Assembly: GCF_021390325.1 (NCBI RefSeq)
Contig: NZ_JAJUWU010000014.1
Span: forward strand, 124,001 to 188,000
Source: Jiella avicenniae
GTDB lineage: Bacteria; Pseudomonadota; Alphaproteobacteria; Rhizobiales; Rhizobiaceae
Reading direction: 5' to 3'
DNA length: 64,000 nucleotides
The notes beneath the pieces were generated by a model that saw nothing but the letters and a program-made list of their open reading frames with translations, had not been told where the DNA came from and ran no database searches. The position numbers and the translations under genes are program-made. Below are positions 1-64,000 of the stretch, in pieces (position 1 is the first letter of the stretch; each line of letters begins with the position of its first letter).

Positions 1-1535
1 CGCCGATAGGTCGGCCGCTGGATCGCCGACCAGTCGAGCTTCGAAGCCTCGAAGGTCGTCTCGGCGTTCGGATCGGGGATCAGCTTGCGCGCGTCCTCGT
101 CGTGGAAGGCGGCGAATTTCTTGAACTCGGCCCGACGCCCCTCGCGCACGGCCGCCCCCAGCTCGCCGTCGAAATCGGTGAAGAAGCAGAACGGGTCGGT
201 GGCCCCGAACTCCTCGCCCATGAAGATCAGCGGGATCTGCGGCGACAAGAGCAGGATCGCCTGCAGGCACTCGACGACCCGGCGCGAGGCGAGATCGGCC
301 AGTCGGTCGCCGAAGGCGCGGTTGCCGATCTGGTCGTGGTTCTGCAGGAAATTCACGAAGGCCGTCGGCGGCAGATGGCCGGACGAGACGCCGACCTCGC
401 GTCCGCGATGCTGCGAATGGTTGCCCTGGAAGACGAAGCCCGTCGCCAGCGCCTTGGCCATCTGCGCCACGGACTTGCGGGAATAGTCGGCGTAATAGCC
501 CTCTTCCTCATGGGTCGCGACGACGTGGGCGGTGTGGTGGAAATCGTCGTTCCACTCGCCGGAGACGAGGATCGGTTGGCCGTTCGCGCGCTCGATGTGC
601 CAGGTGATGTTGCGGTCGTCCTCGGTGGTGATGTGGACGTGGCGACCGGGAAAGGTCTCCCGCACCCGCGCGGCGAGTTCCTTCACCAGCGGCGTGTCGG
701 TGGTATCCTTGATGGAATCGATCGCGTCGAGGCGCAGTCCGTCGATGCGGTACTCTTCAAGCCAGAACAGCGCGTTGTCGATCATGAAGTCGCGCACTGG
801 CTGTTCGTCATAGGCGATCGCCGCGCCCCAGGGCGTGTGGATCTCCTCGTGGAAGAACTCCGGCGCATAGGAGCCGATGTAGTTTCCGTCCGGCCCGAAG
901 TGATTGTAGACGACGTCGAGAAACACCATCAGCCCGCGCTCGTGCGCCGCGTCGACGAGCCGCTTCAGCCCCGCTTCGCCGCCATAGACGTCGTGCGGGC
1001 AGTAGAGCAGCACGCCGTCGTATCCCCAGCCGCGGCGTCCGCCGAACTCGGCGACCGGCAGAAGCTCGATGGCGGTGATGCCGGTGTCCTTCAGGTAGTC
1101 GAGCTTCTCGACGATGCCGGCGAAGTCGCCGCTCGGGGAAAAGGTGCCGGTGTGAAGCTCGTAGAAGACCGACTCTTCCCAGGCCCGACCGTTCCAGCCG
1201 GCGGTCTTCCACTCGTAATCCGTCGGATCGACCAGCACCGACAGCGAATGGACGTCGCCGACCTGCCGGCGCGAGGCCGGGTCGGGCACGACGAGGCCGC
1301 TTTCGAGGCGAAAGCCGTAAGCATCCCCCGGTCGGACGCGATCGGTGACGACGCGCCACCAGCCGCCGGCATCCTTCTCCATCGCCAGGAAGTCCGCAGG
1401 CTTGCCGGCCCCGTCGCCGAGCGCGAGTTGGATCGACGGCGCGGAGGGTGCCCAGAGGCGGAACTCGGTCCCGCCGTCCACGAAGCGGGGGCCCCATCGT
1501 GTCTCGAATGCAAATTGATTGGCAGATCGTGCCAT
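1..1535 (-). CDS. treZ: Malto-oligosyltrehalose trehalohydrolase (3' end beyond window)
   Basis: This enzyme releases trehalose from maltooligosyl-trehalose in the cytoplasm. The reading frame is open from the ATG at 1535 to the left edge, giving about 511 residues; family members are around 580-620, so only the C-terminus is missing. An N-terminal CBM48-like beta domain precedes a GH13 barrel. Region I reads DVVYNHFGP, the nucleophile is the Asp of GLRLDAID (about residue 270), the acid Glu lies in TTEDDRN, and the third acidic residue is in NHDQIGN; the long spacing and these motifs are TreZ-like rather than GlgB-like. The partner synthase TreY is not in the window and may lie to the left. 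Neighbouring glgE, treS and glgB support a role in trehalose/alpha-glucan metabolism. Confidence 0.9.
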   Translation of the reverse strand, partial: MARSANQFAFETRWGPRFVDGGTEFRLWAPSAPSIQLALGDGAGKPADFLAMEKDAGGWWRVVTDRVRPGDAYGFRLESGLVVPDPASRRQVGDVHSLSVLVDPTDYEWKTAGWNGRAWEESVFYELHTGTFSPSGDFAGIVEKLDYLKDTGITAIELLPVAEFGGRRGWGYDGVLLYCPHDVYGGEAGLKRLVDAAHERGLMVFLDVVYNHFGPDGNYIGSYAPEFFHEEIHTPWGAAIAYDEQPVRDFMIDNALFWLEEYRIDGLRLDAIDSIKDTTDTPLVKELAARVRETFPGRHVHITTEDDRNITWHIERANGQPILVSGEWNDDFHHTAHVVATHEEEGYYADYSRKSVAQMAKALATGFVFQGNHSQHRGREVGVSSGHLPPTAFVNFLQNHDQIGNRAFGDRLADLASRRVVECLQAILLLSPQIPLIFMGEEFGATDPFCFFTDFDGELGAAVREGRRAEFKKFAAFHDEDARKLIPDPNAETTFEASKLDWSAIQRPTYR

Positions 1536-1961
1536 GTGGTCAGTCCCCGTCCCTGAAGGCTGATCGTGAGAATACCGGCTGTAGGGCCTCGACGTCATAG
1601 CGCCCCATCGCCCTTCGCACCGCCTTCTAACTAAAGCGGGATACTGCCCTGCCAGCCCCACCTCGACGAGAATTTACGTGCGAATGACCCGATCGCGTCG
1701 TCGCTCGATCCGCGAATCGACATCGCACAAAATGCGCAAGCTAGCCTAGCAAAGAGGTCGCAGGTGACGGTAGACGACGTCCACGCCATTTAACGGCAGA
1801 AACTCTGCCGACCTTTCGGACGTCTCGAAGTCGGCGCCGCGCCCACCGTCGATCGGGCGATCCTGTGGAAGTGCAACGCGACATTGGACGCACTCCGACT
1901 GCAACCATCATTTCCGTCTCTGTCCTGCTGACGTGTCGCGGGTCGCCGGCGCGCGATGCTT
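1536..1961. other. Intergenic region upstream of treZ
   Basis: About 425 bp between the treZ start and the end of the metallopeptidase gene. A 74-codon reading frame on the minus strand (1741-1965) has arginine-rich, non-protein-like composition and I do not accept it. I see no tRNA, repeat or clear promoter; the treZ promoter is expected here. Confidence 0.4.
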
Positions 1962-3029
1962 TCACTCCACCTTTCCCCGCACCAGATCGTGGATGAAGCC
2001 GAGCTTGCCCTTCACCGTCTCGGAGACGACGAAGGGATAGAGATCCTGATGGCCCATCGAGCGGTTGAAGGAATTCAGGGCCGCCGACAGCGCCAGCCAG
2101 GCGTCGAGAATGTCGTCGATCGGCTCCTCGTCACGGTAGACGTTGAAGTCGATCGTCGTCGTCAAAAGTCCCGAGTCGCGCACCCGCGGATCGACGGAGA
2201 CGCCCCACCAGTGGCCGGTCTCGAGGCTGTCGACGATGTGGAGGTAATGCGCCCAGGTCTCGGCGAAATCTTCCCAGGCGTGAGCCCCGGCATAGGACGA
2301 GACGTATTCGTCCTGCCAGTTCGGCTTCGGGCCGTTCTCGTAATGGCGCTGCAGCGCCTCGCCGTAGTCCTCGCTGTCGTCGCCGAAGACGGCGCGGCAG
2401 GCCTCCAGCGCGCCCGGATTGCCGTCGCGCACCAGCCGGTCCCAGTACCAGTGGCCGACCTCGTGGCGGAAATGGCCGAGGAGGGTTCGGTAAGGCTCCC
2501 CCATCGAAGTGCGGCGCTTCTCGCGCTCGGCGTCGTCGGCCTCGGCAAGGGCGATGGTGATGAGGCCGTTGTCGTGGCCCGTCATCACATGCGGCTCGCC
2601 CGGGATCTCGGCGAGGAAATCGAAGCCGAGGCCCTCCTCCTCCTCGTCGCGTGTGGAGAGCGGCAGACGGAGCCGCAGCAGCGTGTAGAACATCCGCCGC
2701 TTGGCGATTTCCATCTTCTGCCAGCGGGCGAGGTTCTGCGGGTCGGATACGTCCGGCACCGTGACGTTGTGGCGGCAGGCCTGACAGAACTGGTCGGCGC
2801 TTTCACCCGTGACCAGCCAGTTGCAGACGCCATACTGATAGTTGGCGCAATATTTCCAGCTGGCCCCGTCGGAATGCGTGCCGGCCGAAACGAAGATGCC
2901 GTCCTCCGGCTCGAGGGCCAACATGCGATTGCTTCCAGGCTCGTAGCCGAGCGCGTGATTGCAACGCACGCATACGACGTTCTCGAAAAACACCACGTGC
3001 GAGCAGGCCGGGCAGGAAAAGAGCTTCAT
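1962..3029 (-). CDS. Zinc-ribbon putative metallopeptidase (COG4307/Peptidase_Mx type)
   Basis: 355-residue cytoplasmic protein. The N-terminus is a zinc ribbon (C6-x2-C9 and C20-x2-C23), with further Cys pairs CNW and CQAC near residues 80-110. A metal-protease motif HEVGH occupies residues 189-193, followed by a long Trp/Tyr-rich C-terminal domain. This matches the putative zinc-binding metallopeptidase family, whose substrates are unknown. I chose the ATG at 3029 because the zinc ribbon starts right after it; the frame continues upstream only through low-quality sequence. It is divergent from the DUF2126 transglutaminase at 3240, and this family is repeatedly found beside the transglutaminase/ATP-grasp/alpha-E genes, suggesting it acts on the same unknown peptide product. 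That link is inference. Confidence 0.82.
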   Translation of the reverse strand: MKLFSCPACSHVVFFENVVCVRCNHALGYEPGSNRMLALEPEDGIFVSAGTHSDGASWKYCANYQYGVCNWLVTGESADQFCQACRHNVTVPDVSDPQNLARWQKMEIAKRRMFYTLLRLRLPLSTRDEEEEGLGFDFLAEIPGEPHVMTGHDNGLITIALAEADDAEREKRRTSMGEPYRTLLGHFRHEVGHWYWDRLVRDGNPGALEACRAVFGDDSEDYGEALQRHYENGPKPNWQDEYVSSYAGAHAWEDFAETWAHYLHIVDSLETGHWWGVSVDPRVRDSGLLTTTIDFNVYRDEEPIDDILDAWLALSAALNSFNRSMGHQDLYPFVVSETVKGKLGFIHDLVRGKVE

Positions 3030-3077
3030 GGGGTGACCTCGGGCGCGCAACCTGCGCGGAAAACCATTGCGCGCATC

Positions 3078-3102
3078 AATGTTTACGAGGGGCCCCGGTT
3101 CC
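3078..3102 (-). promoter_or_regulatory. Possible EcfG-type stress promoter for the metallopeptidase gene
   Basis: On the minus strand GGAAC is followed after 16 bases by CATT, close to the alphaproteobacterial general-stress consensus GGAAC-N16-CGTT (one mismatch in the -10). It lies about 50 bp upstream of the start at 3029. Short motif, weak support. Confidence 0.25.
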
Positions 3103-3239
3103 CTCGCCGAAACTCTCCCCAAAGAAAATCACGCGCCGTTTCTTTCCGCCTTCCCAGATAGTGGATGGACGCGCCTTGCCGCACCGCATGAGGACGATAA
3201 GCTTAGGCGGGACATCAAACGGGACGAACGAAAGCGATC

Positions 3240-6200
3240 ATGTCGATTCTTGCCGCGCTCAACCACCTGACGCACTACAAATACGATCGTCCCGTCAATC
3301 TCGCCCCACAGGTCATCCGGCTTCGCCCCGCGCCGCATTCGCGCACCAAAGTGCCGTCCTATTCCCTCAAGGTGACGCCGGAAAACCACTTCATCAACTG
3401 GCAGCAGGACCCGTTCGGCAACTATCTCGCCCGCTTCGTCTTCCCGGAGAAGGCAACCGAGTTCAAGATCGAGGTCGATCTCCTCGCCGACATGACGGTC
3501 TACAACCCGTTCGACTTCTTCGTGGAAGAGGCTGCCGAGGCCTGGCCGTTCGAATACGATCCGATCCTGAAGAGCGATCTCGCCGCCTATCTGGTCCCGG
3601 AGCCGATCGGCCCGCTGCTGGAGCAGTTTCTGGAAAGGCTGGACCGTTCCGAGACCCACACGGTCAACTTCCTCGTCGGGCTGAACCAGACGATCGCGAA
3701 CCGCATCGAATATCTGGTGCGCATGGAGCCGGGCGTTCAGACGCCGGAGGAGACGCTCGAAAAGGGTTCCGGCTCCTGCCGCGACACCTCCTGGCTGCTC
3801 GTCAACGTCCTGCGTCGTCTCGGCTTCGCCGCCCGTTTCGTCTCCGGCTATCTGATCCAGCTCAAGCCCGACAAGGTCGCCCTCGACGGGCCGGCCGGCA
3901 CCAGCGTGGACTTCACCGACCTGCATGCCTGGGCCGAGGTCTACCTGCCCGGCGCCGGCTGGATCGGCCTCGATCCGACCTCGGGGCTCCTCACCGGCGA
4001 AAGCCACGTGCCGCTCGCCGCCACGCCGCATTACCGCTCGGCCGCGCCGATTTCCGGCGCCGTCGACTATGCCGAGGTGGAATTCGACTTCGCCATGTCG
4101 GTCACCCGCGTCGCCGAGCGCCCGCGCGTCTCCTATCCGTTTTCCGACGAAAGCTGGGAAGATCTCGACGAACTCGGCAAAAGGGTCGATGCCGAGCTGA
4201 AAGCCGCCGACGTCCGCCTCACCATGGGCGGCGAGCCGACTTTCGTCTCGATCGACGACTTCGAGGCGGCGGAATGGAACGCCGACGCGACCGGGCCGAC
4301 CAAGCGCGGCCTCGCCGACGATCTGATCCGCCGCCTGCGCGATCGCTTCGCGCCGGGCGGTTTCCTGCATTACGGCCAAGGCAAATGGTATCCGGGCGAA
4401 ACGCTGCCGCGCTGGACCTTCTCGCTCTACTGGCGGAAAGACGGCGCGCCGATCTGGCGGAATCCGCAGGCGATCGCCCGGGAAAAGACCGGGGCGAAGG
4501 TCGGGCCGGCCGAATCCGAACGCTTCACCCGGGCCGTGGCCGCGGCGATCGGCGTCGATGCCGACAACGTTTTGCCCGCCTTCGAGGACGCCGGCTACTG
4601 GCTGCTGCGCGAGTCGCAACTGCCGGAAAACGTCGAGCCGACGGATTCCAAGCTGGAAGACCGGGAGGAGCGCGCCCGTCTTGCCAAAGTGTTCGAGCGC
4701 GGCCTGCCCAATCCGACCGGCCACGTTCTGCCGGTCCAGGCGTGGCAGGCGCGGGCGCGGGGCGTGCGCTGGCTGTCCGAGCGCTGGTCGACGCGGCGCC
4801 GCCATCTCTTCCTCGTGCCCGGCGATTCCGCCATGGGCTACCGCCTGCCGCTGGCCGCCCTGCCGCATCTCGGGCCCTCCGATTTCCCCTTCATCCATCC
4901 CGACGATCCGACCCAGCCCTTCCCGCCGCTGCCGCCCCAGAGCCGCCAGCAATGGGGCCGGGTCGAGATGCAGCAGCATCTCGGCGGTTCGGGCGGCTCC
5001 TCGCAATCATCCGACGGCATGAGCCAGTCGATCGGCGCAGACGGGCGGATGCGCCAGGAGATGCAGCCGCTGCCGCCGCTCCCGCAAGGCGCCGCCGCGG
5101 GCGGCCTGATGCCGACCTACGGCTCCTTCGCACCGGCGTCGGGCGAGATCGTCGGCCACGTGCGCACCGCGCTGTCGATCGAGCCGCGCGACGGCAAGCT
5201 CTGCGTGTTCATGCCGCCGCTGGAATCGACGGAGGCCTATCTCGATCTTCTCGGCGCCATCGAGGAGATCGCCGAGCGCGAAGACCTGCCGGTGCAGATC
5301 GAGGGCTATGCGCCGCCGGCCGATCCGCGCCTCAACGTCATCCGCGTCGCGCCGGACCCAGGCGTCATCGAGGTCAACGTCCACCCTTCGGCGTCGTGGG
5401 AAGAGGCCAAGGCGATCACCATGGGCGTCTACGAGGACGCCCGCCAGTCGCGGCTCGGCACCGACAAATTCATGATCGACGGCAAGCATGCCGGCACGGG
5501 CGGCGGCAACCACGTCGTCGTCGGCGGCGCGACGCCGCTGGATTCGCCCTTCCTGCGCCGGCCGGACCTTCTGAAGTCCCTCGTCCTCTACTGGCAGCGC
5601 CACCCGTCCCTCTCCTACCTGTTCTCGGGCCTGTTCATCGGCCCGACCAGCCAGGCACCCCGCGTCGACGAGGGCCGGCACGACCAGCTCTACGAGCTCG
5701 AGATCGCCATGGCGCAGGTGACGCGGGACCAGTTCTCCACCCCGCCCTGGCTGACGGACCGGCTGTTCCGCAATCTCCTGATCGACGTCACCGGAAACAC
5801 CCACCGGGCCGAGATCTGCATCGACAAGCTGTATTCGCCGGACGGGCCGACGGGCCGGCTCGGCCTCGTCGAGTTCCGCGGCTTCGAGATGCCGCCGGAC
5901 GCCAGGATGAGCCTCGCCCAGCAGCTCCTGATCCGGGCGCTGATCATGAAGTTCTGGAACGAGCCGGAAGAGGGCAAGTTCGTCCGCTGGGGCACGCAGC
6001 TTCACGACCGCTTCATGCTGCCGGAATTCGTCTGGGCGGATTTTCAGGACGTGCTCGCCGATCTCGCCCGCTCTGGCTATCCGCTGAAGCCGGAATGGTT
6101 CGAGGCCCAGGCCGAGTTCCGTTTCCCCTTCTGCGGCAGGATCGAGCGCGAGGGGATCACGCTGGAGCTCCGCCAGGCGCTGGAGCCTTGGAACGTCATG

Positions 6201-6680
6201 GGCGAGACCGGCGCGATCGGCGGTACCGTGCGCTTCGTCGACTCCTCGGTCGAACGGCTGCAGGTCAAGCTCTCGGAGTTCATTCCCGGCCGCCACGTCG
6301 TCACCTGCAACGGCCGCGAGGTGCCGATGATGGCGACCGGCCGCGGCAAGGAAGCGGTCGCGGGCGTCCGCTTCAAGGCCTGGCAGCCGGCCTCGGGCCT
6401 TCACCCGACGATCCCGGTCCACGCGCCGCTCACCTTCGACATCTACGATCGCTGGTCGAAGCGCTCGCTCGGCGGCTGCGTGTACCACGTCGCCCATCCG
6501 GGCGGGCGCAACTACGACGTCTTCCCGGTCAACGCCTACGAGGCCGAGGCAAGACGGCTCGCGCGCTTCCAGGACATCGGCCACACACCGGGTGCCTTCG
6601 AGCCCGTCCGCGAGATCCCGGACCCGTCCTTCCCGGCAACGCTCGATCTGAGGAGACCGGCGGGGCTGGCGGTGACGTAG
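3240..6680 (+). CDS. Transglutaminase-like / DUF2126 protein
   Basis: 1146-residue protein in two blocks. Residues about 1-290 form the bacterial transglutaminase N-terminal beta domain plus a transglutaminase-like papain-fold core: the catalytic Cys is C180 in [10 protein letters not shown], the His H229 in DLHAWAEVY and the Asp D245 in GLDPTSG. Residues about 300-1130 are DUF2126, a large domain of unknown function typical of this architecture. No signal peptide is evident, so a cytoplasmic location is likely. Such proteins occur with the circularly permuted ATP-grasp and alpha-E proteins found downstream here, a grouping predicted to make and process an unidentified peptide or amide-linked product. 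It diverges from the metallopeptidase gene and converges on the opgD-like gene. Confidence 0.9.
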
Positions 6681-6688
6681 GGGGCCGG

Positions 6689-6706
6689 GAGCCGATCCGT
6701 CGGCTC
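6689..6706. terminator. Hairpin in convergent intergenic region
   Basis: Perfect 7-bp inverted repeat GAGCCGA/TCGGCTC with a four-base loop, 9 bp after the stop codon of the DUF2126 gene. No T-tract follows, so termination is plausible but not shown. Confidence 0.4.
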
Positions 6707-6715
6707 GCCGATTGC

Positions 6716-6748
6716 GGCAAGCTTCGAACGCTTCGGCCGAAGCTTGCC
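6716..6748. terminator. Long perfect hairpin between convergent genes
   Basis: Perfect 11-bp arms (GGCAAGCTTCG at 6716-6726, CGAAGCTTGCC at 6738-6748) with an 11-base loop, placed between the convergent DUF2126 and opgD-like genes and just short of the opgD stop. Position and symmetry suit a bidirectional terminator; no clear T-run follows. Confidence 0.5.
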
Positions 6749-6752
6749 GGAC

Positions 6753-8393
6753 TCATTTCTCCGGATCTGGCCAGACACGGAACTCGGCCTCTTCCGACAG
6801 GATCTTTTCACCATCCTTCAGGATGATCCGAACGTCGGCCGGTTCTCGATCCGTCGTGAAAAGGTCGAACGAGAGCCGCCAGGCATCCATCCTGCCGGGA
6901 AGACGTGAGACGCTCGGCTTGAAGATCCGGAAGGCATCCGACTCTATCGATACGAAGTCGGTCGAGGGTTCACGGACGGCGAGTTCGGCTCCCACGAAGT
7001 CGGCAAGGATGGTGCGTTCGTCGCGCTCGCCCTCAATGGCGCCGTAGTTCGGCCGGTTCCGGCCGTAGCGAAGACCGTCCAAGCGGGCGAGCGGCGTCGG
7101 ATTTTCGTTGCCCGACCAGAAGAGGCGGTAGCGCAGCGCCATCTCGTCTCCGGCGGAAACGGGCTCCTCCGGCACGAAGAAGGCGACGATATTGTCCCCG
7201 TATTCTGCGTTCGTCGGCAGCTCGACGAGCTGGATCTCGCCCTGGTCGAAGCCCTCCACGGGTTGAACGACGAGATTGGGCCGACGCTCGAAAGCGGCCG
7301 GATCCTGGTAGTTTTCGAAGTTCCGGTCGCGCTGAACGAGAGCGAAGGTCTTCAGGCCTTTCGCCGGGTAGCGGGTGACCGTCACCTCGCTCGGATTGGT
7401 CAGGGCTCGGAACAGCGGCGGCATGCCCTCGCGCGTCACCACCAGACCGTCCGAATCGTGAATTTCCGGCCGAAAGTCACCTCCGACCCAATTCTTCTGC
7501 TCCGAATGCCAGAACATCGAAGTCAGCGGGGCGACCCCGAAGCGCTGGACCCCCTTGCGCATGAAGAGACGTGCGGTGACGTCCATCTTCACGAACGGAA
7601 AATGCGTCACCTCGAAGCGAAACGCACCGGTGACGCTCGGCCCTTCGAGAAGCGCGTGGATGGTGATGACGCCGCCGCGCATCGGCTCGACGTAGAAGCG
7701 CGTGAAGTCCGGAAACTCTTCCGGCCCCCCATCCTGAGCGGCCGTGTCGATCGCGAGGCCCCGGGCCGAGATGCCATATTGCTTGAGGTCGCCGGAAGAG
7801 CGGAAATAGGAGGCGCCGAGAAAGGCCAACCAGTCTCCCGGCTGTCCCGTCCCGCCGTCGCTCGGCTCGTGGACACGGATGCCGGCGAAACCGGCGTCAT
7901 CCGGCATCTCCCGCGCCGGATTGTTTTCCGGAAACGAGAAATAGCCGCGACGGTAGAGCACCTCGCGAGCCTCGCCGTCCTCGACGGCGAACACCTTCAC
8001 CGGACGACGCATCAGCTCGCCGAGATGAAAGAACGACACCGCGCCGTCGCGGGAGCCTTCGGCGAAGAGCGCCTTGCGAGCCGGCTGCCAGATTTCTCCG
8101 TGCTGGTCGTAGCCGATTTTGTAAAGGACATCCGGCGCGGGATCCGGCGCCGGGACGTAGGGGGTCTCGAGTTTGTCTCTTGCGACCGCGGCCAGACGCT
8201 CGAACGAAAACTTCGAAGGCTCGCCGTATTCCAGTGCTTCGCCTCCCGGGAGCCGGCGAAACTCGGGACCATCCTCCTGCCGCGCTTCGGCCTCGCCTTT
8301 CGGCCATGCCGGGTCGGGCAGTCCCATCGCAAGGGGCACGAGCCCGAGGGTCAGAAGGCCGCGTCGGGAAAGAAGCATTGAAGGGATCCGCAT
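6753..8393 (-). CDS. Periplasmic glucan biosynthesis protein (OpgD/OpgG family)
   Basis: 546 residues, the usual length for MdoG/OpgG-OpgD proteins, which shape the osmoregulated periplasmic glucan backbone. The N-terminus has a twin-arginine-type signal (SRRGLLTLG near residues 9-17, followed by a hydrophobic stretch and a proline-rich cleavage region), which favours the Tat-exported OpgD branch over Sec-exported OpgG. The body contains the family's conserved beta-sandwich stretches, for example SPEERNG-like WHSEQKNW and GDNIVAFFVPE. No opgH-type synthase is in the window, so its partner lies elsewhere. It is convergent with the DUF2126 gene and divergent from the ATP-grasp gene, so it is genetically interleaved with, but not co-transcribed with, the transglutaminase set. 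Confidence 0.85.
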   Translation of the reverse strand: MRIPSMLLSRRGLLTLGLVPLAMGLPDPAWPKGEAEARQEDGPEFRRLPGGEALEYGEPSKFSFERLAAVARDKLETPYVPAPDPAPDVLYKIGYDQHGEIWQPARKALFAEGSRDGAVSFFHLGELMRRPVKVFAVEDGEAREVLYRRGYFSFPENNPAREMPDDAGFAGIRVHEPSDGGTGQPGDWLAFLGASYFRSSGDLKQYGISARGLAIDTAAQDGGPEEFPDFTRFYVEPMRGGVITIHALLEGPSVTGAFRFEVTHFPFVKMDVTARLFMRKGVQRFGVAPLTSMFWHSEQKNWVGGDFRPEIHDSDGLVVTREGMPPLFRALTNPSEVTVTRYPAKGLKTFALVQRDRNFENYQDPAAFERRPNLVVQPVEGFDQGEIQLVELPTNAEYGDNIVAFFVPEEPVSAGDEMALRYRLFWSGNENPTPLARLDGLRYGRNRPNYGAIEGERDERTILADFVGAELAVREPSTDFVSIESDAFRIFKPSVSRLPGRMDAWRLSFDLFTTDREPADVRIILKDGEKILSEEAEFRVWPDPEK

Positions 8394-8650
8394 TGTTCAT
8401 CGACAGGCGCTGCCATTCGCGTCGAACGACGCGGACCAGCCCTCGCCGCAAATCCCTTCGGCCACCACTTCGCGCAGGCGCCGAGCCTGCACAAGGCCAA
8501 TCGCTCAAATAACGGCTCGCTGCGACAATTTATCCGTTGCCCTGCGTGCCGGAGAAAATCTGGGCGGGAGCGCGCAACTGGGTCGAGATTTTTCAGCGCT
8601 TCGCCGAGGATGGTATAGGATGGCGAACGTTCATCCAACTGCTGGTATCC

Positions 8651-11056
8651 GTGCTCCCCGAACCCGATCTTCTCCGCCGCTATGCAGCGCTCGCCGCAAA
8701 TGGTCGGGACGAGATGATCGCGCCGGACGGCAGGATCCGCCCGCATTACGCGCCGCTGATGGCGAAGCTCGGCGCCATGCCGGAGGCGGAGCTTGCCCGG
8801 CGATTTGCCTCCTCGCGTCAATATCTCTCCGAGGCCGGCGTGTTCCACCGGGTCTATGGCGAAGGCAGCGAGCAGAGCCACGACTGGCCGCTCGGCCATC
8901 CGGCGCTCGTGATCGACCGGGCAGAATGGGCCGAACTCAGTGCCGGCCTCGTCCAGCGCGCCGGGTTTCTCGAAGCGCTGCTCGCCGATCTCTACGGCGA
9001 GCGCCGGGTCATCGCCGACGGCGTGTTGCCGGGCATTCTCCTCGGCCGCAATCCCGAGTTCCTGCGGCCCCTCGCCGATCAGGCGGGGATCGGCGCGCCG
9101 CTCCTCTCGTTCATCGCCGTCGATCTCGGCCGAGGTCCGGACGGGCGCTGGTGGGTGCTCGGGGACCGCACCCAGGCGCCGTCCGGAGCCGGCTTCGCGC
9201 TGGAAAACCGCGTCGCGACCTCCAAGGCCTTTCCGGACGTCTCCCGCGCCCTCAACGTCGAACGTCTCGCGGGCTTCTTCCGCAGGTTCCGGGAGATGCT
9301 GTTCGCCCTCGGCGGGCCCGAACGCGCCCGGATCGGCCTGCTGACGCCCGGCCCCCACAACGAGACCTATTACGAACACGCCTATCTCGCCCGCTATCTC
9401 GGACTGCTGCTTCTCGAAGGCGGCGATCTCGTCGTCCATGACGACCGGGCGGAGGTGCGGACCGTCGACGGATTCCAGCCGATCCGCGTCCTGTGGCGGC
9501 GGCTCGACGCCGATTTCTGCGATCCGCTCGAACTCTTCGGCGGCTCGCGCATCGGTACCCCCGGTCTTGCCCGGGCGGTGCGCTCGGGCGCACTCACCCT
9601 CGTCAACGCGCTCGGCTCCGGCATCCTCGAAACCCCGGCGCTGCTCGCCTTCCAGAAGCCCTTGGCTCGGGCCCTCGTCGGCGAGGACCTGACGCTGCCG
9701 ACCATCGCCACATGGTGGTGCGGGCAGGAAAAGATCCGTCGTTTCGTCGAGGAGAACGCCGCGCGGCTGCAGCTCGGCCCGGCCTTCCCCGGCGCGCCGC
9801 CCTTTCCGGTGATGGGCGAGACCGCGACCCGGCCGGATGCGGGCGGACGCAAGGTTCCCGCCTCGACGAGCGAGGGCGTCGCCCTCGTCGGTCAGGAGAT
9901 CGCCGCCCTGTCGACGACGCCGGTCTGGGGCAGGAAGGGGCTGGAGCCGCGGCCGGTAACGCTTCGCGCCTTCCTGATGCGGGACGAGGACGGCTGGCAC
10001 GTCATGCCGGGCGGTTTCGCGCGGGTGGCCGATTCCCGCGATGCCCGGGTGATTTCGATGCAGCGCGGCGGCGGCTCGATCGACGTCTGGATCGGCTCCG
10101 ACACCGCCGCCAAGCCGGTGACGCTGCTCGGCCAGAACGGCGATCGCTTCGCCCGGCGCCTGCCCGGCGCGCTCCCTGCGAGGGCGGCGGACAATCTGTT
10201 CTGGCTCGGCCGCTATGCCGAGCGCGGCGAGGTGGCGGCGCGGCTGCTGCGGCTCCATGCCGCCCGCGCCGGCGAGGGCTGGAGCGAGGGCGAACTCGAA
10301 GCGCGCATCGCCACGATCCTCGAAGACTACGGCGTCGAGATCGACGGCGGGCGTCCCGAGCGCGGCCTTCTCGCCCTCGCCAGGCAGGCGGCCGACACCG
10401 CCTCGCGCATCCGCGAGCGCTTTTCGCCCGACGCCTGGCGCACCCTGAAGGACGTCGTCGCGCTGATCCTCGAGGCCATTGCCGAGAAGGACGAGGACGT
10501 CGTCGGCCTGACCAGTTCCGTCCTCACCCATCTTTCCGGCTTCGCCGGTCTCGCCCACGAAAACATGTACCAGTTCACCGGCTGGCGATTCATGCAATGC
10601 GGCCGGGCGCTGGAACGCGGCCAGGCGACGGCGGCGACCGTCTCGGCGCTGCTCGCGGCAGAGCCGCCGGCCGGAGCGCTGGAGGCGATTTTGACCTTCA
10701 CCGATTCTTCCGTCACCTATCGCCGGCGCTATTCGGTCGATCTGTCGGAGGAGACGGTGGTCGATCTCGCCGTGCTCGATCCGCTCAATCCGCGCTCTCT
10801 GGCCTTTCAGGTCAACACTTTGGCGGAGGTCACCTCGGCGCTTCCCGGCGTCCATCTCGGCGAGACGCCGGACCTGTTGCTTCGCCGTCTCGCGCGGCTC
10901 AAGGTGCGGCTCCAGACGGCCGACGCCGGCGAGGTCGACACCGCCTTTCTCGATCGCATCGTCGGCGATCTCGCGCTGATCTCCGACCTCCTCACCCAAC
11001 GCTATCTCCTGTCCAGCCCGCGTGCGGCGGCCGAATGGAGCGGGGGGCCGGAATGA
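8651..11056 (+). CDS. Circularly permuted type 2 ATP-grasp / alpha-E domain fusion
   Basis: Fusion of two modules often encoded separately. The N-terminal half (to about residue 460) is the circularly permuted ATP-grasp region (DUF404/DUF407), predicted to form amide bonds using ATP; the C-terminal half (about 480-800) is the helical alpha-E domain (DUF403), beginning near NLFWLGRYAER. The frame can be extended to a TTG at 8537, but those 38 codons use codons rare in the window and homologous sequence seems to begin near YAALAANGRDEM, so I prefer the GTG at 8651 (801 residues); the true start is uncertain. Its stop overlaps the start of the downstream transglutaminase by 4 bp (ATGA), so the two are translationally coupled. 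The product made by this family is unknown. Confidence 0.85.
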   Translation: MLPEPDLLRRYAALAANGRDEMIAPDGRIRPHYAPLMAKLGAMPEAELARRFASSRQYLSEAGVFHRVYGEGSEQSHDWPLGHPALVIDRAEWAELSAGLVQRAGFLEALLADLYGERRVIADGVLPGILLGRNPEFLRPLADQAGIGAPLLSFIAVDLGRGPDGRWWVLGDRTQAPSGAGFALENRVATSKAFPDVSRALNVERLAGFFRRFREMLFALGGPERARIGLLTPGPHNETYYEHAYLARYLGLLLLEGGDLVVHDDRAEVRTVDGFQPIRVLWRRLDADFCDPLELFGGSRIGTPGLARAVRSGALTLVNALGSGILETPALLAFQKPLARALVGEDLTLPTIATWWCGQEKIRRFVEENAARLQLGPAFPGAPPFPVMGETATRPDAGGRKVPASTSEGVALVGQEIAALSTTPVWGRKGLEPRPVTLRAFLMRDEDGWHVMPGGFARVADSRDARVISMQRGGGSIDVWIGSDTAAKPVTLLGQNGDRFARRLPGALPARAADNLFWLGRYAERGEVAARLLRLHAARAGEGWSEGELEARIATILEDYGVEIDGGRPERGLLALARQAADTASRIRERFSPDAWRTLKDVVALILEAIAEKDEDVVGLTSSVLTHLSGFAGLAHENMYQFTGWRFMQCGRALERGQATAATVSALLAAEPPAGALEAILTFTDSSVTYRRRYSVDLSEETVVDLAVLDPLNPRSLAFQVNTLAEVTSALPGVHLGETPDLLLRRLARLKVRLQTADAGEVDTAFLDRIVGDLALISDLLTQRYLLSSPRAAAEWSGGPE

Positions 11057-11931
11057 AATACGCCATCCGGCTGAAGATCACCTACGACTATCCCTCCGCG
11101 GTCAGCGACGCCCGGCACCTTCTGCGCGTTCGCCCGCGGGAAGGTGCCGGCCAGACGCTGCGGAAGATAGCGGTCGCCATCACGCCGCGGCCGGGCGAAC
11201 ACGCGCGCGAGAGGGACTTCTTCGGCAACGCGGTCGACGCCATCGCCTTCTTCACGCCTCAGACCGAGCTGACGGTCCTCATGGAAGCGACGGTGACGGT
11301 CGAACGGGTGCCGCCGCCCCTCGCCGTCACGCCCGGTCTCGTCGATGTCGCGGAGGACGCGCTCGCGGCCCGCGACGCGGACGGCGCCTCGCCGCTCCAC
11401 CATCTCGGCCCCAGCCGGCGGATCGAAACGCTGCCGGCGCTGACAGCCTATGTGGAGCAAACCTTCCAAGCGGCGGCGCGGCCGGCCGGCGAGGCCGTGC
11501 TGGCGCTGACGAAGCGCATCCGCGAGGACTTCGCCTACCTCCCCGGCTCGACCAGTGTCGGCACGAGCGTCACCGAGGCCTTCACCGAACGCCGCGGCGT
11601 GTGCCAGGACTTCTCGCACGTGATGATCGCGGGGTTGCGGGCGAACGGCATTCCGGCCCGCTACGTCAGCGGCTTCCTGCGCACCGAACCGCCGGAGGGC
11701 CAGCCGCGGCTGGAGGGCGCCGACGCGATGCATGCCTGGGTCGAAGCCTGGCTCGGCAACGACATCGGCTGGGTCGGCTTCGATCCGACCAACGGCATCC
11801 TCGCCGGCGACGATCACATCGTCGTCGCCGTCGGCCGTGACTATTCGGATGCCCTGCCGATCGCCGGCGCCTTCGTCACCGCGGGACCGCAGGCGACGGA
11901 CCATTTCGTCGACGTCGTGCCGATCCCGTGA
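11053..11931 (+). CDS. Transglutaminase-like family protein
   Basis: 292 residues: N-terminal beta domain (about 1-120), then the transglutaminase-like core with catalytic Cys C184 in RGVCQDFSH, His H227 in DAMHAWVE and Asp D244 in GFDPTNG. No signal peptide. The ATG at 11053 overlaps the ATP-grasp/alpha-E stop codon, so both proteins are probably made together at fixed ratio. The family is predicted to act as a peptidase or amide-exchange enzyme on a product of the ATP-grasp partner. It differs from the 1146-residue paralogue at 3240 in lacking DUF2126. Confidence 0.9.
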   Translation: MKYAIRLKITYDYPSAVSDARHLLRVRPREGAGQTLRKIAVAITPRPGEHARERDFFGNAVDAIAFFTPQTELTVLMEATVTVERVPPPLAVTPGLVDVAEDALAARDADGASPLHHLGPSRRIETLPALTAYVEQTFQAAARPAGEAVLALTKRIREDFAYLPGSTSVGTSVTEAFTERRGVCQDFSHVMIAGLRANGIPARYVSGFLRTEPPEGQPRLEGADAMHAWVEAWLGNDIGWVGFDPTNGILAGDDHIVVAVGRDYSDALPIAGAFVTAGPQATDHFVDVVPIP

Positions 11932-12109
11932 ATCGAGGCGTGCCCCGATTGGGCCAAGCCCGACGCGGGACGCAAGGCGACGGCTGGCAGCGGGCCTTCG
12001 GGCAGCCATGCCGAGGTGGTGGTCCGTCGCGTTTTTTCCGACCGCTGCAACCTTATCGTAAGGGTGCGTCCGTAATCGTTCGTTACGTCACCTCCGCCCG
12101 AGACCCCCG

Positions 12110-13324
12110 ATGCACGTCGACGCCTATACTCTCATCCTCCTGACGAGCGGCGTCACCCTCATCTCCTGCGTCTGGCTGGCATGCGAATGGTGGCGCGGGC
12201 GCGAAGCATCGCTTCGCAGCTGGAGCATCGGTTTCGGCTGCATCACGGTCGGCTGCTCGATCTCCCTCCTGCGCCTGCGCGGCTTCGATTCCCTCGGGAT
12301 CTGGTTCAGCTATGTCTTTCTGATCCTCGGCCATGCGCTGTTTCTGCGAGGTTGCCTGAGCCTCACCCGTTCGAAGGCGGGCGCGAGCTGGCTGGTCGGC
12401 ATTCCCGTCTGGGCCGCCTGCTACGTCCTGCCCGATGATGGCGCCGCCCCCACTCTGGTTTTGGTGATCACGATCGTGGTGGGGCTTTACGCTGCCGTCT
12501 GCTCGACGATCCTGCTCCGCAGCGGCGCGACGAACCGCCACGCCCGGATGCTGGCAGGGGTCTTCGCCTTTCATGCCGCCGCCTATGTCGTGCGCGCCGC
12601 GCTCGTCGGCGTCGAGGGCGGCTTCGTCAGCCTGCAGAGTTTCAAGGGCTTCGCCATCGAGGCGGTGCTGTTCGAAGGGGCTCTCGTCGCCGTCGCCCTG
12701 GCCATTCTGATGGTTTCGGCCGTGCGCGAAGAGCGCGAGGCGGAACTGACCGCACGGGCGGACACGGACCCGCTGACGGGAACGCTCAACCGGCGGGCCT
12801 TCTTTGCCGGAGTGCCGATCCTCCTGTCGATCGAGCGGCGGCGGCCGTCCGGGGCGGGAACCGTTCTCATGCTCGATCTCGATGCCTTCAAGCAGCTCAA
12901 CGACGGCTTTGGCCACGGCTTCGGCGACGACGTCCTGCGGCTGATGTGCGAGGTCGTCGGCCGGCATCTGGAGCCGGGCGAACTCTTCGGCCGGCTCGGC
13001 GGCGAAGAATTCGCGATCTGTCTGCCGGCCACCCGCCTCGCGGAAGCGCGAGCTCGCGCCGACGCGATCCGATGCGATTTCGCCGCAGCGGCCACCGCAT
13101 TCGCCGACGGCCGCGGAGAACCGACGCTCAGTATCGGCGTCGCCGAAGTTTTCGGACCCGGCGATCTGAAGGACGCGCTCGACCGTGCGGATGCCGCTCT
13201 CTACGTCGCCAAGCGCGCCGGCCGCAATCGCGTCGAGATCACGTCGTCGCGGCCGGAGACCATTCCGGCCGTGTCCATTGCCCTCGCGCCGAATGCTCGC
13301 GGAGCCCTGGCCTCCGCCGCCTGA
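12110..13324 (+). CDS. Membrane-bound diguanylate cyclase (GGDEF protein)
   Basis: 404 residues. The first 205 or so contain about six hydrophobic segments with no recognisable sensor domain beyond a generic membrane module. A GGDEF domain follows (DPLTGTLNRR, LDLDAFKQLNDGFGH, active-site GGEEF at residues 297-301, then SIGVA and DAALYVAKRAGRN). All expected catalytic residues for making cyclic di-GMP are present. The inhibitory I-site RxxD that normally stands five residues before GGEEF reads EPGE here, so product feedback inhibition is probably absent. It is separated from the transglutaminase gene by about 180 bp and converges on glgB. Confidence 0.9.
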   Translation: MHVDAYTLILLTSGVTLISCVWLACEWWRGREASLRSWSIGFGCITVGCSISLLRLRGFDSLGIWFSYVFLILGHALFLRGCLSLTRSKAGASWLVGIPVWAACYVLPDDGAAPTLVLVITIVVGLYAAVCSTILLRSGATNRHARMLAGVFAFHAAAYVVRAALVGVEGGFVSLQSFKGFAIEAVLFEGALVAVALAILMVSAVREEREAELTARADTDPLTGTLNRRAFFAGVPILLSIERRRPSGAGTVLMLDLDAFKQLNDGFGHGFGDDVLRLMCEVVGRHLEPGELFGRLGGEEFAICLPATRLAEARARADAIRCDFAAAATAFADGRGEPTLSIGVAEVFGPGDLKDALDRADAALYVAKRAGRNRVEITSSRPETIPAVSIALAPNARGALASAA

Positions 13325-13382
13325 ACCGACGCCGCCACGAGCGCCCCGCGCCAATTCGCGGCGGCAGCCCGAGAACTGACCG

Positions 13383-15601
13383 TCAGCCCTCGTGGACCAT
13401 CACGACGGTGGCGAGCGGCGGCAGGGTCAGCGAGATCGAATAGGGCCGACCGTGCACCGACTCGTCCTCGGCGGTCTTGCCGCCCATGTTGCCGACGTTC
13501 GAGCCGCCATAGATCTCGGCATCGGTGTTGAGCCGCTCGGTCCAGGTTCCGCTCTTCGAGACGCCGACGCGGTAGCCGTGGCGCGGAATCGGCGTGAAGT
13601 TCGAGACGATCAGGACCTGACGGCCCCCGCGATCCTTGCGCAGGAAGGCGATGACGCTCTCCTCGACATTGGCGGTGTCGACCCATTCGAAGCCCGCCGG
13701 ATCGCAGTCGAGCTGATGCAGTGCCGGGATCTCGCGATACATCGTGTTGAGATCGCGCACGAGACGCTGGACGCCGGCATGGTTCGGCTGATCGAGGAGA
13801 TGCCAGTCGAGGGACTGGTCGTGGTTCCACTCGGCCCACTGGCCGAACTCGCCGCCCATGAACAGGAGCTTCTTGCCCGGATGGCTCCACATGAAGCCGA
13901 AATAGGCTCTCAGATTGGCGAATTTCTGCCAGTCGTCGCCGGGCATCTTGCCGAGCAGCGAGCCCTTTCCGTAGACGACCTCGTCGTGGGAGAGCGGCAG
14001 GACGAAGTTTTCCGAATAGGCGTAGACCATCCCGAAGGTCATGTGGTGATGGTGGTAGCGCCGGTTGACCGGGTCTTCCTGCATGTAATGCAGGGTGTCG
14101 TGCATCCAGCCCATGTTCCACTTGAAGTGAAAACCGAGACCGCCGGCATAGGTCGGCTTGGAGACGTCCGGAAAGGCCGTGGATTCCTCGGCGTGGGTGG
14201 TCGCCCGCGGGAAGTATTCGCCGATCCGCTCGTTGGCGTCCTTCAGGAAGGCGATCGCCTCGAGATTCTCGCGCCCGCCATAGATGTTGGGCTCCCATTC
14301 GCCGTGATTGCGCGAATAGTCGAGATAGAGCATCGAGGCGACGGCATCGACGCGCAACCCGTCGATGTGGAACTGGTCGAGCCAGTACATGCCGTTGGCG
14401 ACGAGGAAGTTCCGCACCTGCGGACGACCATAGTCGTAGATCAGCGTGTTCCAGTCCTTGTGGAAGCCGCGGCGCGGGTCGGGATGCTCGTAGATCGCCG
14501 TGCCGTCGAACCGGACGAGACCGTGGACGTCGGTCGGGAAGTGTCCCGGCACCCAGTCGAGCAGGACGCCGATCCCCTCCTGATGCAGCGCGTCGACGAG
14601 ACGGGCGAAGGCTTCCGGCGAGCCCCAGCGCGACGAGGGCGCGTAAAGGCCGATCGGCTGGTAGCCCCAGGAGCCGTAGAACGGATGCTCGGAGACGGGC
14701 AGGAACTCGACATGGGTGAAGCCCATGTCCTTGACGTAGGCGACGAGTTCGCCCGCCAGATCGTCGTAGTCAAGAACCGCATTGTCGGGGCCCCGGCGCC
14801 ACGAGCCGAGATGCACCTCGTAGATCGAGATCGGCTTCTCGCGGTTCTGCCATTCGGCCGATTGCGAGCGGAATTCGTCGTCCTTCCATTCGTGCTCGAC
14901 CAGACCGTCGACGATCGAGGCCGTGGAAGGCGCCGTTTCCTGCAGGAAGCCCACCGGATCGGCCTTCAGGGGCTGGATGTTGCCGTCGGGGCCGATGACC
15001 TCGAACTTGTAGACCTCGCCGCGGCCGAGATGCGGGACGAACAGCTCCCAGACGCCGCATTCGTGGCGCTTGCGCATGACCGAGCGGCGGCCGTCCCACG
15101 AATTGAAATGGCCGACCACCGAGACGCGGCGGGCGTTGGGTGCCCAGACGGCGAAGGCGACACCGGGCGTTCCGTCCATCGTCGCCGGATGGGCGCCGAG
15201 CTTCTCATAGAGGCGATAGTGGCTGCCCTCGGCGATGAGATAGACGTCCTGATCGCCGAGGATCGGGCCGAAACGGTAGGGATCCTCTTCGTCCCAGCCG
15301 GCTCCGCCGCCGTGGCTGTAGCGGATGCGGTAAGGCGCCGTGCCGTCGAGGCCCGGGACATAGCCGGAAAAGAAGCTTTCCGGGCCGAAGGGTTCGAGCG
15401 TCGCGAGTTCCTTGCCGGCGCCGTCGATCACCGTCGCCGAATGGGCGCCCGGGCGATAGACCCGGACGATCGCGCCGCCTTCGACGCCGAACCGTCCGAG
15501 GACGGAAAACGGGTCGCCATGGACACCGCGACCGATTTCCCAGGCTTGGTGCTCTTCGGGACGATGCTCGATGCCGGCAGGGGATGTCGCAGGAGTGGAT
15601 G

Positions 15602-15605
<4 letters not shown>
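13383..15605 (-). CDS. glgB: 1,4-alpha-glucan branching enzyme
   Basis: 740 residues, full length for GlgB. It cuts alpha-1,4 chains and rejoins them as alpha-1,6 branches, making the branched glucan on which GlgE and other enzymes work. Order: N-terminal beta domain (about 20-115), CBM48 (about 130-220), GH13 barrel with nucleophile D420 (DGLRVDAV), acid E473 (HAEEST) and D541 (LSHDEVV), then a C-terminal beta domain; the 53- and 121-residue spacings match the E. coli enzyme. The ATG overlaps the treS stop codon by 4 bp, so it is the last gene of a glgE-treS-glgB operon. Confidence 0.96.
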
Positions 15606-18934
<3,329 letters not shown>

Positions 18935-18964
18935 TGAGGCGGGCGCTTTCGGCGTTCTCGGTTC

Positions 18965-21007
18965 TTATCGGGTGAGCTTGAAGACGGCGTAGGGCCGATC
19001 CTGGGGGTTCAGCCACCAATGCTGGACCTTGCCGGTCCAGGTCAGGGTGTCGCCGCCCAGAATGTCGGTCGCACGGATCGTCCCGTCGTCGGGCAGGCCG
19101 AACTCCCAGAGCGGCACCTCGAAATGGCCGCCCTGGTCATGGTGCGGATCGAGGTTCACCATGAAGAGGAGGTAGGACGAAAGGTCTTTCGTCCGTTTGC
19201 CGAAATAGAGAACCTGGTCGTTCCAGAAATTGAAGAAGGCGAGCGACCGGAAATCCCTCATTGCCGCTTCGTCGTTGCGCAGCCGGTTGAAGAAGGCGAT
19301 GTCGTCGCGGATGTTGCCTTCGGCATGCCAGTCGAAGGCGCGGATCTCGTATTTTTCCGAGTTGAGATATTCCTCCTTGCCCGGGACGGGCAGGAACTCG
19401 CAGAGTTCGAAGCCCGAATAGACGCCGTAATTGCCGGCAAGCCCGGCGGCGAGCGCCAGCCGCGTGCGAAATCCCGGCCGGCCGGAGGTCTGCAGATAGA
19501 GCGGGTTGATGTCCGGCGTGTTGACGAAGAAGTTCGGCCGCATGTAGTCGGCGCACTCCTCCGTCGTCAGCTCCGTCAGATATTCCGCCAGCTCCCATTT
19601 GGCATTCCGCCAGGTGAAGTAGGAATAGGACTGGTTGTAGCCGACCTTGCCGAGCCGCTTCATCACCTTCGGCCGGGTGAAGGCCTCGGCGAGGAAGATC
19701 GCGCCGGGATCGACCTTGCGCACTTCCGCGATCATCCACTCCCAGAACGGAAACGGCTTGGTGTGCGGATTGTCGACCCGGAAGATCCGGACCCCCTTGT
19801 TCAGCCAGAACAGGACGATGTCGCGCAGCTCGTACCAGATCGACGGCAGCGCCCCGCGGTAGAAGTGGACGTTGACGATGTCCTCGTATTTCTTCGGCGG
19901 GTTCTCGGCGAACTTGATCGTCCCGTCCGGCCGCCAGTCGAACCATTCCGGATGCTCCTTGATCCACGGATGGTCGGGCGAACACTGGATGGCGAAGTCG
20001 ATGGCGATCTCCAGCCCGTGCTTTCCGGCTTCCTCGATCAGCCGGGCGAAGTCGTCGAACGAACCCAGTTCGGGATGGAGCGCGTCGTGACCGCCGTCCT
20101 TCGAGCCGATCGCATAGGGGCTGCCGGGATCCTCCTGAGCCGGCGTCAGGGAATTGTTCTTGCCCTTCTTGTTGGTCGAACCGATCGGATGGATCGGCGG
20201 GAAATAGAGGACGTCGAAGCCCATTTTTTGAATGTCGGGCAGGCGCGCGATGACGTCGTCGAAGGTGCCGTGCCGGTTCACGTCGCCCGACTGCGAACGC
20301 GGAAAGATCTCGTACCAGGCCGAAAACGCCGCGCGCTCGCGGTCGACCCAGACGGGCACGTTGCCGGGATAGCGCGACAGGTTCGTCCGCACGCCGCCCG
20401 CATGCAGCAGGGAGACCGCTTCGTCCGACTGCATCAGCGCATACTGACCGTCCGCGTCGCCCTTTTCGGCCAGCTTTTCGAGCCTTTCGCCCAGCTTTGC
20501 GAGGCCGCGCTGGTCCGCCTTGGAGCCGCGGCCGGAACCGGCCGCTTTCGTGACCAGTTCGCGCGCCTCGATCAGCTCCAGATCGGTGAGCTTGCCGGCA
20601 TCGCGCTTCTTCTTCGCTTCGTCGCGCCACGTCGCGTAGAGATCGCGCCAGGCGATGATCGAATAGCGATAGGGCCCCGGCCGATCGAAGGTGACCGTGG
20701 CCGCCCAGCGGTCGTTCTCGACGAATTCGAAGCTCGTCTCGGACCATTTCGACGGATCGACGTCGGCCGGGCCGTAGATCAGCGCCGCGTCGATCTCGTC
20801 GTGGCCGTCGCAGAAGATGTCGGCCTCGACCGTCAGCGGCTCGCCGACGACGCGCTTGACGGCGAAGCGCCCGCCGTCGATCTCGGGCTCGACACCCTCG
20901 ATGGCGACGCGGTTCTCGGCAAGGGCGAGAAGCAGCGCCTCGCTTTCGGGACTCTTCGCCTTGACGGCTTTCTTCGACTTTTTCGGCTGCAGATCGGCGT
21001 CGGCCAT
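18965..21007 (-). CDS. glgE: Alpha-1,4-glucan:maltose-1-phosphate maltosyltransferase
   Basis: 680 residues. GlgE adds maltosyl units from maltose-1-phosphate to alpha-glucan chains. The N-terminal 100 or so residues include a Lys-rich leader, followed by helical and GH13 catalytic regions; nucleophile D412 (FRVDNPHTKPF) and acid E441 (FLAEAFTRP) are 29 residues apart as in the Streptomyces enzyme. I chose the ATG at 21007, which has GAAGAAGG about 8 bp upstream; an earlier in-frame ATG at 21079 has no such site. First gene of the glgE-treS-glgB operon. Confidence 0.95.
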   Translation of the reverse strand: MADADLQPKKSKKAVKAKSPESEALLLALAENRVAIEGVEPEIDGGRFAVKRVVGEPLTVEADIFCDGHDEIDAALIYGPADVDPSKWSETSFEFVENDRWAATVTFDRPGPYRYSIIAWRDLYATWRDEAKKKRDAGKLTDLELIEARELVTKAAGSGRGSKADQRGLAKLGERLEKLAEKGDADGQYALMQSDEAVSLLHAGGVRTNLSRYPGNVPVWVDRERAAFSAWYEIFPRSQSGDVNRHGTFDDVIARLPDIQKMGFDVLYFPPIHPIGSTNKKGKNNSLTPAQEDPGSPYAIGSKDGGHDALHPELGSFDDFARLIEEAGKHGLEIAIDFAIQCSPDHPWIKEHPEWFDWRPDGTIKFAENPPKKYEDIVNVHFYRGALPSIWYELRDIVLFWLNKGVRIFRVDNPHTKPFPFWEWMIAEVRKVDPGAIFLAEAFTRPKVMKRLGKVGYNQSYSYFTWRNAKWELAEYLTELTTEECADYMRPNFFVNTPDINPLYLQTSGRPGFRTRLALAAGLAGNYGVYSGFELCEFLPVPGKEEYLNSEKYEIRAFDWHAEGNIRDDIAFFNRLRNDEAAMRDFRSLAFFNFWNDQVLYFGKRTKDLSSYLLFMVNLDPHHDQGGHFEVPLWEFGLPDDGTIRATDILGGDTLTWTGKVQHWWLNPQDRPYAVFKLTR

Positions 21008-21120
21008 GCACGAACCTTCTTCGAAAGGTTTCGGGGTCGGATGAAGACCGCCATATGCGTCATGGCAGTCGCTGAGCACTTGGTTAAGGGATAGGCGGGC
21101 TGGGTCGCATGTCCAGTCGC

Positions 21121-21145
21121 AACGCCCGAAGGCCCGGGAAGTTCA
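21121..21145 (-). promoter_or_regulatory. Possible EcfG-type promoter upstream of glgE
   Basis: Minus strand TGAAC, 16 bases, then CGTT, one mismatch from the general-stress consensus GGAAC-N16-CGTT; about 113 bp upstream of the glgE start. Stress control would suit a trehalose-to-glucan operon, but the motif is short. Confidence 0.25.
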
Positions 21146-21249
21146 GGGCGAGGCACGCAAAAAAGATCGGTCGTTGCATCCATCAAGACCATTGACCGAC
21201 GAGGCGACGAGACAGAAGATTACATCTTCTGATGGGTCGGAGTTAGGGG

Positions 21250-21444
21250 ATGGCCAAAGGTCGGCGGCACAGCGACAGAGGCGGTGCGGCCGACGAGCGC
21301 ACAATCGGGAAGCACCCTTCCGGTACCGGCGAAGGCCCACTTTCGCCTGCCAATCAAAGACGCATCGCGCGTGCCATCGCCGAGCAGGATCGCGAGAGCG
21401 GGCGGGTCCCTCCCGATCCTCGTCCGCCGAAGGATCGCAAATAA
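21250..21444 (+). CDS. Small charged protein of unknown function
   Basis: 64 residues, strongly basic and polar, with no membrane segment. It contains DERTIGKHPSGTGEGPLS in the first half, an Arg/Ala/Glu helix in the middle and a proline-rich tail (PPDPRPPKDRK). GGAG lies 7 bases before the ATG. The stop codon is 17 bp upstream of the SLATT-like gene in the same direction, so the two are probably one transcript. I do not recognise the family. Composition and a sensible ribosome site argue that it is real; conservation would settle it. Confidence 0.55.
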   Translation: MAKGRRHSDRGGAADERTIGKHPSGTGEGPLSPANQRRIARAIAEQDRESGRVPPDPRPPKDRK

Positions 21445-21461
21445 ATGAGATCCGTGCCTAT

Positions 21462-22055
21462 ATGAGCGTCATGAGCGACCTATCAGCCATCGAGAAGACG
21501 CGAATGCGTGCCATGCGCAATGGCGTTTATCACTCAATGCGGCGGCAGTTCTTCGAGCGCTGCGAGCGCGTGGCCAATCTGGCCGTGCTCCTGCTCGGGG
21601 CGGCGAGCGTTGCTCAGGTCGCAGCCAAGACCTTCGGCGCCGACAGTTCCGGTCTGGTATTCGGATTTCTTGTGGCTGTCGTCGGTGGGTTGCAGCTGGT
21701 CTTCAACTTTGGTGGCCGTGCCCGGGACCACGCGATGTTCCAAGCCCGCTTCTACGGGCTGATGGCGCGCGCCGAGCGGCCCGGCGAGGATCCGGATCGG
21801 ACGGCTGCGGAGATCGAGAGCGAGATGGCGACGTTCTACGGTGAGGAGCCGCCCACCTATCATGTCGTCAATGCGCTCGCCTACAATGCCGTTCAGGACA
21901 GTTTCGGTCGCCCCGACAAACGCGCGCTTTTCAAGATCGGCTTCAAAGAGAACCTGTTCAAGAACGTCCTGCACTACTCGCCGAACGACCTGAAAACCTA
22001 TGGCGAGATCGAGGCCGACAAGCGGCACGACGGGGGCAAGCTCGCATCCGTCTGA
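21462..22055 (+). CDS. SLATT-like two-transmembrane protein
   Basis: About 197 residues. A short N-terminal helix (about 8-36) leads into two hydrophobic segments (about 37-54 and 63-83) separated by a short loop, then a soluble helical tail ending KRHDGGKLASV. This layout, with the arginine-rich RARDHAMFQARFYGLMARAE stretch directly after the second membrane helix, resembles SLATT domains, which are predicted membrane effectors in nucleotide-signal-dependent conflict systems. No cyclase, SLOG sensor or helicase partner is nearby; the only linked gene is the 64-residue protein upstream. ATG codons at 21462 and 21471 are both possible; neither has a strong ribosome site. Assignment is by topology and sequence feel, not alignment. 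Confidence 0.65.
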   Translation: MSVMSDLSAIEKTRMRAMRNGVYHSMRRQFFERCERVANLAVLLLGAASVAQVAAKTFGADSSGLVFGFLVAVVGGLQLVFNFGGRARDHAMFQARFYGLMARAERPGEDPDRTAAEIESEMATFYGEEPPTYHVVNALAYNAVQDSFGRPDKRALFKIGFKENLFKNVLHYSPNDLKTYGEIEADKRHDGGKLASV

Positions 22056-22058
22056 ACG

Positions 22059-23453
22059 CTACTGCGCGCTTTCGCCGGCCTGGGCGCTTTTCGGCAACGG
22101 CGTCTGGTCGAGCTTCGGCGCCAGCGGCCGGTGGCCGGCCTGATAGCGGTCGTAGATCCTCCGGCCCGCGGCGTAGGTCGCCACGGTCGTTCGCTCGTCG
22201 CCGAGGATCATCAGGGCGAAGAGTTCCTCGGCCAGCGTCTCGACCCGCTCCATGCGCCGCCTCAGCGGCGCCGTCGCCCGGCTGTCGAGAACGACGAGAT
22301 CGGCTTCGAGGCCCGGCGCCAGACGACCGACCTTGTCCTCGATCCCGACGGCTTCGGCATTGCCGGCAGTCAGCATGCGGAAGGCCTCGAAGGCCGGCCA
22401 TTTCTGCCCGTTCAGCGCCAACACCTTGTAGCCCTCGGCCGCAGTGGTCAGCATCGAGTAGGACGTGCCGCCGCCGATGTCGGTGGCAATTCCCGTCTTC
22501 AGGCCCAGCGCGCGGGAGGCGGCGAGGTCGTAGAGCCCGGAGCCGAGAAACAGATTCGACGTCGGACAGAAGATCGCCGAGGCGCCCTTTTCGGCGAGCG
22601 CCCGACGCTCGCGCTCCGACAGATGGATGCAGTGGCCGAACAGCGCGCGCGGTCGCACGAGGCCGTAGCGCTCGTAGACGTCGGTATAGTCCTTCGACCA
22701 GGGAAAGGCTTCGGCGACATAGGCGATCTCGGCGTCGTTCTCCGACAGATGCGTCTGGATCGGCAGCTCGGGATGTTCGGCGGCGAGCGCGGCGGCGGCC
22801 GCCAGTTGCGCCTCGCTGGAGGTGGGAGCGAAGCGCGGGGTGATCGCGACTTCCAGCCGCCCTCGCCCGTGCCAGGCCGCGATCAGTTCCTTCGTCTGTT
22901 CGTAGCCGAGTTCGGCCGTATCCAGCAGCCCCTCCGGCGCGTTCCGATCCATCATCACCTTGCCGGCGATCATGCGGAGGTTCCGCCGCTCGGCCTCGCG
23001 GAAGAACGCCTCGGCGCTCACCGGGTGGGTGGTGCAATAGACCGCGGCCGTGGTCGTGCCGTTCGCCGCGAGCGTATCGAAGAGGAAACGCGCCGCTTCC
23101 CCCGCGACGGCGCTGTCGCCGTAGCGGAGCTCTTCGGGGAAGGTGTATTTCGCCAGCCACTCCATCAGCTCGGTGCCGTAGGAGGCGACGACCTGCGTCT
23201 GCGGCAGGTGCAGATGCGGGTCGATGAAGCCCGGCAAGACGAGATGCGGCCGGTGGTCGACGAGCGGCGTGCCCGGATCGAGCCGGCGGACGATCACGGG
23301 ACCTTCGCCGACCTCGACGATGACCCCGTCCCTGACTACGACGATGCCGTCCTCGATGAAGCGGACGGCTTCCGCCTCCCCTGCGACGGCGGGATCGGCG
23401 TCGAAGGAGAGGAGTCGTCCGCGAATCGCGATCGTGCCGGCTTTTGCTGTCAT
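22059..23453 (-). CDS. guaD: Guanine deaminase
   Basis: 464 residues, amidohydrolase superfamily. It converts guanine to xanthine, feeding the xanthine dehydrogenase encoded upstream. Metal-site motif DPHLHLPQTQ (H80, H82) and later HLSEND, FGHCIHLS and TDIGGGTSYSM are those of guanine deaminases rather than of chlorohydrolases. The gene ends 3 bp from the convergent SLATT-like gene. It starts 31 bp after puuD and is the last member of the minus-strand purine cluster. Confidence 0.93.
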   Translation of the reverse strand: MTAKAGTIAIRGRLLSFDADPAVAGEAEAVRFIEDGIVVVRDGVIVEVGEGPVIVRRLDPGTPLVDHRPHLVLPGFIDPHLHLPQTQVVASYGTELMEWLAKYTFPEELRYGDSAVAGEAARFLFDTLAANGTTTAAVYCTTHPVSAEAFFREAERRNLRMIAGKVMMDRNAPEGLLDTAELGYEQTKELIAAWHGRGRLEVAITPRFAPTSSEAQLAAAAALAAEHPELPIQTHLSENDAEIAYVAEAFPWSKDYTDVYERYGLVRPRALFGHCIHLSERERRALAEKGASAIFCPTSNLFLGSGLYDLAASRALGLKTGIATDIGGGTSYSMLTTAAEGYKVLALNGQKWPAFEAFRMLTAGNAEAVGIEDKVGRLAPGLEADLVVLDSRATAPLRRRMERVETLAEELFALMILGDERTTVATYAAGRRIYDRYQAGHRPLAPKLDQTPLPKSAQAGESAQ

Positions 23454-23484
23454 CGGGGCGAAGATAGCGCCGTCCGCCGCGTTC

Positions 23485-24738
23485 TCACAGCCCCCGGCCC
23501 AGCCCCGGCGCCTTGCCGTCGGCGAGCCAGCGGGCCAGCACGTCCCGCTCGGCCGGTTCGAGGCCGGAGACGTTGCCGGGCGGCATGGCGTGGCTGCGCA
23601 CCGCCTGTCGCTCGATCAGCGCGGCGTAGTGAACGACGTCGTCCGAGGTTTCGAGCGCGATGTTCTTCGGCGGATGGATCATGCCCGGCCAGAGCGGCTC
23701 CCGCGCGTGGCACATCGAGCAGCGCGACAGGACGATCGCTTCCGCCGCCTCGAAATGCGGCGAATTGGCGAGGGCGACCTGCGGATCGCCCCGCCATTCG
23801 CGCTGCGCGGTCTCGGCCTCCGCCGCCTCTCGCCAGCCCGGCGCGCCGGACAGGGTGATGACGACGACGAAGAGGATGCCTGCGACCGGCCAGCACCACC
23901 ACAGCTTCTCGCCGGTCGCGTGCATGGTGTTGAAGAAGTGCCGGACGATCGCACCGATCAGAAGCACCAGCCCGGCGATCACCCAGTTCCACTCGGTCGC
24001 GAAGGCCAGCGGATAATGGTTGGAGAGCATCAGGAAGATGACCGGCAGGGTCAGGTAGTTGTTGTGCAGCGAGCGCTGCTTGGCCGCCTTGCCGAGTGAC
24101 GGATCGGGGCTCTTGCCGGCCTTCAGGTCCGCAACGACGATCTTCTGGTTCGGAATGATCAGAAGGAAGACGTTCGCCGTCATGATGGTCGCGATCAGCG
24201 CCCCGGTGTGGAGCATCGCGCCACGGCCGGAAAAAACCTGCGAGAACAGGAAGCTGGAGACGACGACATAGACGAAGAGCACGGCGAGCAGCGCCGTGTC
24301 GTTGTTCTTCAGCGGCGACTTGCAGAGGGCGTCGTAGACGACCCAGCCGAGCGCCAGACCGGCGATGCCGATGAGGCTGGCGCCCCAGACCGGCAGGTCG
24401 GCGACTTCCGGGTCGATCAGGAAGAGATCGGCCTGGACGTAATAGAGCAGGAACAGCAGCGCCGCGCCGGACAGCCAGGTGGAATAGCTCTCCCATTTGA
24501 ACCAGGTCAGCTCGTCCGGCATCGCGTCCGGCGCGACGGTGTATTTCTGCATGTTGTAGAAGCCGCCGCCATGCACCTGCCACGCTTCCCCCGAAACGCC
24601 CTCCGGCAGCTCCCGCCGACGCCTCAGGCCGAGGTCGAGGGCGATGAAATAGAAGGACGAGCCGATCCAGGCCATGGCGGTGATCACATGGATCCACCGC
24701 ACCGCGAACTGCAGCCATTCGGAAAGGTATGTCCACAT
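23485..24738 (-). CDS. puuD: Membrane urate oxidase with cytochrome c domain
   Basis: 417 residues. PuuD oxidises urate to 5-hydroxyisourate at the inner membrane and passes electrons to a fused cytochrome c. About eight hydrophobic segments span residues 5-310, with conserved His in MAWIGSSF- and HNNY-containing stretches; a C-terminal cytochrome c domain has CSMCH at residues 340-344 and the distal Met in SHAMPPGN. I start at the ATG at 24738 (MWTYLSEW); the frame continues upstream only by reading through an intergenic repeat. Product goes to UraH (35402-35761). Located between the BMP transporter and guaD. Confidence 0.93.
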   Translation of the reverse strand: MWTYLSEWLQFAVRWIHVITAMAWIGSSFYFIALDLGLRRRRELPEGVSGEAWQVHGGGFYNMQKYTVAPDAMPDELTWFKWESYSTWLSGAALLFLLYYVQADLFLIDPEVADLPVWGASLIGIAGLALGWVVYDALCKSPLKNNDTALLAVLFVYVVVSSFLFSQVFSGRGAMLHTGALIATIMTANVFLLIIPNQKIVVADLKAGKSPDPSLGKAAKQRSLHNNYLTLPVIFLMLSNHYPLAFATEWNWVIAGLVLLIGAIVRHFFNTMHATGEKLWWCWPVAGILFVVVITLSGAPGWREAAEAETAQREWRGDPQVALANSPHFEAAEAIVLSRCSMCHAREPLWPGMIHPPKNIALETSDDVVHYAALIERQAVRSHAMPPGNVSGLEPAERDVLARWLADGKAPGLGRGL

Positions 24739-24833
24739 GCGGGCTCGGATTCCTTGGAATGAAGAGACTATAGAAGGCTTGCGTCGGCGGGGCCGCCCTC
24801 GCTTTCCGAGGCAAGAAGCGCCGCGTCTCGGGG

Positions 24834-24879
24834 ACCCCCCCTCTGTCCTGCCGGACATCTCCCCCTCAAGGGGGGAGAT
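24834..24879 (-). repeat. Palindromic interspersed repeat, copy A
   Basis: Copy with the core TGTCCGGCAGGACAGAGGG on the minus strand beside a C-rich/G-rich hairpin (ATCTCCCCCC...GGGGGAGAT). A second copy in the opposite orientation lies 85 bp away. The type is common in intergenic DNA of Rhizobiales. Confidence 0.7.
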
Positions 24880-24964
24880 CGACCCTGCATGGACGCCGCG
24901 GCTCGCTTTCGACGTCGAAGCCGACACCGGCACATGAGAAGGCGAAACGGACGAAGTTGCCGTT

Positions 24965-25006
24965 CTCCCCCCGTGTGGGGGAGATGTCCGGCAGGACAGA
25001 GGGGGC
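24965..25006 (+). repeat. Palindromic interspersed repeat, copy B
   Basis: Same element as copy A but on the plus strand: CTCCCCCC-GTGT-GGGGGAG hairpin followed by ATGTCCGGCAGGACAGAGGG. The two copies can pair with each other as a large inverted repeat between puuD and the BMP gene. Confidence 0.7.
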
Positions 25007-25124
25007 GCCTTGGCACGAACGGTGCAAAGACAGATCCCCCACCCCTACCCGGCTCTTCGAGGTCCAACCAGCCTTTCGACCGGCTGAACCTCCGGAGCCG
25101 CCGGGCCGCCGGGCTTCTTACGCC

Positions 25125-26216
25125 TCAGCTCTGCACGCCCTCGACGTACCAGTCCATCTTCAGAAGGTCGGCATCCGGGATCTTCTCGCCGTCGGCCACC
25201 TTCTCTTCGCCCGCCTGGTTCTTGATCGGGCCGGTGAAGACGTCGTACGCGCCGGCCTTGGTGCGGTCGACCATCTCCTGGGCGGCCTTCTTCACGTCCT
25301 CGGGCATCGCGTCGTTGAACGGCGCCATTTCGAGGATGTCCTCCTCCATGCCCCACCAGATGTCGCGCGGCTTCCACTCGCCGGCGAGCATCTTCTCGAC
25401 CTCGTCGACGTAGTACGGGCCCCAGTGGTCGACGATCGCCGTCATGTGGGCCTTGGGCGCGAAGCTCGACATGTCCCAGGCCTGGCCGAAGGCGATGACG
25501 CCGGCCTCTTCGGCCGCCTGCAGCGGCGCCGGGGAATCGGTGTGCTGGCTGATCACGTCGACGCCCTGGGACAGCAGCGCCTTGGCGGCGTCGGCCTCCT
25601 TCGCCGGGTCGTACCAGGAGTTCACCCAGACCACCTTGGTGACGAAGTCGGGGTTCTTCGCCCTTGCCGCGAGGGTGAAGGCATTGATGCCCATGACGAC
25701 TTCGGGGATCGGGAAGGAGGCGATGTAGCCGCCCTGGCCGGCCTTCGACATCATGCCGGCGATGGTGCCGAGCACGGCGCGGCCCTGATAGAAGCGCGAA
25801 TTGTACGCGCCCATGTTGCCGGCCGTCTTGTAGCCGGTGGCATGGTCGAAGGCGACGTCGGGAAACTGCTTGGCGACCTTCAGCGTCGGGTTCATGAAGC
25901 CGAAGGAGGTGGTGAAGACGATGTCGTTGCCGCCCTGCGCCAGCTGGCGGATGACGCGCTCGGCATCGGGGCCCTCGGCGACGTTCTCGACGAAGCTCGT
26001 CTCCACCTTGTCGCCGAGCTTCTCCTCCAGGAACTTGCGGCCCTGGTCGTGAGCGAAGGAATAGCCGTAGTCGCCGACCGGGCCGACATAAACGAAGGCG
26101 GCCTTCACCTTGTCCTTCTTTTCGCCGATCGCGGCGCGGGCCGGCAGCCCGACGAAAGACGTGGCGCCGAGCGCTGCGGCACCGGCGAGAAGGCGGCGGC
26201 GGTTGGTTTCGAACAT
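25125..26216 (-). CDS. BMP-family ABC transporter substrate-binding protein
   Basis: 363 residues. Binding protein of the Med/BMP (PnrA-like) family, which capture nucleosides or purines in the periplasm. A Tat-type signal (NRRRLLAG, then a hydrophobic stretch ending LPARAA) covers about residues 1-28. The body has KAAFVYVGPVGDYGYS, HDQGRKFLEE and VISQHTDSPAP, standard for the family. The ATG at 26216 has AAGGAGA 8 bp upstream. It follows the two permeases and ATPase in one operon inside a purine catabolism region, so purine, oxypurine or nucleoside uptake is likely; the exact ligand is not shown by sequence. Confidence 0.92.
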   Translation of the reverse strand: MFETNRRRLLAGAAALGATSFVGLPARAAIGEKKDKVKAAFVYVGPVGDYGYSFAHDQGRKFLEEKLGDKVETSFVENVAEGPDAERVIRQLAQGGNDIVFTTSFGFMNPTLKVAKQFPDVAFDHATGYKTAGNMGAYNSRFYQGRAVLGTIAGMMSKAGQGGYIASFPIPEVVMGINAFTLAARAKNPDFVTKVVWVNSWYDPAKEADAAKALLSQGVDVISQHTDSPAPLQAAEEAGVIAFGQAWDMSSFAPKAHMTAIVDHWGPYYVDEVEKMLAGEWKPRDIWWGMEEDILEMAPFNDAMPEDVKKAAQEMVDRTKAGAYDVFTGPIKNQAGEEKVADGEKIPDADLLKMDWYVEGVQS

Positions 26217-26251
26217 CGAGGTCTCCTTGATCGTGAATGGCGAAGGGTCGG

Positions 26252-27175
26252 TCAGGCGGCAGCCCGGAAGGGCTTGCCAAGGCAGGCCGGCGCGGCCGTG
26301 CCGCCGCGCCTGGCGGCGGAAATGATGGCGAGGACGGCGATGGTGGCGATGTAGGGAAGCGCCGCGAGGACTTCGGGCGCGACCATGTTGAAGCCGGCGG
26401 CCTTGGCCTGCAGCTCCATGGTCATGACGAGACCGAAGAGATAGGCGCCGGCGAGCATGCGGCCCGGCCTCCACGAGGCGAAGACGACGAGAGCGATGGC
26501 GATCCAGCCGCGTCCCGCCGTCAGTCGCTCGGCCCACATCGGCGTCAGCACCAGAGAGTAATAGGAGCCGGCGAGCCCGGCCATCGCCCCGCCGAAGAGG
26601 ACGGCGAGATAGCGGACCTTGAGCACCGGATAGCCGATGGCATGGGCGGCGCTGTCGGATTCGCCGACCGCCCTGAGGATCAGCCCGGCCCGGGCCCGGT
26701 TGAGGAACCACCAGACGGCGAGGGTGAGGAGAAGGCCGAGATAGACCAGCGGCGAATGGCCGAAGACGAGGCGCAGCAGCGGCGACGAGGTCAGGAAATC
26801 CGGGAAGATCGGGCCGAGCGTCGGCGTGGTGATGCCGACGAAGGGCGCGCCGATCAGCGCCGAGACGCCGGTGCCGAAGATGGTGAGCGCGAGCCCCGTC
26901 GCCACCTGATTGGCCATCAGGGTGAGGACCAGGACGGCGAAGATCGCCGCGGCGAGCGCCGCGGCTCCCATCGCCGCCAACGCGCCGAGAACCGGCAGGC
27001 CGGTAGAGGTGGCGACGGCAAAGCCGGTGACGGCGCCGATCAGCATCATGCCCTCGACACCGAGATTGAGGACGCCGGATTTTTCGACGACGAGTTCGCC
27101 GAGGCCGGCGATCAAGAGCGGCGTCGCCGCGCCGGCGATGGTCATCAGGATCGCGACGAGAAGGTCGAGGCTCAT
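26252..27175 (-). CDS. ABC transporter permease (BMP/NupP-type, second subunit)
   Basis: 307 residues, about eight to nine hydrophobic segments, with the family motif EKSGVLNLGVEGMMLIGA near residue 31 and an EAA-like cytoplasmic loop around AVGESDSAAHAIGYPVLKVR. It is an inner-membrane channel half for the BMP-type transporter. Its ATG at 27175 overlaps the preceding permease stop by 4 bp (ATGA), and 35 bp separate it from the binding-protein gene. Confidence 0.93.
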   Translation of the reverse strand: MSLDLLVAILMTIAGAATPLLIAGLGELVVEKSGVLNLGVEGMMLIGAVTGFAVATSTGLPVLGALAAMGAAALAAAIFAVLVLTLMANQVATGLALTIFGTGVSALIGAPFVGITTPTLGPIFPDFLTSSPLLRLVFGHSPLVYLGLLLTLAVWWFLNRARAGLILRAVGESDSAAHAIGYPVLKVRYLAVLFGGAMAGLAGSYYSLVLTPMWAERLTAGRGWIAIALVVFASWRPGRMLAGAYLFGLVMTMELQAKAAGFNMVAPEVLAALPYIATIAVLAIISAARRGGTAAPACLGKPFRAAA

Positions 27176-28311
27176 GCCGCCACCGCCTTTCCCTTGCCCG
27201 ACGGCGCCGCTTCCCCCTCGCTCTTGCCGGCCGGCACGCCGGCGGGCGCCGCACGGCCCGAAACGAGGCGGTAGCGCACGAGGATGTCGGTCGCCAGCAG
27301 GAAGAACAGCATCATCGCCTGGAAGACGCCCGTCGCCGCCGCCGGCAGTCCGATCGTCGTCTGGGCGCTCTCGCCGCCGACATAGGTCAGCGCCAGCACC
27401 ATCGCGGCGAGAAGGATGCCGAGCGGGTTCAGCCGGCCGAGAAAGGCGACGATGATCGCCGTATAGCCGTAGCCGGTCGGAAACTGCGGCACCATCTGGC
27501 CGAACGGGCCGGCCGCCTCCAGAATGCCGGCGAAGCCGGCAAGGCCGCCGCCCGCCATCAGCGCGATCCACACCGTCGAGGCGGCGCCGAAGCCGCCGAA
27601 CGCCGCGGCTTTGGGGGCGAGACCGACCACCTTCATCTGGAAGCCCGTGACGGTCCGCGCCATGACCGCGAAGGCGGTGAGCGCCACGGCGGCGGCCAGC
27701 GGGACGCCGAGATGGATCAGGGTTCCCGGCACGACCATCGGCAGGGTCTGATCGGCGGAGAACATCGCCGTCTGGGGAAAGTTGAAGCCTTCCGGGTCCA
27801 TCCACGGGCCGCGCATGAGAAAATAGAGCAGCTGGATGGCGACGTAGTTCAGCATCAGGCTCGACAGGATCTCGTTGACCCCGAGCGTCGTCCTGAGCAA
27901 GGCCGGAATCGCGGCCCAGGCCATACCGCCGAGTATTCCGAAAACGAGCATCAGCGGCAGGATCCACGGGCCGGCCATGTCGAGGGTCGCCAAGGCGATG
28001 CCCGTGCCGGCAAGACCACCGAGAATGTACTGGCCCTCGGCGCCGATGTTCCAGACGTTCGCCCGAAAGCCGATGGCAAGGCCGATCGCGATGATCGCCA
28101 GCGGTGCCGCCTTCACCAGGAGATCCTGCCAGCGATAGGGATTGAACAGCGGCCTGACGAAGATTTCGAGGATCGCGCCGAACCCGTCATGACCGAGCAG
28201 CGTGAAGAGCACCGCGCCGACCAGAAGCGTCAGCGCGACGGCGATCACCGGGGCGGCCAGCATCATCATGCGGCTTTCCTGCCGCCGCGGCTCCAGACGA
28301 AGGAGGGTCAC
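27172..28311 (-). CDS. ABC transporter permease (BMP/NupP-type, first subunit)
   Basis: 379 residues, about nine hydrophobic segments; contains FRANVWNIGAEGQYILGG, the counterpart of the motif in its partner, and an EAA-like loop near VVGLAPKAAAFGG. I chose the GTG at 28311, which overlaps the ATPase stop codon (GTGA) and gives the usual short basic N-terminus (RLEPRRQESR) before the first membrane helix. A C-terminal Gly/Ala/Lys-rich tail of about 25 residues is not part of the conserved fold. Confidence 0.92.
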   Translation of the reverse strand: MTLLRLEPRRQESRMMMLAAPVIAVALTLLVGAVLFTLLGHDGFGAILEIFVRPLFNPYRWQDLLVKAAPLAIIAIGLAIGFRANVWNIGAEGQYILGGLAGTGIALATLDMAGPWILPLMLVFGILGGMAWAAIPALLRTTLGVNEILSSLMLNYVAIQLLYFLMRGPWMDPEGFNFPQTAMFSADQTLPMVVPGTLIHLGVPLAAAVALTAFAVMARTVTGFQMKVVGLAPKAAAFGGFGAASTVWIALMAGGGLAGFAGILEAAGPFGQMVPQFPTGYGYTAIIVAFLGRLNPLGILLAAMVLALTYVGGESAQTTIGLPAAATGVFQAMMLFFLLATDILVRYRLVSGRAAPAGVPAGKSEGEAAPSGKGKAVAA

Positions 28312-29897
28312 AGGGCGGGCTCCGGATGTCTCGCGCGGCCGGCGGGCGCCGTTCCATCCTCGGGTTCGGCGCCCCGCCCGGATCCATGAATGCCGCCCAT
28401 CAAAAGCCCGACGCGCTCGATCGAGATTCCCTTGACGTCCATCGGCTCCGAGAGGCGCCCCTCGTTGATCACGGCGAGCCTGTCGCAGAGCTCCAGAAGC
28501 TCGTCGAGATCCTGGCTGACGACGAGGACGGCCGCGCCCTCGGCGGCAAGATCGATCATCGCCTGGCGGATGAAGGAGGCGGCGCCCGCATCGACGCCCC
28601 AGGTGGGCTGGGAGACGACCAGAACCGCCGGATTCTGCATGATCTCCCGCCCCATGACGAATTTCTGCAGATTGCCGCCGGACAGACTTCCGGCGGAAGC
28701 ACCCGGCCCCGTCGCCTTGACGGAAAAGGCGTCGATGACCTTTGCAGCAAAGTCCCGCGCCTTCTTCGCCTTGATGACGCCGCCGGAGGCGAGGCCCATG
28801 CGGCTGCGGGCCGAAAGCAGGGCGTTGTCGGCGAGCGACATGCCCGGCACGGCAGCATGGCCGTTGCGCTCTTCCGGCGAGGAGGCGAGCCCGGCCCGCC
28901 GCCGCCCGCCGACCGAAAGGCGGGCCAACTCGGTGCCGTCGAGGCGGATCGAACCCGAGACGTTCTTCCGCTCCTCGCCGGAAAGCACGGCCAGAAGCTC
29001 GTTCTGGCCGTTGCCGGCGACGCCGGCGATGCCGAAGATCTCCCCCGAGCGGACGGAGAAGGAAACCTTCTTCAGGCTCGTGCCGAAGGGCGGCTCGCCC
29101 GGCGCCGAGAGTGCGGCGACGACGAAACGGTCCTCGCCATGGACGCAGCCCGCCTTGTCGGAGAGGTCCTTGAGGCTGCCGCCGATCATCAGTTCGGCCA
29201 TGGAGCGCGCCGATTCCTCGCGCGGATCGCACGTCCCGACCACCTTGCCGCCGCGCAGGACCGTGGCGGATTCGCAGAGCGCTTTGATCTCGTGCAGCTT
29301 GTGGGAGATGTAGAGGATCGAGCACCCCTCGGAGGCGAGGCGCCGCAGCGTTTCGAACAGTTGCTCCACCTCCTGGGGCGTCAGCACCGAGGTCGGCTCG
29401 TCCATGATCAGGAGCTTCGGCTGCTGCAACAGCGCGCGGACGATTTCGATGCGCTGGCGCTCGCCGACGGACAGCGTATGGACGTGGCGGTGGGGATCGA
29501 GGGACAGGCCGTAGGAATCCAGCACCTCGCGGACCCGCGCCTCGAGTTCGCGCCGCGGCGGCGGCTCGTCCATGCCGAGCGCGATGTTCTCGAGCACGGT
29601 CATCGCCTCGAACAGCGAGAAATGCTGGAACACCATGCCGATGCCGAGGGCCCGGGCCTCGCGCGGCGAGCCGATGTGAACGCGCTCGCCGTCGAAGGCG
29701 ATTTCGCCCTCGTCCGCCTGCTGGACGCCGTAGATGATCTTGACGAGGGTGGACTTGCCGGCGCCGTTTTCGCCGAGCAGCGCGTGGATCGCCCCGGCCG
29801 GCACGGCGAAGGACACGTGATCGTTCGCGACGACGCCGGGAAAGCGCTTGGATATGCCCTTCAGCTCCAAACGTGGCGCCCTCGCCTCTACCGCCAT
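28308..29897 (-). CDS. ABC transporter ATP-binding protein, double ATPase (BMP-type)
   Basis: 529 residues with two fused nucleotide-binding domains. The first has Walker A GENGAGKST, signature LSVGERQR and Walker B LLIMDEPTS; the second has a degenerate Walker A (GVAGNGQNE) and a signature LSGGNLQK, as usual for sugar/nucleoside-type ATPases of this class. It energises the two BMP permeases below. I prefer the ATG at 29897 with AGGCAGGA upstream over a GTG five codons earlier. It begins 80 bp after xdhC, so it may be transcribed with it. Confidence 0.93.
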   Translation of the reverse strand: MAVEARAPRLELKGISKRFPGVVANDHVSFAVPAGAIHALLGENGAGKSTLVKIIYGVQQADEGEIAFDGERVHIGSPREARALGIGMVFQHFSLFEAMTVLENIALGMDEPPPRRELEARVREVLDSYGLSLDPHRHVHTLSVGERQRIEIVRALLQQPKLLIMDEPTSVLTPQEVEQLFETLRRLASEGCSILYISHKLHEIKALCESATVLRGGKVVGTCDPREESARSMAELMIGGSLKDLSDKAGCVHGEDRFVVAALSAPGEPPFGTSLKKVSFSVRSGEIFGIAGVAGNGQNELLAVLSGEERKNVSGSIRLDGTELARLSVGGRRRAGLASSPEERNGHAAVPGMSLADNALLSARSRMGLASGGVIKAKKARDFAAKVIDAFSVKATGPGASAGSLSGGNLQKFVMGREIMQNPAVLVVSQPTWGVDAGAASFIRQAMIDLAAEGAAVLVVSQDLDELLELCDRLAVINEGRLSEPMDVKGISIERVGLLMGGIHGSGRGAEPEDGTAPAGRARHPEPAL

Positions 29898-29977
29898 GAA
29901 TTCCTGCCTCACCTCACCCTTTCGACCGCCGGACTATGGCATCCGAGGGCGCCCCCTGCCAAGCTTCACGGCAGCGA

Positions 29978-30793
29978 TTATTCCTGATGTTTTAACAGGC
30001 ACGTGGCGATCTCCGCCGCCGTCAGCGCCGCGATGACTTCGGGGCGCTTGTCGCGCAGCGCCGAGCCGCCGATCGGCAGCGTCAGCCGCGCGGCTTCGGC
30101 CTCGCGTCCTTCCCCGGCCAGATGGCGCCGGAAGCGCTCGCGCTTGGTGGCAGAGCCGATCATCCCGACATAGGCGGCGTCGCTGCGGGCGAGCGCCGCG
30201 GCGGCGATCAGGAAGTCGAGGGAATGGTCGTGGGTCATGACCACGTAGCCGGCGCCGGCGGGCGCCTCCTCGACTGCGGTTTCGGGCATGGCGGCTGCGA
30301 CGGTCCGCACGGCCCCCGTCAGGTCCGTAAGCGTCTCGGGCCGCGAATCGACGAGGGACACGGCCAAGGGCAGCGGCGCGAGGGCCTTTGCCAGAGCCCG
30401 GCCGGTATGGCCGGCGCCGAATATGATGACGGCGGGCAGCGCATCCCGCGCGCGCTCAACCTGTTTCGCAAGCTCTTCGAGCAGGGCGGCATCGAGCCGG
30501 CGAAACGACAGGTGCACCCTGCCGCCGCAGCACTGGCCGATCTCCGGGCCGAGCGGGACGTCGCACGCGCCTTTGGCCTCGCCCGCCGCAATCATCCGGC
30601 GCGCCGTGTCGATCGCCCCGAATTCCAGCCGCCCGCCGCCGATCGTGCCGGTGACGTCGTCGGCCGTCACCAGCATGCGCGCCCCCGCCTCGCGCGGCGT
30701 CGAGCCGAGGGCGGTCTCGACGGTGACGAGGATGGCGGGGGCGGAGCGCTGGAGGGCTGCGCGCGCGGTATCATGGAGCACGGTCAATGACAC
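29978..30793 (-). CDS. xdhC: Xanthine dehydrogenase accessory protein
   Basis: 271 residues. XdhC binds molybdenum cofactor, has it sulfurated and inserts it into xanthine dehydrogenase. N-terminal XdhC/CoxI domain (GSTPREAGARMLV, TIGGGRLE, QCCGGRVHL near residues 91-99) and C-terminal NAD-like Rossmann domain (VIIFGAGHTGRAL, MIGSATKRERF). It starts with GTG, only 3 bp after the stop of hicB, so it seems to be carried on the hicAB transcript rather than directly on the xdhAB one. The structural subunits lie upstream, beyond hicAB. Confidence 0.93.
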   Translation of the reverse strand: MSLTVLHDTARAALQRSAPAILVTVETALGSTPREAGARMLVTADDVTGTIGGGRLEFGAIDTARRMIAAGEAKGACDVPLGPEIGQCCGGRVHLSFRRLDAALLEELAKQVERARDALPAVIIFGAGHTGRALAKALAPLPLAVSLVDSRPETLTDLTGAVRTVAAAMPETAVEEAPAGAGYVVMTHDHSLDFLIAAAALARSDAAYVGMIGSATKRERFRRHLAGEGREAEAARLTLPIGGSALRDKRPEVIAALTAAEIATCLLKHQE

Positions 30794-30796
30794 ATC

Positions 30797-31135
30797 TCAA
30801 CCGCTTTGCGCCGCACGCGCGATCGCTTCCCCCACCCATTCGTTGAGACTTTTTTGTTCGGCCTTTGCTGCGGTCACGGCTGCAGCGTGAAGCGTGGCCT
30901 CGATGCGCACATTGAACTTGCCGGAGAAGTTGCGGAACGGCTCGATGCCGTTTTCGGCGCAGGTCTCCAGATAGGCCCGGAGCGACGTCCGCCCCTCCTT
31001 CTCGAGGCCCTCCACGCTCGTCGCGTAAAAATCGGCCCCGCCGCTCAGACTGACGAATTCACCCCGAAACATGCCGATTTCGGGATCGAACGTCACGACC
31101 GCCTTCTGCCCTTCGATTTCCATCACATTGTTCAT
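30797..31135 (-). CDS. hicB: HicB-family antitoxin
   Basis: 112 residues. N-terminal HicB fold (KAVVTFDPEIGMFRGEF, then DFYATSVEGLEKEGRTSL) and a C-terminal HicB/ribbon-helix-helix region (FSGKFNVRIEATLHAAAV, KSLNEWVGEAI) expected to bind DNA. It would neutralise HicA and repress the operon. I chose the ATG at 31135, which overlaps the hicA stop codon (ATGA). The stop is 3 bp before xdhC. Confidence 0.9.
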   Translation of the reverse strand: MNNVMEIEGQKAVVTFDPEIGMFRGEFVSLSGGADFYATSVEGLEKEGRTSLRAYLETCAENGIEPFRNFSGKFNVRIEATLHAAAVTAAKAEQKSLNEWVGEAIARAAQSG

Positions 31136-31389
31136 GATGGTCTTACTCCGTTGGATTCGAGCCATCTTCGGATACTCGTGACGGCGCCTTTGTCCGTCTC
31201 CGGGCTCGGATGAGGTCGATGAAAGACCCGGACCTCACCGAACAGGACGATACAAACCCGCGAGCCCGCCCGCTCTTCCACATGCGCACCGAGTTCGACG
31301 AACAATGCTTCGATGGCGTCCCAACGGATGGTACCGCTCACCGGTCGGGCGAATATTGCGTCAAGGGTGCGTTGGTGCCGGCGCCTCAT
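31132..31389 (-). CDS. hicA: HicA-family mRNA interferase toxin
   Basis: 85 residues, full length for HicA, a small double-stranded-RNA-binding-fold ribonuclease that cuts mRNA. The start (RRHQRTLDAIFARPVSG) and the end (FHRPHPSPETDKGAVTSIRRWLE, with the conserved His and Pro) match the family well. The start codon directly abuts a palindrome likely to be the HicB operator. Toxin before antitoxin is the usual HicAB order. The pair sits between xdhB and xdhC. Confidence 0.92.
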   Translation of the reverse strand: MRRRHQRTLDAIFARPVSGTIRWDAIEALFVELGAHVEERAGSRVCIVLFGEVRVFHRPHPSPETDKGAVTSIRRWLESNGVRPS

Positions 31390-31420
31390 GTATCATGGTA
31401 CCACGATATAGTACCGATAC
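31390..31420 (-). promoter_or_regulatory. Palindromic operator ahead of hicAB
   Basis: Inverted repeat with arms GTATC-GGTAC and GTACC-AT-GATAC around a central TATATCGTG, immediately upstream of the hicA start codon. Position and symmetry suit autoregulation by HicB. It also holds A/T-rich TATATC, which could be part of a -10 element. Confidence 0.6.
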
Positions 31421-31470
31421 AACCGACGTCATAGATCGGCCGTCGTTCGTGATGGGCTAAAAGAACCTCC

Positions 31471-33888
31471 TCAAAGCCCACCCCGAACCGCTTCCACCGC
31501 CCACAGCACCCGTTCCGGCGTCGCCGGCGCGTCGAGCCGGGGAAACGTCTTTCCGTCGCCCGCAGCAATCACCGCGTCGGTCAGCGCCGAGAAGACCGAG
31601 ATCGCCAGCATGAAGGGCGGCTCGCCGACGGCCTTGGAGCGATAGACGGTCTCGGAGCGGTTCTCGCCCTTCTCCCAGATGGCGATCCTGAGATCGTCCG
31701 GCCGGTCGTTGGCGGTCGGAATCTTGTAGGTGGAGGGCGCGTGGGTCATCAGCCGGCCCTTGTCGTTCCACCAGAGTTCCTCGCTCGTCAGCCAGCCCAT
31801 GCCCTGGATGAAGCCGCCCTCGATCTGGCCCATGTCGATCGCCGGATTGAGCGACTTGCCGACGTCGTGGAGGATGTCGGCGCGCAGGAGCCTGTATTCC
31901 CCCGTCAGCGTGTCGATCACCACTTCGGAACAGGCGGCGCCATAGGCGAAATAGTAGAACGGCCGGCCGCTGGCGGCCTCCCGGTCGTAGTCGATCTCGG
32001 GCGTCGCGTAGAAGCCCGTCGAAGACAGCGAGATCCGCGCCAGATAGGCCTCGCCGACGAGATCCGAAAAGCGCTTCTCGACGTTGCCGATCAGCACCCG
32101 GTTCGGCAGGAACACCACCTGGTCGCGCGGCACGTGATAGCGCTCCGCGGCGAAGGCGATCAGCCGGTCCTTGATCGTGCGGGCGGCATTGAGCGCCGCC
32201 ATGCCGTTGAGGTCGGAGCCGGAGGAGGCCGCCGTCGCCGAGGTGTTGGGCACCTTGGCGGTGGTCGTCGCGGTGATCTTCACCTTGTCGAGGTCGAGCT
32301 GGAATTCCTCGGCGACGACCTGCGCCACCTTGACGAAGAGCCCCTGCCCCATCTCGGTGCCGCCGTGATTGAGATGCACCGAACCGTCCTTGTAGACATG
32401 GACGAGGGCGCCGGCCTGGTTGAGATGGGTGGTGGTGAAGGAAATGCCGAACTTCACCGGCGTCAGGGCGAGGCCCTTTTTCAAGACCGGGTTCCTGGCA
32501 TTGAACGCTTTCACGGCCTCCCGGCGACGCCGGTAGTCGGAAGAGGCTTCCAGCTCCTCGACGATCTCGGCGACGACGCAGTCGGTGACGGGCATGTGGT
32601 AGGGCGTCACCGCCGGCTCGTCGCCGACCGCCGGATAGAAGTTGCGCTTCCGGACGTCGAGGGGGTCGAGCCCGGTGAGAAACGCGATCTCGTCCATCGC
32701 CCGCTCGATGCCGACCATGCCCTGCGGGCCGCCGAAACCACGAAACGCGGTGTTGGAAACCGTGTGGGTCTTCAGCCGGCGCGAATGGATGCGCGCGGCC
32801 TTGAGATCGTAGGCGTTGTCGGCGTGAAACATCGCCCGATCGGCAATGGCGGCGGAAAGGTCCCGCGAATAGCCGCAACGCACGACCTGTTCCATGTCGG
32901 CAGCGAGGATCGTGCCGTCTTCGGCAAAACCGAGGTCGTAGTCGATCCGCAGCTCGTGGCGCTTGCCGGTCATCTCCATGTCGTCGTCGCGGTCGAGCCG
33001 GCATTTCGCCGGCCGCCCGGTCTTGACCGCCACGAGCGCGGCGACGGCGGCGAACAGCGCCGGCTGGCTCTCCTTGCCGCCGAAGCCGCCGCCCATGCGC
33101 CTGAGCTCGACCGTCACCGCATGGTCCGGCACGCCGAGCATCTTGGCGACGTTGTGCTGGACCTCGGACGGATGCTGGGTGGAGGAGCGCACGAAAACGT
33201 CGCCGTCCTCCATCGGCACCGCCGTGGCGATCTGGCCTTCGAGGTAGAAATGGTCCTGTCCGCCGATCTCGATCCGGCCCTTCGCCCGCATCGGCGCCGC
33301 ATCCAGTGCCGACGCAGGATCCCCCCGCCGCATCTCGTAAGCCGGCAAAAGATCTGCGCCGGCTGCGTCGGATTGCGCGATGGCCTGGTCGATCGAGATC
33401 GCCGCCGGCAGATCCTCGTATTCGGCCTCGGCAAGCTTCGCCGCCGCCCGTGCCTGCGCCTCGGTCTCGGCCGCGACGGCAAAGAGCGGCTGGCCGACAT
33501 ATTGGACGACCGCGCCGTCTCCCGCCATCGGGGGGAAGATCGGATCGTCGCCGAAGACCGGCGAATAGTCGTTCTGGCCGGGAATGTCTTCGGCCGTCAG
33601 CACGGCGACGACGCCGGGCGCGGCGCGCACGGCCGAAACGTCGAGCCGGGTGATGCGCGCATGGGCCCGGGGCGACATGGCGATGAACACCTGCAGCGTG
33701 CCCGGCAGTTCCGGCTCGTCGTCGGCATAACGGGCCGCGCCCGTCACGTGCTTCAGGCCGCTGTCGTGGGCGGTGGGCGTCGCAACGCCGCCCCTGATCC
33801 GCGCCTCATGGGTCGGCGGGCGCTCGTTCAGGGCTGCCATGCCCGGCTCGCCGGCGCCGGAACGGTCCTGGATGCGGGTCTCGTCCAT
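31471..33888 (-). CDS. xdhB: Xanthine dehydrogenase molybdopterin-binding subunit
   Basis: 805 residues. Large subunit that oxidises hypoxanthine and xanthine at the molybdenum centre. It contains GGFGGKES, FRGFGGPQG, GTEMGQG and, near the C-terminus, VGEPP with the catalytic Glu at about residue 756. The ATG at 33888 overlaps the xdhA stop (TGATG). About 80 bp separate its stop from hicA, the only break in the xdh run. Confidence 0.96.
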   Translation of the reverse strand: MDETRIQDRSGAGEPGMAALNERPPTHEARIRGGVATPTAHDSGLKHVTGAARYADDEPELPGTLQVFIAMSPRAHARITRLDVSAVRAAPGVVAVLTAEDIPGQNDYSPVFGDDPIFPPMAGDGAVVQYVGQPLFAVAAETEAQARAAAKLAEAEYEDLPAAISIDQAIAQSDAAGADLLPAYEMRRGDPASALDAAPMRAKGRIEIGGQDHFYLEGQIATAVPMEDGDVFVRSSTQHPSEVQHNVAKMLGVPDHAVTVELRRMGGGFGGKESQPALFAAVAALVAVKTGRPAKCRLDRDDDMEMTGKRHELRIDYDLGFAEDGTILAADMEQVVRCGYSRDLSAAIADRAMFHADNAYDLKAARIHSRRLKTHTVSNTAFRGFGGPQGMVGIERAMDEIAFLTGLDPLDVRKRNFYPAVGDEPAVTPYHMPVTDCVVAEIVEELEASSDYRRRREAVKAFNARNPVLKKGLALTPVKFGISFTTTHLNQAGALVHVYKDGSVHLNHGGTEMGQGLFVKVAQVVAEEFQLDLDKVKITATTTAKVPNTSATAASSGSDLNGMAALNAARTIKDRLIAFAAERYHVPRDQVVFLPNRVLIGNVEKRFSDLVGEAYLARISLSSTGFYATPEIDYDREAASGRPFYYFAYGAACSEVVIDTLTGEYRLLRADILHDVGKSLNPAIDMGQIEGGFIQGMGWLTSEELWWNDKGRLMTHAPSTYKIPTANDRPDDLRIAIWEKGENRSETVYRSKAVGEPPFMLAISVFSALTDAVIAAGDGKTFPRLDAPATPERVLWAVEAVRGGL

Positions 33889-35402
33889 CACGCCGCCCCG
33901 CCGATCGTCTCGAGATCGAGCGCATCCGGACCGATGACGGCGATGCGCCCGGAAACCGCACCGGCCTGTTCGAGCTGGAACCGCTTCAACAGGTTCTGCG
34001 CCGTCCTCAGCCGGTAGCCGCTCGTCGCCCGCATGTCGGTGAGCGGCGAAAAATCCTGCGCCATCGCGGCCATGGCCTCCGCCACCGCCGCCGCGTCGAA
34101 GGGCCGGCCGAGGAGCGCCGCCTCCGCCGCCTTCGCCCGCTTCGGCGTGCCGGCCATGCCGCCGAAGGCGAGCCGCGCCTCGCTGACGAGGTCGCCGTCG
34201 AAGGTCAGGCAAAAGGCCGCCATCACCGCCGAGATGTCGCTGTCGAAGCGTTTCGAGATCTTGTGGGCGAAGAAACGCTGGTTCTCGGCGAGGCGCGGCA
34301 CCTCCAGAGCGGCGACGAACTCGCCCTTGGCCCGGTCCTGCTTGCCGTAGTCGATGAAGAAACCCTCCAGCGGCAGGAGGCGCAGGTCGTCGCCCTTCCG
34401 CAGGAACAGTCGCGCGCCGAGCGCGATCAGGCAGGGCGGCAGGTCGCCGATCGGCGAGCCGTTGGCGATGTTGCCGCCGACCGTCCCGGCATTGCGGATC
34501 TGGTAGCCGGCAAAGCGGCGCAGCATTTCGGAGAGGTCCGGATGGACGGAGCCGAGCACGTCCCGCGCCGCGCGGTGGGTGACGGATGCGCCGATATAGA
34601 TCTTGTCCTGCCGCTCCTCGATCATCATCAGGTCGCGGACCTTCGAGACGTCGATCAGGAGCGGCAGGTCGCGATACTGCTTCGTGACCCACAGCCCGAC
34701 GTCGGTGGCGCCGGCGACGAGGATCGCCTCGGGATGGGCGGCATAGGTGTCGGCGAGATCGTCGACGTCGGTCGGCGCGAACCAGCGATGCCCGCCGAAC
34801 TCATAGGCGAAGACCCCCTCGCCTTCTATTTCGGCAAGGCGCATGGACAGCGCGGCATCGGCCGCCCCCGTGTCCGGCACGGGCTCGCCGGCGAGCTCCA
34901 GCCCCGCTTCGACGATCGGGCCGTAGCCGGTGCAGCGGCAGAGGTTTCCGGAGATCACGTCCTTGACCGACTGGCGATCGGTGAGCGCGCCGGTCAGCCA
35001 GGCGGAATGGAGCTGCATGACGAAACCCGGCGTGCAGAAGCCGCACTGGCTGGCGTGGTTTTCGACCATCGCCACCTGCAGCGGCGTCGGCCCGTCGCGG
35101 CCGAGATGCTCGATGGTCTCGACCGAGCGGCCGTTCATGGCCGGGAGAAACTGGATGCAGGCATTGACGGAGCGGCGCGACAGGCCCGCCTCGCCGTCCG
35201 GCTCGGCCAGAAGCACGGTGCAGGCGCCGCAATCGCCCTCGGCGCAGCCTTCCTTGGTGCCGGTCAGGCGCTCCGTCTGCCGCAGGTAGTCGAGGAGGGT
35301 CGTGGTCGGCGACACGCCGGACACCTCCCGCGTCTCGCCGTTGAGAACGAAGCGGATCGGTCGGCTCGCCGGGGTCGCCGCCGGTGTCGTCGCCTGCGTC
35401 AT
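33888..35402 (-). CDS. xdhA: Xanthine dehydrogenase small subunit (2Fe-2S, FAD)
   Basis: 504 residues. The N-terminal 2Fe-2S ferredoxin domain has C53, C58, C61 and C82; the second helical cluster domain has C120/C123 and C155/C157 (CGFC, CRC); the FAD domain follows (ILVAGATDVGLW, AGTVGGNIANGSPIGD) and a CO-dehydrogenase flavoprotein C-terminal domain. It relays electrons from the XdhB molybdenum site to NAD. The ATG shares a base with the uraH stop (TGATG), so uraH-xdhA-xdhB are translationally coupled. Confidence 0.96.
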   Translation of the reverse strand: MTQATTPAATPASRPIRFVLNGETREVSGVSPTTTLLDYLRQTERLTGTKEGCAEGDCGACTVLLAEPDGEAGLSRRSVNACIQFLPAMNGRSVETIEHLGRDGPTPLQVAMVENHASQCGFCTPGFVMQLHSAWLTGALTDRQSVKDVISGNLCRCTGYGPIVEAGLELAGEPVPDTGAADAALSMRLAEIEGEGVFAYEFGGHRWFAPTDVDDLADTYAAHPEAILVAGATDVGLWVTKQYRDLPLLIDVSKVRDLMMIEERQDKIYIGASVTHRAARDVLGSVHPDLSEMLRRFAGYQIRNAGTVGGNIANGSPIGDLPPCLIALGARLFLRKGDDLRLLPLEGFFIDYGKQDRAKGEFVAALEVPRLAENQRFFAHKISKRFDSDISAVMAAFCLTFDGDLVSEARLAFGGMAGTPKRAKAAEAALLGRPFDAAAVAEAMAAMAQDFSPLTDMRATSGYRLRTAQNLLKRFQLEQAGAVSGRIAVIGPDALDLETIGGAA

Positions 35403-35761
35403 CAGCTGCCCCTGTAGGTCGAATAGGCGTAAGGGGAAACGAGCAGCGGCACGTGATAATGCGCCCTCTCGGAAATGCCGAAGCGGATCGGCACGACGTC
35501 GAGAAACGCCGGCTCCGGCAGATCGACTCCGAGGCTGCGGAAATAGTCGGCGACGAAGAAGGTCAGCGCATAGTCTCCGGCCTGCATCTCGTCACCCGCC
35601 AGCAGCGGCGTATCGACCCGCCCGTCGGCGTTGGTGGTCACCGCCTTCAGCGGCTGCATCCCGCCATCGGCCATGCGCGCGAGCTCGATCCGGATGCCGG
35701 CGGCGGGCCGGCCATGCATCGTATCGAGGACATGTGTCGTGAGCCGCGCCGCATCCGGCAT
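35402..35761 (-). CDS. uraH: 5-Hydroxyisourate hydrolase
   Basis: 119 residues, transthyretin-like. It hydrolyses 5-hydroxyisourate, the product of PuuD, to OHCU. Conserved His is in TTHVLDT (H10), and the C-terminal signature YSTYRGS is intact. First gene of the uraH-xdhA-xdhB operon, with AAAGGTG just before the ATG and a strong palindrome 18 bp upstream. The OHCU decarboxylase expected next in the pathway is not in the window. Confidence 0.95.
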
Positions 35762-35779
35762 GAAGGCACCTTTGGAAAT

Positions 35780-35795
35780 TTGACCATACGGTCAA
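35780..35795 (-). promoter_or_regulatory. RutR-like TetR operator ahead of uraH
   Basis: TTGACCATACGGTCAA, a near-perfect palindrome with six-base arms TTGACC/GGTCAA. It differs at one base from the E. coli RutR consensus TTGACCAnnTGGTCAA. RutR is a TetR-family regulator of pyrimidine and purine use, so this is a plausible control point for the uraH-xdhAB operon. No regulator gene is nearby. Confidence 0.65.
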
Positions 35796-35985
35796 GCAAT
35801 GTGCACTGCGATGCGAGCCGTGTGCAAGAAAAGACTGGATCTTGCCCTCCGGACCCCACCGGCAGTATCCGGCCAATCCCCATCATCATGTGACGGAGCA
35901 ACGACGGCGCGACGGACTCGTCTCGCGATCCCGGCCGTCCCGATTGCGCCTCGACGGCTGGACCGCAGAGAGGCTCGCCGCGATG

Positions 35986-36489
35986 TCAGTCCTGTTGCGG
36001 ATCGCCCGGTGCCGGCGGATCGACGACATCCCGAAAACTGGCGATTGCAGCCGGAAGCGTCGTGGCAAGGCGGCGGGCCGCTTCGATCGAGGGACCGGCC
36101 AGGGCAGGTTCGAAATTGTCGTAGTCGTGGGTTGCTCTGTGTCTGAACCGGCGCGACTCGTCGACATCCCTGGCGACGTCGGCCGGCAGGATCGCCGGAC
36201 GGACCCGACCCGGGATGGTCACCGGGCGTGCGACTCGTTTGACGAGATCGCGGTGCGACTGTTCGCCACCCGGCGCCTCCTCACCGAGGATTTCAAGAAT
36301 GCGTTTGAAGGCCGCTTCCAGGGACGTGTGAGCCGACTGCATCGAATGCATCAGCGCCATCTTGGCCCGATATCCATCCAGCGTCTCTTCCTCGAAGCCG
36401 CCCCGGTCGAAGAGCGCGGCCGCCTTGCCGTAATGGCCGCAGGCCGCCGAGATGTCGTCGTCGACCTCGATCCAGCGCGTATCGGTCAT
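35986..36489 (-). CDS. hepT: HepT-like HEPN toxin
   Basis: 167 residues, helical. Contains the RX4HXY active motif (R116, H121, Y123 in RHRATHDY) of HEPN ribonucleases of HEPN-MNT pairs, in which the Tyr is the residue AMPylated by the antitoxin. Start at 36489 overlaps the mntA stop (ATGA), so it is second in the operon. The N-terminal 60 residues are a helical bundle; the C-terminus is proline-rich. In related systems the toxin cleaves RNA, sometimes tRNA. Confidence 0.82.
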   Translation of the reverse strand: MTDTRWIEVDDDISAACGHYGKAAALFDRGGFEEETLDGYRAKMALMHSMQSAHTSLEAAFKRILEILGEEAPGGEQSHRDLVKRVARPVTIPGRVRPAILPADVARDVDESRRFRHRATHDYDNFEPALAGPSIEAARRLATTLPAAIASFRDVVDPPAPGDPQQD

Positions 36490-36815
36490 GGAACGACCAG
36501 ACCCTCCGCCCGAACCCGTTCGAGGAAGGGGGCCGTCATCGTGCGGGCGTCGTGAATGTCGGCCGGAATGCGATGGAAGGCGCAGGTTTCCTCGACGAAA
36601 TTCCAGGCCTTTGCGGTCCGCTCGACCGGAAATTCCACGAGAATGTCGAGATCGCTGTCGAAGCGCATGGTCTTCCTGACATAGGAGCCGAAGACCGTGA
36701 ACGTTCCCTCTCCGGCTCTCGCGAAGGCCGCGAGAGCTTCGACGACGGCATCGGCCGCACGCCGGCGGCGCGCCGCTTCGTTCGCCTTTCGCTCGGTGAG
36801 GGTCGTGACCTGCAT
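36486..36815 (-). CDS. mntA: MntA-like nucleotidyltransferase antitoxin
   Basis: About 109 residues. Minimal nucleotidyltransferase with the complete GSX10DXD motif (G43, S44, D55, D57 in GSYVRKTM...SDLDILV), the active site that AMPylates HepT. The frame continues to an ATG at 36872; I prefer 36815 because the extra residues are not needed for the fold, but no ribosome site is clear for either. Four-base overlap with hepT shows an operon. Confidence 0.82.
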   Translation of the reverse strand: MQVTTLTERKANEAARRRRAADAVVEALAAFARAGEGTFTVFGSYVRKTMRFDSDLDILVEFPVERTAKAWNFVEETCAFHRIPADIHDARTMTAPFLERVRAEGLVVP

Positions 36816-36924
36816 GGCGATGAACCATTGTATCGATGCGATGGATTTGGCGCCCTTGGCGATTTTCCGCAAGTCGCAGCCTCACTTGCTCGACGGGCGA
36901 GACCTATTTCCGCCTCCCTCGCCG

Positions 36925-37788
36925 TTATTCCTGCCGCCGCGGCCGGATCAGACCTTCCTGCGCGACCGAGGCGATCAGCGTGCCGTCGAGGGCGTAGAGC
37001 GAGCCGCGGGTGAGGCCCCGGCCGCCGGAGGAGGACGGCGAATCCTGGGTGTAGAGCATCCAGTCGCAGACCCGCGCCGGGCGATGGAACCACATGGCAT
37101 GGTCGAGGCTCGCCGCCTGCACCCGCTCGTCGAAGACCGACAGGCCATGGGCGAAGAGCGCCGTGTCGAGCAGCGTCATGTCGGAGAGATAGGCGAGGAC
37201 GACGGCGTTCGTCACCGGGTCGTCGCCGATTTCGCCGCGGCAGCGAACCCAGATGTGCTGGTAGGGATCGAGCTTCTTGCCGGAAATGTAGTGGTCGAGC
37301 ACCACGGGGCGGAACTCGATCGCCCGCGGCCGCTTCCAGTAGCGCTGCACGGCGCCGGGCGCGTTCTTCAGGATTTCTTCCAAGGCCTCGCCATGGGGCA
37401 GTTCGTCGGGCCTCGGGATGTCCGGCATGGTGATCTGGTGTTCGAAGCCCGCCTCGTCTCTCTGGAACGAGGCCGACAGCGAGAAGATCGCCGCGCCGTG
37501 CTGCATCGCGACCACCCGGCGCGTGGTGAAGGAGCCGCCGTCGCGGATCCGGTCGACGGTGTAGACGATCGGCACCTTGGGATCGCCGGGCCGCATGAAA
37601 TAGGCGTGCAGCGAATGGCAGACCCGCTCGCTCGGTACCGTGCGGATCGCCGCGGACAGGGCCTGGGCGATGACCTGGCCGCCGAACACCCGCTGCCATC
37701 CGTAATCCGGGCTGGTGCCGCGAAACAGATCCTCCTCGAGTTTTTCGAGGTCGAGAACGGCCAGAAGCTGTTCAACCGGGTCGCTCAT
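36925..37788 (-). CDS. tesB: Acyl-CoA thioesterase II
   Basis: 287 residues, double hot-dog fold, cytoplasmic; hydrolyses fatty acyl-CoA to free acid and CoA. Family motifs VFGGQVIAQAL, HSLHAYFMRPGD, GGSFTTRRVVA and the catalytic Asp of SLDHAMWFHRP are present. I use the ATG at 37788 (MSDPVEQLL); upstream sequence in frame is not conserved-looking. Divergent from the FAD monooxygenase at 37871. Confidence 0.93.
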   Translation of the reverse strand: MSDPVEQLLAVLDLEKLEEDLFRGTSPDYGWQRVFGGQVIAQALSAAIRTVPSERVCHSLHAYFMRPGDPKVPIVYTVDRIRDGGSFTTRRVVAMQHGAAIFSLSASFQRDEAGFEHQITMPDIPRPDELPHGEALEEILKNAPGAVQRYWKRPRAIEFRPVVLDHYISGKKLDPYQHIWVRCRGEIGDDPVTNAVVLAYLSDMTLLDTALFAHGLSVFDERVQAASLDHAMWFHRPARVCDWMLYTQDSPSSSGGRGLTRGSLYALDGTLIASVAQEGLIRPRRQE

Positions 37789-37870
37789 CCATAGATACTC
37801 CGCACGTTGCGCCGTTTTCCGTACAGCCTGGCTGGCCGGAGCGCAAAGACCTCTGCCGGAGTTTGAGACG

Positions 37871-39118
37871 ATGAGCGACACCTCCCTTCCGACCCCCGCC
37901 GAGATGGTCGACGTCCTCGTCGCCGGCGCCGGCTATGTCGGCCTGACCACGGCCGTCGCGATCAAGCAGGCGGCGCCGCATCTTTCCGTCACCATCGTCG
38001 ACGCCGCGCCAGAGGGCGTCTGGGAGAGAGACGGCCGCGCCTCGGCAATCGCCGCTGCCGCCGTCCGCATGCTCGGCCAGTTGCGGATCTGGCCTGAGAT
38101 CGAAGACGAGGCCCAGCCGATCACCGAGATGATCGTCACCGATTCCAAAACCGGGGACGCCGTCCGGCCGGTCTTCCTCACCTTCGGCGGCGAAGCGCGG
38201 CCGGGCGAACCCTTCGCCCACATGATGCCGAACGTCGCCCTCAACGGGGCGCTCCGCCGGCGCGCCGGCGAACTCGGCATCGCCATTCGCCAGGGCGTGG
38301 CGGTCCGGGGCCTTTCCGACGCGATCGGCCATGTCGAGGTCCGGCTGTCGGACGGCGAGACGCTGGGCGCCCGGCTGCTCGTCGCCTGCGACGGCGTCAA
38401 GTCGGCGATCCGCGACATGGCTGGCATCCGCACCCTGCATTGGGACTACGGCCAGTCCGGCATCGTCGCGACCGTCGCCCACGAGCGCCCGCACGAAGGC
38501 CGGGCCGAGGAGCATTTCCTGCCCTCCGGCCCCTTCGCCATCCTGCCCTTGAAGGGCAATCGCTCCTCGCTGGTCTGGACCGAGCCGACCCGCGAGGCCG
38601 AGCGGCTCGTCGCCTCCGACGACATGGTCTTCGAACTCGAGCTCGAACAGCGTTTCGGCCACAAGCTCGGCGCCCTCACCGTCGAAGGGCCGAAGAAGGC
38701 CTTTCCGCTCGGCCTGACGCTGGCGCGGGACTTCGTGCGGCCGCGCATCGCGCTCGCCGGCGATGCCGCCCACGGCATCCACCCGATCGCCGGCCAGGGC
38801 CTCAATCTCGGCTTCAAGGACGCCGCGGCACTCGCCGAAACCGTCGTCGACGCCGAACGCCGCGGCCTCGACATCGGCGCCCTCGACGTGCTCGAGGGCT
38901 ACCAGCGTTGGCGCCGCTTCGACACGCTGCAGATGGGCGTCACCACCGACGTGCTCAACCGCCTGTTCTCCAACGACATCGGCGTTCTGCGCATGGCCCG
39001 CTCCTTCGGCCTGTCGCTGGTCGACCGCGCCCCGGCGCTGAAGGACTTCTTCATCGGCCAGGCGGCGGGGCTGACCAAGGGCCCGTCACCGCGGTTGCTG
39101 AGGGGCGAGGCGATCTGA
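37871..39118 (+). CDS. UbiH/UbiF-family FAD-dependent monooxygenase
   Basis: 415 residues. FAD-binding GAGYVGLTTA near residue 18, the middle DG motif CDGVKSAIR, and the C-terminal GDAAHGIHPIAGQGLNLGFKDA are the three signatures of ubiquinone hydroxylases. It probably adds a ring hydroxyl in ubiquinone synthesis, but which position cannot be told from sequence. The divergent tesB starts 82 bp away. Confidence 0.88.
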   Translation: MSDTSLPTPAEMVDVLVAGAGYVGLTTAVAIKQAAPHLSVTIVDAAPEGVWERDGRASAIAAAAVRMLGQLRIWPEIEDEAQPITEMIVTDSKTGDAVRPVFLTFGGEARPGEPFAHMMPNVALNGALRRRAGELGIAIRQGVAVRGLSDAIGHVEVRLSDGETLGARLLVACDGVKSAIRDMAGIRTLHWDYGQSGIVATVAHERPHEGRAEEHFLPSGPFAILPLKGNRSSLVWTEPTREAERLVASDDMVFELELEQRFGHKLGALTVEGPKKAFPLGLTLARDFVRPRIALAGDAAHGIHPIAGQGLNLGFKDAAALAETVVDAERRGLDIGALDVLEGYQRWRRFDTLQMGVTTDVLNRLFSNDIGVLRMARSFGLSLVDRAPALKDFFIGQAAGLTKGPSPRLLRGEAI

Positions 39119-39205
39119 AAACTGCCATGGCAGATCAAGACGGCCCGGAACATCGACGCCGTCATGGTCCGCTGGCGAAAAGCCCGCGGACCGAAGGTGC
39201 ATCCA

Positions 39206-40432
39206 TCACATCTTCTTCGCCGCCTCGCAGCTACCGTTCTCGATCGACTGAAACGCCTGATCGCCCGGGATGGTGCGGATGATCTTGTAGTAGTCCCACT
39301 TCTCCTTGCTCTCGTCCGGCGTCTTCACCTGGGCGAGATACATGTCGTGGACCATCAGCCCGTCGGCGCGGACCTTGCCGTTGCGGGCGAAGGCGTCTTC
39401 GATGGGCATCGTCTTCAGTTGCGCGATGACCTTTTTCGCATCGTCGGTTCCGGCCGCTTCCACCGCCTTGAGATATTGCAGCGCCGAGGAATACATGCCG
39501 GCCTGCACCATCGAGGGTTTCGAGCCGGTCTTCTCCTCGAATTTGGCGCTCCATTCCCGCGCCTTGTCGTCGAAGTCCCAGTAGAAGCCCGTCGTCAGCG
39601 TCAGACCCTGGGCGGCGTCGAGGCCGAGGGCGTCGACGTCGGTGATGAAGAGGAGCAGCGAGGCGAGCTTCTGGCCGCTCTGGACGATGCCGAATTCCTG
39701 CGCCTGCTTGACCGAGTTCTGGGTGTCCGTCCCGGCATTGGCAAGGCCGATCACCTGGGCGCCCGAGCCCTGCGCCTGCAAGAGGAAGGACGAGAAGTCC
39801 GGCGTCGGGAACGGCGCGGCGACCTGGCCGACGACCTCCCCGCCATTGGCTTTGACGGCGTTGGCCGCGGTCTTTTCCAGATTGTGGCCGAAGGTGTAGT
39901 CGGCGGTGATGAAGTACCAGGACTTGTTGCCCTCCTTCACCATCGCCACCGCGGTCCCGTTGGCGAGGGCGTCGGTGTCGTAGGTCCAGTGCAGCCCGGT
40001 CTCGGGCGCGCAGTTCTCGTTGGTCAGCGCGTTGGAGGCGCCGCCGTTGTTGATGTAGGCGACGTTCTTCTCGGCCGTGATGCCCTGCAGCGCGATGCCG
40101 ACGCCGGAATTCGCTCCGCCGAGGATCAGGTCGACATGGTCCTGGTCGGCCCATTGCCGGGCGATGCTGGTGCCGATGTCGGACTTGTTCTGGTGGTCGG
40201 CCGACAACAGCTCGATGGGCTTGCCGTCGATCTTTCCGCCCATCTCGTCGATCGCCATCTGGACGGCGGTGACCGAACCCTGCCCGTCCAGCGAGGAATA
40301 GGCGCCGGACATGTCGAGGATCATGCCGATCTTGACGGCGTCGTTGCTGATGCCGCCCCCGTCCTGCGCGCTCGCCGCGCCCGCCATCGCCGTGGCCGCG
40401 CTCGCCAAGAGAACCGTCTTCAGAAATGTCAT
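39206..40432 (-). CDS. Leu/Ile/Val-type ABC transporter substrate-binding protein
   Basis: 408 residues with a Sec signal of about 22 residues (cut after AASA). Periplasmic binding protein type 1 fold of the LivK/amide-urea group ([42 protein letters not shown]). No permease or ATPase is adjacent, so it is an orphan that must serve a transporter encoded elsewhere. Good ribosome site GGGAGGAAG 8 bp before the ATG. Ligand unknown. Confidence 0.9.
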
Positions 40433-40701
40433 GCTGTCTTCCTCCCGAGAAAACGTTTCCGGGCATTCCGGCGACGACCGGCCTGTCGCACTCCCATGCG
40501 AGGCCGTGGGGTTCGACGCGTCGCGCCCGATGCCCGGCATCATAGTGACCGGCTCCCGCCTCGAGGGCAAATCGACCGGCGGATGTTCTCTTGGCAGGGA
40601 CCTTGCCGGATGGCCGCGAGAGCTCGCCAAGCCGCGCCCCGGCCGACGTTTAAAAATAAACGCGCCGCCCCGCCTTGCGCCGGACACAATCGCCGTCCAT
40701 A

Positions 40702-40729
40702 TTCAAGCCATCGATCTTGCTTGTATAAT
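40702..40729 (+). promoter_or_regulatory. Sigma-70-type promoter for csp
   Basis: Perfect TATAAT at 40724-40729 with a weak -35 (TTCAAG, 40702-40707) and 16-bp spacing. Predicted transcript start near 40736 leaves about 147 nt of leader before the csp ATG. Confidence 0.55.
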
Positions 40730-40735
40730 TTCGGT

Positions 40736-40882
40736 TCCGCGCCAGCCGCTTCGGCATCAGGTGCCTCAGGGCACCCCTTTCGGACAGAGGCGCACCGACT
40801 GATCTTCTCTTCAAAATCGAAAAGCCAAGGAATGGGCGCTCGGTCCACTCCACATCCCTATGTCGATACGAAGGAGATCGTC
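40736..40882 (+). promoter_or_regulatory. Long 5' leader of cold-shock mRNA
   Basis: About 147 nt between the predicted start and the csp ATG, with AAGGAG at 40871. Leaders of this length are typical of cold-inducible csp mRNAs and act as RNA thermosensors; here the folding is not computed. Confidence 0.4.
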
Positions 40883-41092
40883 ATGCCCGTCGGAACCGTC
40901 AAGTTCTTCAACACCCAAAAGGGCTTCGGCTTCATCGCTCCGGAAGGCGGCTCGCAGGACGTTTTCGTCCACGCCACCGCCGTCGAGCGGGCCGGCCTCG
41001 GCACCATCGTCGAGGGCCAGAAGCTGCAGTTCGAGGTGGTCACCGACCGCCGCACCGGCCGTTCCTCGGCCGACAATCTGCAGGCGGTCTAA
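40883..41092 (+). CDS. Cold-shock protein, CspA family
   Basis: 69 residues, a single cold-shock domain. RNP1 (KGFGFI, residues 13-18) and RNP2 (VFVH, 27-30) bind single-stranded nucleic acid; acts as an RNA chaperone in the cytoplasm. AAGGAG is 6 bp before the ATG. A strong intrinsic terminator follows, so it is monocistronic. Confidence 0.96.
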
Positions 41093-41152
41093 GCCATTCA
41101 CTCCTCGGCGCTGACCACGGATGTACTGGCAGCGCTCACGAGTGACGAAGGA

Positions 41153-41178
41153 AGGTCGGGTTCGCCCGGCCTTTTTTA
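41153..41178 (+). terminator. Intrinsic terminator after csp
   Basis: Stem AGGTCGGG/CCCGGCCT (one G-T pair) with a TTCG loop, followed by a run of T (41172-41177). Stable tetraloop and T-tract make this a convincing Rho-independent terminator, 60 bp after csp. Confidence 0.85.
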
Positions 41179-41312
41179 TTGCCTGCCGGCCGGCGCGCGC
41201 CGCTCCTGCGGCGCGTCGAGAGCCTGAAGAGCCAAGGCGCCGCGGCTGTTCGAAAGCTGCCTGACGCCCTATCTTCGTCGCTGCGGCCGGCTCACGAGAA
41301 AGCGAGACAATC

Positions 41313-41537
41313 ATGAACGAGAAAGTCCTTGCACGGGCCGAGCGGGTGTTCGGCACGCCGGCGGACCGCCATGAGAAGGGGTCGGCCATGACCCTCATCC
41401 AGAAGGAATCGGACGCGACGCGCGAAAAGTCCGCGCGGCTGAAGGCCCTGCGGATGGCCCAGGCGGCGGAAGAAACTGCGGCTGCCGCCCCGGCCAAGCG
41501 CGAGCCCAAGAAGACGATGAAGCGCGGTCGCAGCTGA
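41313..41537 (+). CDS. Small Lys/Ala-rich protein of unknown function
   Basis: 74 residues, probably one long helix (residues 25-55) and a basic tail rich in Lys, Ala and Pro (PAKREPKKTMKRGRS). GAGAAAGCGAGA lies before the ATG. No membrane segment and no family I recognise. It sits alone between csp and the sulfate genes. The codon use and amino-acid pattern look coding, but it could be a chance frame. Confidence 0.5.
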   Translation: MNEKVLARAERVFGTPADRHEKGSAMTLIQKESDATREKSARLKALRMAQAAEETAAAAPAKREPKKTMKRGRS

Positions 41538-42048
41538 CGGCGCTCCGCCCCGGCAGGCCGTGCCCTGCCCTGCCCTGCTGAAGTCGCATCCGGGCGGCGA
41601 CGTCCGACGAGCGTTCGAAGACGAGCCTTTCCGCGACCGCCGAACGGTATCGCGCCCATCCCTCGACGTCGTCGCGACCGCTTCCGGCGCGACCGAGGGG
41701 CCGGCCAGAGAGACGGCAACCGGCCGCAGCGCATCTCGGTGCCTGACGCGCATCTCCGTCCTGCTCTCGCCAGCATCGCGCCGGGTATGCGCGGCCAAGC
41801 TGCCGACGCCCGCACGAATCTTCCCCGCAAGTCAGTTCGTCGGGAAATTTGTTTCCCTCAGCGATGCGACAAGGCAATCCCCGACGGTGATCGCGAAGCC
41901 GTTCCGGCCTATCTAGAACGTCACCAGACTGGCAGGGCCTTCGACCGCCGTGGCGATGAGCGCCGTCCGGGCATCCTTGCACGGGCGGCATGTCGGGCAA
42001 CCATTGCGGCACCGCGCCAGCGGAACCGACACGAGACGGAGACGAGAG
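41538..42048. other. Intergenic region upstream of sulfite reductase operon
   Basis: About 510 bp with no accepted gene; the frames here are arginine/serine-rich and look spurious. Contains a perfect GGGAAA/TTTCCC palindrome (listed separately) and probably the promoter for the DUF2849-cysI operon. Confidence 0.5.
41842..41857 (+). promoter_or_regulatory. Palindrome upstream of the cys operon
   Basis: Perfect 6-bp arms GGGAAA/TTTCCC with a TTTG spacer, about 190 bp upstream of the DUF2849 gene and in the middle of an A/T-richer patch. A candidate operator; no known regulator assigned. Confidence 0.4.
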
Positions 42049-42399
42049 ATGGCGAAGGACCACCGGGCGGGATCGAAGGTGCGCGGCGACAGGCTGCCGG
42101 CAATCCTGATGGCGAGCCATCTCCTCGAAGGGGACACGGTTTTCCTCTCCGACGGCGGCTGGACGCTGGATCCGACCGCCGCCAAGATCGCCCACGACGC
42201 CGAGACGGCCGCCGTGATGGAGGCCGAGGGCAAGGCGGCCGCCGCGGCGAACACCGTCATCGAGCCCTATCTCGTGCCGGTCGATCTCACCGACGATGGC
42301 CTGCCCGTCGCCCGGCACTTTCGCGACGCCATGCGCCAGAAGGGCCCCTCGATCCATCCCGACATGGGAAAGCAGGCCGAGTTCGCGCCACTCGACTGA
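42049..42399 (+). CDS. DUF2849 domain protein
   Basis: 116 residues. A small alphaproteobacterial protein encoded directly upstream of sulfite reductase in many Rhizobiales; function unknown. Soluble, acidic-leaning, with a DGGW-containing beta segment near residue 40, an Ala-rich helix (residues 50-70) and RQKGPSIHPDM near the end. I chose the ATG at 42049 with a GAGACGGAGACGAGAG purine run before it. 60 bp ahead of cysI, so co-transcribed. Confidence 0.82.
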   Translation: MAKDHRAGSKVRGDRLPAILMASHLLEGDTVFLSDGGWTLDPTAAKIAHDAETAAVMEAEGKAAAAANTVIEPYLVPVDLTDDGLPVARHFRDAMRQKGPSIHPDMGKQAEFAPLD

Positions 42400-42459
42400 T
42401 ACGACACTCACCGCCCGGTCGGCGAACCGGCCGCCGCGATGACGACAAAGGACGCTCGA

Positions 42460-44148
42460 ATGTACCGCTACGACGAATTCGACGAACGCTTCGTGCGCGA
42501 ACGCGTCGCCCAGTTCCGCGGCCAGGTGGAGCGCCGCCTCGACGGCTCCCTGTCCGAGGACGAATTCAAGCCGCTGCGCCTGAAGAACGGGCTCTATCTT
42601 CAGCTTCACGCCTACATGCTGCGCATCGCCGTGCCCTACGGCACGCTGAATTCGGCACAGCTTCGCCAGCTCGCCCACATCGCCGAGACCTACGACAAGG
42701 GCTACGGCCACTTCACCACGCGCCAGAACCTGCAGTTCAACTGGCCGAAGCTGAAGGATGTCCCGGACATTCTCGGCCTCCTCGCCGACGTCGAGATGCA
42801 CTGCATCCAGACGAGCGGCAACTGCATCCGCAACGTGACGAGCGACCAGTTCGCCGGCGTCGCCAGGGACGAGGTCGAGGATCCGCGGCCGACGGCGGAG
42901 CTGATCCGTCAGTGGTCGAGTCTTCATCCCGAGTTCGTCTGGCTGCCGCGCAAGTTCAAGATTGCCGTCACCGGAGCCGAGCACGACCGCGCGGCGATCA
43001 AGGTCCACGACATCGGCCTCAAGCTGAAGCGCAACGAACAGGGCGCGGTGGGCTACGAGGTCATCGTCGGCGGCGGTCTCGGCCGCACCCCGATGATCGG
43101 CAAGCTCGTGCGCGAGTTCCTGCCGAAGGACGAGCTGCTCGCCTATCTCGAAGCGGTGATGCGGGTCTACAATTCCGAAGGCCGGCGCGACAACAAGTTC
43201 AAGGCCAGAGTCAAGATTCTCGTCCACGAGACCGGCGAGGAGGAGTTCCGCGCCCGGGTCGAGGAGGAATACGCCAAGCTCGACGGCCCGACGATCAACG
43301 CGCCGGACGAGGAAGTCGAGCGGATCGCCGCCTATTTCGCGCCGCCGGCCTACGACACCCTGCCGGAAGCCTCCCAGGTGCTGGATCAGGCGCGGGCGAT
43401 CGACCCCGAACTCGACCGCTTCGTCGAGCAGAACGCCTTCGAGCACAAGCAGCCGGGCTACATCGCGCTCACCATCTCGCTGAAGGAGATCGGCGCGGTG
43501 CCGGGCGACATGAGCGCCGATCAGATGCGCGCTTTCGCCGACGTCGCGGAGCGCTATTCCTTCGACGAGTTCCGCGTCACCCATGCCCAGAACCTCGTCC
43601 TGCCGCATGTGAAGAAGGATGATCTTCCGGCCGTCCATGCGGCGCTGAAGGCGGCGGGACTCGCATCAGCCAATGCCGGGCTGATCACCGACATCATCGC
43701 GTGCCCGGGTCTCGACTATTGCGCGCTGGCGACGGCGAAATCGATCCCGATCGCCCAGGCGATCGCCAAGACCTTCGCCGATCGGGAGCGCCAGAAGACG
43801 ATCGGCGAGTTGCCCATCAAGATCTCCGGCTGCATCAACGCCTGCGGGCACCACCATGTCGGCGCGATCGGCATTCTCGGCCTCGAAAAGGGCGGTCGCG
43901 AGAACTACCAGATCACCGTCGGCGGCGACGCCACCGAACATGCGGCCCTCGGAGAACGTCTCGGCCCCGGCATCGACGCCGAGGACGTGCCGGCCGCGAT
44001 CGAGGCGATCGTCGAGACCTATCTCGCCGAGAAGACCGGCGAGGAAAGCTTCATCGAGACGGTGCGGCGCACCGGCGCGGAGCCGTTCAAGGCGGGCTTC
44101 ACCGCTTTCGTCGAGAGCCGGGCCGTCAACAGCGAGGCGGCGGAATAA
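42460..44148 (+). CDS. cysI: Nitrite/sulfite reductase hemoprotein
   Basis: 562 residues. Six-electron reduction of sulfite to sulfide using siroheme and a 4Fe-4S cluster. Two ferredoxin-like half-repeats; the cluster/siroheme Cys are C415-x5-C421 (CPGLDYC) and C458-x3-C462 (GCINACGHH). The siroheme-binding HFTTRQNLQFNW is near residue 85. An ATG at 42439 is also in frame, but AAAGGA sits 7 bp before 42460 and family members begin MYRYDEFD. Followed after 2 bp by DUF934, so operon with DUF2849 and cysH. Confidence 0.95.
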   Translation: MYRYDEFDERFVRERVAQFRGQVERRLDGSLSEDEFKPLRLKNGLYLQLHAYMLRIAVPYGTLNSAQLRQLAHIAETYDKGYGHFTTRQNLQFNWPKLKDVPDILGLLADVEMHCIQTSGNCIRNVTSDQFAGVARDEVEDPRPTAELIRQWSSLHPEFVWLPRKFKIAVTGAEHDRAAIKVHDIGLKLKRNEQGAVGYEVIVGGGLGRTPMIGKLVREFLPKDELLAYLEAVMRVYNSEGRRDNKFKARVKILVHETGEEEFRARVEEEYAKLDGPTINAPDEEVERIAAYFAPPAYDTLPEASQVLDQARAIDPELDRFVEQNAFEHKQPGYIALTISLKEIGAVPGDMSADQMRAFADVAERYSFDEFRVTHAQNLVLPHVKKDDLPAVHAALKAAGLASANAGLITDIIACPGLDYCALATAKSIPIAQAIAKTFADRERQKTIGELPIKISGCINACGHHHVGAIGILGLEKGGRENYQITVGGDATEHAALGERLGPGIDAEDVPAAIEAIVETYLAEKTGEESFIETVRRTGAEPFKAGFTAFVESRAVNSEAAE

Positions 44149-44150
44149 TC

Positions 44151-44660
44151 ATGACGCTGATCCGTGAAGAAGGCGCCGTAAAGGATCGCTTCACCCGTGC
44201 CGACACGCTCGATGCGGCACTGGAGATCGACGGCCCGGCGCTCGTCCCCCTGACGATCGCGGCCGATTTCGCCAAGGCCCGACCCGGCGCGGAATTCGGT
44301 ATCTCCGTTCCCGGCTCGACGCCGATCGAGGACGTGAGGCCGCATCTCGGGGGAGCGACGCTCGTGGCGGTCGAGTTCCCGGCCTTTGCCGACGGCCGCG
44401 GCTTTTCGCTGGCGAAGAAGATCGTCCGGGAAGGCTTTGCCGGGACGCTGCGCGCCTCCGGGCCGCTGATCGCCGACGAATTCGCCGATGCGCTCGCCTG
44501 CGGCTTCACCGAGGTGGAGTTGCCGGAAACCATGGCGAACCGCCAGCCGGTACAGCAGTGGCTCGCCGCCAGGGCCACGATGAGCGAGCACTACCAGACC
44601 GGTTACGGGCGCGGCCCGAGCATCCTTCAAAAGCGCCTCGCCGCACGGAAAGGGGCATGA
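44151..44660 (+). CDS. DUF934 domain protein
   Basis: 169 residues. Conserved partner of CysI and CysH in proteobacterial sulfate assimilation, biochemical role unknown. Contains the family stretches AVEFPAFADGRGFSLAKK and QQWLAARATMSEHYQTGY. Starts 2 bp after cysI and its stop overlaps cysH by 4 bp, so all three are translationally coupled. Confidence 0.9.
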   Translation: MTLIREEGAVKDRFTRADTLDAALEIDGPALVPLTIAADFAKARPGAEFGISVPGSTPIEDVRPHLGGATLVAVEFPAFADGRGFSLAKKIVREGFAGTLRASGPLIADEFADALACGFTEVELPETMANRQPVQQWLAARATMSEHYQTGYGRGPSILQKRLAARKGA

Positions 44661-45409
44661 CCATGATCCAGGATCCGAACCTTCTCGCCGAGACGCTGAA
44701 CGCCGAATTTTCCGCGCTCTCCCCGCTCGACCGGCTGAAGAGCCTGCGCGACAAGGTGAAAGGCCGCATCGTCTTCACGACGAGCCTCGGCCTCGAAGAC
44801 CAGATGCTCACCCATCTGATCTTCTCCAACGCCATCAAGATCGAGGTCGTCACCCTCGATACCGGCCGCCTCTTCCCCGAGACCTACGACGTCTGGCGGG
44901 AGACCGAGGAGAAATATGGCAAGCGCATCCACGCCAAATATCCCCAGGCCGAAGCGCTGGAGAACCTCATCGAGGAACAGGGCATCGACGGCTTCTACTA
45001 TGCCAAGGAGTTCCGGCTGAACTGCTGCGGCGTTCGGAAGATCGAGCCGCTCGGCCGGGCTCTGGACGGCGCTGCCGCCTGGGTGACGGGGCTTCGCGGC
45101 GACCAGTCGCAGAACCGGCTCGGTATGGCATTCGCCAGCTACGAGACGCAGAAGAAGCTGATCAAGGCCAACCCGCTGCTCGACCATTCGCGCGAGAAGA
45201 TCGCCCATTTCAACGACGATCACGGCGTGCCGGTCAACGCGCTGCATGCCAAGGGCTTCCTCTCCATCGGCTGCGCCCCCTGCACCCGGGCGATCCAGCC
45301 CGGCGAGCCGGAGCGGGCCGGCCGCTGGTGGTGGGAGGACGACACCAAGCGCGAATGCGGCCTGCACGTGCCGGACAAGACGACGGTCAGCGAAGGCGCG
45401 GGGATCTGA
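44657..45409 (+). CDS. cysH: Phosphoadenylyl/adenylyl-sulfate reductase
   Basis: 250 residues. Reduces activated sulfate (APS or PAPS) to sulfite. The 4Fe-4S ligands C123/C124 (NCCGVRK) and C206/C209 (SIGCAPC), and the C-terminal catalytic C234 (RECGLH), are all present. The Cys-pair pattern marks the iron-sulfur, APS-preferring type common in Rhizobiales. ATG at 44657 overlaps the DUF934 stop. It is separated from cysD by a 600-bp repeat block. Confidence 0.95.
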   Translation: MTMIQDPNLLAETLNAEFSALSPLDRLKSLRDKVKGRIVFTTSLGLEDQMLTHLIFSNAIKIEVVTLDTGRLFPETYDVWRETEEKYGKRIHAKYPQAEALENLIEEQGIDGFYYAKEFRLNCCGVRKIEPLGRALDGAAAWVTGLRGDQSQNRLGMAFASYETQKKLIKANPLLDHSREKIAHFNDDHGVPVNALHAKGFLSIGCAPCTRAIQPGEPERAGRWWWEDDTKRECGLHVPDKTTVSEGAGI

Positions 45410-46007
45410 GGGTTGCGTTGCCCTCGCCCTTCGAGGCCGAAGCCCCTTAGTAGCCTCTCATCCGGGGAAGTGAGTCTTGAAGGGCAAGGGGCGCAAGCCT
45501 GTAAGCCTCGTCATCCCGGGCTTGACCCGGGATCCATGCCTCGGCGGCAAGGCGATGGTTCGGCCCAGAATGAGGGGCGAATTGAAGCCGACTTGGCGGC
45601 TCGAACGGTTTGGAATGGATCCCGGGTCAAGCCCGGGATGACGAAACCGAAGGGCCGCGGCATTTGCAGTCGCCCCTTATCCTGAGGTGCGAGCATAGCG
45701 AGCCTCGAAGGGCGAGAGGCCGAAGGGCGACAACGGGCAGTGGCCAACGACGCAGGACGGACACCATCCCTCCGCGGCGTCATCCTCGGGCTTGTCCCGA
45801 GGATCTACCGACCCGTCCGCCTCAGAAGCGTTGGCGGTTGGCAAAGCGCCGACGGCCAGTTCTTCGAGCCCACGGCAGTAGATCCTCGGGCTTGTCCCGC
45901 GGATGACGACATCGATCCTGGCGCCGCTTCCGACGACGCCGCGTCTGGTTGGAAGGCGGCCGTTCCCTGAAGCGGAATGCCGTCTCCGCAAACAAGAAGG
46001 CTTCCCG
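45410..46007. repeat. Intergenic repeat block between cysH and cysD
   Basis: 598 bp packed with palindromic interspersed repeats. Four copies of one hairpin are seen: 45513-45533 (ATCCCGGG/CCCGGGAT, loop CTTGA), 45619-45639 (same, inverted), 45782-45804 (ATCCTCGGG/CCCGAGGAT, loop CTTGT) and 45882-45904 (one stem mismatch). A different repeat with CCTGAGGTGCGAGC and CCTCGAAGGGCGAG is at about 45672-45720. No gene is supported; the reading frames across it are translations of the repeats. Confidence 0.8.
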
Positions 46008-46910
46008 ATGAAGCACATGACCCATCTGCAAAGGCTCGAAGCCGAGTCGATCTTCATCATCCGCGAGGCGGCGGCGAGCGCCGAGAACCCGGTGATGCTC
46101 TATTCGATCGGCAAGGATTCGGCCGTCATGCTGCATCTCGCCATGAAGGCCTTCAAGCCCGGCAAGCCGCCCTTCCCGCTGCTTCACGTCGACACGACAT
46201 GGAAGTTCCGGGAAATGATCGAATTCCGCGACCGTCGGGCGAAGGAACTCGGGCTGGACCTCATCGTGCACACCAACCAGGAAGGCCTGCGCGCCGGCAT
46301 CAACCCGTTCGCCTCCGGATCGCGCGTCCACACCGACGTGATGAAGACCGAGGCCCTGAAGCAGGCGCTCGACAAGTACAAGTTCGACATGGCCTTCGGC
46401 GGCGCCCGCCGCGACGAGGAGAAGAGCCGCGCCAAGGAGCGGGTCTTCTCGCTGCGAACCCCGGAGCACCGGTGGGACGCCAAGAACCAGCGGCCGGAGC
46501 CCTGGCGTCTGTTCAACACCCGCAAGAAGAAGGGCGAGAGCTTCCGCGTCTTCCCGCTGTCCAACTGGACCGAGCAGGACGTCTGGGACTACATCGCCAT
46601 CGAGAACATCCCCGTCGTGCCGCTCTATTTCGCCGCGCCGCGCCCGATCGTCAGGCGCGATGGCGCCCTCATCATGCGCGACGACGACCGCATGGAGCTG
46701 AGGCCCGGCGAGAGCGTCGAAACGATGATGGTGCGCTTCCGCACCCTCGGTTGCTATCCGCTGACAGGCGCCGTCGAATCGGGCGCCGCCTCGCTCGACG
46801 ACATCATCGCCGAAATGCGCTCCTCGCGCGTGTCGGAGCGCCAGGGCCGGGTGATCGACCAGGATTCCGGCGCCTCGATGGAAGAAAAGAAGCAGGAAGG
46901 CTATTTCTGA
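46008..46910 (+). CDS. cysD: Sulfate adenylyltransferase subunit 2
   Basis: 300 residues. Forms APS from sulfate and ATP with the GTPase CysN. PP-loop motif [10 protein letters not shown] near residue 32, [10 protein letters not shown], and [28 protein letters not shown] lies 7 bp before the ATG at 46008; earlier frame is not conserved-looking. The stop shares a base with the cysN start (TGATG). Confidence 0.96.
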
Positions 46911-48649
46911 TGACGAGCTCCCTCAATGCCCGCCGCCTTCCCGACGAAGCCGATCTCGCGCAGGGCTCGCCGTCCGCCGCGCTCGAGGACGAAACCTTCG
47001 CCGGCCCGGCGCCTGACGCGGCGACCGGCGGCGAAGTGGTCGATCCGCAGGCCGGCATGCATCCGCTGGTCTCCCCCGCCGCCTCGCTGCTGCGCTTCAT
47101 CACCTGCGGCTCCGTCGACGACGGCAAGTCGACGCTGATCGGCCGTCTGCTGTTCGAGACGAACTCCGTCTTCGACGATCAGATGGAGGCGCTGAAGCGG
47201 GATTCGAAGAAGTTCGGCACCACCGGCGAGGATCTCGACTTCGCCCTCCTCGTCGACGGCCTTTCGGCCGAGCGCGAGCAGGGCATCACCATCGACGTCG
47301 CCTACCGCTATTTCTCGACCGGCAATCGCGCCTTCATCATCGCCGATACGCCGGGCCACGAGCAGTATACCCGCAACATGGCGACCGGCGCCTCGCAGGC
47401 GGAGCTCGCGATCATCCTCGTCGATGCCAGAAAGGGCATCCTGCCGCAGACCCGCCGGCATTCCTTCATCACCTCGCTGGTCGGCATCAAGTCGGTGATC
47501 GTCGCGATCAACAAGATGGACCTCGTCGATTATTCCGAGGAGCGCTTCGAGGAGATCAGGCGCGGCTACCAGGCGATCCTGCCGGCGCTCGGCTTCACCG
47601 ACGTGACCTTCGTGCCGGTCTCGGCGAAGGCCGGCGACAACATCGCGGCCCGGTCGCCGAGGACGCCGTGGTATCGCGGCGAGACCCTGCTCGAGCGCCT
47701 CGAAACCGTCGAGCCGGAGACCTTCGACGCCGGCGCCGAGCCGTTTCGGCTGCCCGTACAGTGGGTCAATCGACCCAATCTCGACTTCAGGGGCTTTTCC
47801 GGTTCGATCGTCGGCGGCAAGGTGGCGAAGGGCGACGCGATCGTCGCGCTTCCGTCCGGCGGACGCAGCCGCGTCAAGGGCGTCTTCGGGCCGGACGGCG
47901 AAGTGGACGGCGCCGAGGCGGGCGAGGCGGTGACGATCACCCTCACCGACGAGATCGACGTCTCGCGCGGCGACGTGATCACGGCGGCGGATGCCCCGGC
48001 CGCCGTGTCGCGGAGCTTCTCCGGCGACCTTCTGTGGATGGCCAACCGGCCGCTGATCAAGGGTGGGCGGCTGATCGTCAAGATCGGCAGCGCCCAGACG
48101 CCGGCGACGCTGTCTTCGCTCGACGGCGCGATCGACATCCATTCCTACGAGGCGAAGCCCGCCGACGCGCTGACGATGAACGAGATCGGCCGCGTCAAGC
48201 TGACGGCCGAGCGGCCCGTGGTGGCCCTCCCCTATGGCGAGAACCGCGATCTCGGCGCCTTCATCCTGATCGATCCGGTGAGCAACGAAACGGTGGCGCT
48301 CGGCGTGGTGCGCACGGTCGGCGAATCCGAAGCGGTCGCTCCGGAAGGCGCGGTGGCCCCGAGGTCCGGCCTCGGCCGGCTGGCGGATCTCTGGCTCGGC
48401 GAGGCGGCTCGCGGCAGCGGCGCACACCGGGCCGAGCACCGGCAGGCGAAGATCCGCGCCCGGATCGCCGGCTCCGTCCTCGTCGGCTTCCTGGCGCTGA
48501 TCTTCCAGATGCCGCTTCTTCTGGTGCCGGTGCTGGCGCTGCTGGACTTCCTGCTGCGGCCCTTCCTGGCGGTCGCCTTCGGCGCCGACCGCCTGCCGGA
48601 GGAGCGGGAGCTCGACCCGACCGTCGTCGACGAGGGCGGCGGGATATGA
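46910..48649 (+). CDS. cysN: Sulfate adenylyltransferase subunit 1 with membrane tail
   Basis: 579 residues. GTPase that drives APS synthesis with CysD. Walker A GSVDDGKST (residues 67-75), DTPGHEQY and NKMD are intact and about 50 extra residues precede the GTPase. After the normal end near residue 470 there is a tail of about 109 residues: a polar linker, then a hydrophobic stretch (about 520-555, LVGFLALIFQMPLLLVPVLALLDFLL) and an acidic end. Many rhizobial CysN proteins are fused to the kinase CysC instead; none is present here. The tail would anchor sulfate activation at the membrane. Start overlaps cysD and stop overlaps a 55-residue gene. Confidence 0.9.
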   Translation: MTSSLNARRLPDEADLAQGSPSAALEDETFAGPAPDAATGGEVVDPQAGMHPLVSPAASLLRFITCGSVDDGKSTLIGRLLFETNSVFDDQMEALKRDSKKFGTTGEDLDFALLVDGLSAEREQGITIDVAYRYFSTGNRAFIIADTPGHEQYTRNMATGASQAELAIILVDARKGILPQTRRHSFITSLVGIKSVIVAINKMDLVDYSEERFEEIRRGYQAILPALGFTDVTFVPVSAKAGDNIAARSPRTPWYRGETLLERLETVEPETFDAGAEPFRLPVQWVNRPNLDFRGFSGSIVGGKVAKGDAIVALPSGGRSRVKGVFGPDGEVDGAEAGEAVTITLTDEIDVSRGDVITAADAPAAVSRSFSGDLLWMANRPLIKGGRLIVKIGSAQTPATLSSLDGAIDIHSYEAKPADALTMNEIGRVKLTAERPVVALPYGENRDLGAFILIDPVSNETVALGVVRTVGESEAVAPEGAVAPRSGLGRLADLWLGEAARGSGAHRAEHRQAKIRARIAGSVLVGFLALIFQMPLLLVPVLALLDFLLRPFLAVAFGADRLPEERELDPTVVDEGGGI

Positions 48650-48813
48650 GCGCCTGCTGCACGGAGGCCTCTGCGGGCGGAGACGTGACCGGCTTTCGCC
48701 CGATCGGCGGTGATCGCCGGCGCTACCGGCCGGGCAAGCCGGTGATGGAACTCCTGCAGCTCGCCGCCGCGGTCCTCGTCTGCGCCGCGCTGATCGGCGG
48801 CTTCATCGGCTGA
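48646..48813 (+). CDS. Small membrane protein coupled to cysN
   Basis: 55 residues, ATG at 48646 overlapping the cysN stop codon by 4 bp. Polar N-terminus with a CC pair (residues 4-5), a basic patch GGDRRRYRPGKP, and one hydrophobic helix at the C-terminus (about 34-55, LLQLAAAVLVCAALIGGFIG). No known family recognised. Translational coupling to a CysN that itself has a membrane tail suggests the two meet in the membrane; that is inference. Confidence 0.62.
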   Translation: MSACCTEASAGGDVTGFRPIGGDRRRYRPGKPVMELLQLAAAVLVCAALIGGFIG

Positions 48814-48910
48814 CCGTCATCGGCGCATGGGCGGAGCCACCGCCCCGCCGTGCCCGACCGTGGCGGCTCTGCCTTGCCGATCGCCCCTCGATCGGCCATA
48901 GCCTTCGGCC

Positions 48911-50059
48911 ATGCGCGACATCGTCCTCATCGGCGGCGGCCACGCCCATCTCTTCGTCCTCGAAGCCTTTGCAGACCGGCCGCCGGGCGGCGTGCGACTG
49001 ACGCTGATCGCGAAGGAGGCGTTTGCGCCCTATTCCGGCATGCTGCCCGGCCGCGTCTCGGGCCAGTATCCGCTCGATTCGGGAGAGATCGACCTCGAAC
49101 GCCTCGCCGAACGGGCCGGGGCGCGCTTCGTCCATGGTGCGGCGACGGCGATCGACCGGGAACGGCGGGAAGTCCTCGTCGAGGGACATTCTCCGATTCG
49201 CTATTCGCTCCTCTCCCTCGACCTCGGCATCGTGCCGGACGTCTCGGCGATCGAGGGGGCGGCGACCCACGGCCTCGTCGTCAAGCCGATCTCGACCTTC
49301 CGGCGCCGGTTGGACCTTCTTCTCGCCGATCTCCGCAGCGGCCGCGTCAAAGAGCTCGCCGTCGTCGGAGGCGGGCCGGCAGGCTTCGAACTCGCCCATG
49401 CATTGCGAAAGCGTACCGACGCCGAGCAGGGCAACCGCCAGGCAGACGGGGCCGTATCGATCACCCTGATCGCCGGCAACGACCTGCTCGCGGGTCTGCC
49501 CGAGCGAGGACGCCGGCTGGCGCGCGAAGCGCTCGCCGATGCGAGGATCGACCTCGTCGAAGGCCGACGGGCCGTGCGGATCGAGGAGCGGGCCGTGATT
49601 CTCGACGACGGCCGCCGCGTCGCGGCCGACGCGGCGCTGGTAACGACCGCCGCGACCGCGCCGGAGATCTTGCGGCGATCCGGTCTCGGGGTCGACGAAG
49701 CGGGCTTCCTGAAGGTTCGGCCGACGCTCCAGGCAGAGGACGACGACACGCTGTTCGCCGCCGGCGACTGCGTCACCCTGGTCGGCCAGGAGCGGCCCAA
49801 GGCCGGCGTCTTCGCCGTGCGAGAGGGTCCGCTTCTCGCCGACAACCTTTTCCGCGCTGCCCTCGGCCGGTCGCTGCGCCGCTATCGGGCGCAGACGGCC
49901 CATCTCATGCTGCTCGCGACGGCGCGCGGCGAGGCGATCGCCGTGCGCAACGGTCTTGCGCTGAAGTCGCGGCTCTTCTTCCGGCTGAAGGACTGGATCG
50001 ACCGCAGATTCGTCGACAGATTCGGCAGGGATGTTCGGTCGGAATCCCTGCCGAACTAG
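48911..50059 (+). CDS. FAD-dependent pyridine nucleotide-disulfide oxidoreductase
   Basis: 382 residues. Two-dinucleotide-binding-domain flavoprotein: N-terminal GGGHAHLFVLE, PYSGMLPG, a second VVGGGPAGFELAHAL near residue 155, and C-terminal AAGDC. It resembles the N-terminal half of proteins that fuse this domain to selenophosphate synthetase (Nterm_to_SelD type), but no SelD part follows. Also related to sulfide:quinone reductase-like and type II NADH dehydrogenase-like proteins; substrate unknown. Follows the sulfate genes by 97 bp. Confidence 0.78.
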   Translation: MRDIVLIGGGHAHLFVLEAFADRPPGGVRLTLIAKEAFAPYSGMLPGRVSGQYPLDSGEIDLERLAERAGARFVHGAATAIDRERREVLVEGHSPIRYSLLSLDLGIVPDVSAIEGAATHGLVVKPISTFRRRLDLLLADLRSGRVKELAVVGGGPAGFELAHALRKRTDAEQGNRQADGAVSITLIAGNDLLAGLPERGRRLAREALADARIDLVEGRRAVRIEERAVILDDGRRVAADAALVTTAATAPEILRRSGLGVDEAGFLKVRPTLQAEDDDTLFAAGDCVTLVGQERPKAGVFAVREGPLLADNLFRAALGRSLRRYRAQTAHLMLLATARGEAIAVRNGLALKSRLFFRLKDWIDRRFVDRFGRDVRSESLPN

Positions 50060-50069
50060 CGTTTGCGGC

Positions 50070-51344
50070 CTATCGATTCAGCCGGTTCTCGATGATGCTC
50101 GCCGTATTGACGGCGGTGAGCGCCGGGGTGACGACGCCGCTGAGCGCGTCGAGGGCCTGCTTGACGGGGACAAAGGGGGCGGTCGCGACATAGAGCATGT
50201 CGCCGTCGTGGATCCGGAAGTCCTGGGCGTGGAGCAGGCCGGAGGGCTGGCGCAGATCGAAGCGGTAGATCACCGGGATCTCGCCGGCGAGGCGGGTGGC
50301 GTCCTCGCCCGGGGCGGCGCGGGTGAAGGCCTGGCCCTCGTAGCGGGCGACCATCTCCGCCCCCGGCTCGCGGCGCAGCACGAAGACGCCCTTCGGATTG
50401 GCGAGGGTGGGGTTCAGCCCGCCGACCTGGGCGAGCGCCTCGGCCAGCGACATCTCGTAGCCCTGCAGCGGCAGCTGGTCGCTCTTGCCGGTCGCGCCCA
50501 GCGCCACGTAGGTGCGCGGCTGGCGGGTCAGGAGAACGACGTCGCCGGGCCGCACATAGACGTCCTCGGTCGGATCGTTGACGAGTTCGGAGAACGGCAT
50601 CTGCACCGTCCGGCCGCCGCGGGTCAGCGAGACGGCGGTCTCGTAGATCGGCGTCTTCGGCCCGCCCACCCGGGCGATCAGGTCGAGGATCTTCAGCCCC
50701 GAAGCCGGGATCGGCACCGAGGCGCCCTGCACCGCGTCGCCGGTCACCGTCACCGCGGTCGAATTGCCCTGCGAAACGGCGACGACGGCCTGCGGCTCGA
50801 TCGCCCGGTCTCTGAGAGCCGCGACGATGCGTTGCTCGACGGCCGAAGCGGTCGAGCCGGCGACCCGGACGCGGCCGGCATAGGGAATGGTGATCGAGCC
50901 GTCGCGGGCGACCTGCTGCTCGGGCAGGTGCACCGAGGACGAGCCCTGGCCGCCGGCGTTGAGCGAGGAGAACAGCCCGCCGACGCCGGCCTCGAACAGC
51001 GTCACCTGGACGACGTCGCCGACGCCGATGCCGGTGTCGGAGGGCAGCGACCGGCTGGCGATGCCGCGAAAGCTCGGCCGCGGCTCCTCATGCTGATAGG
51101 CGAGGACGGTGTCGTCGACCGGCACGAGGAGATAGCCGTCTCGCCACTGCACCGCCTTTTCGTCGACGTTGCCGACGAAGGCGCCGGCCGTCGGCCCCGC
51201 CGAGGGCAGCGCCGCACAGCCGGACAGAAGCCCCGCCGCCAGCACCGCCAGAACCAGCCCGGCCCCGCCACGCCGATGCGGCCCGGCCCGACCGGCCATC
51301 CCGCCAAACGCATCCGCCGAGGGGTTCACTTGCGTCGTCGCCAT
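50070..51344 (-). CDS. Polysaccharide export outer-membrane lipoprotein
   Basis: 424 residues. Wza/KpsD-like export channel. A lipoprotein signal ends in LLSGC (lipid-attached C43), after a 25-residue polar N-terminus; then a Poly_export domain (GVGDVVQVTLFEAG) and SLBB-type repeats (ALRDRAIEPQAVVAV; GGPKTPIYETAVSLTR). I chose the ATG at 51344, with GAGAGG upstream; a frame from 51401 is less likely. Divergent from the ABC permease at 51898, so both probably share a control region for capsule export. Confidence 0.9.
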   Translation of the reverse strand: MATTQVNPSADAFGGMAGRAGPHRRGGAGLVLAVLAAGLLSGCAALPSAGPTAGAFVGNVDEKAVQWRDGYLLVPVDDTVLAYQHEEPRPSFRGIASRSLPSDTGIGVGDVVQVTLFEAGVGGLFSSLNAGGQGSSSVHLPEQQVARDGSITIPYAGRVRVAGSTASAVEQRIVAALRDRAIEPQAVVAVSQGNSTAVTVTGDAVQGASVPIPASGLKILDLIARVGGPKTPIYETAVSLTRGGRTVQMPFSELVNDPTEDVYVRPGDVVLLTRQPRTYVALGATGKSDQLPLQGYEMSLAEALAQVGGLNPTLANPKGVFVLRREPGAEMVARYEGQAFTRAAPGEDATRLAGEIPVIYRFDLRQPSGLLHAQDFRIHDGDMLYVATAPFVPVKQALDALSGVVTPALTAVNTASIIENRLNR

Positions 51345-51897
51345 ATTCGAATGCCTCTCAGTGCCGGCGTCATTACCGTGGTGCCGATTTGCGGGCCCCA
51401 ATTCGCTTCACCGTGCCAATCGAGCCGGTCAAAGCGTATCGACCCGGAACCGGCTGTCCGCACTTCGGTCACTTCCCTCGGAGCCGCGCAGGGCGAGACG
51501 TCCCGGGTTGCCGGAGAGCATGACTGACCGGTCGGTCACGGCCTCCTTCTGCCACAGTGCGCAGCAACGAGGGTAAACGTCGGGCACCTATCCGTCCGAA
51601 GATCTCCGGTTTGATGAGATCCTGTTGGCTTCCTGCAACAGTCGCGTCGGGGCGCCGCTTTCGATTCATGCTCATTGCGCTCGACGCCAGCAGCGCAACG
51701 CGCCATTCATCACAAAAACGGCACAAGCGTCTCCTATGCGCCATCGGGCGGTGGCTTGGCATGTTCCTTGCCGATCGTCCGCTTGCCTGGAGCACCTTCG
51801 TACCGGTATCGAGTAGACCTCAGCGTCACCCGCTCGTCGCCGGCCGGTCGTTGCGGAGGTTTCGTCGGTGTGAAGGCGGCACTAACAGGGCAGGTCG
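51345..51897. other. Divergent control region of the capsule locus
   Basis: 553 bp between the export lipoprotein and the permease. It holds a TGACC/GGTCA palindrome (listed separately) and no convincing gene; several frames are arginine-rich translations of GC-rich DNA. Promoters for both directions are expected. Confidence 0.5.
51525..51538. promoter_or_regulatory. TetR-type palindrome in the capsule control region
   Basis: TGACCGGTCGGTCA, arms TGACC/GGTCA. The half-site is like that of the operator ahead of uraH. A candidate site for a TetR-family regulator of capsule export; no such gene is in the window. Confidence 0.4.
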
Positions 51898-52752
51898 ATG
51901 ACGATTACAGAAGAACGGGACGATGGGCGGGATGGGCAGGTGCCTCGCCGGGTCCACAGCCCTGGCGATTTTCGCGACTTTCTTGCCAAATCGGCCACCC
52001 AGTGGCGTGTCGTCAGGGCACTGATGATCCGCGACATCATGAGCCGTTACGGTCGCGAGAACATCGGTTTCCTCTGGTTGATCGGCGAGCCCGTCCTGCT
52101 GATCGGCGGCATCATCGTTCTCTGGTCGATCATGAAGGGCGCGGTGACCCATGGCGTGTCGATGATTTCCTTCGCTCTGACCAGTTATTCCATGCTGACT
52201 CTCTGGCGGCACATCGTGGGACGTGGCACTAACGCATTGAAATTGAACACAGGCCTGCTTTTTCATCAGAATGTGCGAGTGCTCGACACGATTCTCGCGC
52301 AAATCCTGACGGAATTCATTTCAACGTTCCTCTCCTTCCTTTTCTGCTACCTGCTCCTGTATCTCTTCGGCTTCGTGGATTTCGTTGATGATCCGCTGCT
52401 GATGGTTATCGCATGGGCACTGATGACCCTGTTTGCAGGCGGTTTCGCCTTGTGTCTCGGTGCACTCATCGAGGTTTCCAAGCCCGTCGAGCGCATGATC
52501 CAGCCGCTCATGTACTTCACGCTACCGCTGACCGGTTCGTTCTACATGCTCGATTGGATGCCGCAGCGGGTCCGCGACTTCCTCCTGCTGTTCCCCATGG
52601 TGCATGCGCAGGAAATGTTTCGCGCGGGATTCATGGGACCGCGGTTCAGCTTCTACTACGACGGCTGGTATCTTTTCGCTTGGGGCATCATCGCGTTCTC
52701 GCTCGGGCTGACATTCATCAAACGAGCCGAGCGCAACCTCCATGTCGCTTAG
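51898..52752 (+). CDS. kpsM: Capsule polysaccharide ABC transporter permease (KpsM type)
   Basis: 284 residues, ABC-2 type, about six membrane segments (for example FLWLIGEPVLLIGGIIVLW and LLLFPMVHAQEMFRAGF). It carries lipid-linked polysaccharide across the inner membrane with the ATPase at 54466. AGGGCAGG precedes the ATG. Its stop overlaps the next gene by 11 bp. Confidence 0.9.
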   Translation: MTITEERDDGRDGQVPRRVHSPGDFRDFLAKSATQWRVVRALMIRDIMSRYGRENIGFLWLIGEPVLLIGGIIVLWSIMKGAVTHGVSMISFALTSYSMLTLWRHIVGRGTNALKLNTGLLFHQNVRVLDTILAQILTEFISTFLSFLFCYLLLYLFGFVDFVDDPLLMVIAWALMTLFAGGFALCLGALIEVSKPVERMIQPLMYFTLPLTGSFYMLDWMPQRVRDFLLLFPMVHAQEMFRAGFMGPRFSFYYDGWYLFAWGIIAFSLGLTFIKRAERNLHVA

Positions 52753-54469
52753 GATGCCGATGTCTTTTTTCCCCACCCGCAAAGGCAAACCGCGAAAATC
52801 TGCCTTGGTCGAGACGACCGCAAAGTCCCGACCGCACGAACCGGGAAATCCCGCGTCGCGATCCGCCAAGAGTTCGGGTGAGCCTGCTTTCCGCCCGACG
52901 GGAAAGGCCGGAAAGAGCCTTTCGACAACCGTTCGAAACGCCCGGGAGGGCGGGTCGGCCAGCCAATCGGCTGGCCCCCTCGCCCGTGTCGGCAAGGCAC
53001 TCGGCGCCCCGCTCGTCAGCGCCAGAAACGTCTTCGACAAAATCGAGGCCCTGGAGTTTCAGTCGCTCCACCGCCGCCGCTCCACCGGCGGCAGCCGGAC
53101 GCTCGGCGATCGCCGCCACGAGCCCGATCTGAAGGGCGTCCGAGAACCCGCTGCCGACAGTCCGGAACATCGTTCCCGGCGAAATCCCGAGCTGTCGGAC
53201 GAGCACGTGATCGGGCTCACCGACCGCGTGCCCGATGTCGCGGCGCCGATCGCCCGCGCCCCTCACGACGACTATTCATCCCCTTACCCGGTCGTCGATC
53301 CCTCCAAGCGGTCGGCGGCGGAAATCCAAGCGCTCGACCCGGCCGCCGTCGGCACCGTGCGGAAGCTGGACGAGCCGGTCGCGAAGACGGGTGGCGGCCG
53401 CAAGCCGCCCTGGCTGTTCCTGGCCCTCGTCGTCCTGCCGACCCTCACCACCGGAATTTACCTCGGATATTTCGCCGCAGACCGCTACACCTCCGAGGCG
53501 AGCTACGTCATCCGCAAAGGCGGCTCCCCACTGACCGCGGGGGCGGCGCTTCCGGGGCTCGGCCGCTCCGACGATTCCAGCGAAGCGATCGTCGTCTTCT
53601 TCCAGTCGCGCGATGCGACCGATCACCTGGCCGAGGACGTCGACCTGAAGGCCAAGCTGATGCACCCCTCGGCCGATTTCATGAGCGGCTATCCCGGCAT
53701 CTTCTACGACGAGACCAAAGAGGGCCTCTACGAAGCGATGCGCGACGCGGTCGAAGTCGGGATCGATGCCGACACCGGCATTTCGAGGCTCAAGGTCACC
53801 GCCTTCACGCCCCAGGACGCGCAGGAGCTTGCCACGGCGCTTCTCAAAGAGGCCGAACTCCTGATCAACCGGTTGAACGACCGGGCGACCAACGACTCGA
53901 TCGCCTTTGCGAAAAACATCGTTGCCGAAGACGAGGACCGCGTGCGCGACATCCAGAGGCGCATGACCGACTTCCGCAATTCGGAGAACATCCTGGATCC
54001 GACGACCCAGTCCTCGTCGCAGCTCGAGTTGATGACCACGCTCACCCAGCAGATGACGGAGATCGATACCGAGATCGCCCAGTTGAAGGCGTCGGCACCG
54101 AAAAACCCTCGCCTCAGAAGCCTCAGAGAGCAACGCACGGCGTTGCAGGACCAGATCCAGGAGATCCGCCTCGGCCTCGCGGGCGCGGACACGTCTCTCG
54201 CGTCGAAAATGTCGAGCTACGAAAGACTGACCTTGGAGCGCGATCTCGCCATCCAGGCCCTGACCCATGCCTATGCTTCGTTCGAGGAGGCTCGGCAGGA
54301 AGCTTTCGCCAACCGGCTCTACCTGCAGACCATCGCCGCTCCCAATCTGCCCGACAGGCCGTCCTTCCCTCAACCACTCTTCTGGACCGCGCTCGTCGCA
54401 GCCATCGGCTTCGCTCTCTACCGGATCGCCCGAACGATGCTCCGGGAAACGATGGAACACTTGGCATGA
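52742..54469 (+). CDS. Capsule export inner-membrane protein, KpsE-like, with long disordered N-terminus
   Basis: 575 residues. The first 220 or so are polar, charged and low-complexity, with no recognised domain. A membrane helix (about 224-245) then starts a KpsE/Wzz-like periplasmic region (RYTSEASYVIRKG, a long coiled coil at about 390-490) and a second membrane helix ends the protein (about 545-562). Start codons at 52742, 52754 and 52760 are all in frame; the last has TTAGGA before it. KpsE proteins link the inner-membrane transporter to the outer-membrane export channel. The N-terminal extension would lie in the cytoplasm. Overlaps the permease and the ATPase. Confidence 0.82.
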   Translation: MSLRMPMSFFPTRKGKPRKSALVETTAKSRPHEPGNPASRSAKSSGEPAFRPTGKAGKSLSTTVRNAREGGSASQSAGPLARVGKALGAPLVSARNVFDKIEALEFQSLHRRRSTGGSRTLGDRRHEPDLKGVREPAADSPEHRSRRNPELSDEHVIGLTDRVPDVAAPIARAPHDDYSSPYPVVDPSKRSAAEIQALDPAAVGTVRKLDEPVAKTGGGRKPPWLFLALVVLPTLTTGIYLGYFAADRYTSEASYVIRKGGSPLTAGAALPGLGRSDDSSEAIVVFFQSRDATDHLAEDVDLKAKLMHPSADFMSGYPGIFYDETKEGLYEAMRDAVEVGIDADTGISRLKVTAFTPQDAQELATALLKEAELLINRLNDRATNDSIAFAKNIVAEDEDRVRDIQRRMTDFRNSENILDPTTQSSSQLELMTTLTQQMTEIDTEIAQLKASAPKNPRLRSLREQRTALQDQIQEIRLGLAGADTSLASKMSSYERLTLERDLAIQALTHAYASFEEARQEAFANRLYLQTIAAPNLPDRPSFPQPLFWTALVAAIGFALYRIARTMLRETMEHLA

Positions 54470-55287
54470 CCATCCTCGCCAAACCGACCGCGATCGCGAA
54501 AGCCGCCAGCCGGGCGCTCGAGCAGACGGCTTTGACCAGAGGCTCCTCCGCCGCGTCGCACCGGTTCAAGCCGCTCGACGACGAGCGGACCCTCCCCCCG
54601 GCCGAGCCCGTCCCCGCGCGCGTGGCGGGCGGGCGGGCCGTGATCGTCGACAACCTGATCAAGTCCTATGACGGCGAGGCAGGCAGGGTTCGCGTCCTCG
54701 ACGGCATCAGTTTCGACATCGGACCCGGCGAGAAGATCGCGGTGCTCGGAAAGAACGGCGCCGGCAAGTCGACCCTCGTGAAGCTGATCGGCGGCGTCGA
54801 GCAGCCGACCAGCGGCCTCGTCCATCGCGGGCTCAGCATGTCGTGGCCGCTCTCCTTCGGCGGCGGCGGCATGGTCAATACGATGAGCGGTCTCGACAAC
54901 ACCCGCTTCATCGCGCGGATCTACAACCGGCCGATCGAAGAGACGATCGACTTCGTCGCGGACTTCGCCGAACTCGGCAAATATCTGCGATATCCCGTCA
55001 AGACCTATTCGTCCGGCATGCGCATGCGTCTCGCCTTCGCATTGTCGATGGCGATCGATTTCGAGTGCTACCTGATCGACGAGGTCCTCGGCGTCGGCGA
55101 TCAGCGCTTCCAGAAGAAATGCCGCGAGGCCTTGTTCGGCAAGATCGACAATTCGGCGATGATCCTCGTCAGCCACCACCGCCAGACGATCCTGGAATAC
55201 TGTACCAAGGCCCTCGTCCTGAAGCGTGGACGCAGCCGGCTCTTCGACGACGTCGAATTCGCCCTCGACCTCTATTCCACCCTCTAG
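54466..55287 (+). CDS. kpsT: Capsule polysaccharide ABC transporter ATPase (KpsT type)
   Basis: 273 residues. An N-terminal extension of about 55 residues, rich in Ala and charged residues, precedes the ATPase. Walker A GKNGAGKST (residues 95-103), ABC signature YSSGMRMRL and Walker B-like YLIDEVL are present, as in KpsT/Wzt. Powers the KpsM permease. ATG overlaps the preceding gene by 4 bp. Its stop codon lies inside an interspersed repeat. Confidence 0.9.
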   Translation: MTILAKPTAIAKAASRALEQTALTRGSSAASHRFKPLDDERTLPPAEPVPARVAGGRAVIVDNLIKSYDGEAGRVRVLDGISFDIGPGEKIAVLGKNGAGKSTLVKLIGGVEQPTSGLVHRGLSMSWPLSFGGGGMVNTMSGLDNTRFIARIYNRPIEETIDFVADFAELGKYLRYPVKTYSSGMRMRLAFALSMAIDFECYLIDEVLGVGDQRFQKKCREALFGKIDNSAMILVSHHRQTILEYCTKALVLKRGRSRLFDDVEFALDLYSTL

Positions 55288-55387
55288 AGCATGATCCCGA
55301 AAAGTGGGAACCGGTTTTCGGAAAAGATCATGCGCAAACAGGAAGATGGAGCGGAAGGATGAGCGAAGCTCATTTCATCCCGCTCTA
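55285..55387 (+). repeat. Interspersed repeat at the kpsT 3' end
   Basis: 103-bp element bounded by TAGAGC and GCTCTA, with nested palindromes GCATGATC/GATCATGC (55289-55296, 55326-55333) and CCGAAAA/TTTTCGG (55297-55303, 55315-55321). This is the widespread Rhizobiales intergenic repeat of the AGAGCATGATCCCGAAAAGT type. Its first base triplet TAG serves as the stop codon of kpsT. Confidence 0.8.
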
Positions 55388-55491
55388 GGTCTTCCTTCGT
55401 ACGGGCCCGTGCCGGCGCCGGAACGGGACGGTTCTCCGCGTCGGCACCCCACGAGCCGGGACGTTTCGAGCCCAGCGCGAAAGGCTTCTTC

Positions 55492-56820
55492 ATGACGGTC
55501 TTCCTCGATCTCACGCGGATCTCGTCGCGGCTCCTCAGAGGAGCGCCGACGGGTATCGACCGGGTCGAGTACGCCTATGCCGAAGAGTTGGTGCTGAACG
55601 AGCGGTATGGCCCGGTCGTGCCGGTCATCACGACGCCGCTCGCCGTCGGGGCAATCCCGGTCCAGACCATGCGCGACCATCTGATGAAGATCGAGGCCGG
55701 CTGGCTGCGCGACCGGGTGAGCGCGGCCGACGATCCGTACTACATGGCTCTCAAACAGGCCATCGACGCGCCGCCGGAGCCCCGCCAGACGGGGGCAACG
55801 CGGCTCAAGCGCCAGAGCCGCCGCCAGGTGGCCGCCAAGACGCTGCAGTTTCCCTTCCGCCAGATCGCCGCCGCGCCCGGACTGTTGCGCCGCACCCTGG
55901 CGGAGACGGGCCGGACGAGCCGGTGCTACTTCCACGCCTCCCATACCCAACTGGACAAGCCCGATCGATTCGCCTGGCTCGGCAGTCACGGGATGCCGTC
56001 GGTCTTCCTCATCCACGACGCCATTCCCGTCGACTATCCCGAATTCTGCTCGCCCGGCTCTGCGGAGCGCCACCATCGGCGGCTGAAGACCGTCTCCGAT
56101 TGCGCCGACCTCATCATCGTCAATTCCGCCGCCACCGAGACGGCGGTCGCCCGCTACATGCGGCGACAGGGTTGGCGGGTGCCGCGCACGGAAGTCGTCC
56201 ATCTCGGCGTCGACCGGTGGTTCACGCCGGAACGGACCGAAGCCTCGCCGATTCCGCAGGCGCCCTATTTCGTCTGCGTCGGCACGATCGAGCCGCGCAA
56301 GAACCTGATCTTTCTCATGAACGTCTGGCGCGGCGTGGTGGAGCGGCTCGGCCAGGAGGCTCCCAAGCTCGTCCTCGTCGGCCGCAGAGGCTGGGAGAAC
56401 GAGAACATCGTCGACGTCCTGGAGCGGTCCTGCGACATCGGCGCGCATCTCGTCGAGGTTGCCGACCTTTCCGATCTCGGGCTTTCGGCGCTGATCAAGG
56501 GCGCCCGCGCGCTGCTCGCCCCCTCCCTCGTCGAGGGGTTCAGCCTGCCGGTCGCCGAGGCCCTCGCCCTCGGAACGCCGGTGATCGCCTCCGACATCGC
56601 CGTCCACCGCGAGATCGCGGACGACCGGGCGCTGCTCGTCGGCGCGATCGACGGCAATGCCTGGGTCGAAGCGGTCGTCGCGATCTCGGCGCCCGGCAGC
56701 GCGCTGAGGGCCGAATGGACGGCCCGGGCCTCCGGCTACGTCCCGATGAGCTGGGGGCGGCATGTCGAGCGCGCGATGGAGGCGATCGATGCCGTGCGAA
56801 CCGGACGGGTTCGAGATTGA
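55492..56820 (+). CDS. GT4-family glycosyltransferase
   Basis: 442 residues, GT-B fold. A conserved C-terminal half with VCVGTIEPRKN, VGRRGWEN and the nucleotide-sugar E-x7-E motif region PSLVEGFSLPVAEAL marks GT4. Probably adds a sugar to the capsule or its linker; donor and linkage unknown. AAAGG at 55480 precedes the ATG. Confidence 0.87.
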   Translation: MTVFLDLTRISSRLLRGAPTGIDRVEYAYAEELVLNERYGPVVPVITTPLAVGAIPVQTMRDHLMKIEAGWLRDRVSAADDPYYMALKQAIDAPPEPRQTGATRLKRQSRRQVAAKTLQFPFRQIAAAPGLLRRTLAETGRTSRCYFHASHTQLDKPDRFAWLGSHGMPSVFLIHDAIPVDYPEFCSPGSAERHHRRLKTVSDCADLIIVNSAATETAVARYMRRQGWRVPRTEVVHLGVDRWFTPERTEASPIPQAPYFVCVGTIEPRKNLIFLMNVWRGVVERLGQEAPKLVLVGRRGWENENIVDVLERSCDIGAHLVEVADLSDLGLSALIKGARALLAPSLVEGFSLPVAEALALGTPVIASDIAVHREIADDRALLVGAIDGNAWVEAVVAISAPGSALRAEWTARASGYVPMSWGRHVERAMEAIDAVRTGRVRD

Positions 56821-56972
56821 CCGTCCGCGGACTGCGAGGCGATCCCGCCCGTTGCCGGCGCATCGGGCGAGGCCGCCGTCCCCTTTGCCTCGACGGCAAT
56901 TGTCTTGGCCGAGAAAACCCCTTAAGCGGTTTGGCCTCTCCCCGATGAACCCCACCTGATCGCGGAACGTCC

Positions 56973-58301
56973 ATGACAGCACCGGTTTTGATCGAGGGCC
57001 GCAACCTTGCCCTCAAGGACGGCACGGGGATCGCCTCCTATGCCCGCAACCTGACCGAGACGCTCCGCGACCTCGGCTACGAACTCGATCTCCTGTTCGA
57101 CACCGAGTTCAGCCTCAGCCGGGACCGCGCCGATCTGAACGAGATCCGGCTCTACGACATGTCGCTGCGCCAGAGATCGCGGATCAGCCGCATGCAGCGC
57201 TATCGCCGGGCGTTTCGCTATCTCACCGTCCCGCCGGTGGCCCTCGAAGCGCGAGAGGTCGCCGAGACCAAGCTGATCGCCGATCACAGCGTCTTTCCCG
57301 GCCTGCACGGTTTCGGCCGGCGCATGGCGATCGAGATGCTGTTCCTGCGGGCCGACCAGCATCTCTTGCGCTACGGCCGCAGGCTGACGGTCAAGCCGCT
57401 ACGCCAGCCGCGCCTGTTCCACGCGACCCACCCCGCGGCAATCGAGATCAAGGGCTGCCCGAACGTCTACACGGTCCACGATCTCGTGCCGCTTCGGCTT
57501 CCCCACATGACGCTCGACAACAAGCGGGCATTCCACAAGACCCTGAGCACGCTGGCCGAGAGCGCCGACAGGATCGTCACCGTCTCGGAAAATTCGCGGC
57601 GCGACTTCCTGCACTATTTCAAGGTGGACGAAGACCGGGTCGTCAACACCCATCAGGCGGTTTCGCTGCCGGCCGAGTATCTTCGGCGCTCGGCCGAGGA
57701 GAAGGCCCGGGAGGTCAATGCCTTCGGCCTGACGCCGCAGAAATATTTCGTCTTCGTCGGTGCGCTGGAGCCGAAGAAGAATCTCGAACGCCTGATCGAC
57801 GCCTATCTCGCCGCGGGTTCGGACCACCGGCTGGTGATCGTCGGCAAGCTCGGCTGGGGATTCGAGGCCATCGTCGAGAAGCTGAGGCGGATTTCGGATC
57901 GCCCGCCGGTCATGCCCGACGGCGGTCCCTCGCCGCTTGCGGAGCGGATCATCCACCTGTCCTACCTGCCCTTCACCCAGGTGCTCAGCCTGATCGAGAA
58001 CGCCAGGGCCCTCCTGTTTCCCTCGCTCTACGAGGGGTTCGGGCTGCCGGCCCTCGAAGCCATGCTGCTGGGAACCCCGGTCGTCTCGGCGAATACCAGC
58101 TCTCTGCCGGAAGTCGTCGGCGAAGCCGGCCTGCTCGTCGACCCCTACGATCCGGTCGCGATCACCCGGGCGATCCGGGACATCGACCACGACGCAGACC
58201 TCAGGGCCGAGTTGAAACGCCGCGGCCCGGAGCAGGCAGCATTGTTTTCTCCGGACCGCTTCACCGAACGCATGAAGGCGGTCTATGACGACCTGACGTG
58301 A
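56973..58301 (+). CDS. GT4-family glycosyltransferase
   Basis: 442 residues, GT-B fold, paralogous in plan to the gene upstream: VFVGALEPKKN, VGKLGWGFE and PSLYEGFGLPALEAM are the GT4 motifs. Contains VYTVHDLVPLRLPH in the acceptor half. Role in capsule assembly is likely from context. Nothing in the sequence fixes sugar or linkage. Confidence 0.87.
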   Translation: MTAPVLIEGRNLALKDGTGIASYARNLTETLRDLGYELDLLFDTEFSLSRDRADLNEIRLYDMSLRQRSRISRMQRYRRAFRYLTVPPVALEAREVAETKLIADHSVFPGLHGFGRRMAIEMLFLRADQHLLRYGRRLTVKPLRQPRLFHATHPAAIEIKGCPNVYTVHDLVPLRLPHMTLDNKRAFHKTLSTLAESADRIVTVSENSRRDFLHYFKVDEDRVVNTHQAVSLPAEYLRRSAEEKAREVNAFGLTPQKYFVFVGALEPKKNLERLIDAYLAAGSDHRLVIVGKLGWGFEAIVEKLRRISDRPPVMPDGGPSPLAERIIHLSYLPFTQVLSLIENARALLFPSLYEGFGLPALEAMLLGTPVVSANTSSLPEVVGEAGLLVDPYDPVAITRAIRDIDHDADLRAELKRRGPEQAALFSPDRFTERMKAVYDDLT

Positions 58302-58582
58302 CGCGGCCGACGATTGCTTCGCTCTTCGCGGGGCGAAGCCGGCGGCCACGGATGGCTCGGCGGCGATGCTGCGAGGGCGGGCGATTTCGTCGAAGGCGCC
58401 GCGCGGGCCGCATTCCTGCCGAAAAGGCGCCGCACCTCGTCTGTCCGGCAAGGGCAGGCGGGGCGGCGGCGGACCGTCGCAGCCGGACGGGCCGGGCAAA
58501 GGCACGATCCGGTCGAAATGGCCTTTCGCTGCGGCTCGAAATGGCGTTCTGTCCTTGGCATGATGTGATGAAAGGTTGACGC

Positions 58583-59764
58583 GTGTCTGCGCTCACGACA
58601 TTCGAGGATCTGAAGGCGAAAGCGACGGGGCGGCAGGGAGCGCGGAAGCGTTCGCTGCGGCGATATTTCAGTCTCGGACGAATTCTCTTCTATCTCATCG
58701 TCATCCTGCCCCTCTTGCTGTCGGTGCTCTATTTCGGATTCATCGCCTCAGACCGCTATGTCTCGGAAAGCCGGTTTCTGGTGCGCAGCGCATCCACCCA
58801 GGACGTCAGCGGCCTCACCTCCATCTTGCGAACCTTCGGCATCAGCCGGGCCGACGACGACAGCTACGCGGTCCAGAGCTACATTCTCTCCCGCGACGCG
58901 CTGCGCGATCTGATGAAGACGCTGCCGATGGAGACCTTTCTCAACCGCGACGGCATCGACGTCTTTTCGAAGTGCTACCTGCCCTGGTCGAGCCGCGACT
59001 TCGAAAATCTCTATCAGTGCTATACCGACCGGGTCTCCGCCGTTCGCGAGGAGACGACCGGCATCAGCAGGCTGGAGGTCGATCTCTTCACCCCCGACGA
59101 CTCCAAGCAGGTCGCCGACGCTCTGCTCGAACTCGGCGAGCAACTCGCCAACCGGATGAACCGCCGGGCCGAGTACGACGCCGTGTCCAACGCCAAGGAA
59201 TTCATGGCGCAGGCCGAGGCGCGGCTCGTCGACGCCAACAAGAACCTCACCGACTTCCGCAATCAGGAGAACATGCTGGACATCCAAGGCGGGGCGGCGC
59301 CGACCTCGAGCGTCATCGCCGGATTGACGGCGGAACTCGCCAGGACCCAGGCGGAGATCCAGCAGCAGACGCGGGTCTCGCCGGGCAATCCCGGACTGGC
59401 GTCTCTGAAGACGAAGGCATCGGTGCTCCAGGAGCAGATCCAAACCGAGAGAGCCAAGCTGACCGGCTCGAGCGACGCCCTATCCAATCAGATCTCCGAT
59501 TTCGAAGACCTGACGCTTCGCAAGCAGATCGCCGATCAGGCTCTGTCGATCGCCTCCAAGGCCATCGACCAGGCGCGGCTCGAAGCCAAACGCCAGCGGA
59601 TCTACATCGAGACCGTCGTGACGCCGAACCTGCCCGACCAGGCGACGCAACCGAGAAGGCTCCGCATCATCACCACGGTCCTCGCCGTGTCGCTGATGCT
59701 CTTCGTTTCGATCTGGATGATCATGATCGGCGGGCGCGAACACCTCAACCACAACGACTCTTGA
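58583..59764 (+). CDS. kpsE: Capsule export inner-membrane protein, KpsE-like
   Basis: 393 residues, typical KpsE length. Two membrane helices (about 32-53 and 364-384) flank a periplasmic region with a long coiled coil (about 195-290) and the family stretch DRYVSESRFLVRSAS. Starts with GTG, with AAAGG 8 bp upstream. A second KpsE-like protein is encoded at 52742; this one lacks the N-terminal extension. Confidence 0.88.
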   Translation: MSALTTFEDLKAKATGRQGARKRSLRRYFSLGRILFYLIVILPLLLSVLYFGFIASDRYVSESRFLVRSASTQDVSGLTSILRTFGISRADDDSYAVQSYILSRDALRDLMKTLPMETFLNRDGIDVFSKCYLPWSSRDFENLYQCYTDRVSAVREETTGISRLEVDLFTPDDSKQVADALLELGEQLANRMNRRAEYDAVSNAKEFMAQAEARLVDANKNLTDFRNQENMLDIQGGAAPTSSVIAGLTAELARTQAEIQQQTRVSPGNPGLASLKTKASVLQEQIQTERAKLTGSSDALSNQISDFEDLTLRKQIADQALSIASKAIDQARLEAKRQRIYIETVVTPNLPDQATQPRRLRIITTVLAVSLMLFVSIWMIMIGGREHLNHNDS

Positions 59765-60417
59765 TTGTCGCATCCTATCGCAGCCGGCCGCTCCCACCGG
59801 AAGGCGGGCCCGGTGCATGCTCTCGATTGCCGGCCCGGATGCCGATGCGTCGGTCCTGCGACCGTTCGAAGTTCCGGTCGTGCCCTCCTGCCATCGACTT
59901 CACCGTGCATTTCGCACCTGCAAGATCCAGCCGACCGCCCGTCATTCGAAGAATTTCTCCGAAACTTCAGCTTGCGACCTGAGATATGCGCCCCTCCTGG
60001 CGGTCGAACTCACGAATTGAAATGTTGCATTGCGAAAAGTGAGCGTGGCATTTGTCATCGGCCCGTGCTAGGTTGCGATCAAGGGCTCGTGCTGGATCGC
60101 GATGATGCGCTGGCCCTGGCTGCCCTCGATACCAGTGCCTTCATTTCGTCCTGCTTGCGAATCCATCCAAAATTCGCCGCAAATACGGGTTCACAAAGGA
60201 CACACGAGGGGGCTACGATCTCATTCCCTAGCGTCAATGACGGGTCGCACAAGTATGTTGCGATCTTGCATCGGCGAAAGGAAATCGTTGCCGCTGTCGC
60301 CTCGACCGGATATCTGGGGGCGACGCCGGCGAGGCAGTTCGGCTATCGCACGAACGAGCGATCGCGTCGTAGTTTTGGCGTGCGTCGGTAAACGGAAGCC
60401 AGGAGGCGCTGCAGAGT
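59765..60417. other. Long intergenic region before the KpsS-like gene
   Basis: 653 bp, less GC-rich than its surroundings in 60000-60260. No frame in it has protein-like composition. It holds A/T-rich patches and a good ribosome site (AGGAGG, 60401-60406) for the next gene. Promoter likely. Confidence 0.5.
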
Positions 60418-61710
60418 ATGGCGACGAAACGCATCCTGTTCATTGGCGCGCCGTTCGGTCAGTTTTTTCGCGAACTTGCCGAAACGCTCGAGCGACAGGG
60501 TGCGGAAGTTTACCGCGTCGTCCTCGATGGTGGTGACTGGGCAGAAACTCCGGCCCGCAACCGCATCCCCCTCGAACGTTCGATGAGCTGGGCGCGATTC
60601 CTGCGCGACGTGATCGCGACGCGCGGCATCCAGACGATCGTCACCTACAACGACACCCTTCCGCGCAACCGCATCGCCCTCACCGTCGCCAAGCGCCTCG
60701 GCCTGAGCCGTCTCGTCCTGGAAAACGGCTATCTGCGGCCGCATCACGTCACGCTCGCCCAGAACGGCGTCAACGGCAACAGCGAACTGAGCTGCGATCC
60801 GGCGGTCATCAGCGTATCGCCGGAGCCCCCGGCGAAATGCCGGGAATTCCCGGTCTACATGCGCCCGCACGTGCTCAACACGATGCGCCATTTCTTCTGG
60901 AGCATCCTTCTCAAGCCGGTCCTGCCATACAATTCGAAGTATTACGGCGACTCGATCGCCCGCCAGGGTATCGGTTACCTCGGCGAATACAGCTGGCGGA
61001 TGTGGCACGACGAGAGCTCCAAGCTGGCAAGAATCGACGAGCACAAGGCAAAGCCCGGATCGCGTCTCTATCTCGTGCTGATGCAGAAGCCCGGTGACGG
61101 ACAGATCCGCTATCACTCACCCTTCGGCACCAACATCCGGTTTCTCGAGGAAGTGCTGAAGTCCTTCGCCGAGAACGCCCCGGACGATGCCTTCCTGGTC
61201 GTCAAGCAGCATCCGCTCGACTACGGCATCGAACGTCTGCAGCAGACCTTCGAGAAGCTCGCGGCCAAACTCGGCATCGAGAAACGCGCCGTCTACATGC
61301 GCAAGGCGGGCATCGCCGGGCTGATGGAGCGGACCGACTGTCTCGTCACGATCAATTCGACCGGCGGCCTGCAGGCCGTCATGGGCGGCATTCCGGTCAA
61401 GTGTCTCGGCAAGGCGGTCTACGATGTCGCGGGGCTCACCTTCCAGGGCTCGCTGGCGGAGTTCTGGTCGAATGCCGAAAAGCCCGATCCGAAGATGGTT
61501 CGGGCCTATCGCAGCTATCTCCTGTCGACCTGCCAGTTGAATGGCGGTTTCCACACGCCCGAAGCGCGCGACATTCTCCTTCCGGCCCTGGCGTCGCGGA
61601 TGCTGGAACTGACGAAGACGAGCACCGCCGGCCGCTTCGTCGCATCCCCGGTCAGCGACGAGGACGACGTCGAGTACTTCGCCGGCGAAGGGCTCGTCCC
61701 GGCGGAATGA
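60418..61710 (+). CDS. kpsS: KpsS-like capsule biosynthesis protein
   Basis: 430 residues. Related to KpsS/LipB capsule proteins, beta-Kdo transferases that build the lipid-linked Kdo linker of group 2 capsules: motifs QHPLDYG and TINSTGGLQAVMGGIPVK are the GT-B family's conserved donor-site regions. AGGAGG lies 11 bp before the ATG. The usual KpsC partner is not in the window. Assigned by motif and context. Confidence 0.78.
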   Translation: MATKRILFIGAPFGQFFRELAETLERQGAEVYRVVLDGGDWAETPARNRIPLERSMSWARFLRDVIATRGIQTIVTYNDTLPRNRIALTVAKRLGLSRLVLENGYLRPHHVTLAQNGVNGNSELSCDPAVISVSPEPPAKCREFPVYMRPHVLNTMRHFFWSILLKPVLPYNSKYYGDSIARQGIGYLGEYSWRMWHDESSKLARIDEHKAKPGSRLYLVLMQKPGDGQIRYHSPFGTNIRFLEEVLKSFAENAPDDAFLVVKQHPLDYGIERLQQTFEKLAAKLGIEKRAVYMRKAGIAGLMERTDCLVTINSTGGLQAVMGGIPVKCLGKAVYDVAGLTFQGSLAEFWSNAEKPDPKMVRAYRSYLLSTCQLNGGFHTPEARDILLPALASRMLELTKTSTAGRFVASPVSDEDDVEYFAGEGLVPAE

Positions 61711-61724
61711 TCGACGCGACGGGT

Positions 61725-61745
61725 TAGCCGGTTTGCCGGGCTTTT
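61725..61745. terminator. Weak hairpin between convergent genes
   Basis: CCGG/CCGG stem with a TTTG loop, an outer AG/CT pair with a bulge, then TTTT, between the kpsS-like gene and the adenosine kinase gene. Possible terminator. Confidence 0.3.
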
Positions 61746-61909
61746 AGCCGAACACCTCTCTCGATCTCGAACCGCACGACGGCTGCCCGGCCGCAAGCCG
61801 GCGTTCGGAAAATGCGAAAGAGGCGGGCGCGCCGGCTGCGCACCCACCCCCTCGGAGCGTTCTCGATCCAGGCCGGGCTGCTTTGCGGATCCGCCGCAGC
61901 CCGTACCGC

Positions 61910-62911
61910 TCAGCCCTGCAGCAGCGGCTTGACCGTCGGCAGTTCGGCGAGCGAGGTCTGCGGCCGCGGGCCGATCTGCTGGATGATGTGGCTCGCCGCG
62001 GCGTTGCCGATCCGCGCGCAGGCTTCGAGGTCGAGGCCGGCGGTGAAGCCGCGCAGGAAACCGGCGGCGAAGAGATCGCCCGCGCCGGTGGTGTCGACCA
62101 GCTTGTCCACGCTTTCGGTCGGAACGTCGATGCGCTGCTCGCCCTCGATCACCCGGCACCCCTTTTCGGAGCGCGTGACGACGGCGAATTGCGAGGCGTC
62201 CTCGGCGAGCCGCGCCGAAGCCTCCTCGAAGTCCTCGGTCTCGTAGAGCGCCAGTGCCTCGGCCTCGTTGGCAAAGACGATGCCGACCGTGCCGGAACGC
62301 ATCAGGTCGAGGAACTCGGCCCGGTAGCGATGGACGCAGAACGAGTCCGACAGCGTCATTGCCATGGAACGGCCATTGGCCTTGGCGACCTCGGCGGCCT
62401 TGACGATCGCTTCCTTGGCGCGCGGCGGATCCCAGAGATAGCCTTCGAAATAGGTGACCTTGGCCGCCTTGACGGTGTCCTCGTCGATGTCCTCGGGGCC
62501 GAGTTCGACGCAGGCGCCGAGATAGGTGCTCATCGAACGCTCGCCGTCGGGCGTGACGACGACCATGCAGCGAGCCGTCGGCGGATGGCCTTCCAGCGGC
62601 CGCGTCTCGTATTTGACGCCGAGCGAGCGGATGTCGTGGGCGAAGATCGAGCCGAGCTGGTCGCCCGAGACCTTGCCGAAATAGGCCCCCTTGCCGCCGA
62701 GGCTGACGAGCCCGGCAATGGTGTTGCCGGCGCTGCCGCCGGAAGTCTCGACCGCCGGCCCCATCGCGGCGTAGAGCTGCTCGGCCCGTTCGGCGTCGAT
62801 CAGCGTCATGCCGCCTTTCTGGATCTTCTCGCGTTCGAGAAAGGCGTCGTCCTCCCGCGAGATGATGTCGACGATGGCGTTGCCGATGGTGAGTACGTCG
62901 TATTCGGCCAT
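61910..62911 (-). CDS. Adenosine kinase, PfkB family
   Basis: 333 residues. Phosphorylates adenosine (or a related nucleoside) with ATP. PfkB signatures GGSAGNTIAGL near residue 65 and DTTGAGDLFAAGFLRGF near residue 280, with the catalytic Asp in GAGD. The ATG at 62911 has GGAGAGG upstream; eight extra codons are possible. Not clustered with the purine genes earlier in the window. Confidence 0.85.
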   Translation of the reverse strand: MAEYDVLTIGNAIVDIISREDDAFLEREKIQKGGMTLIDAERAEQLYAAMGPAVETSGGSAGNTIAGLVSLGGKGAYFGKVSGDQLGSIFAHDIRSLGVKYETRPLEGHPPTARCMVVVTPDGERSMSTYLGACVELGPEDIDEDTVKAAKVTYFEGYLWDPPRAKEAIVKAAEVAKANGRSMAMTLSDSFCVHRYRAEFLDLMRSGTVGIVFANEAEALALYETEDFEEASARLAEDASQFAVVTRSEKGCRVIEGEQRIDVPTESVDKLVDTTGAGDLFAAGFLRGFTAGLDLEACARIGNAAASHIIQQIGPRPQTSLAELPTVKPLLQG

Positions 62912-63024
62912 GGACCTCTCCGCTGCGTTGCACATTTGCGCATCGGTAGCGGCTCCGGCCCGGCATGGCTAGGGTCCTGGCGGCAATTTCGGGCCGGATG
63001 GCGCGAACGGTGCGGATCGTCCGG

Positions 63025-63573
63025 TCAGTCGAAGCTCTCGTTGGGATAGACGCCCCAGATGTCCTCCTGGCGAACGTAGCCGCCGCGGTCGGAGGCCTGG
63101 ATCTCGCACCAGCCGGTGCCGCATTCCTTGACCCTCGAGACGACGCCCGGCTCGAGGCGGGCGACCAGCGGCGCGTCGAGGGCGGGGCTGGCGTGGACGT
63201 CGATCATCGTCGCCTTGCCCTTCAGCCAAGGGGCGGCGATCGAGGTGCGCTCGCCCGACAAGAGCGAGTGGTAGACCCAGCCTTCCGAGCCTTCCGAATC
63301 GCGAATGCGCCGCCACAGGCCGAATTCCTGGATGATCTCGACCGGCAGGCCGGGGCGCAGGTAGAGCCAGGTCACCGGATAGTCACGGCCGGGCCCGATC
63401 CGCGCGTTGACGCGGGCGGACTTCAGGCTGACATAGCGCGGCAGCGGCAGGTTCGAGACCGGGCCGAGTTCCAGGGACACGGCCGGCGCCGGAGCGACGA
63501 CCGTGGCGAGGAGAAGGCTCGCCAGCGACAGCTTCAGGCGGCGGATCGAGGGGCGGACTGCGGCGAACGGCAT
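63025..63573 (-). CDS. SH3-like domain periplasmic protein
   Basis: 182 residues with an N-terminal signal (about 1-35, LKLSLASLLLATVVAPAPA). Two SH3-like repeats follow (SARVNARIGPGRDYPV; ATMIDVHASPALDAPL), the bacterial SH3 type found in cell-wall-associated proteins. Start chosen at 63573, which gives the signal peptide; the frame goes on to 63702 without one. 113 bp after the adenosine kinase start, same strand. Confidence 0.82.
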   Translation of the reverse strand: MPFAAVRPSIRRLKLSLASLLLATVVAPAPAVSLELGPVSNLPLPRYVSLKSARVNARIGPGRDYPVTWLYLRPGLPVEIIQEFGLWRRIRDSEGSEGWVYHSLLSGERTSIAAPWLKGKATMIDVHASPALDAPLVARLEPGVVSRVKECGTGWCEIQASDRGGYVRQEDIWGVYPNESFD

Positions 63574-63766
63574 GACGTCAACTCCATGGCGTGGCCGGAA
63601 CGCCCAAGGGTCGTCGCGGCCGTCGGTCGATGGCCGGCGAGAGGGCTGAAACGGACGGCGACGAACTTTTTTTCGCGCCGTCCGGCTGCTAGTCATGGTC
63701 ACCGGCTTTGCCGTGGATCATCGGCCGTTTGGGTTAACAAGGTCTTAGAAGCTTGGGAGTGGGCGA

Positions 63767-64000
63767 GTGACGGACGAGCGCAGAAGGCCCCTCGTGATCC
63801 TGACCCGCAGGCTGCCGGAGCCGGTCGAGAGCCGTATGCGCGAACTCTTCGACACGCGGCCGAACGAGACCGACCGTCCGATGACCCAGCCGGAACTCGT
63901 CGCCGCCGTGCGCGAGGCCGACGTGCTGGTGCCGACGGTGACGGACCGGATCGACCGGGCGGTGATCGAGCAGGCGGGCGAGAGGCTGAAGCTGATCGCC
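63767..64000 (+). CDS. D-2-hydroxyacid dehydrogenase (3' end beyond window)
   Basis: 78 residues to the right edge, starting GTG at 63767 with GGGAGTG just upstream. LTRRLPEPVESRMRELFDT, DVLVPTVTDRIDR and LKLIA match the N-terminus of glyoxylate/hydroxypyruvate (D-glycerate) dehydrogenases. Catalytic residues lie beyond the window. Confidence 0.82.
   Translation, partial: MTDERRRPLVILTRRLPEPVESRMRELFDTRPNETDRPMTQPELVAAVREADVLVPTVTDRIDRAVIEQAGERLKLIA

Follow-up and report, generated by a model that had tools for sequence, protein, structure and literature searches.

Gene content of the locus

The window, by which we mean the whole 64,000-nucleotide stretch of DNA analysed here (G000:C1:124001-188000), comes from a genome of 5.17 Mb in 52 contigs. 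It contains, in this order, genes for a metallopeptidase, a DUF2126 protein, an OpgD-like protein, a fusion of ATP-grasp and alpha-E domains and a second transglutaminase, framed by treY-malQ-treZ and glgB-treS-glgE. The first gene (1962..3029, minus strand, ATG at 3029) encodes a Peptidase_Mx zinc metallopeptidase with an N-terminal zinc ribbon (PF15887, 349 bits; PF10005, 104 bits) and is divergent from the DUF2126 gene. The latter (3240..6680, plus strand) encodes a protein with Bact_transglu_N, Transglut_core and DUF2126 domains, in which an N-terminal transglutaminase (C180-H229-D245) is fused to a glutamine-synthetase-like amidoligase. The OpgD-like periplasmic glucan protein (MdoG; PF04349, 481 bits) is encoded on the minus strand at 6753..8393. 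An inverted repeat that may serve as a terminator lies between the convergent ends of DUF2126 and opgD (6710..6754, no strand; arms 6710-6726 and 6738-6754, 88% complementary).

The fusion of a circularly permuted ATP-grasp domain with an alpha-E domain (CP_ATPgrasp_2 and Alpha-E; PF14403, 398 bits; PF04168, 178 bits) occupies an open reading frame at 8537..11056 on the plus strand. The first codon of this frame (TTG at 8537) is doubtful; several computed congener proteins begin at the position matching codon 39, and the true start is probably a GTG at about 8651. The second transglutaminase (Bact_transglu_N and Transglut_core; 11053..11931, plus strand; PF01841, 87 bits; PF08379, 71.5 bits) follows directly. 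The original prediction had placed the metallopeptidase, the DUF2126 transglutaminase, the ATP-grasp/alpha-E gene and the second transglutaminase within 10 kb, and domain matches confirmed each of them. The overlap of 4 bp claimed for the last two genes was found at 11053-11056, and the claimed fusion was borne out by the presence of PF14403 and PF04168 in one protein, which is the usual architecture in this order. The interleaving with an OpgD/OpgG-like gene and the treZ and glgE-treS-glgB flanks are also present as described.

TreZ was identified by TIGR02402 at 671.2 bits against a cut-off of 538.8, and the treY-malQ-treZ run is cut by the start of the window (L132:5083-11482, just upstream and into position 1). 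Beyond the second transglutaminase, the glgB, treS-maltokinase and glgE genes of the GlgE pathway (13383..21079, minus strand) are all present together. They were assigned from NCBIfam and Pfam, with TreS and GlgB above the NCBIfam cut-offs and GlgE carrying GlgE_dom_N_S and GLGE_C, and are clade-specific neighbours, their synteny being found in the window's clade. The two runs that frame the ligase set form an alpha-glucan/trehalose island. Another clade-specific neighbour, a GGDEF gene (12110..13324, plus strand; PF00990, 116 bits), occupies the interval from the second transglutaminase to glgB in most genomes of the genus, and a relative of it is found there in most of the clade.

Ligase folds and active sites

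The C-terminus of the DUF2126 protein resembles glutamine synthetase in fold, and Pfam describes DUF2126 as a putative amidoligase; the set therefore has two likely amide ligases. Based on this fold resemblance, DUF2126 is likely to be the second ligase of the set, an activity that is predicted. The ATP-grasp part of the fusion matched PDB 3N6X in a phmmer search (E 1.2e-62, residues 57-521), and both ligase folds retain many invariant residues. The transglutaminase triad of DUF2126 is invariant in 12 aligned sequences, the triad C184-H227-D244 of the second transglutaminase is conserved in at least 97% of 76 rows, and residues H189, E190, G192 and H193 of the metallopeptidase are conserved across 11 aligned sequences. 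The original suggestion that these families make and process amide bonds is supported, at the level of sequence, by the two ligase folds, the intact triads of both transglutaminases and the HExxH motif of the peptidase.

Transglutaminase-fold domains are often hydrolases, which favours a different reading in which the set would serve nitrogen scavenging, with the transglutaminase folds acting as cysteine proteases or deamidases, the metallopeptidase degrading peptides and the ligases marking substrates for turnover. We consider this reading possible but improbable; the retention of two synthetic ligase folds with their invariant residues argues against it.

A conserved core of three genes

Three sets of loci were compared. 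The first was built around the fusion gene by taking a single locus from each genome of the order, family or genus; 75 of these loci also hold DUF2126, and the fusion is present by construction. The second was fetched by DUF2126 alone in named species (best 80 of 591 matches), and the third consists of 40 loci chosen outside the order from a phylum draw for DUF2126, in stretches of 13.8 to 20 kb with flanks usually covered to about 8 kb. The distance between the fusion and DUF2126 is at most 600 bp in 68 of the 75 fusion-centred loci and in 72 of the 80 named loci (best 80 of 591); the other eight named loci (L133, L135, L144, L169, L178, L197, L208 and L212) include some contig ends. Outside the order, the two genes are within 10 kb of each other in 38/40 loci and within 600 bp in 31/40. 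The second transglutaminase is found within 10 kb of DUF2126 in 73/75, 69/80 (best 80 of 591) and 35/40 loci of the three sets, respectively. Because the grouping recurs in loci fetched by DUF2126 alone, it is not due to chance, and by this measure of gene order DUF2126, the fusion and the second transglutaminase are a conserved unit.

In the window, the core genes are co-directional yet split by opgD on the opposite strand, whereas they are adjacent in most relatives. A wider gap between DUF2126 and the fusion was seen in seven loci of the order (L033, L034, L038, L040, L041, L042 and L054), all from congeners of the window or from two near genera. The length of the fusion protein is 700-1000 aa in 79 of 83 clustered proteins, showing that this is the usual architecture. 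DUF2126 itself was found in 63 genomes when 150 were drawn from the order, and in 102 when 349 were drawn from the phylum with members of the order among them. Among the matches listed, from which the genome's own and very close records may be missing, the nearest named DUF2126 proteins are those of Aurantimonas marianensis (78%) and, at 76% each, Methylopila sp. and Mangrovicella endophytica, which makes an aurantimonad the probable host.

Several variations on this arrangement were observed. DUF2126 is located apart from the fusion in three congeners, at a distance of about 64 kb within one contig in one (G154:C2) and on other contigs in two (G156:C38 and G158:C21). In 24 of the 40 loci outside the order, the fusion protein matched a second time within 10 kb of DUF2126, and in three loci of one family within the order (L115, L116 and L120) a second ATP-grasp match is located just 5' of DUF2126. 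In one genome, estimated to be 84% complete, the fusion gene is split across three matches (G150:C1:3011308-3013742), possibly by sequencing error.

The zinc metallopeptidase

Of the 31 order genomes that have both genes, 11, the window included, carry the metallopeptidase less than 10 kb from DUF2126; these represent six families, and 0.18 such cases were expected. It stands beside DUF2126 in 17/75 fusion-centred loci, 11/80 named loci (best 80 of 591) and 5/40 loci outside the order, a minority that weighs against the scavenging reading. Across the 137 order genomes with known family, 31 hold both genes, 10 the metallopeptidase only, 32 DUF2126 only and 64 neither (odds ratio 6.2; size-adjusted z 3.5, within-family z 3.27). 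The 10 genomes with the metallopeptidase only indicate that it is not strictly tied to DUF2126. These distributions support the metallopeptidase as a linked but optional partner of the set.

opgD in the middle of the set

The closest solved relatives of the MdoG protein in the window are OpgD (8x18, E 6.7e-86). Transcribed towards DUF2126 and away from the fusion, opgD interrupts the unit. The gene occupies this slot in one of the ten genomes of the genus, the window itself, and in none of the other fetched loci. No OpgD match was found in the stretches fetched around the fusion in nine congeners, of which G154, G156 and G158 have DUF2126 elsewhere; matches to the window OpgD in these nine congeners (35-42% identity) are at other locations. 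The window genome has three MdoG genes, of which the one in this set has the lowest family score, and the third-position G+C of opgD (0.775) is the lowest among the nine genes compared. Judged from these features, opgD looks like an insertion seen only in this genome and not like a part of the set.

The direct neighbours of opgD are DUF2126 and the ATP-grasp fusion, and no gene for the OpgH glucosyltransferase or another OPG protein is located directly beside it. We rejected an osmoregulated periplasmic glucan operon (opgGH/opgD) as the identity of the locus; an OpgG/OpgD protein is present, yet neither OpgH nor another OPG gene is its direct neighbour. The same slot holds an ion-channel gene in four congeners and one other genus (Pfam Ion_trans for the copy at L033:15136-15930), and in L035 the ion-channel gene is followed by a FecCD-type transporter gene (L035:15166-18931). 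In the remaining relatives, DUF2126 and the fusion are separated by a short gap or by other small genes. By this comparison, the slot is a variable insertion spot.

The position of opgD bears on the idea that the set decorates glucans, or is functionally coupled to them, be it periplasmic OPG, glycogen or trehalose, which we regard as very unlikely. The presence of opgD in the slot in the window only speaks against such coupling, and the N-terminus of OpgD is Tat-like by eye, suggesting that OpgD would work in a different compartment. An MdoG match within 10 kb was seen in two further loci of the 75 (L065 and L082). The order draw gave two genomes with MdoG near DUF2126, the window's among them, against 0.65 expected (P 0.138); with the window left out, one case against 0.63 expected (P 0.47) is a linkage that does not exceed chance.

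The glg/tre flanks

The glgB-treS-glgE genes lie beyond the second transglutaminase in 8/10 genomes of the genus, window included, the exceptions being G154, where glgB and treS are seen at the limit of the fetched stretch, and G156, with none. The arrangement is shared by G184 and G180. In Mangrovicella (L135), the metallopeptidase, DUF2126, the GGDEF gene and glgB-treS-glgE occur with no fusion match in 23 kb, so the synteny does not require the complete core. A different pair, glgP-glgB, is located directly 3' of the set in 12/80 named loci (best 80 of 591), namely in Rhizobium, Sinorhizobium, Martelella, Ciceribacter, Metarhizobium and two further Rhizobiales. Five genomes of the window's family also have the pair there, and one locus of another family (L084) has it upstream (5') in divergent orientation. 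Single TreS-like matches near DUF2126 were seen in L120 and L175.

Glucan coupling is favoured by the flanks kept in the window's clade and by these glgP-glgB pairs, and also by GlgP near DUF2126 in two order genomes (G023 and G118; 0.25 expected, P 0.026), a weak hint given that several families were tested. Against it, GlgE lies within 20 kb of DUF2126 in one of the 14 order genomes with both, and that one is the window, while GlgB, GlgP, GlgE, TreS and MdoG gave no match within 10 kb of DUF2126 in the 40 loci outside the order (flanks usually covered to about 8 kb). In terms of gene order, the glg/tre flanks are clade-specific synteny, with treZ and glgB-treS-glgE in the window's clade and glgP-glgB in Rhizobium-type genomes and one other family.

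Co-occurrence was tested over the same 137 order genomes. For MdoG and DUF2126, 53 genomes have both, 23 MdoG only, 10 DUF2126 only and 51 neither (odds ratio 11.8; size-adjusted z 5.2), which is the strongest remaining argument for the glucan idea. However, z falls to 1.79 within families, so the signal is largely between families, and GlgP co-occurs with DUF2126 too (46/26/17/48 in the same order, odds ratio 5.0; size-adjusted z 3.1, within-family z 2.12), so part of the MdoG signal is general. Across the order, the association with DUF2126 is stronger for MdoG than for GlgP. For the GlgE pathway, no co-occurrence was seen (14/13/49/61, odds ratio 1.3, p 0.52; size-adjusted z -0.5, within-family z -0.28). 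A literature search pairing any two of Hyphomicrobiales, opgD and glgE gave no match. On the slot, the GlgE distances and the five markers, the glucan link of the original prediction largely fails, and the survey for consistent linkage of opgD and glgE in the order found no conserved position for opgD or for the glg genes. The amide part of that prediction stands on ligase folds, triads and HExxH motif; the glucan part does not, beyond clade-level synteny and an MdoG co-occurrence that is weak within families.

The clade-restricted synteny with treY-malQ-treZ and glgB-treS-glgE would also fit a nutrient-stress island, in which the ligase set and carbon-storage genes are co-located in the clade and both used at low nitrogen and excess carbon, with no biochemical coupling. 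This we consider unlikely, as the linkage of DUF2126 to the fusion is broken in three congeners and the glg neighbours are missing in 1/10 genomes.

Regulation and nitrogen

Similar sets are under nitrogen control elsewhere, consistent with both the scavenging reading and a nutrient-stress island. The accessible part of PMC5491218 reports by RNA-Seq that Burkholderia cenocepacia I35_5080-I35_5083 are under NtrC and sigma54 in nitrogen limitation and describes them as DUF404/407, DUF403, transglutaminase-like and a "large protein containing transglutaminase-like domain"; we take the last to be DUF2126. According to excerpts of PMC7801951, P. putida PP_2685-2688 are under NtrB/NtrC and the first gene resembles a proteasome subunit, and an excerpt of PMC3325844 reports an increase of PP2685-2687 in nitrogen-limited P. 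putida.

The region upstream of DUF2126 was scored for sigma54-like sites with a consensus in a looser and a strict form. Such sites were found in 12/40 loci outside the order, against 1.18 expected (strict form 4, against 0.14), in 6/85 order loci against 2.36 expected (strict 0) and in 2/78 named loci against 2.28 expected (strict 0). In the window, the 300-350 bp upstream of DUF2126 or the fusion contain no match to this consensus; another promoter may mediate such control. A putative sigma70-type promoter of DUF2126, CTTGCC and TAAGCT separated by 17 nt (3175..3203, plus strand), is kept in close relatives; in an alignment of ten upstream regions, the hexamers were recognized by eye in 7/10 rows. 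This putative sigma70-like promoter in the window's clade argues against a nutrient-stress island. Given the missing sigma54 site and the shared CTTGCC-N17-TAAGCT motif, nitrogen control in the window's own organism would be an extrapolation from other proteobacteria.

Comparison with known systems

Amidoligase systems with ATP-grasp, alpha-E and transglutaminase components were reportedly described already by Iyer et al. in 2009. Systems of this type have the same domains and operon logic as the window set, which differs in that ATP-grasp and alpha-E are fused (as is usual in the order), the metallopeptidase is divergent and opgD lies between the first two core genes. Mycobacterium tuberculosis Rv2566-Rv2569c presumably has the same four-gene content, including the metallopeptidase. 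Excerpts of PMC5666114 and PMC6376114 cite Iyer et al. 2009 for such systems, and the accessible part of PMC7764037 links a clone with ATP-grasp, alpha-E, transglutaminase and protease genes to antinematode activity. A literature search for the name DUF2126 gave no match.

By its description in the accessible part of PMC5491218, the Burkholderia cluster likewise combines ATP-grasp, alpha-E, a transglutaminase-like protein and a large transglutaminase-like protein, but its ATP-grasp and alpha-E are separate genes and its control is by sigma54, for which the upstream region in the window shows no site. The Anbu operon shares the ATP-grasp, alpha-E and transglutaminase families and is induced by nitrogen limitation in P. 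putida, according to excerpts of PMC5666114, PMC6376114 and PMC7801951. It differs in having the proteasome-like Anbu; the genes called between treZ and glgE in the window all belong to other families, with no proteasome-like Anbu gene among them, and the Anbu-type copy of this genome is a separate locus. At that locus (L130:8917-12349, G000:C5), an unfused ATP-grasp and alpha-E pair is followed by a PF00227 proteasome-like (Anbu-like) protein, and no transglutaminase gene was called between the ATP-grasp/alpha-E and PF00227 genes. The proteasome-like subunit at this related locus favours the scavenging reading, while the lack of Anbu in the window set argues against it.

The Rlo operon of Pseudomonas aeruginosa likewise combines an ATP-grasp, a transglutaminase fold and a peptidase and has an osmotic phenotype, but, as far as excerpts of PMC12239564 describe it, these are a RimK-like ATP-grasp, an inactive membrane transglutaminase and a retropepsin, that is, other families. 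Identity with the Rlo system was rejected; the window ATP-grasp is circularly permuted and the transglutaminase triads are intact. We conclude that the window set is a member of a known, unsolved system, and that the amide reading is sound and known in kind.

Proposed function and significance

With modest confidence, we favour the reading that the core of DUF2126, ATP-grasp/alpha-E and transglutaminase, with the optional metallopeptidase, forms an amide-bond system of the cytoplasm, to which opgD and the glg/tre genes are neighbours by position. Its two ATP-dependent ligases differ in fold, one being glutamine-synthetase-like and one a circularly permuted ATP-grasp, and would activate carboxylates and join them to amines, yielding either a peptide-like small metabolite or proteins that carry an amide tag. 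The two transglutaminases may then move or remove the amide and the zinc peptidase may trim. In some proteobacteria, nitrogen limitation switches such a set on. This reading draws on the observed gene content, operon conservation, ligase fold resemblance, intact triads, metallopeptidase linkage and absence of opgD from the slot in relatives; the direction of the reaction, the substrate, the product and the cytoplasmic location are inferred.

A broader scheme, which we put forward as a speculation and hold to be rather unlikely, is a programme for nitrogen limitation. In it, an amide ligase of the glutamine-synthetase fold and an unrelated one of the ATP-grasp type would act with two transglutaminases and a zinc peptidase to build and recycle an amide-linked nitrogen store or protein tag, and genomic clustering would tie the programme in some Hyphomicrobiales to glycogen/trehalose carbon storage.

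We know of no product for the DUF2126 set, despite the wide occurrence of DUF2126 in the order and the phylum. The glucan lead is weakened, the zinc metallopeptidase is supported as a linked partner, and DUF2126 is supported as a second ligase by its fold. Nitrogen limitation is suggested as the condition in which the product of the set may be sought.
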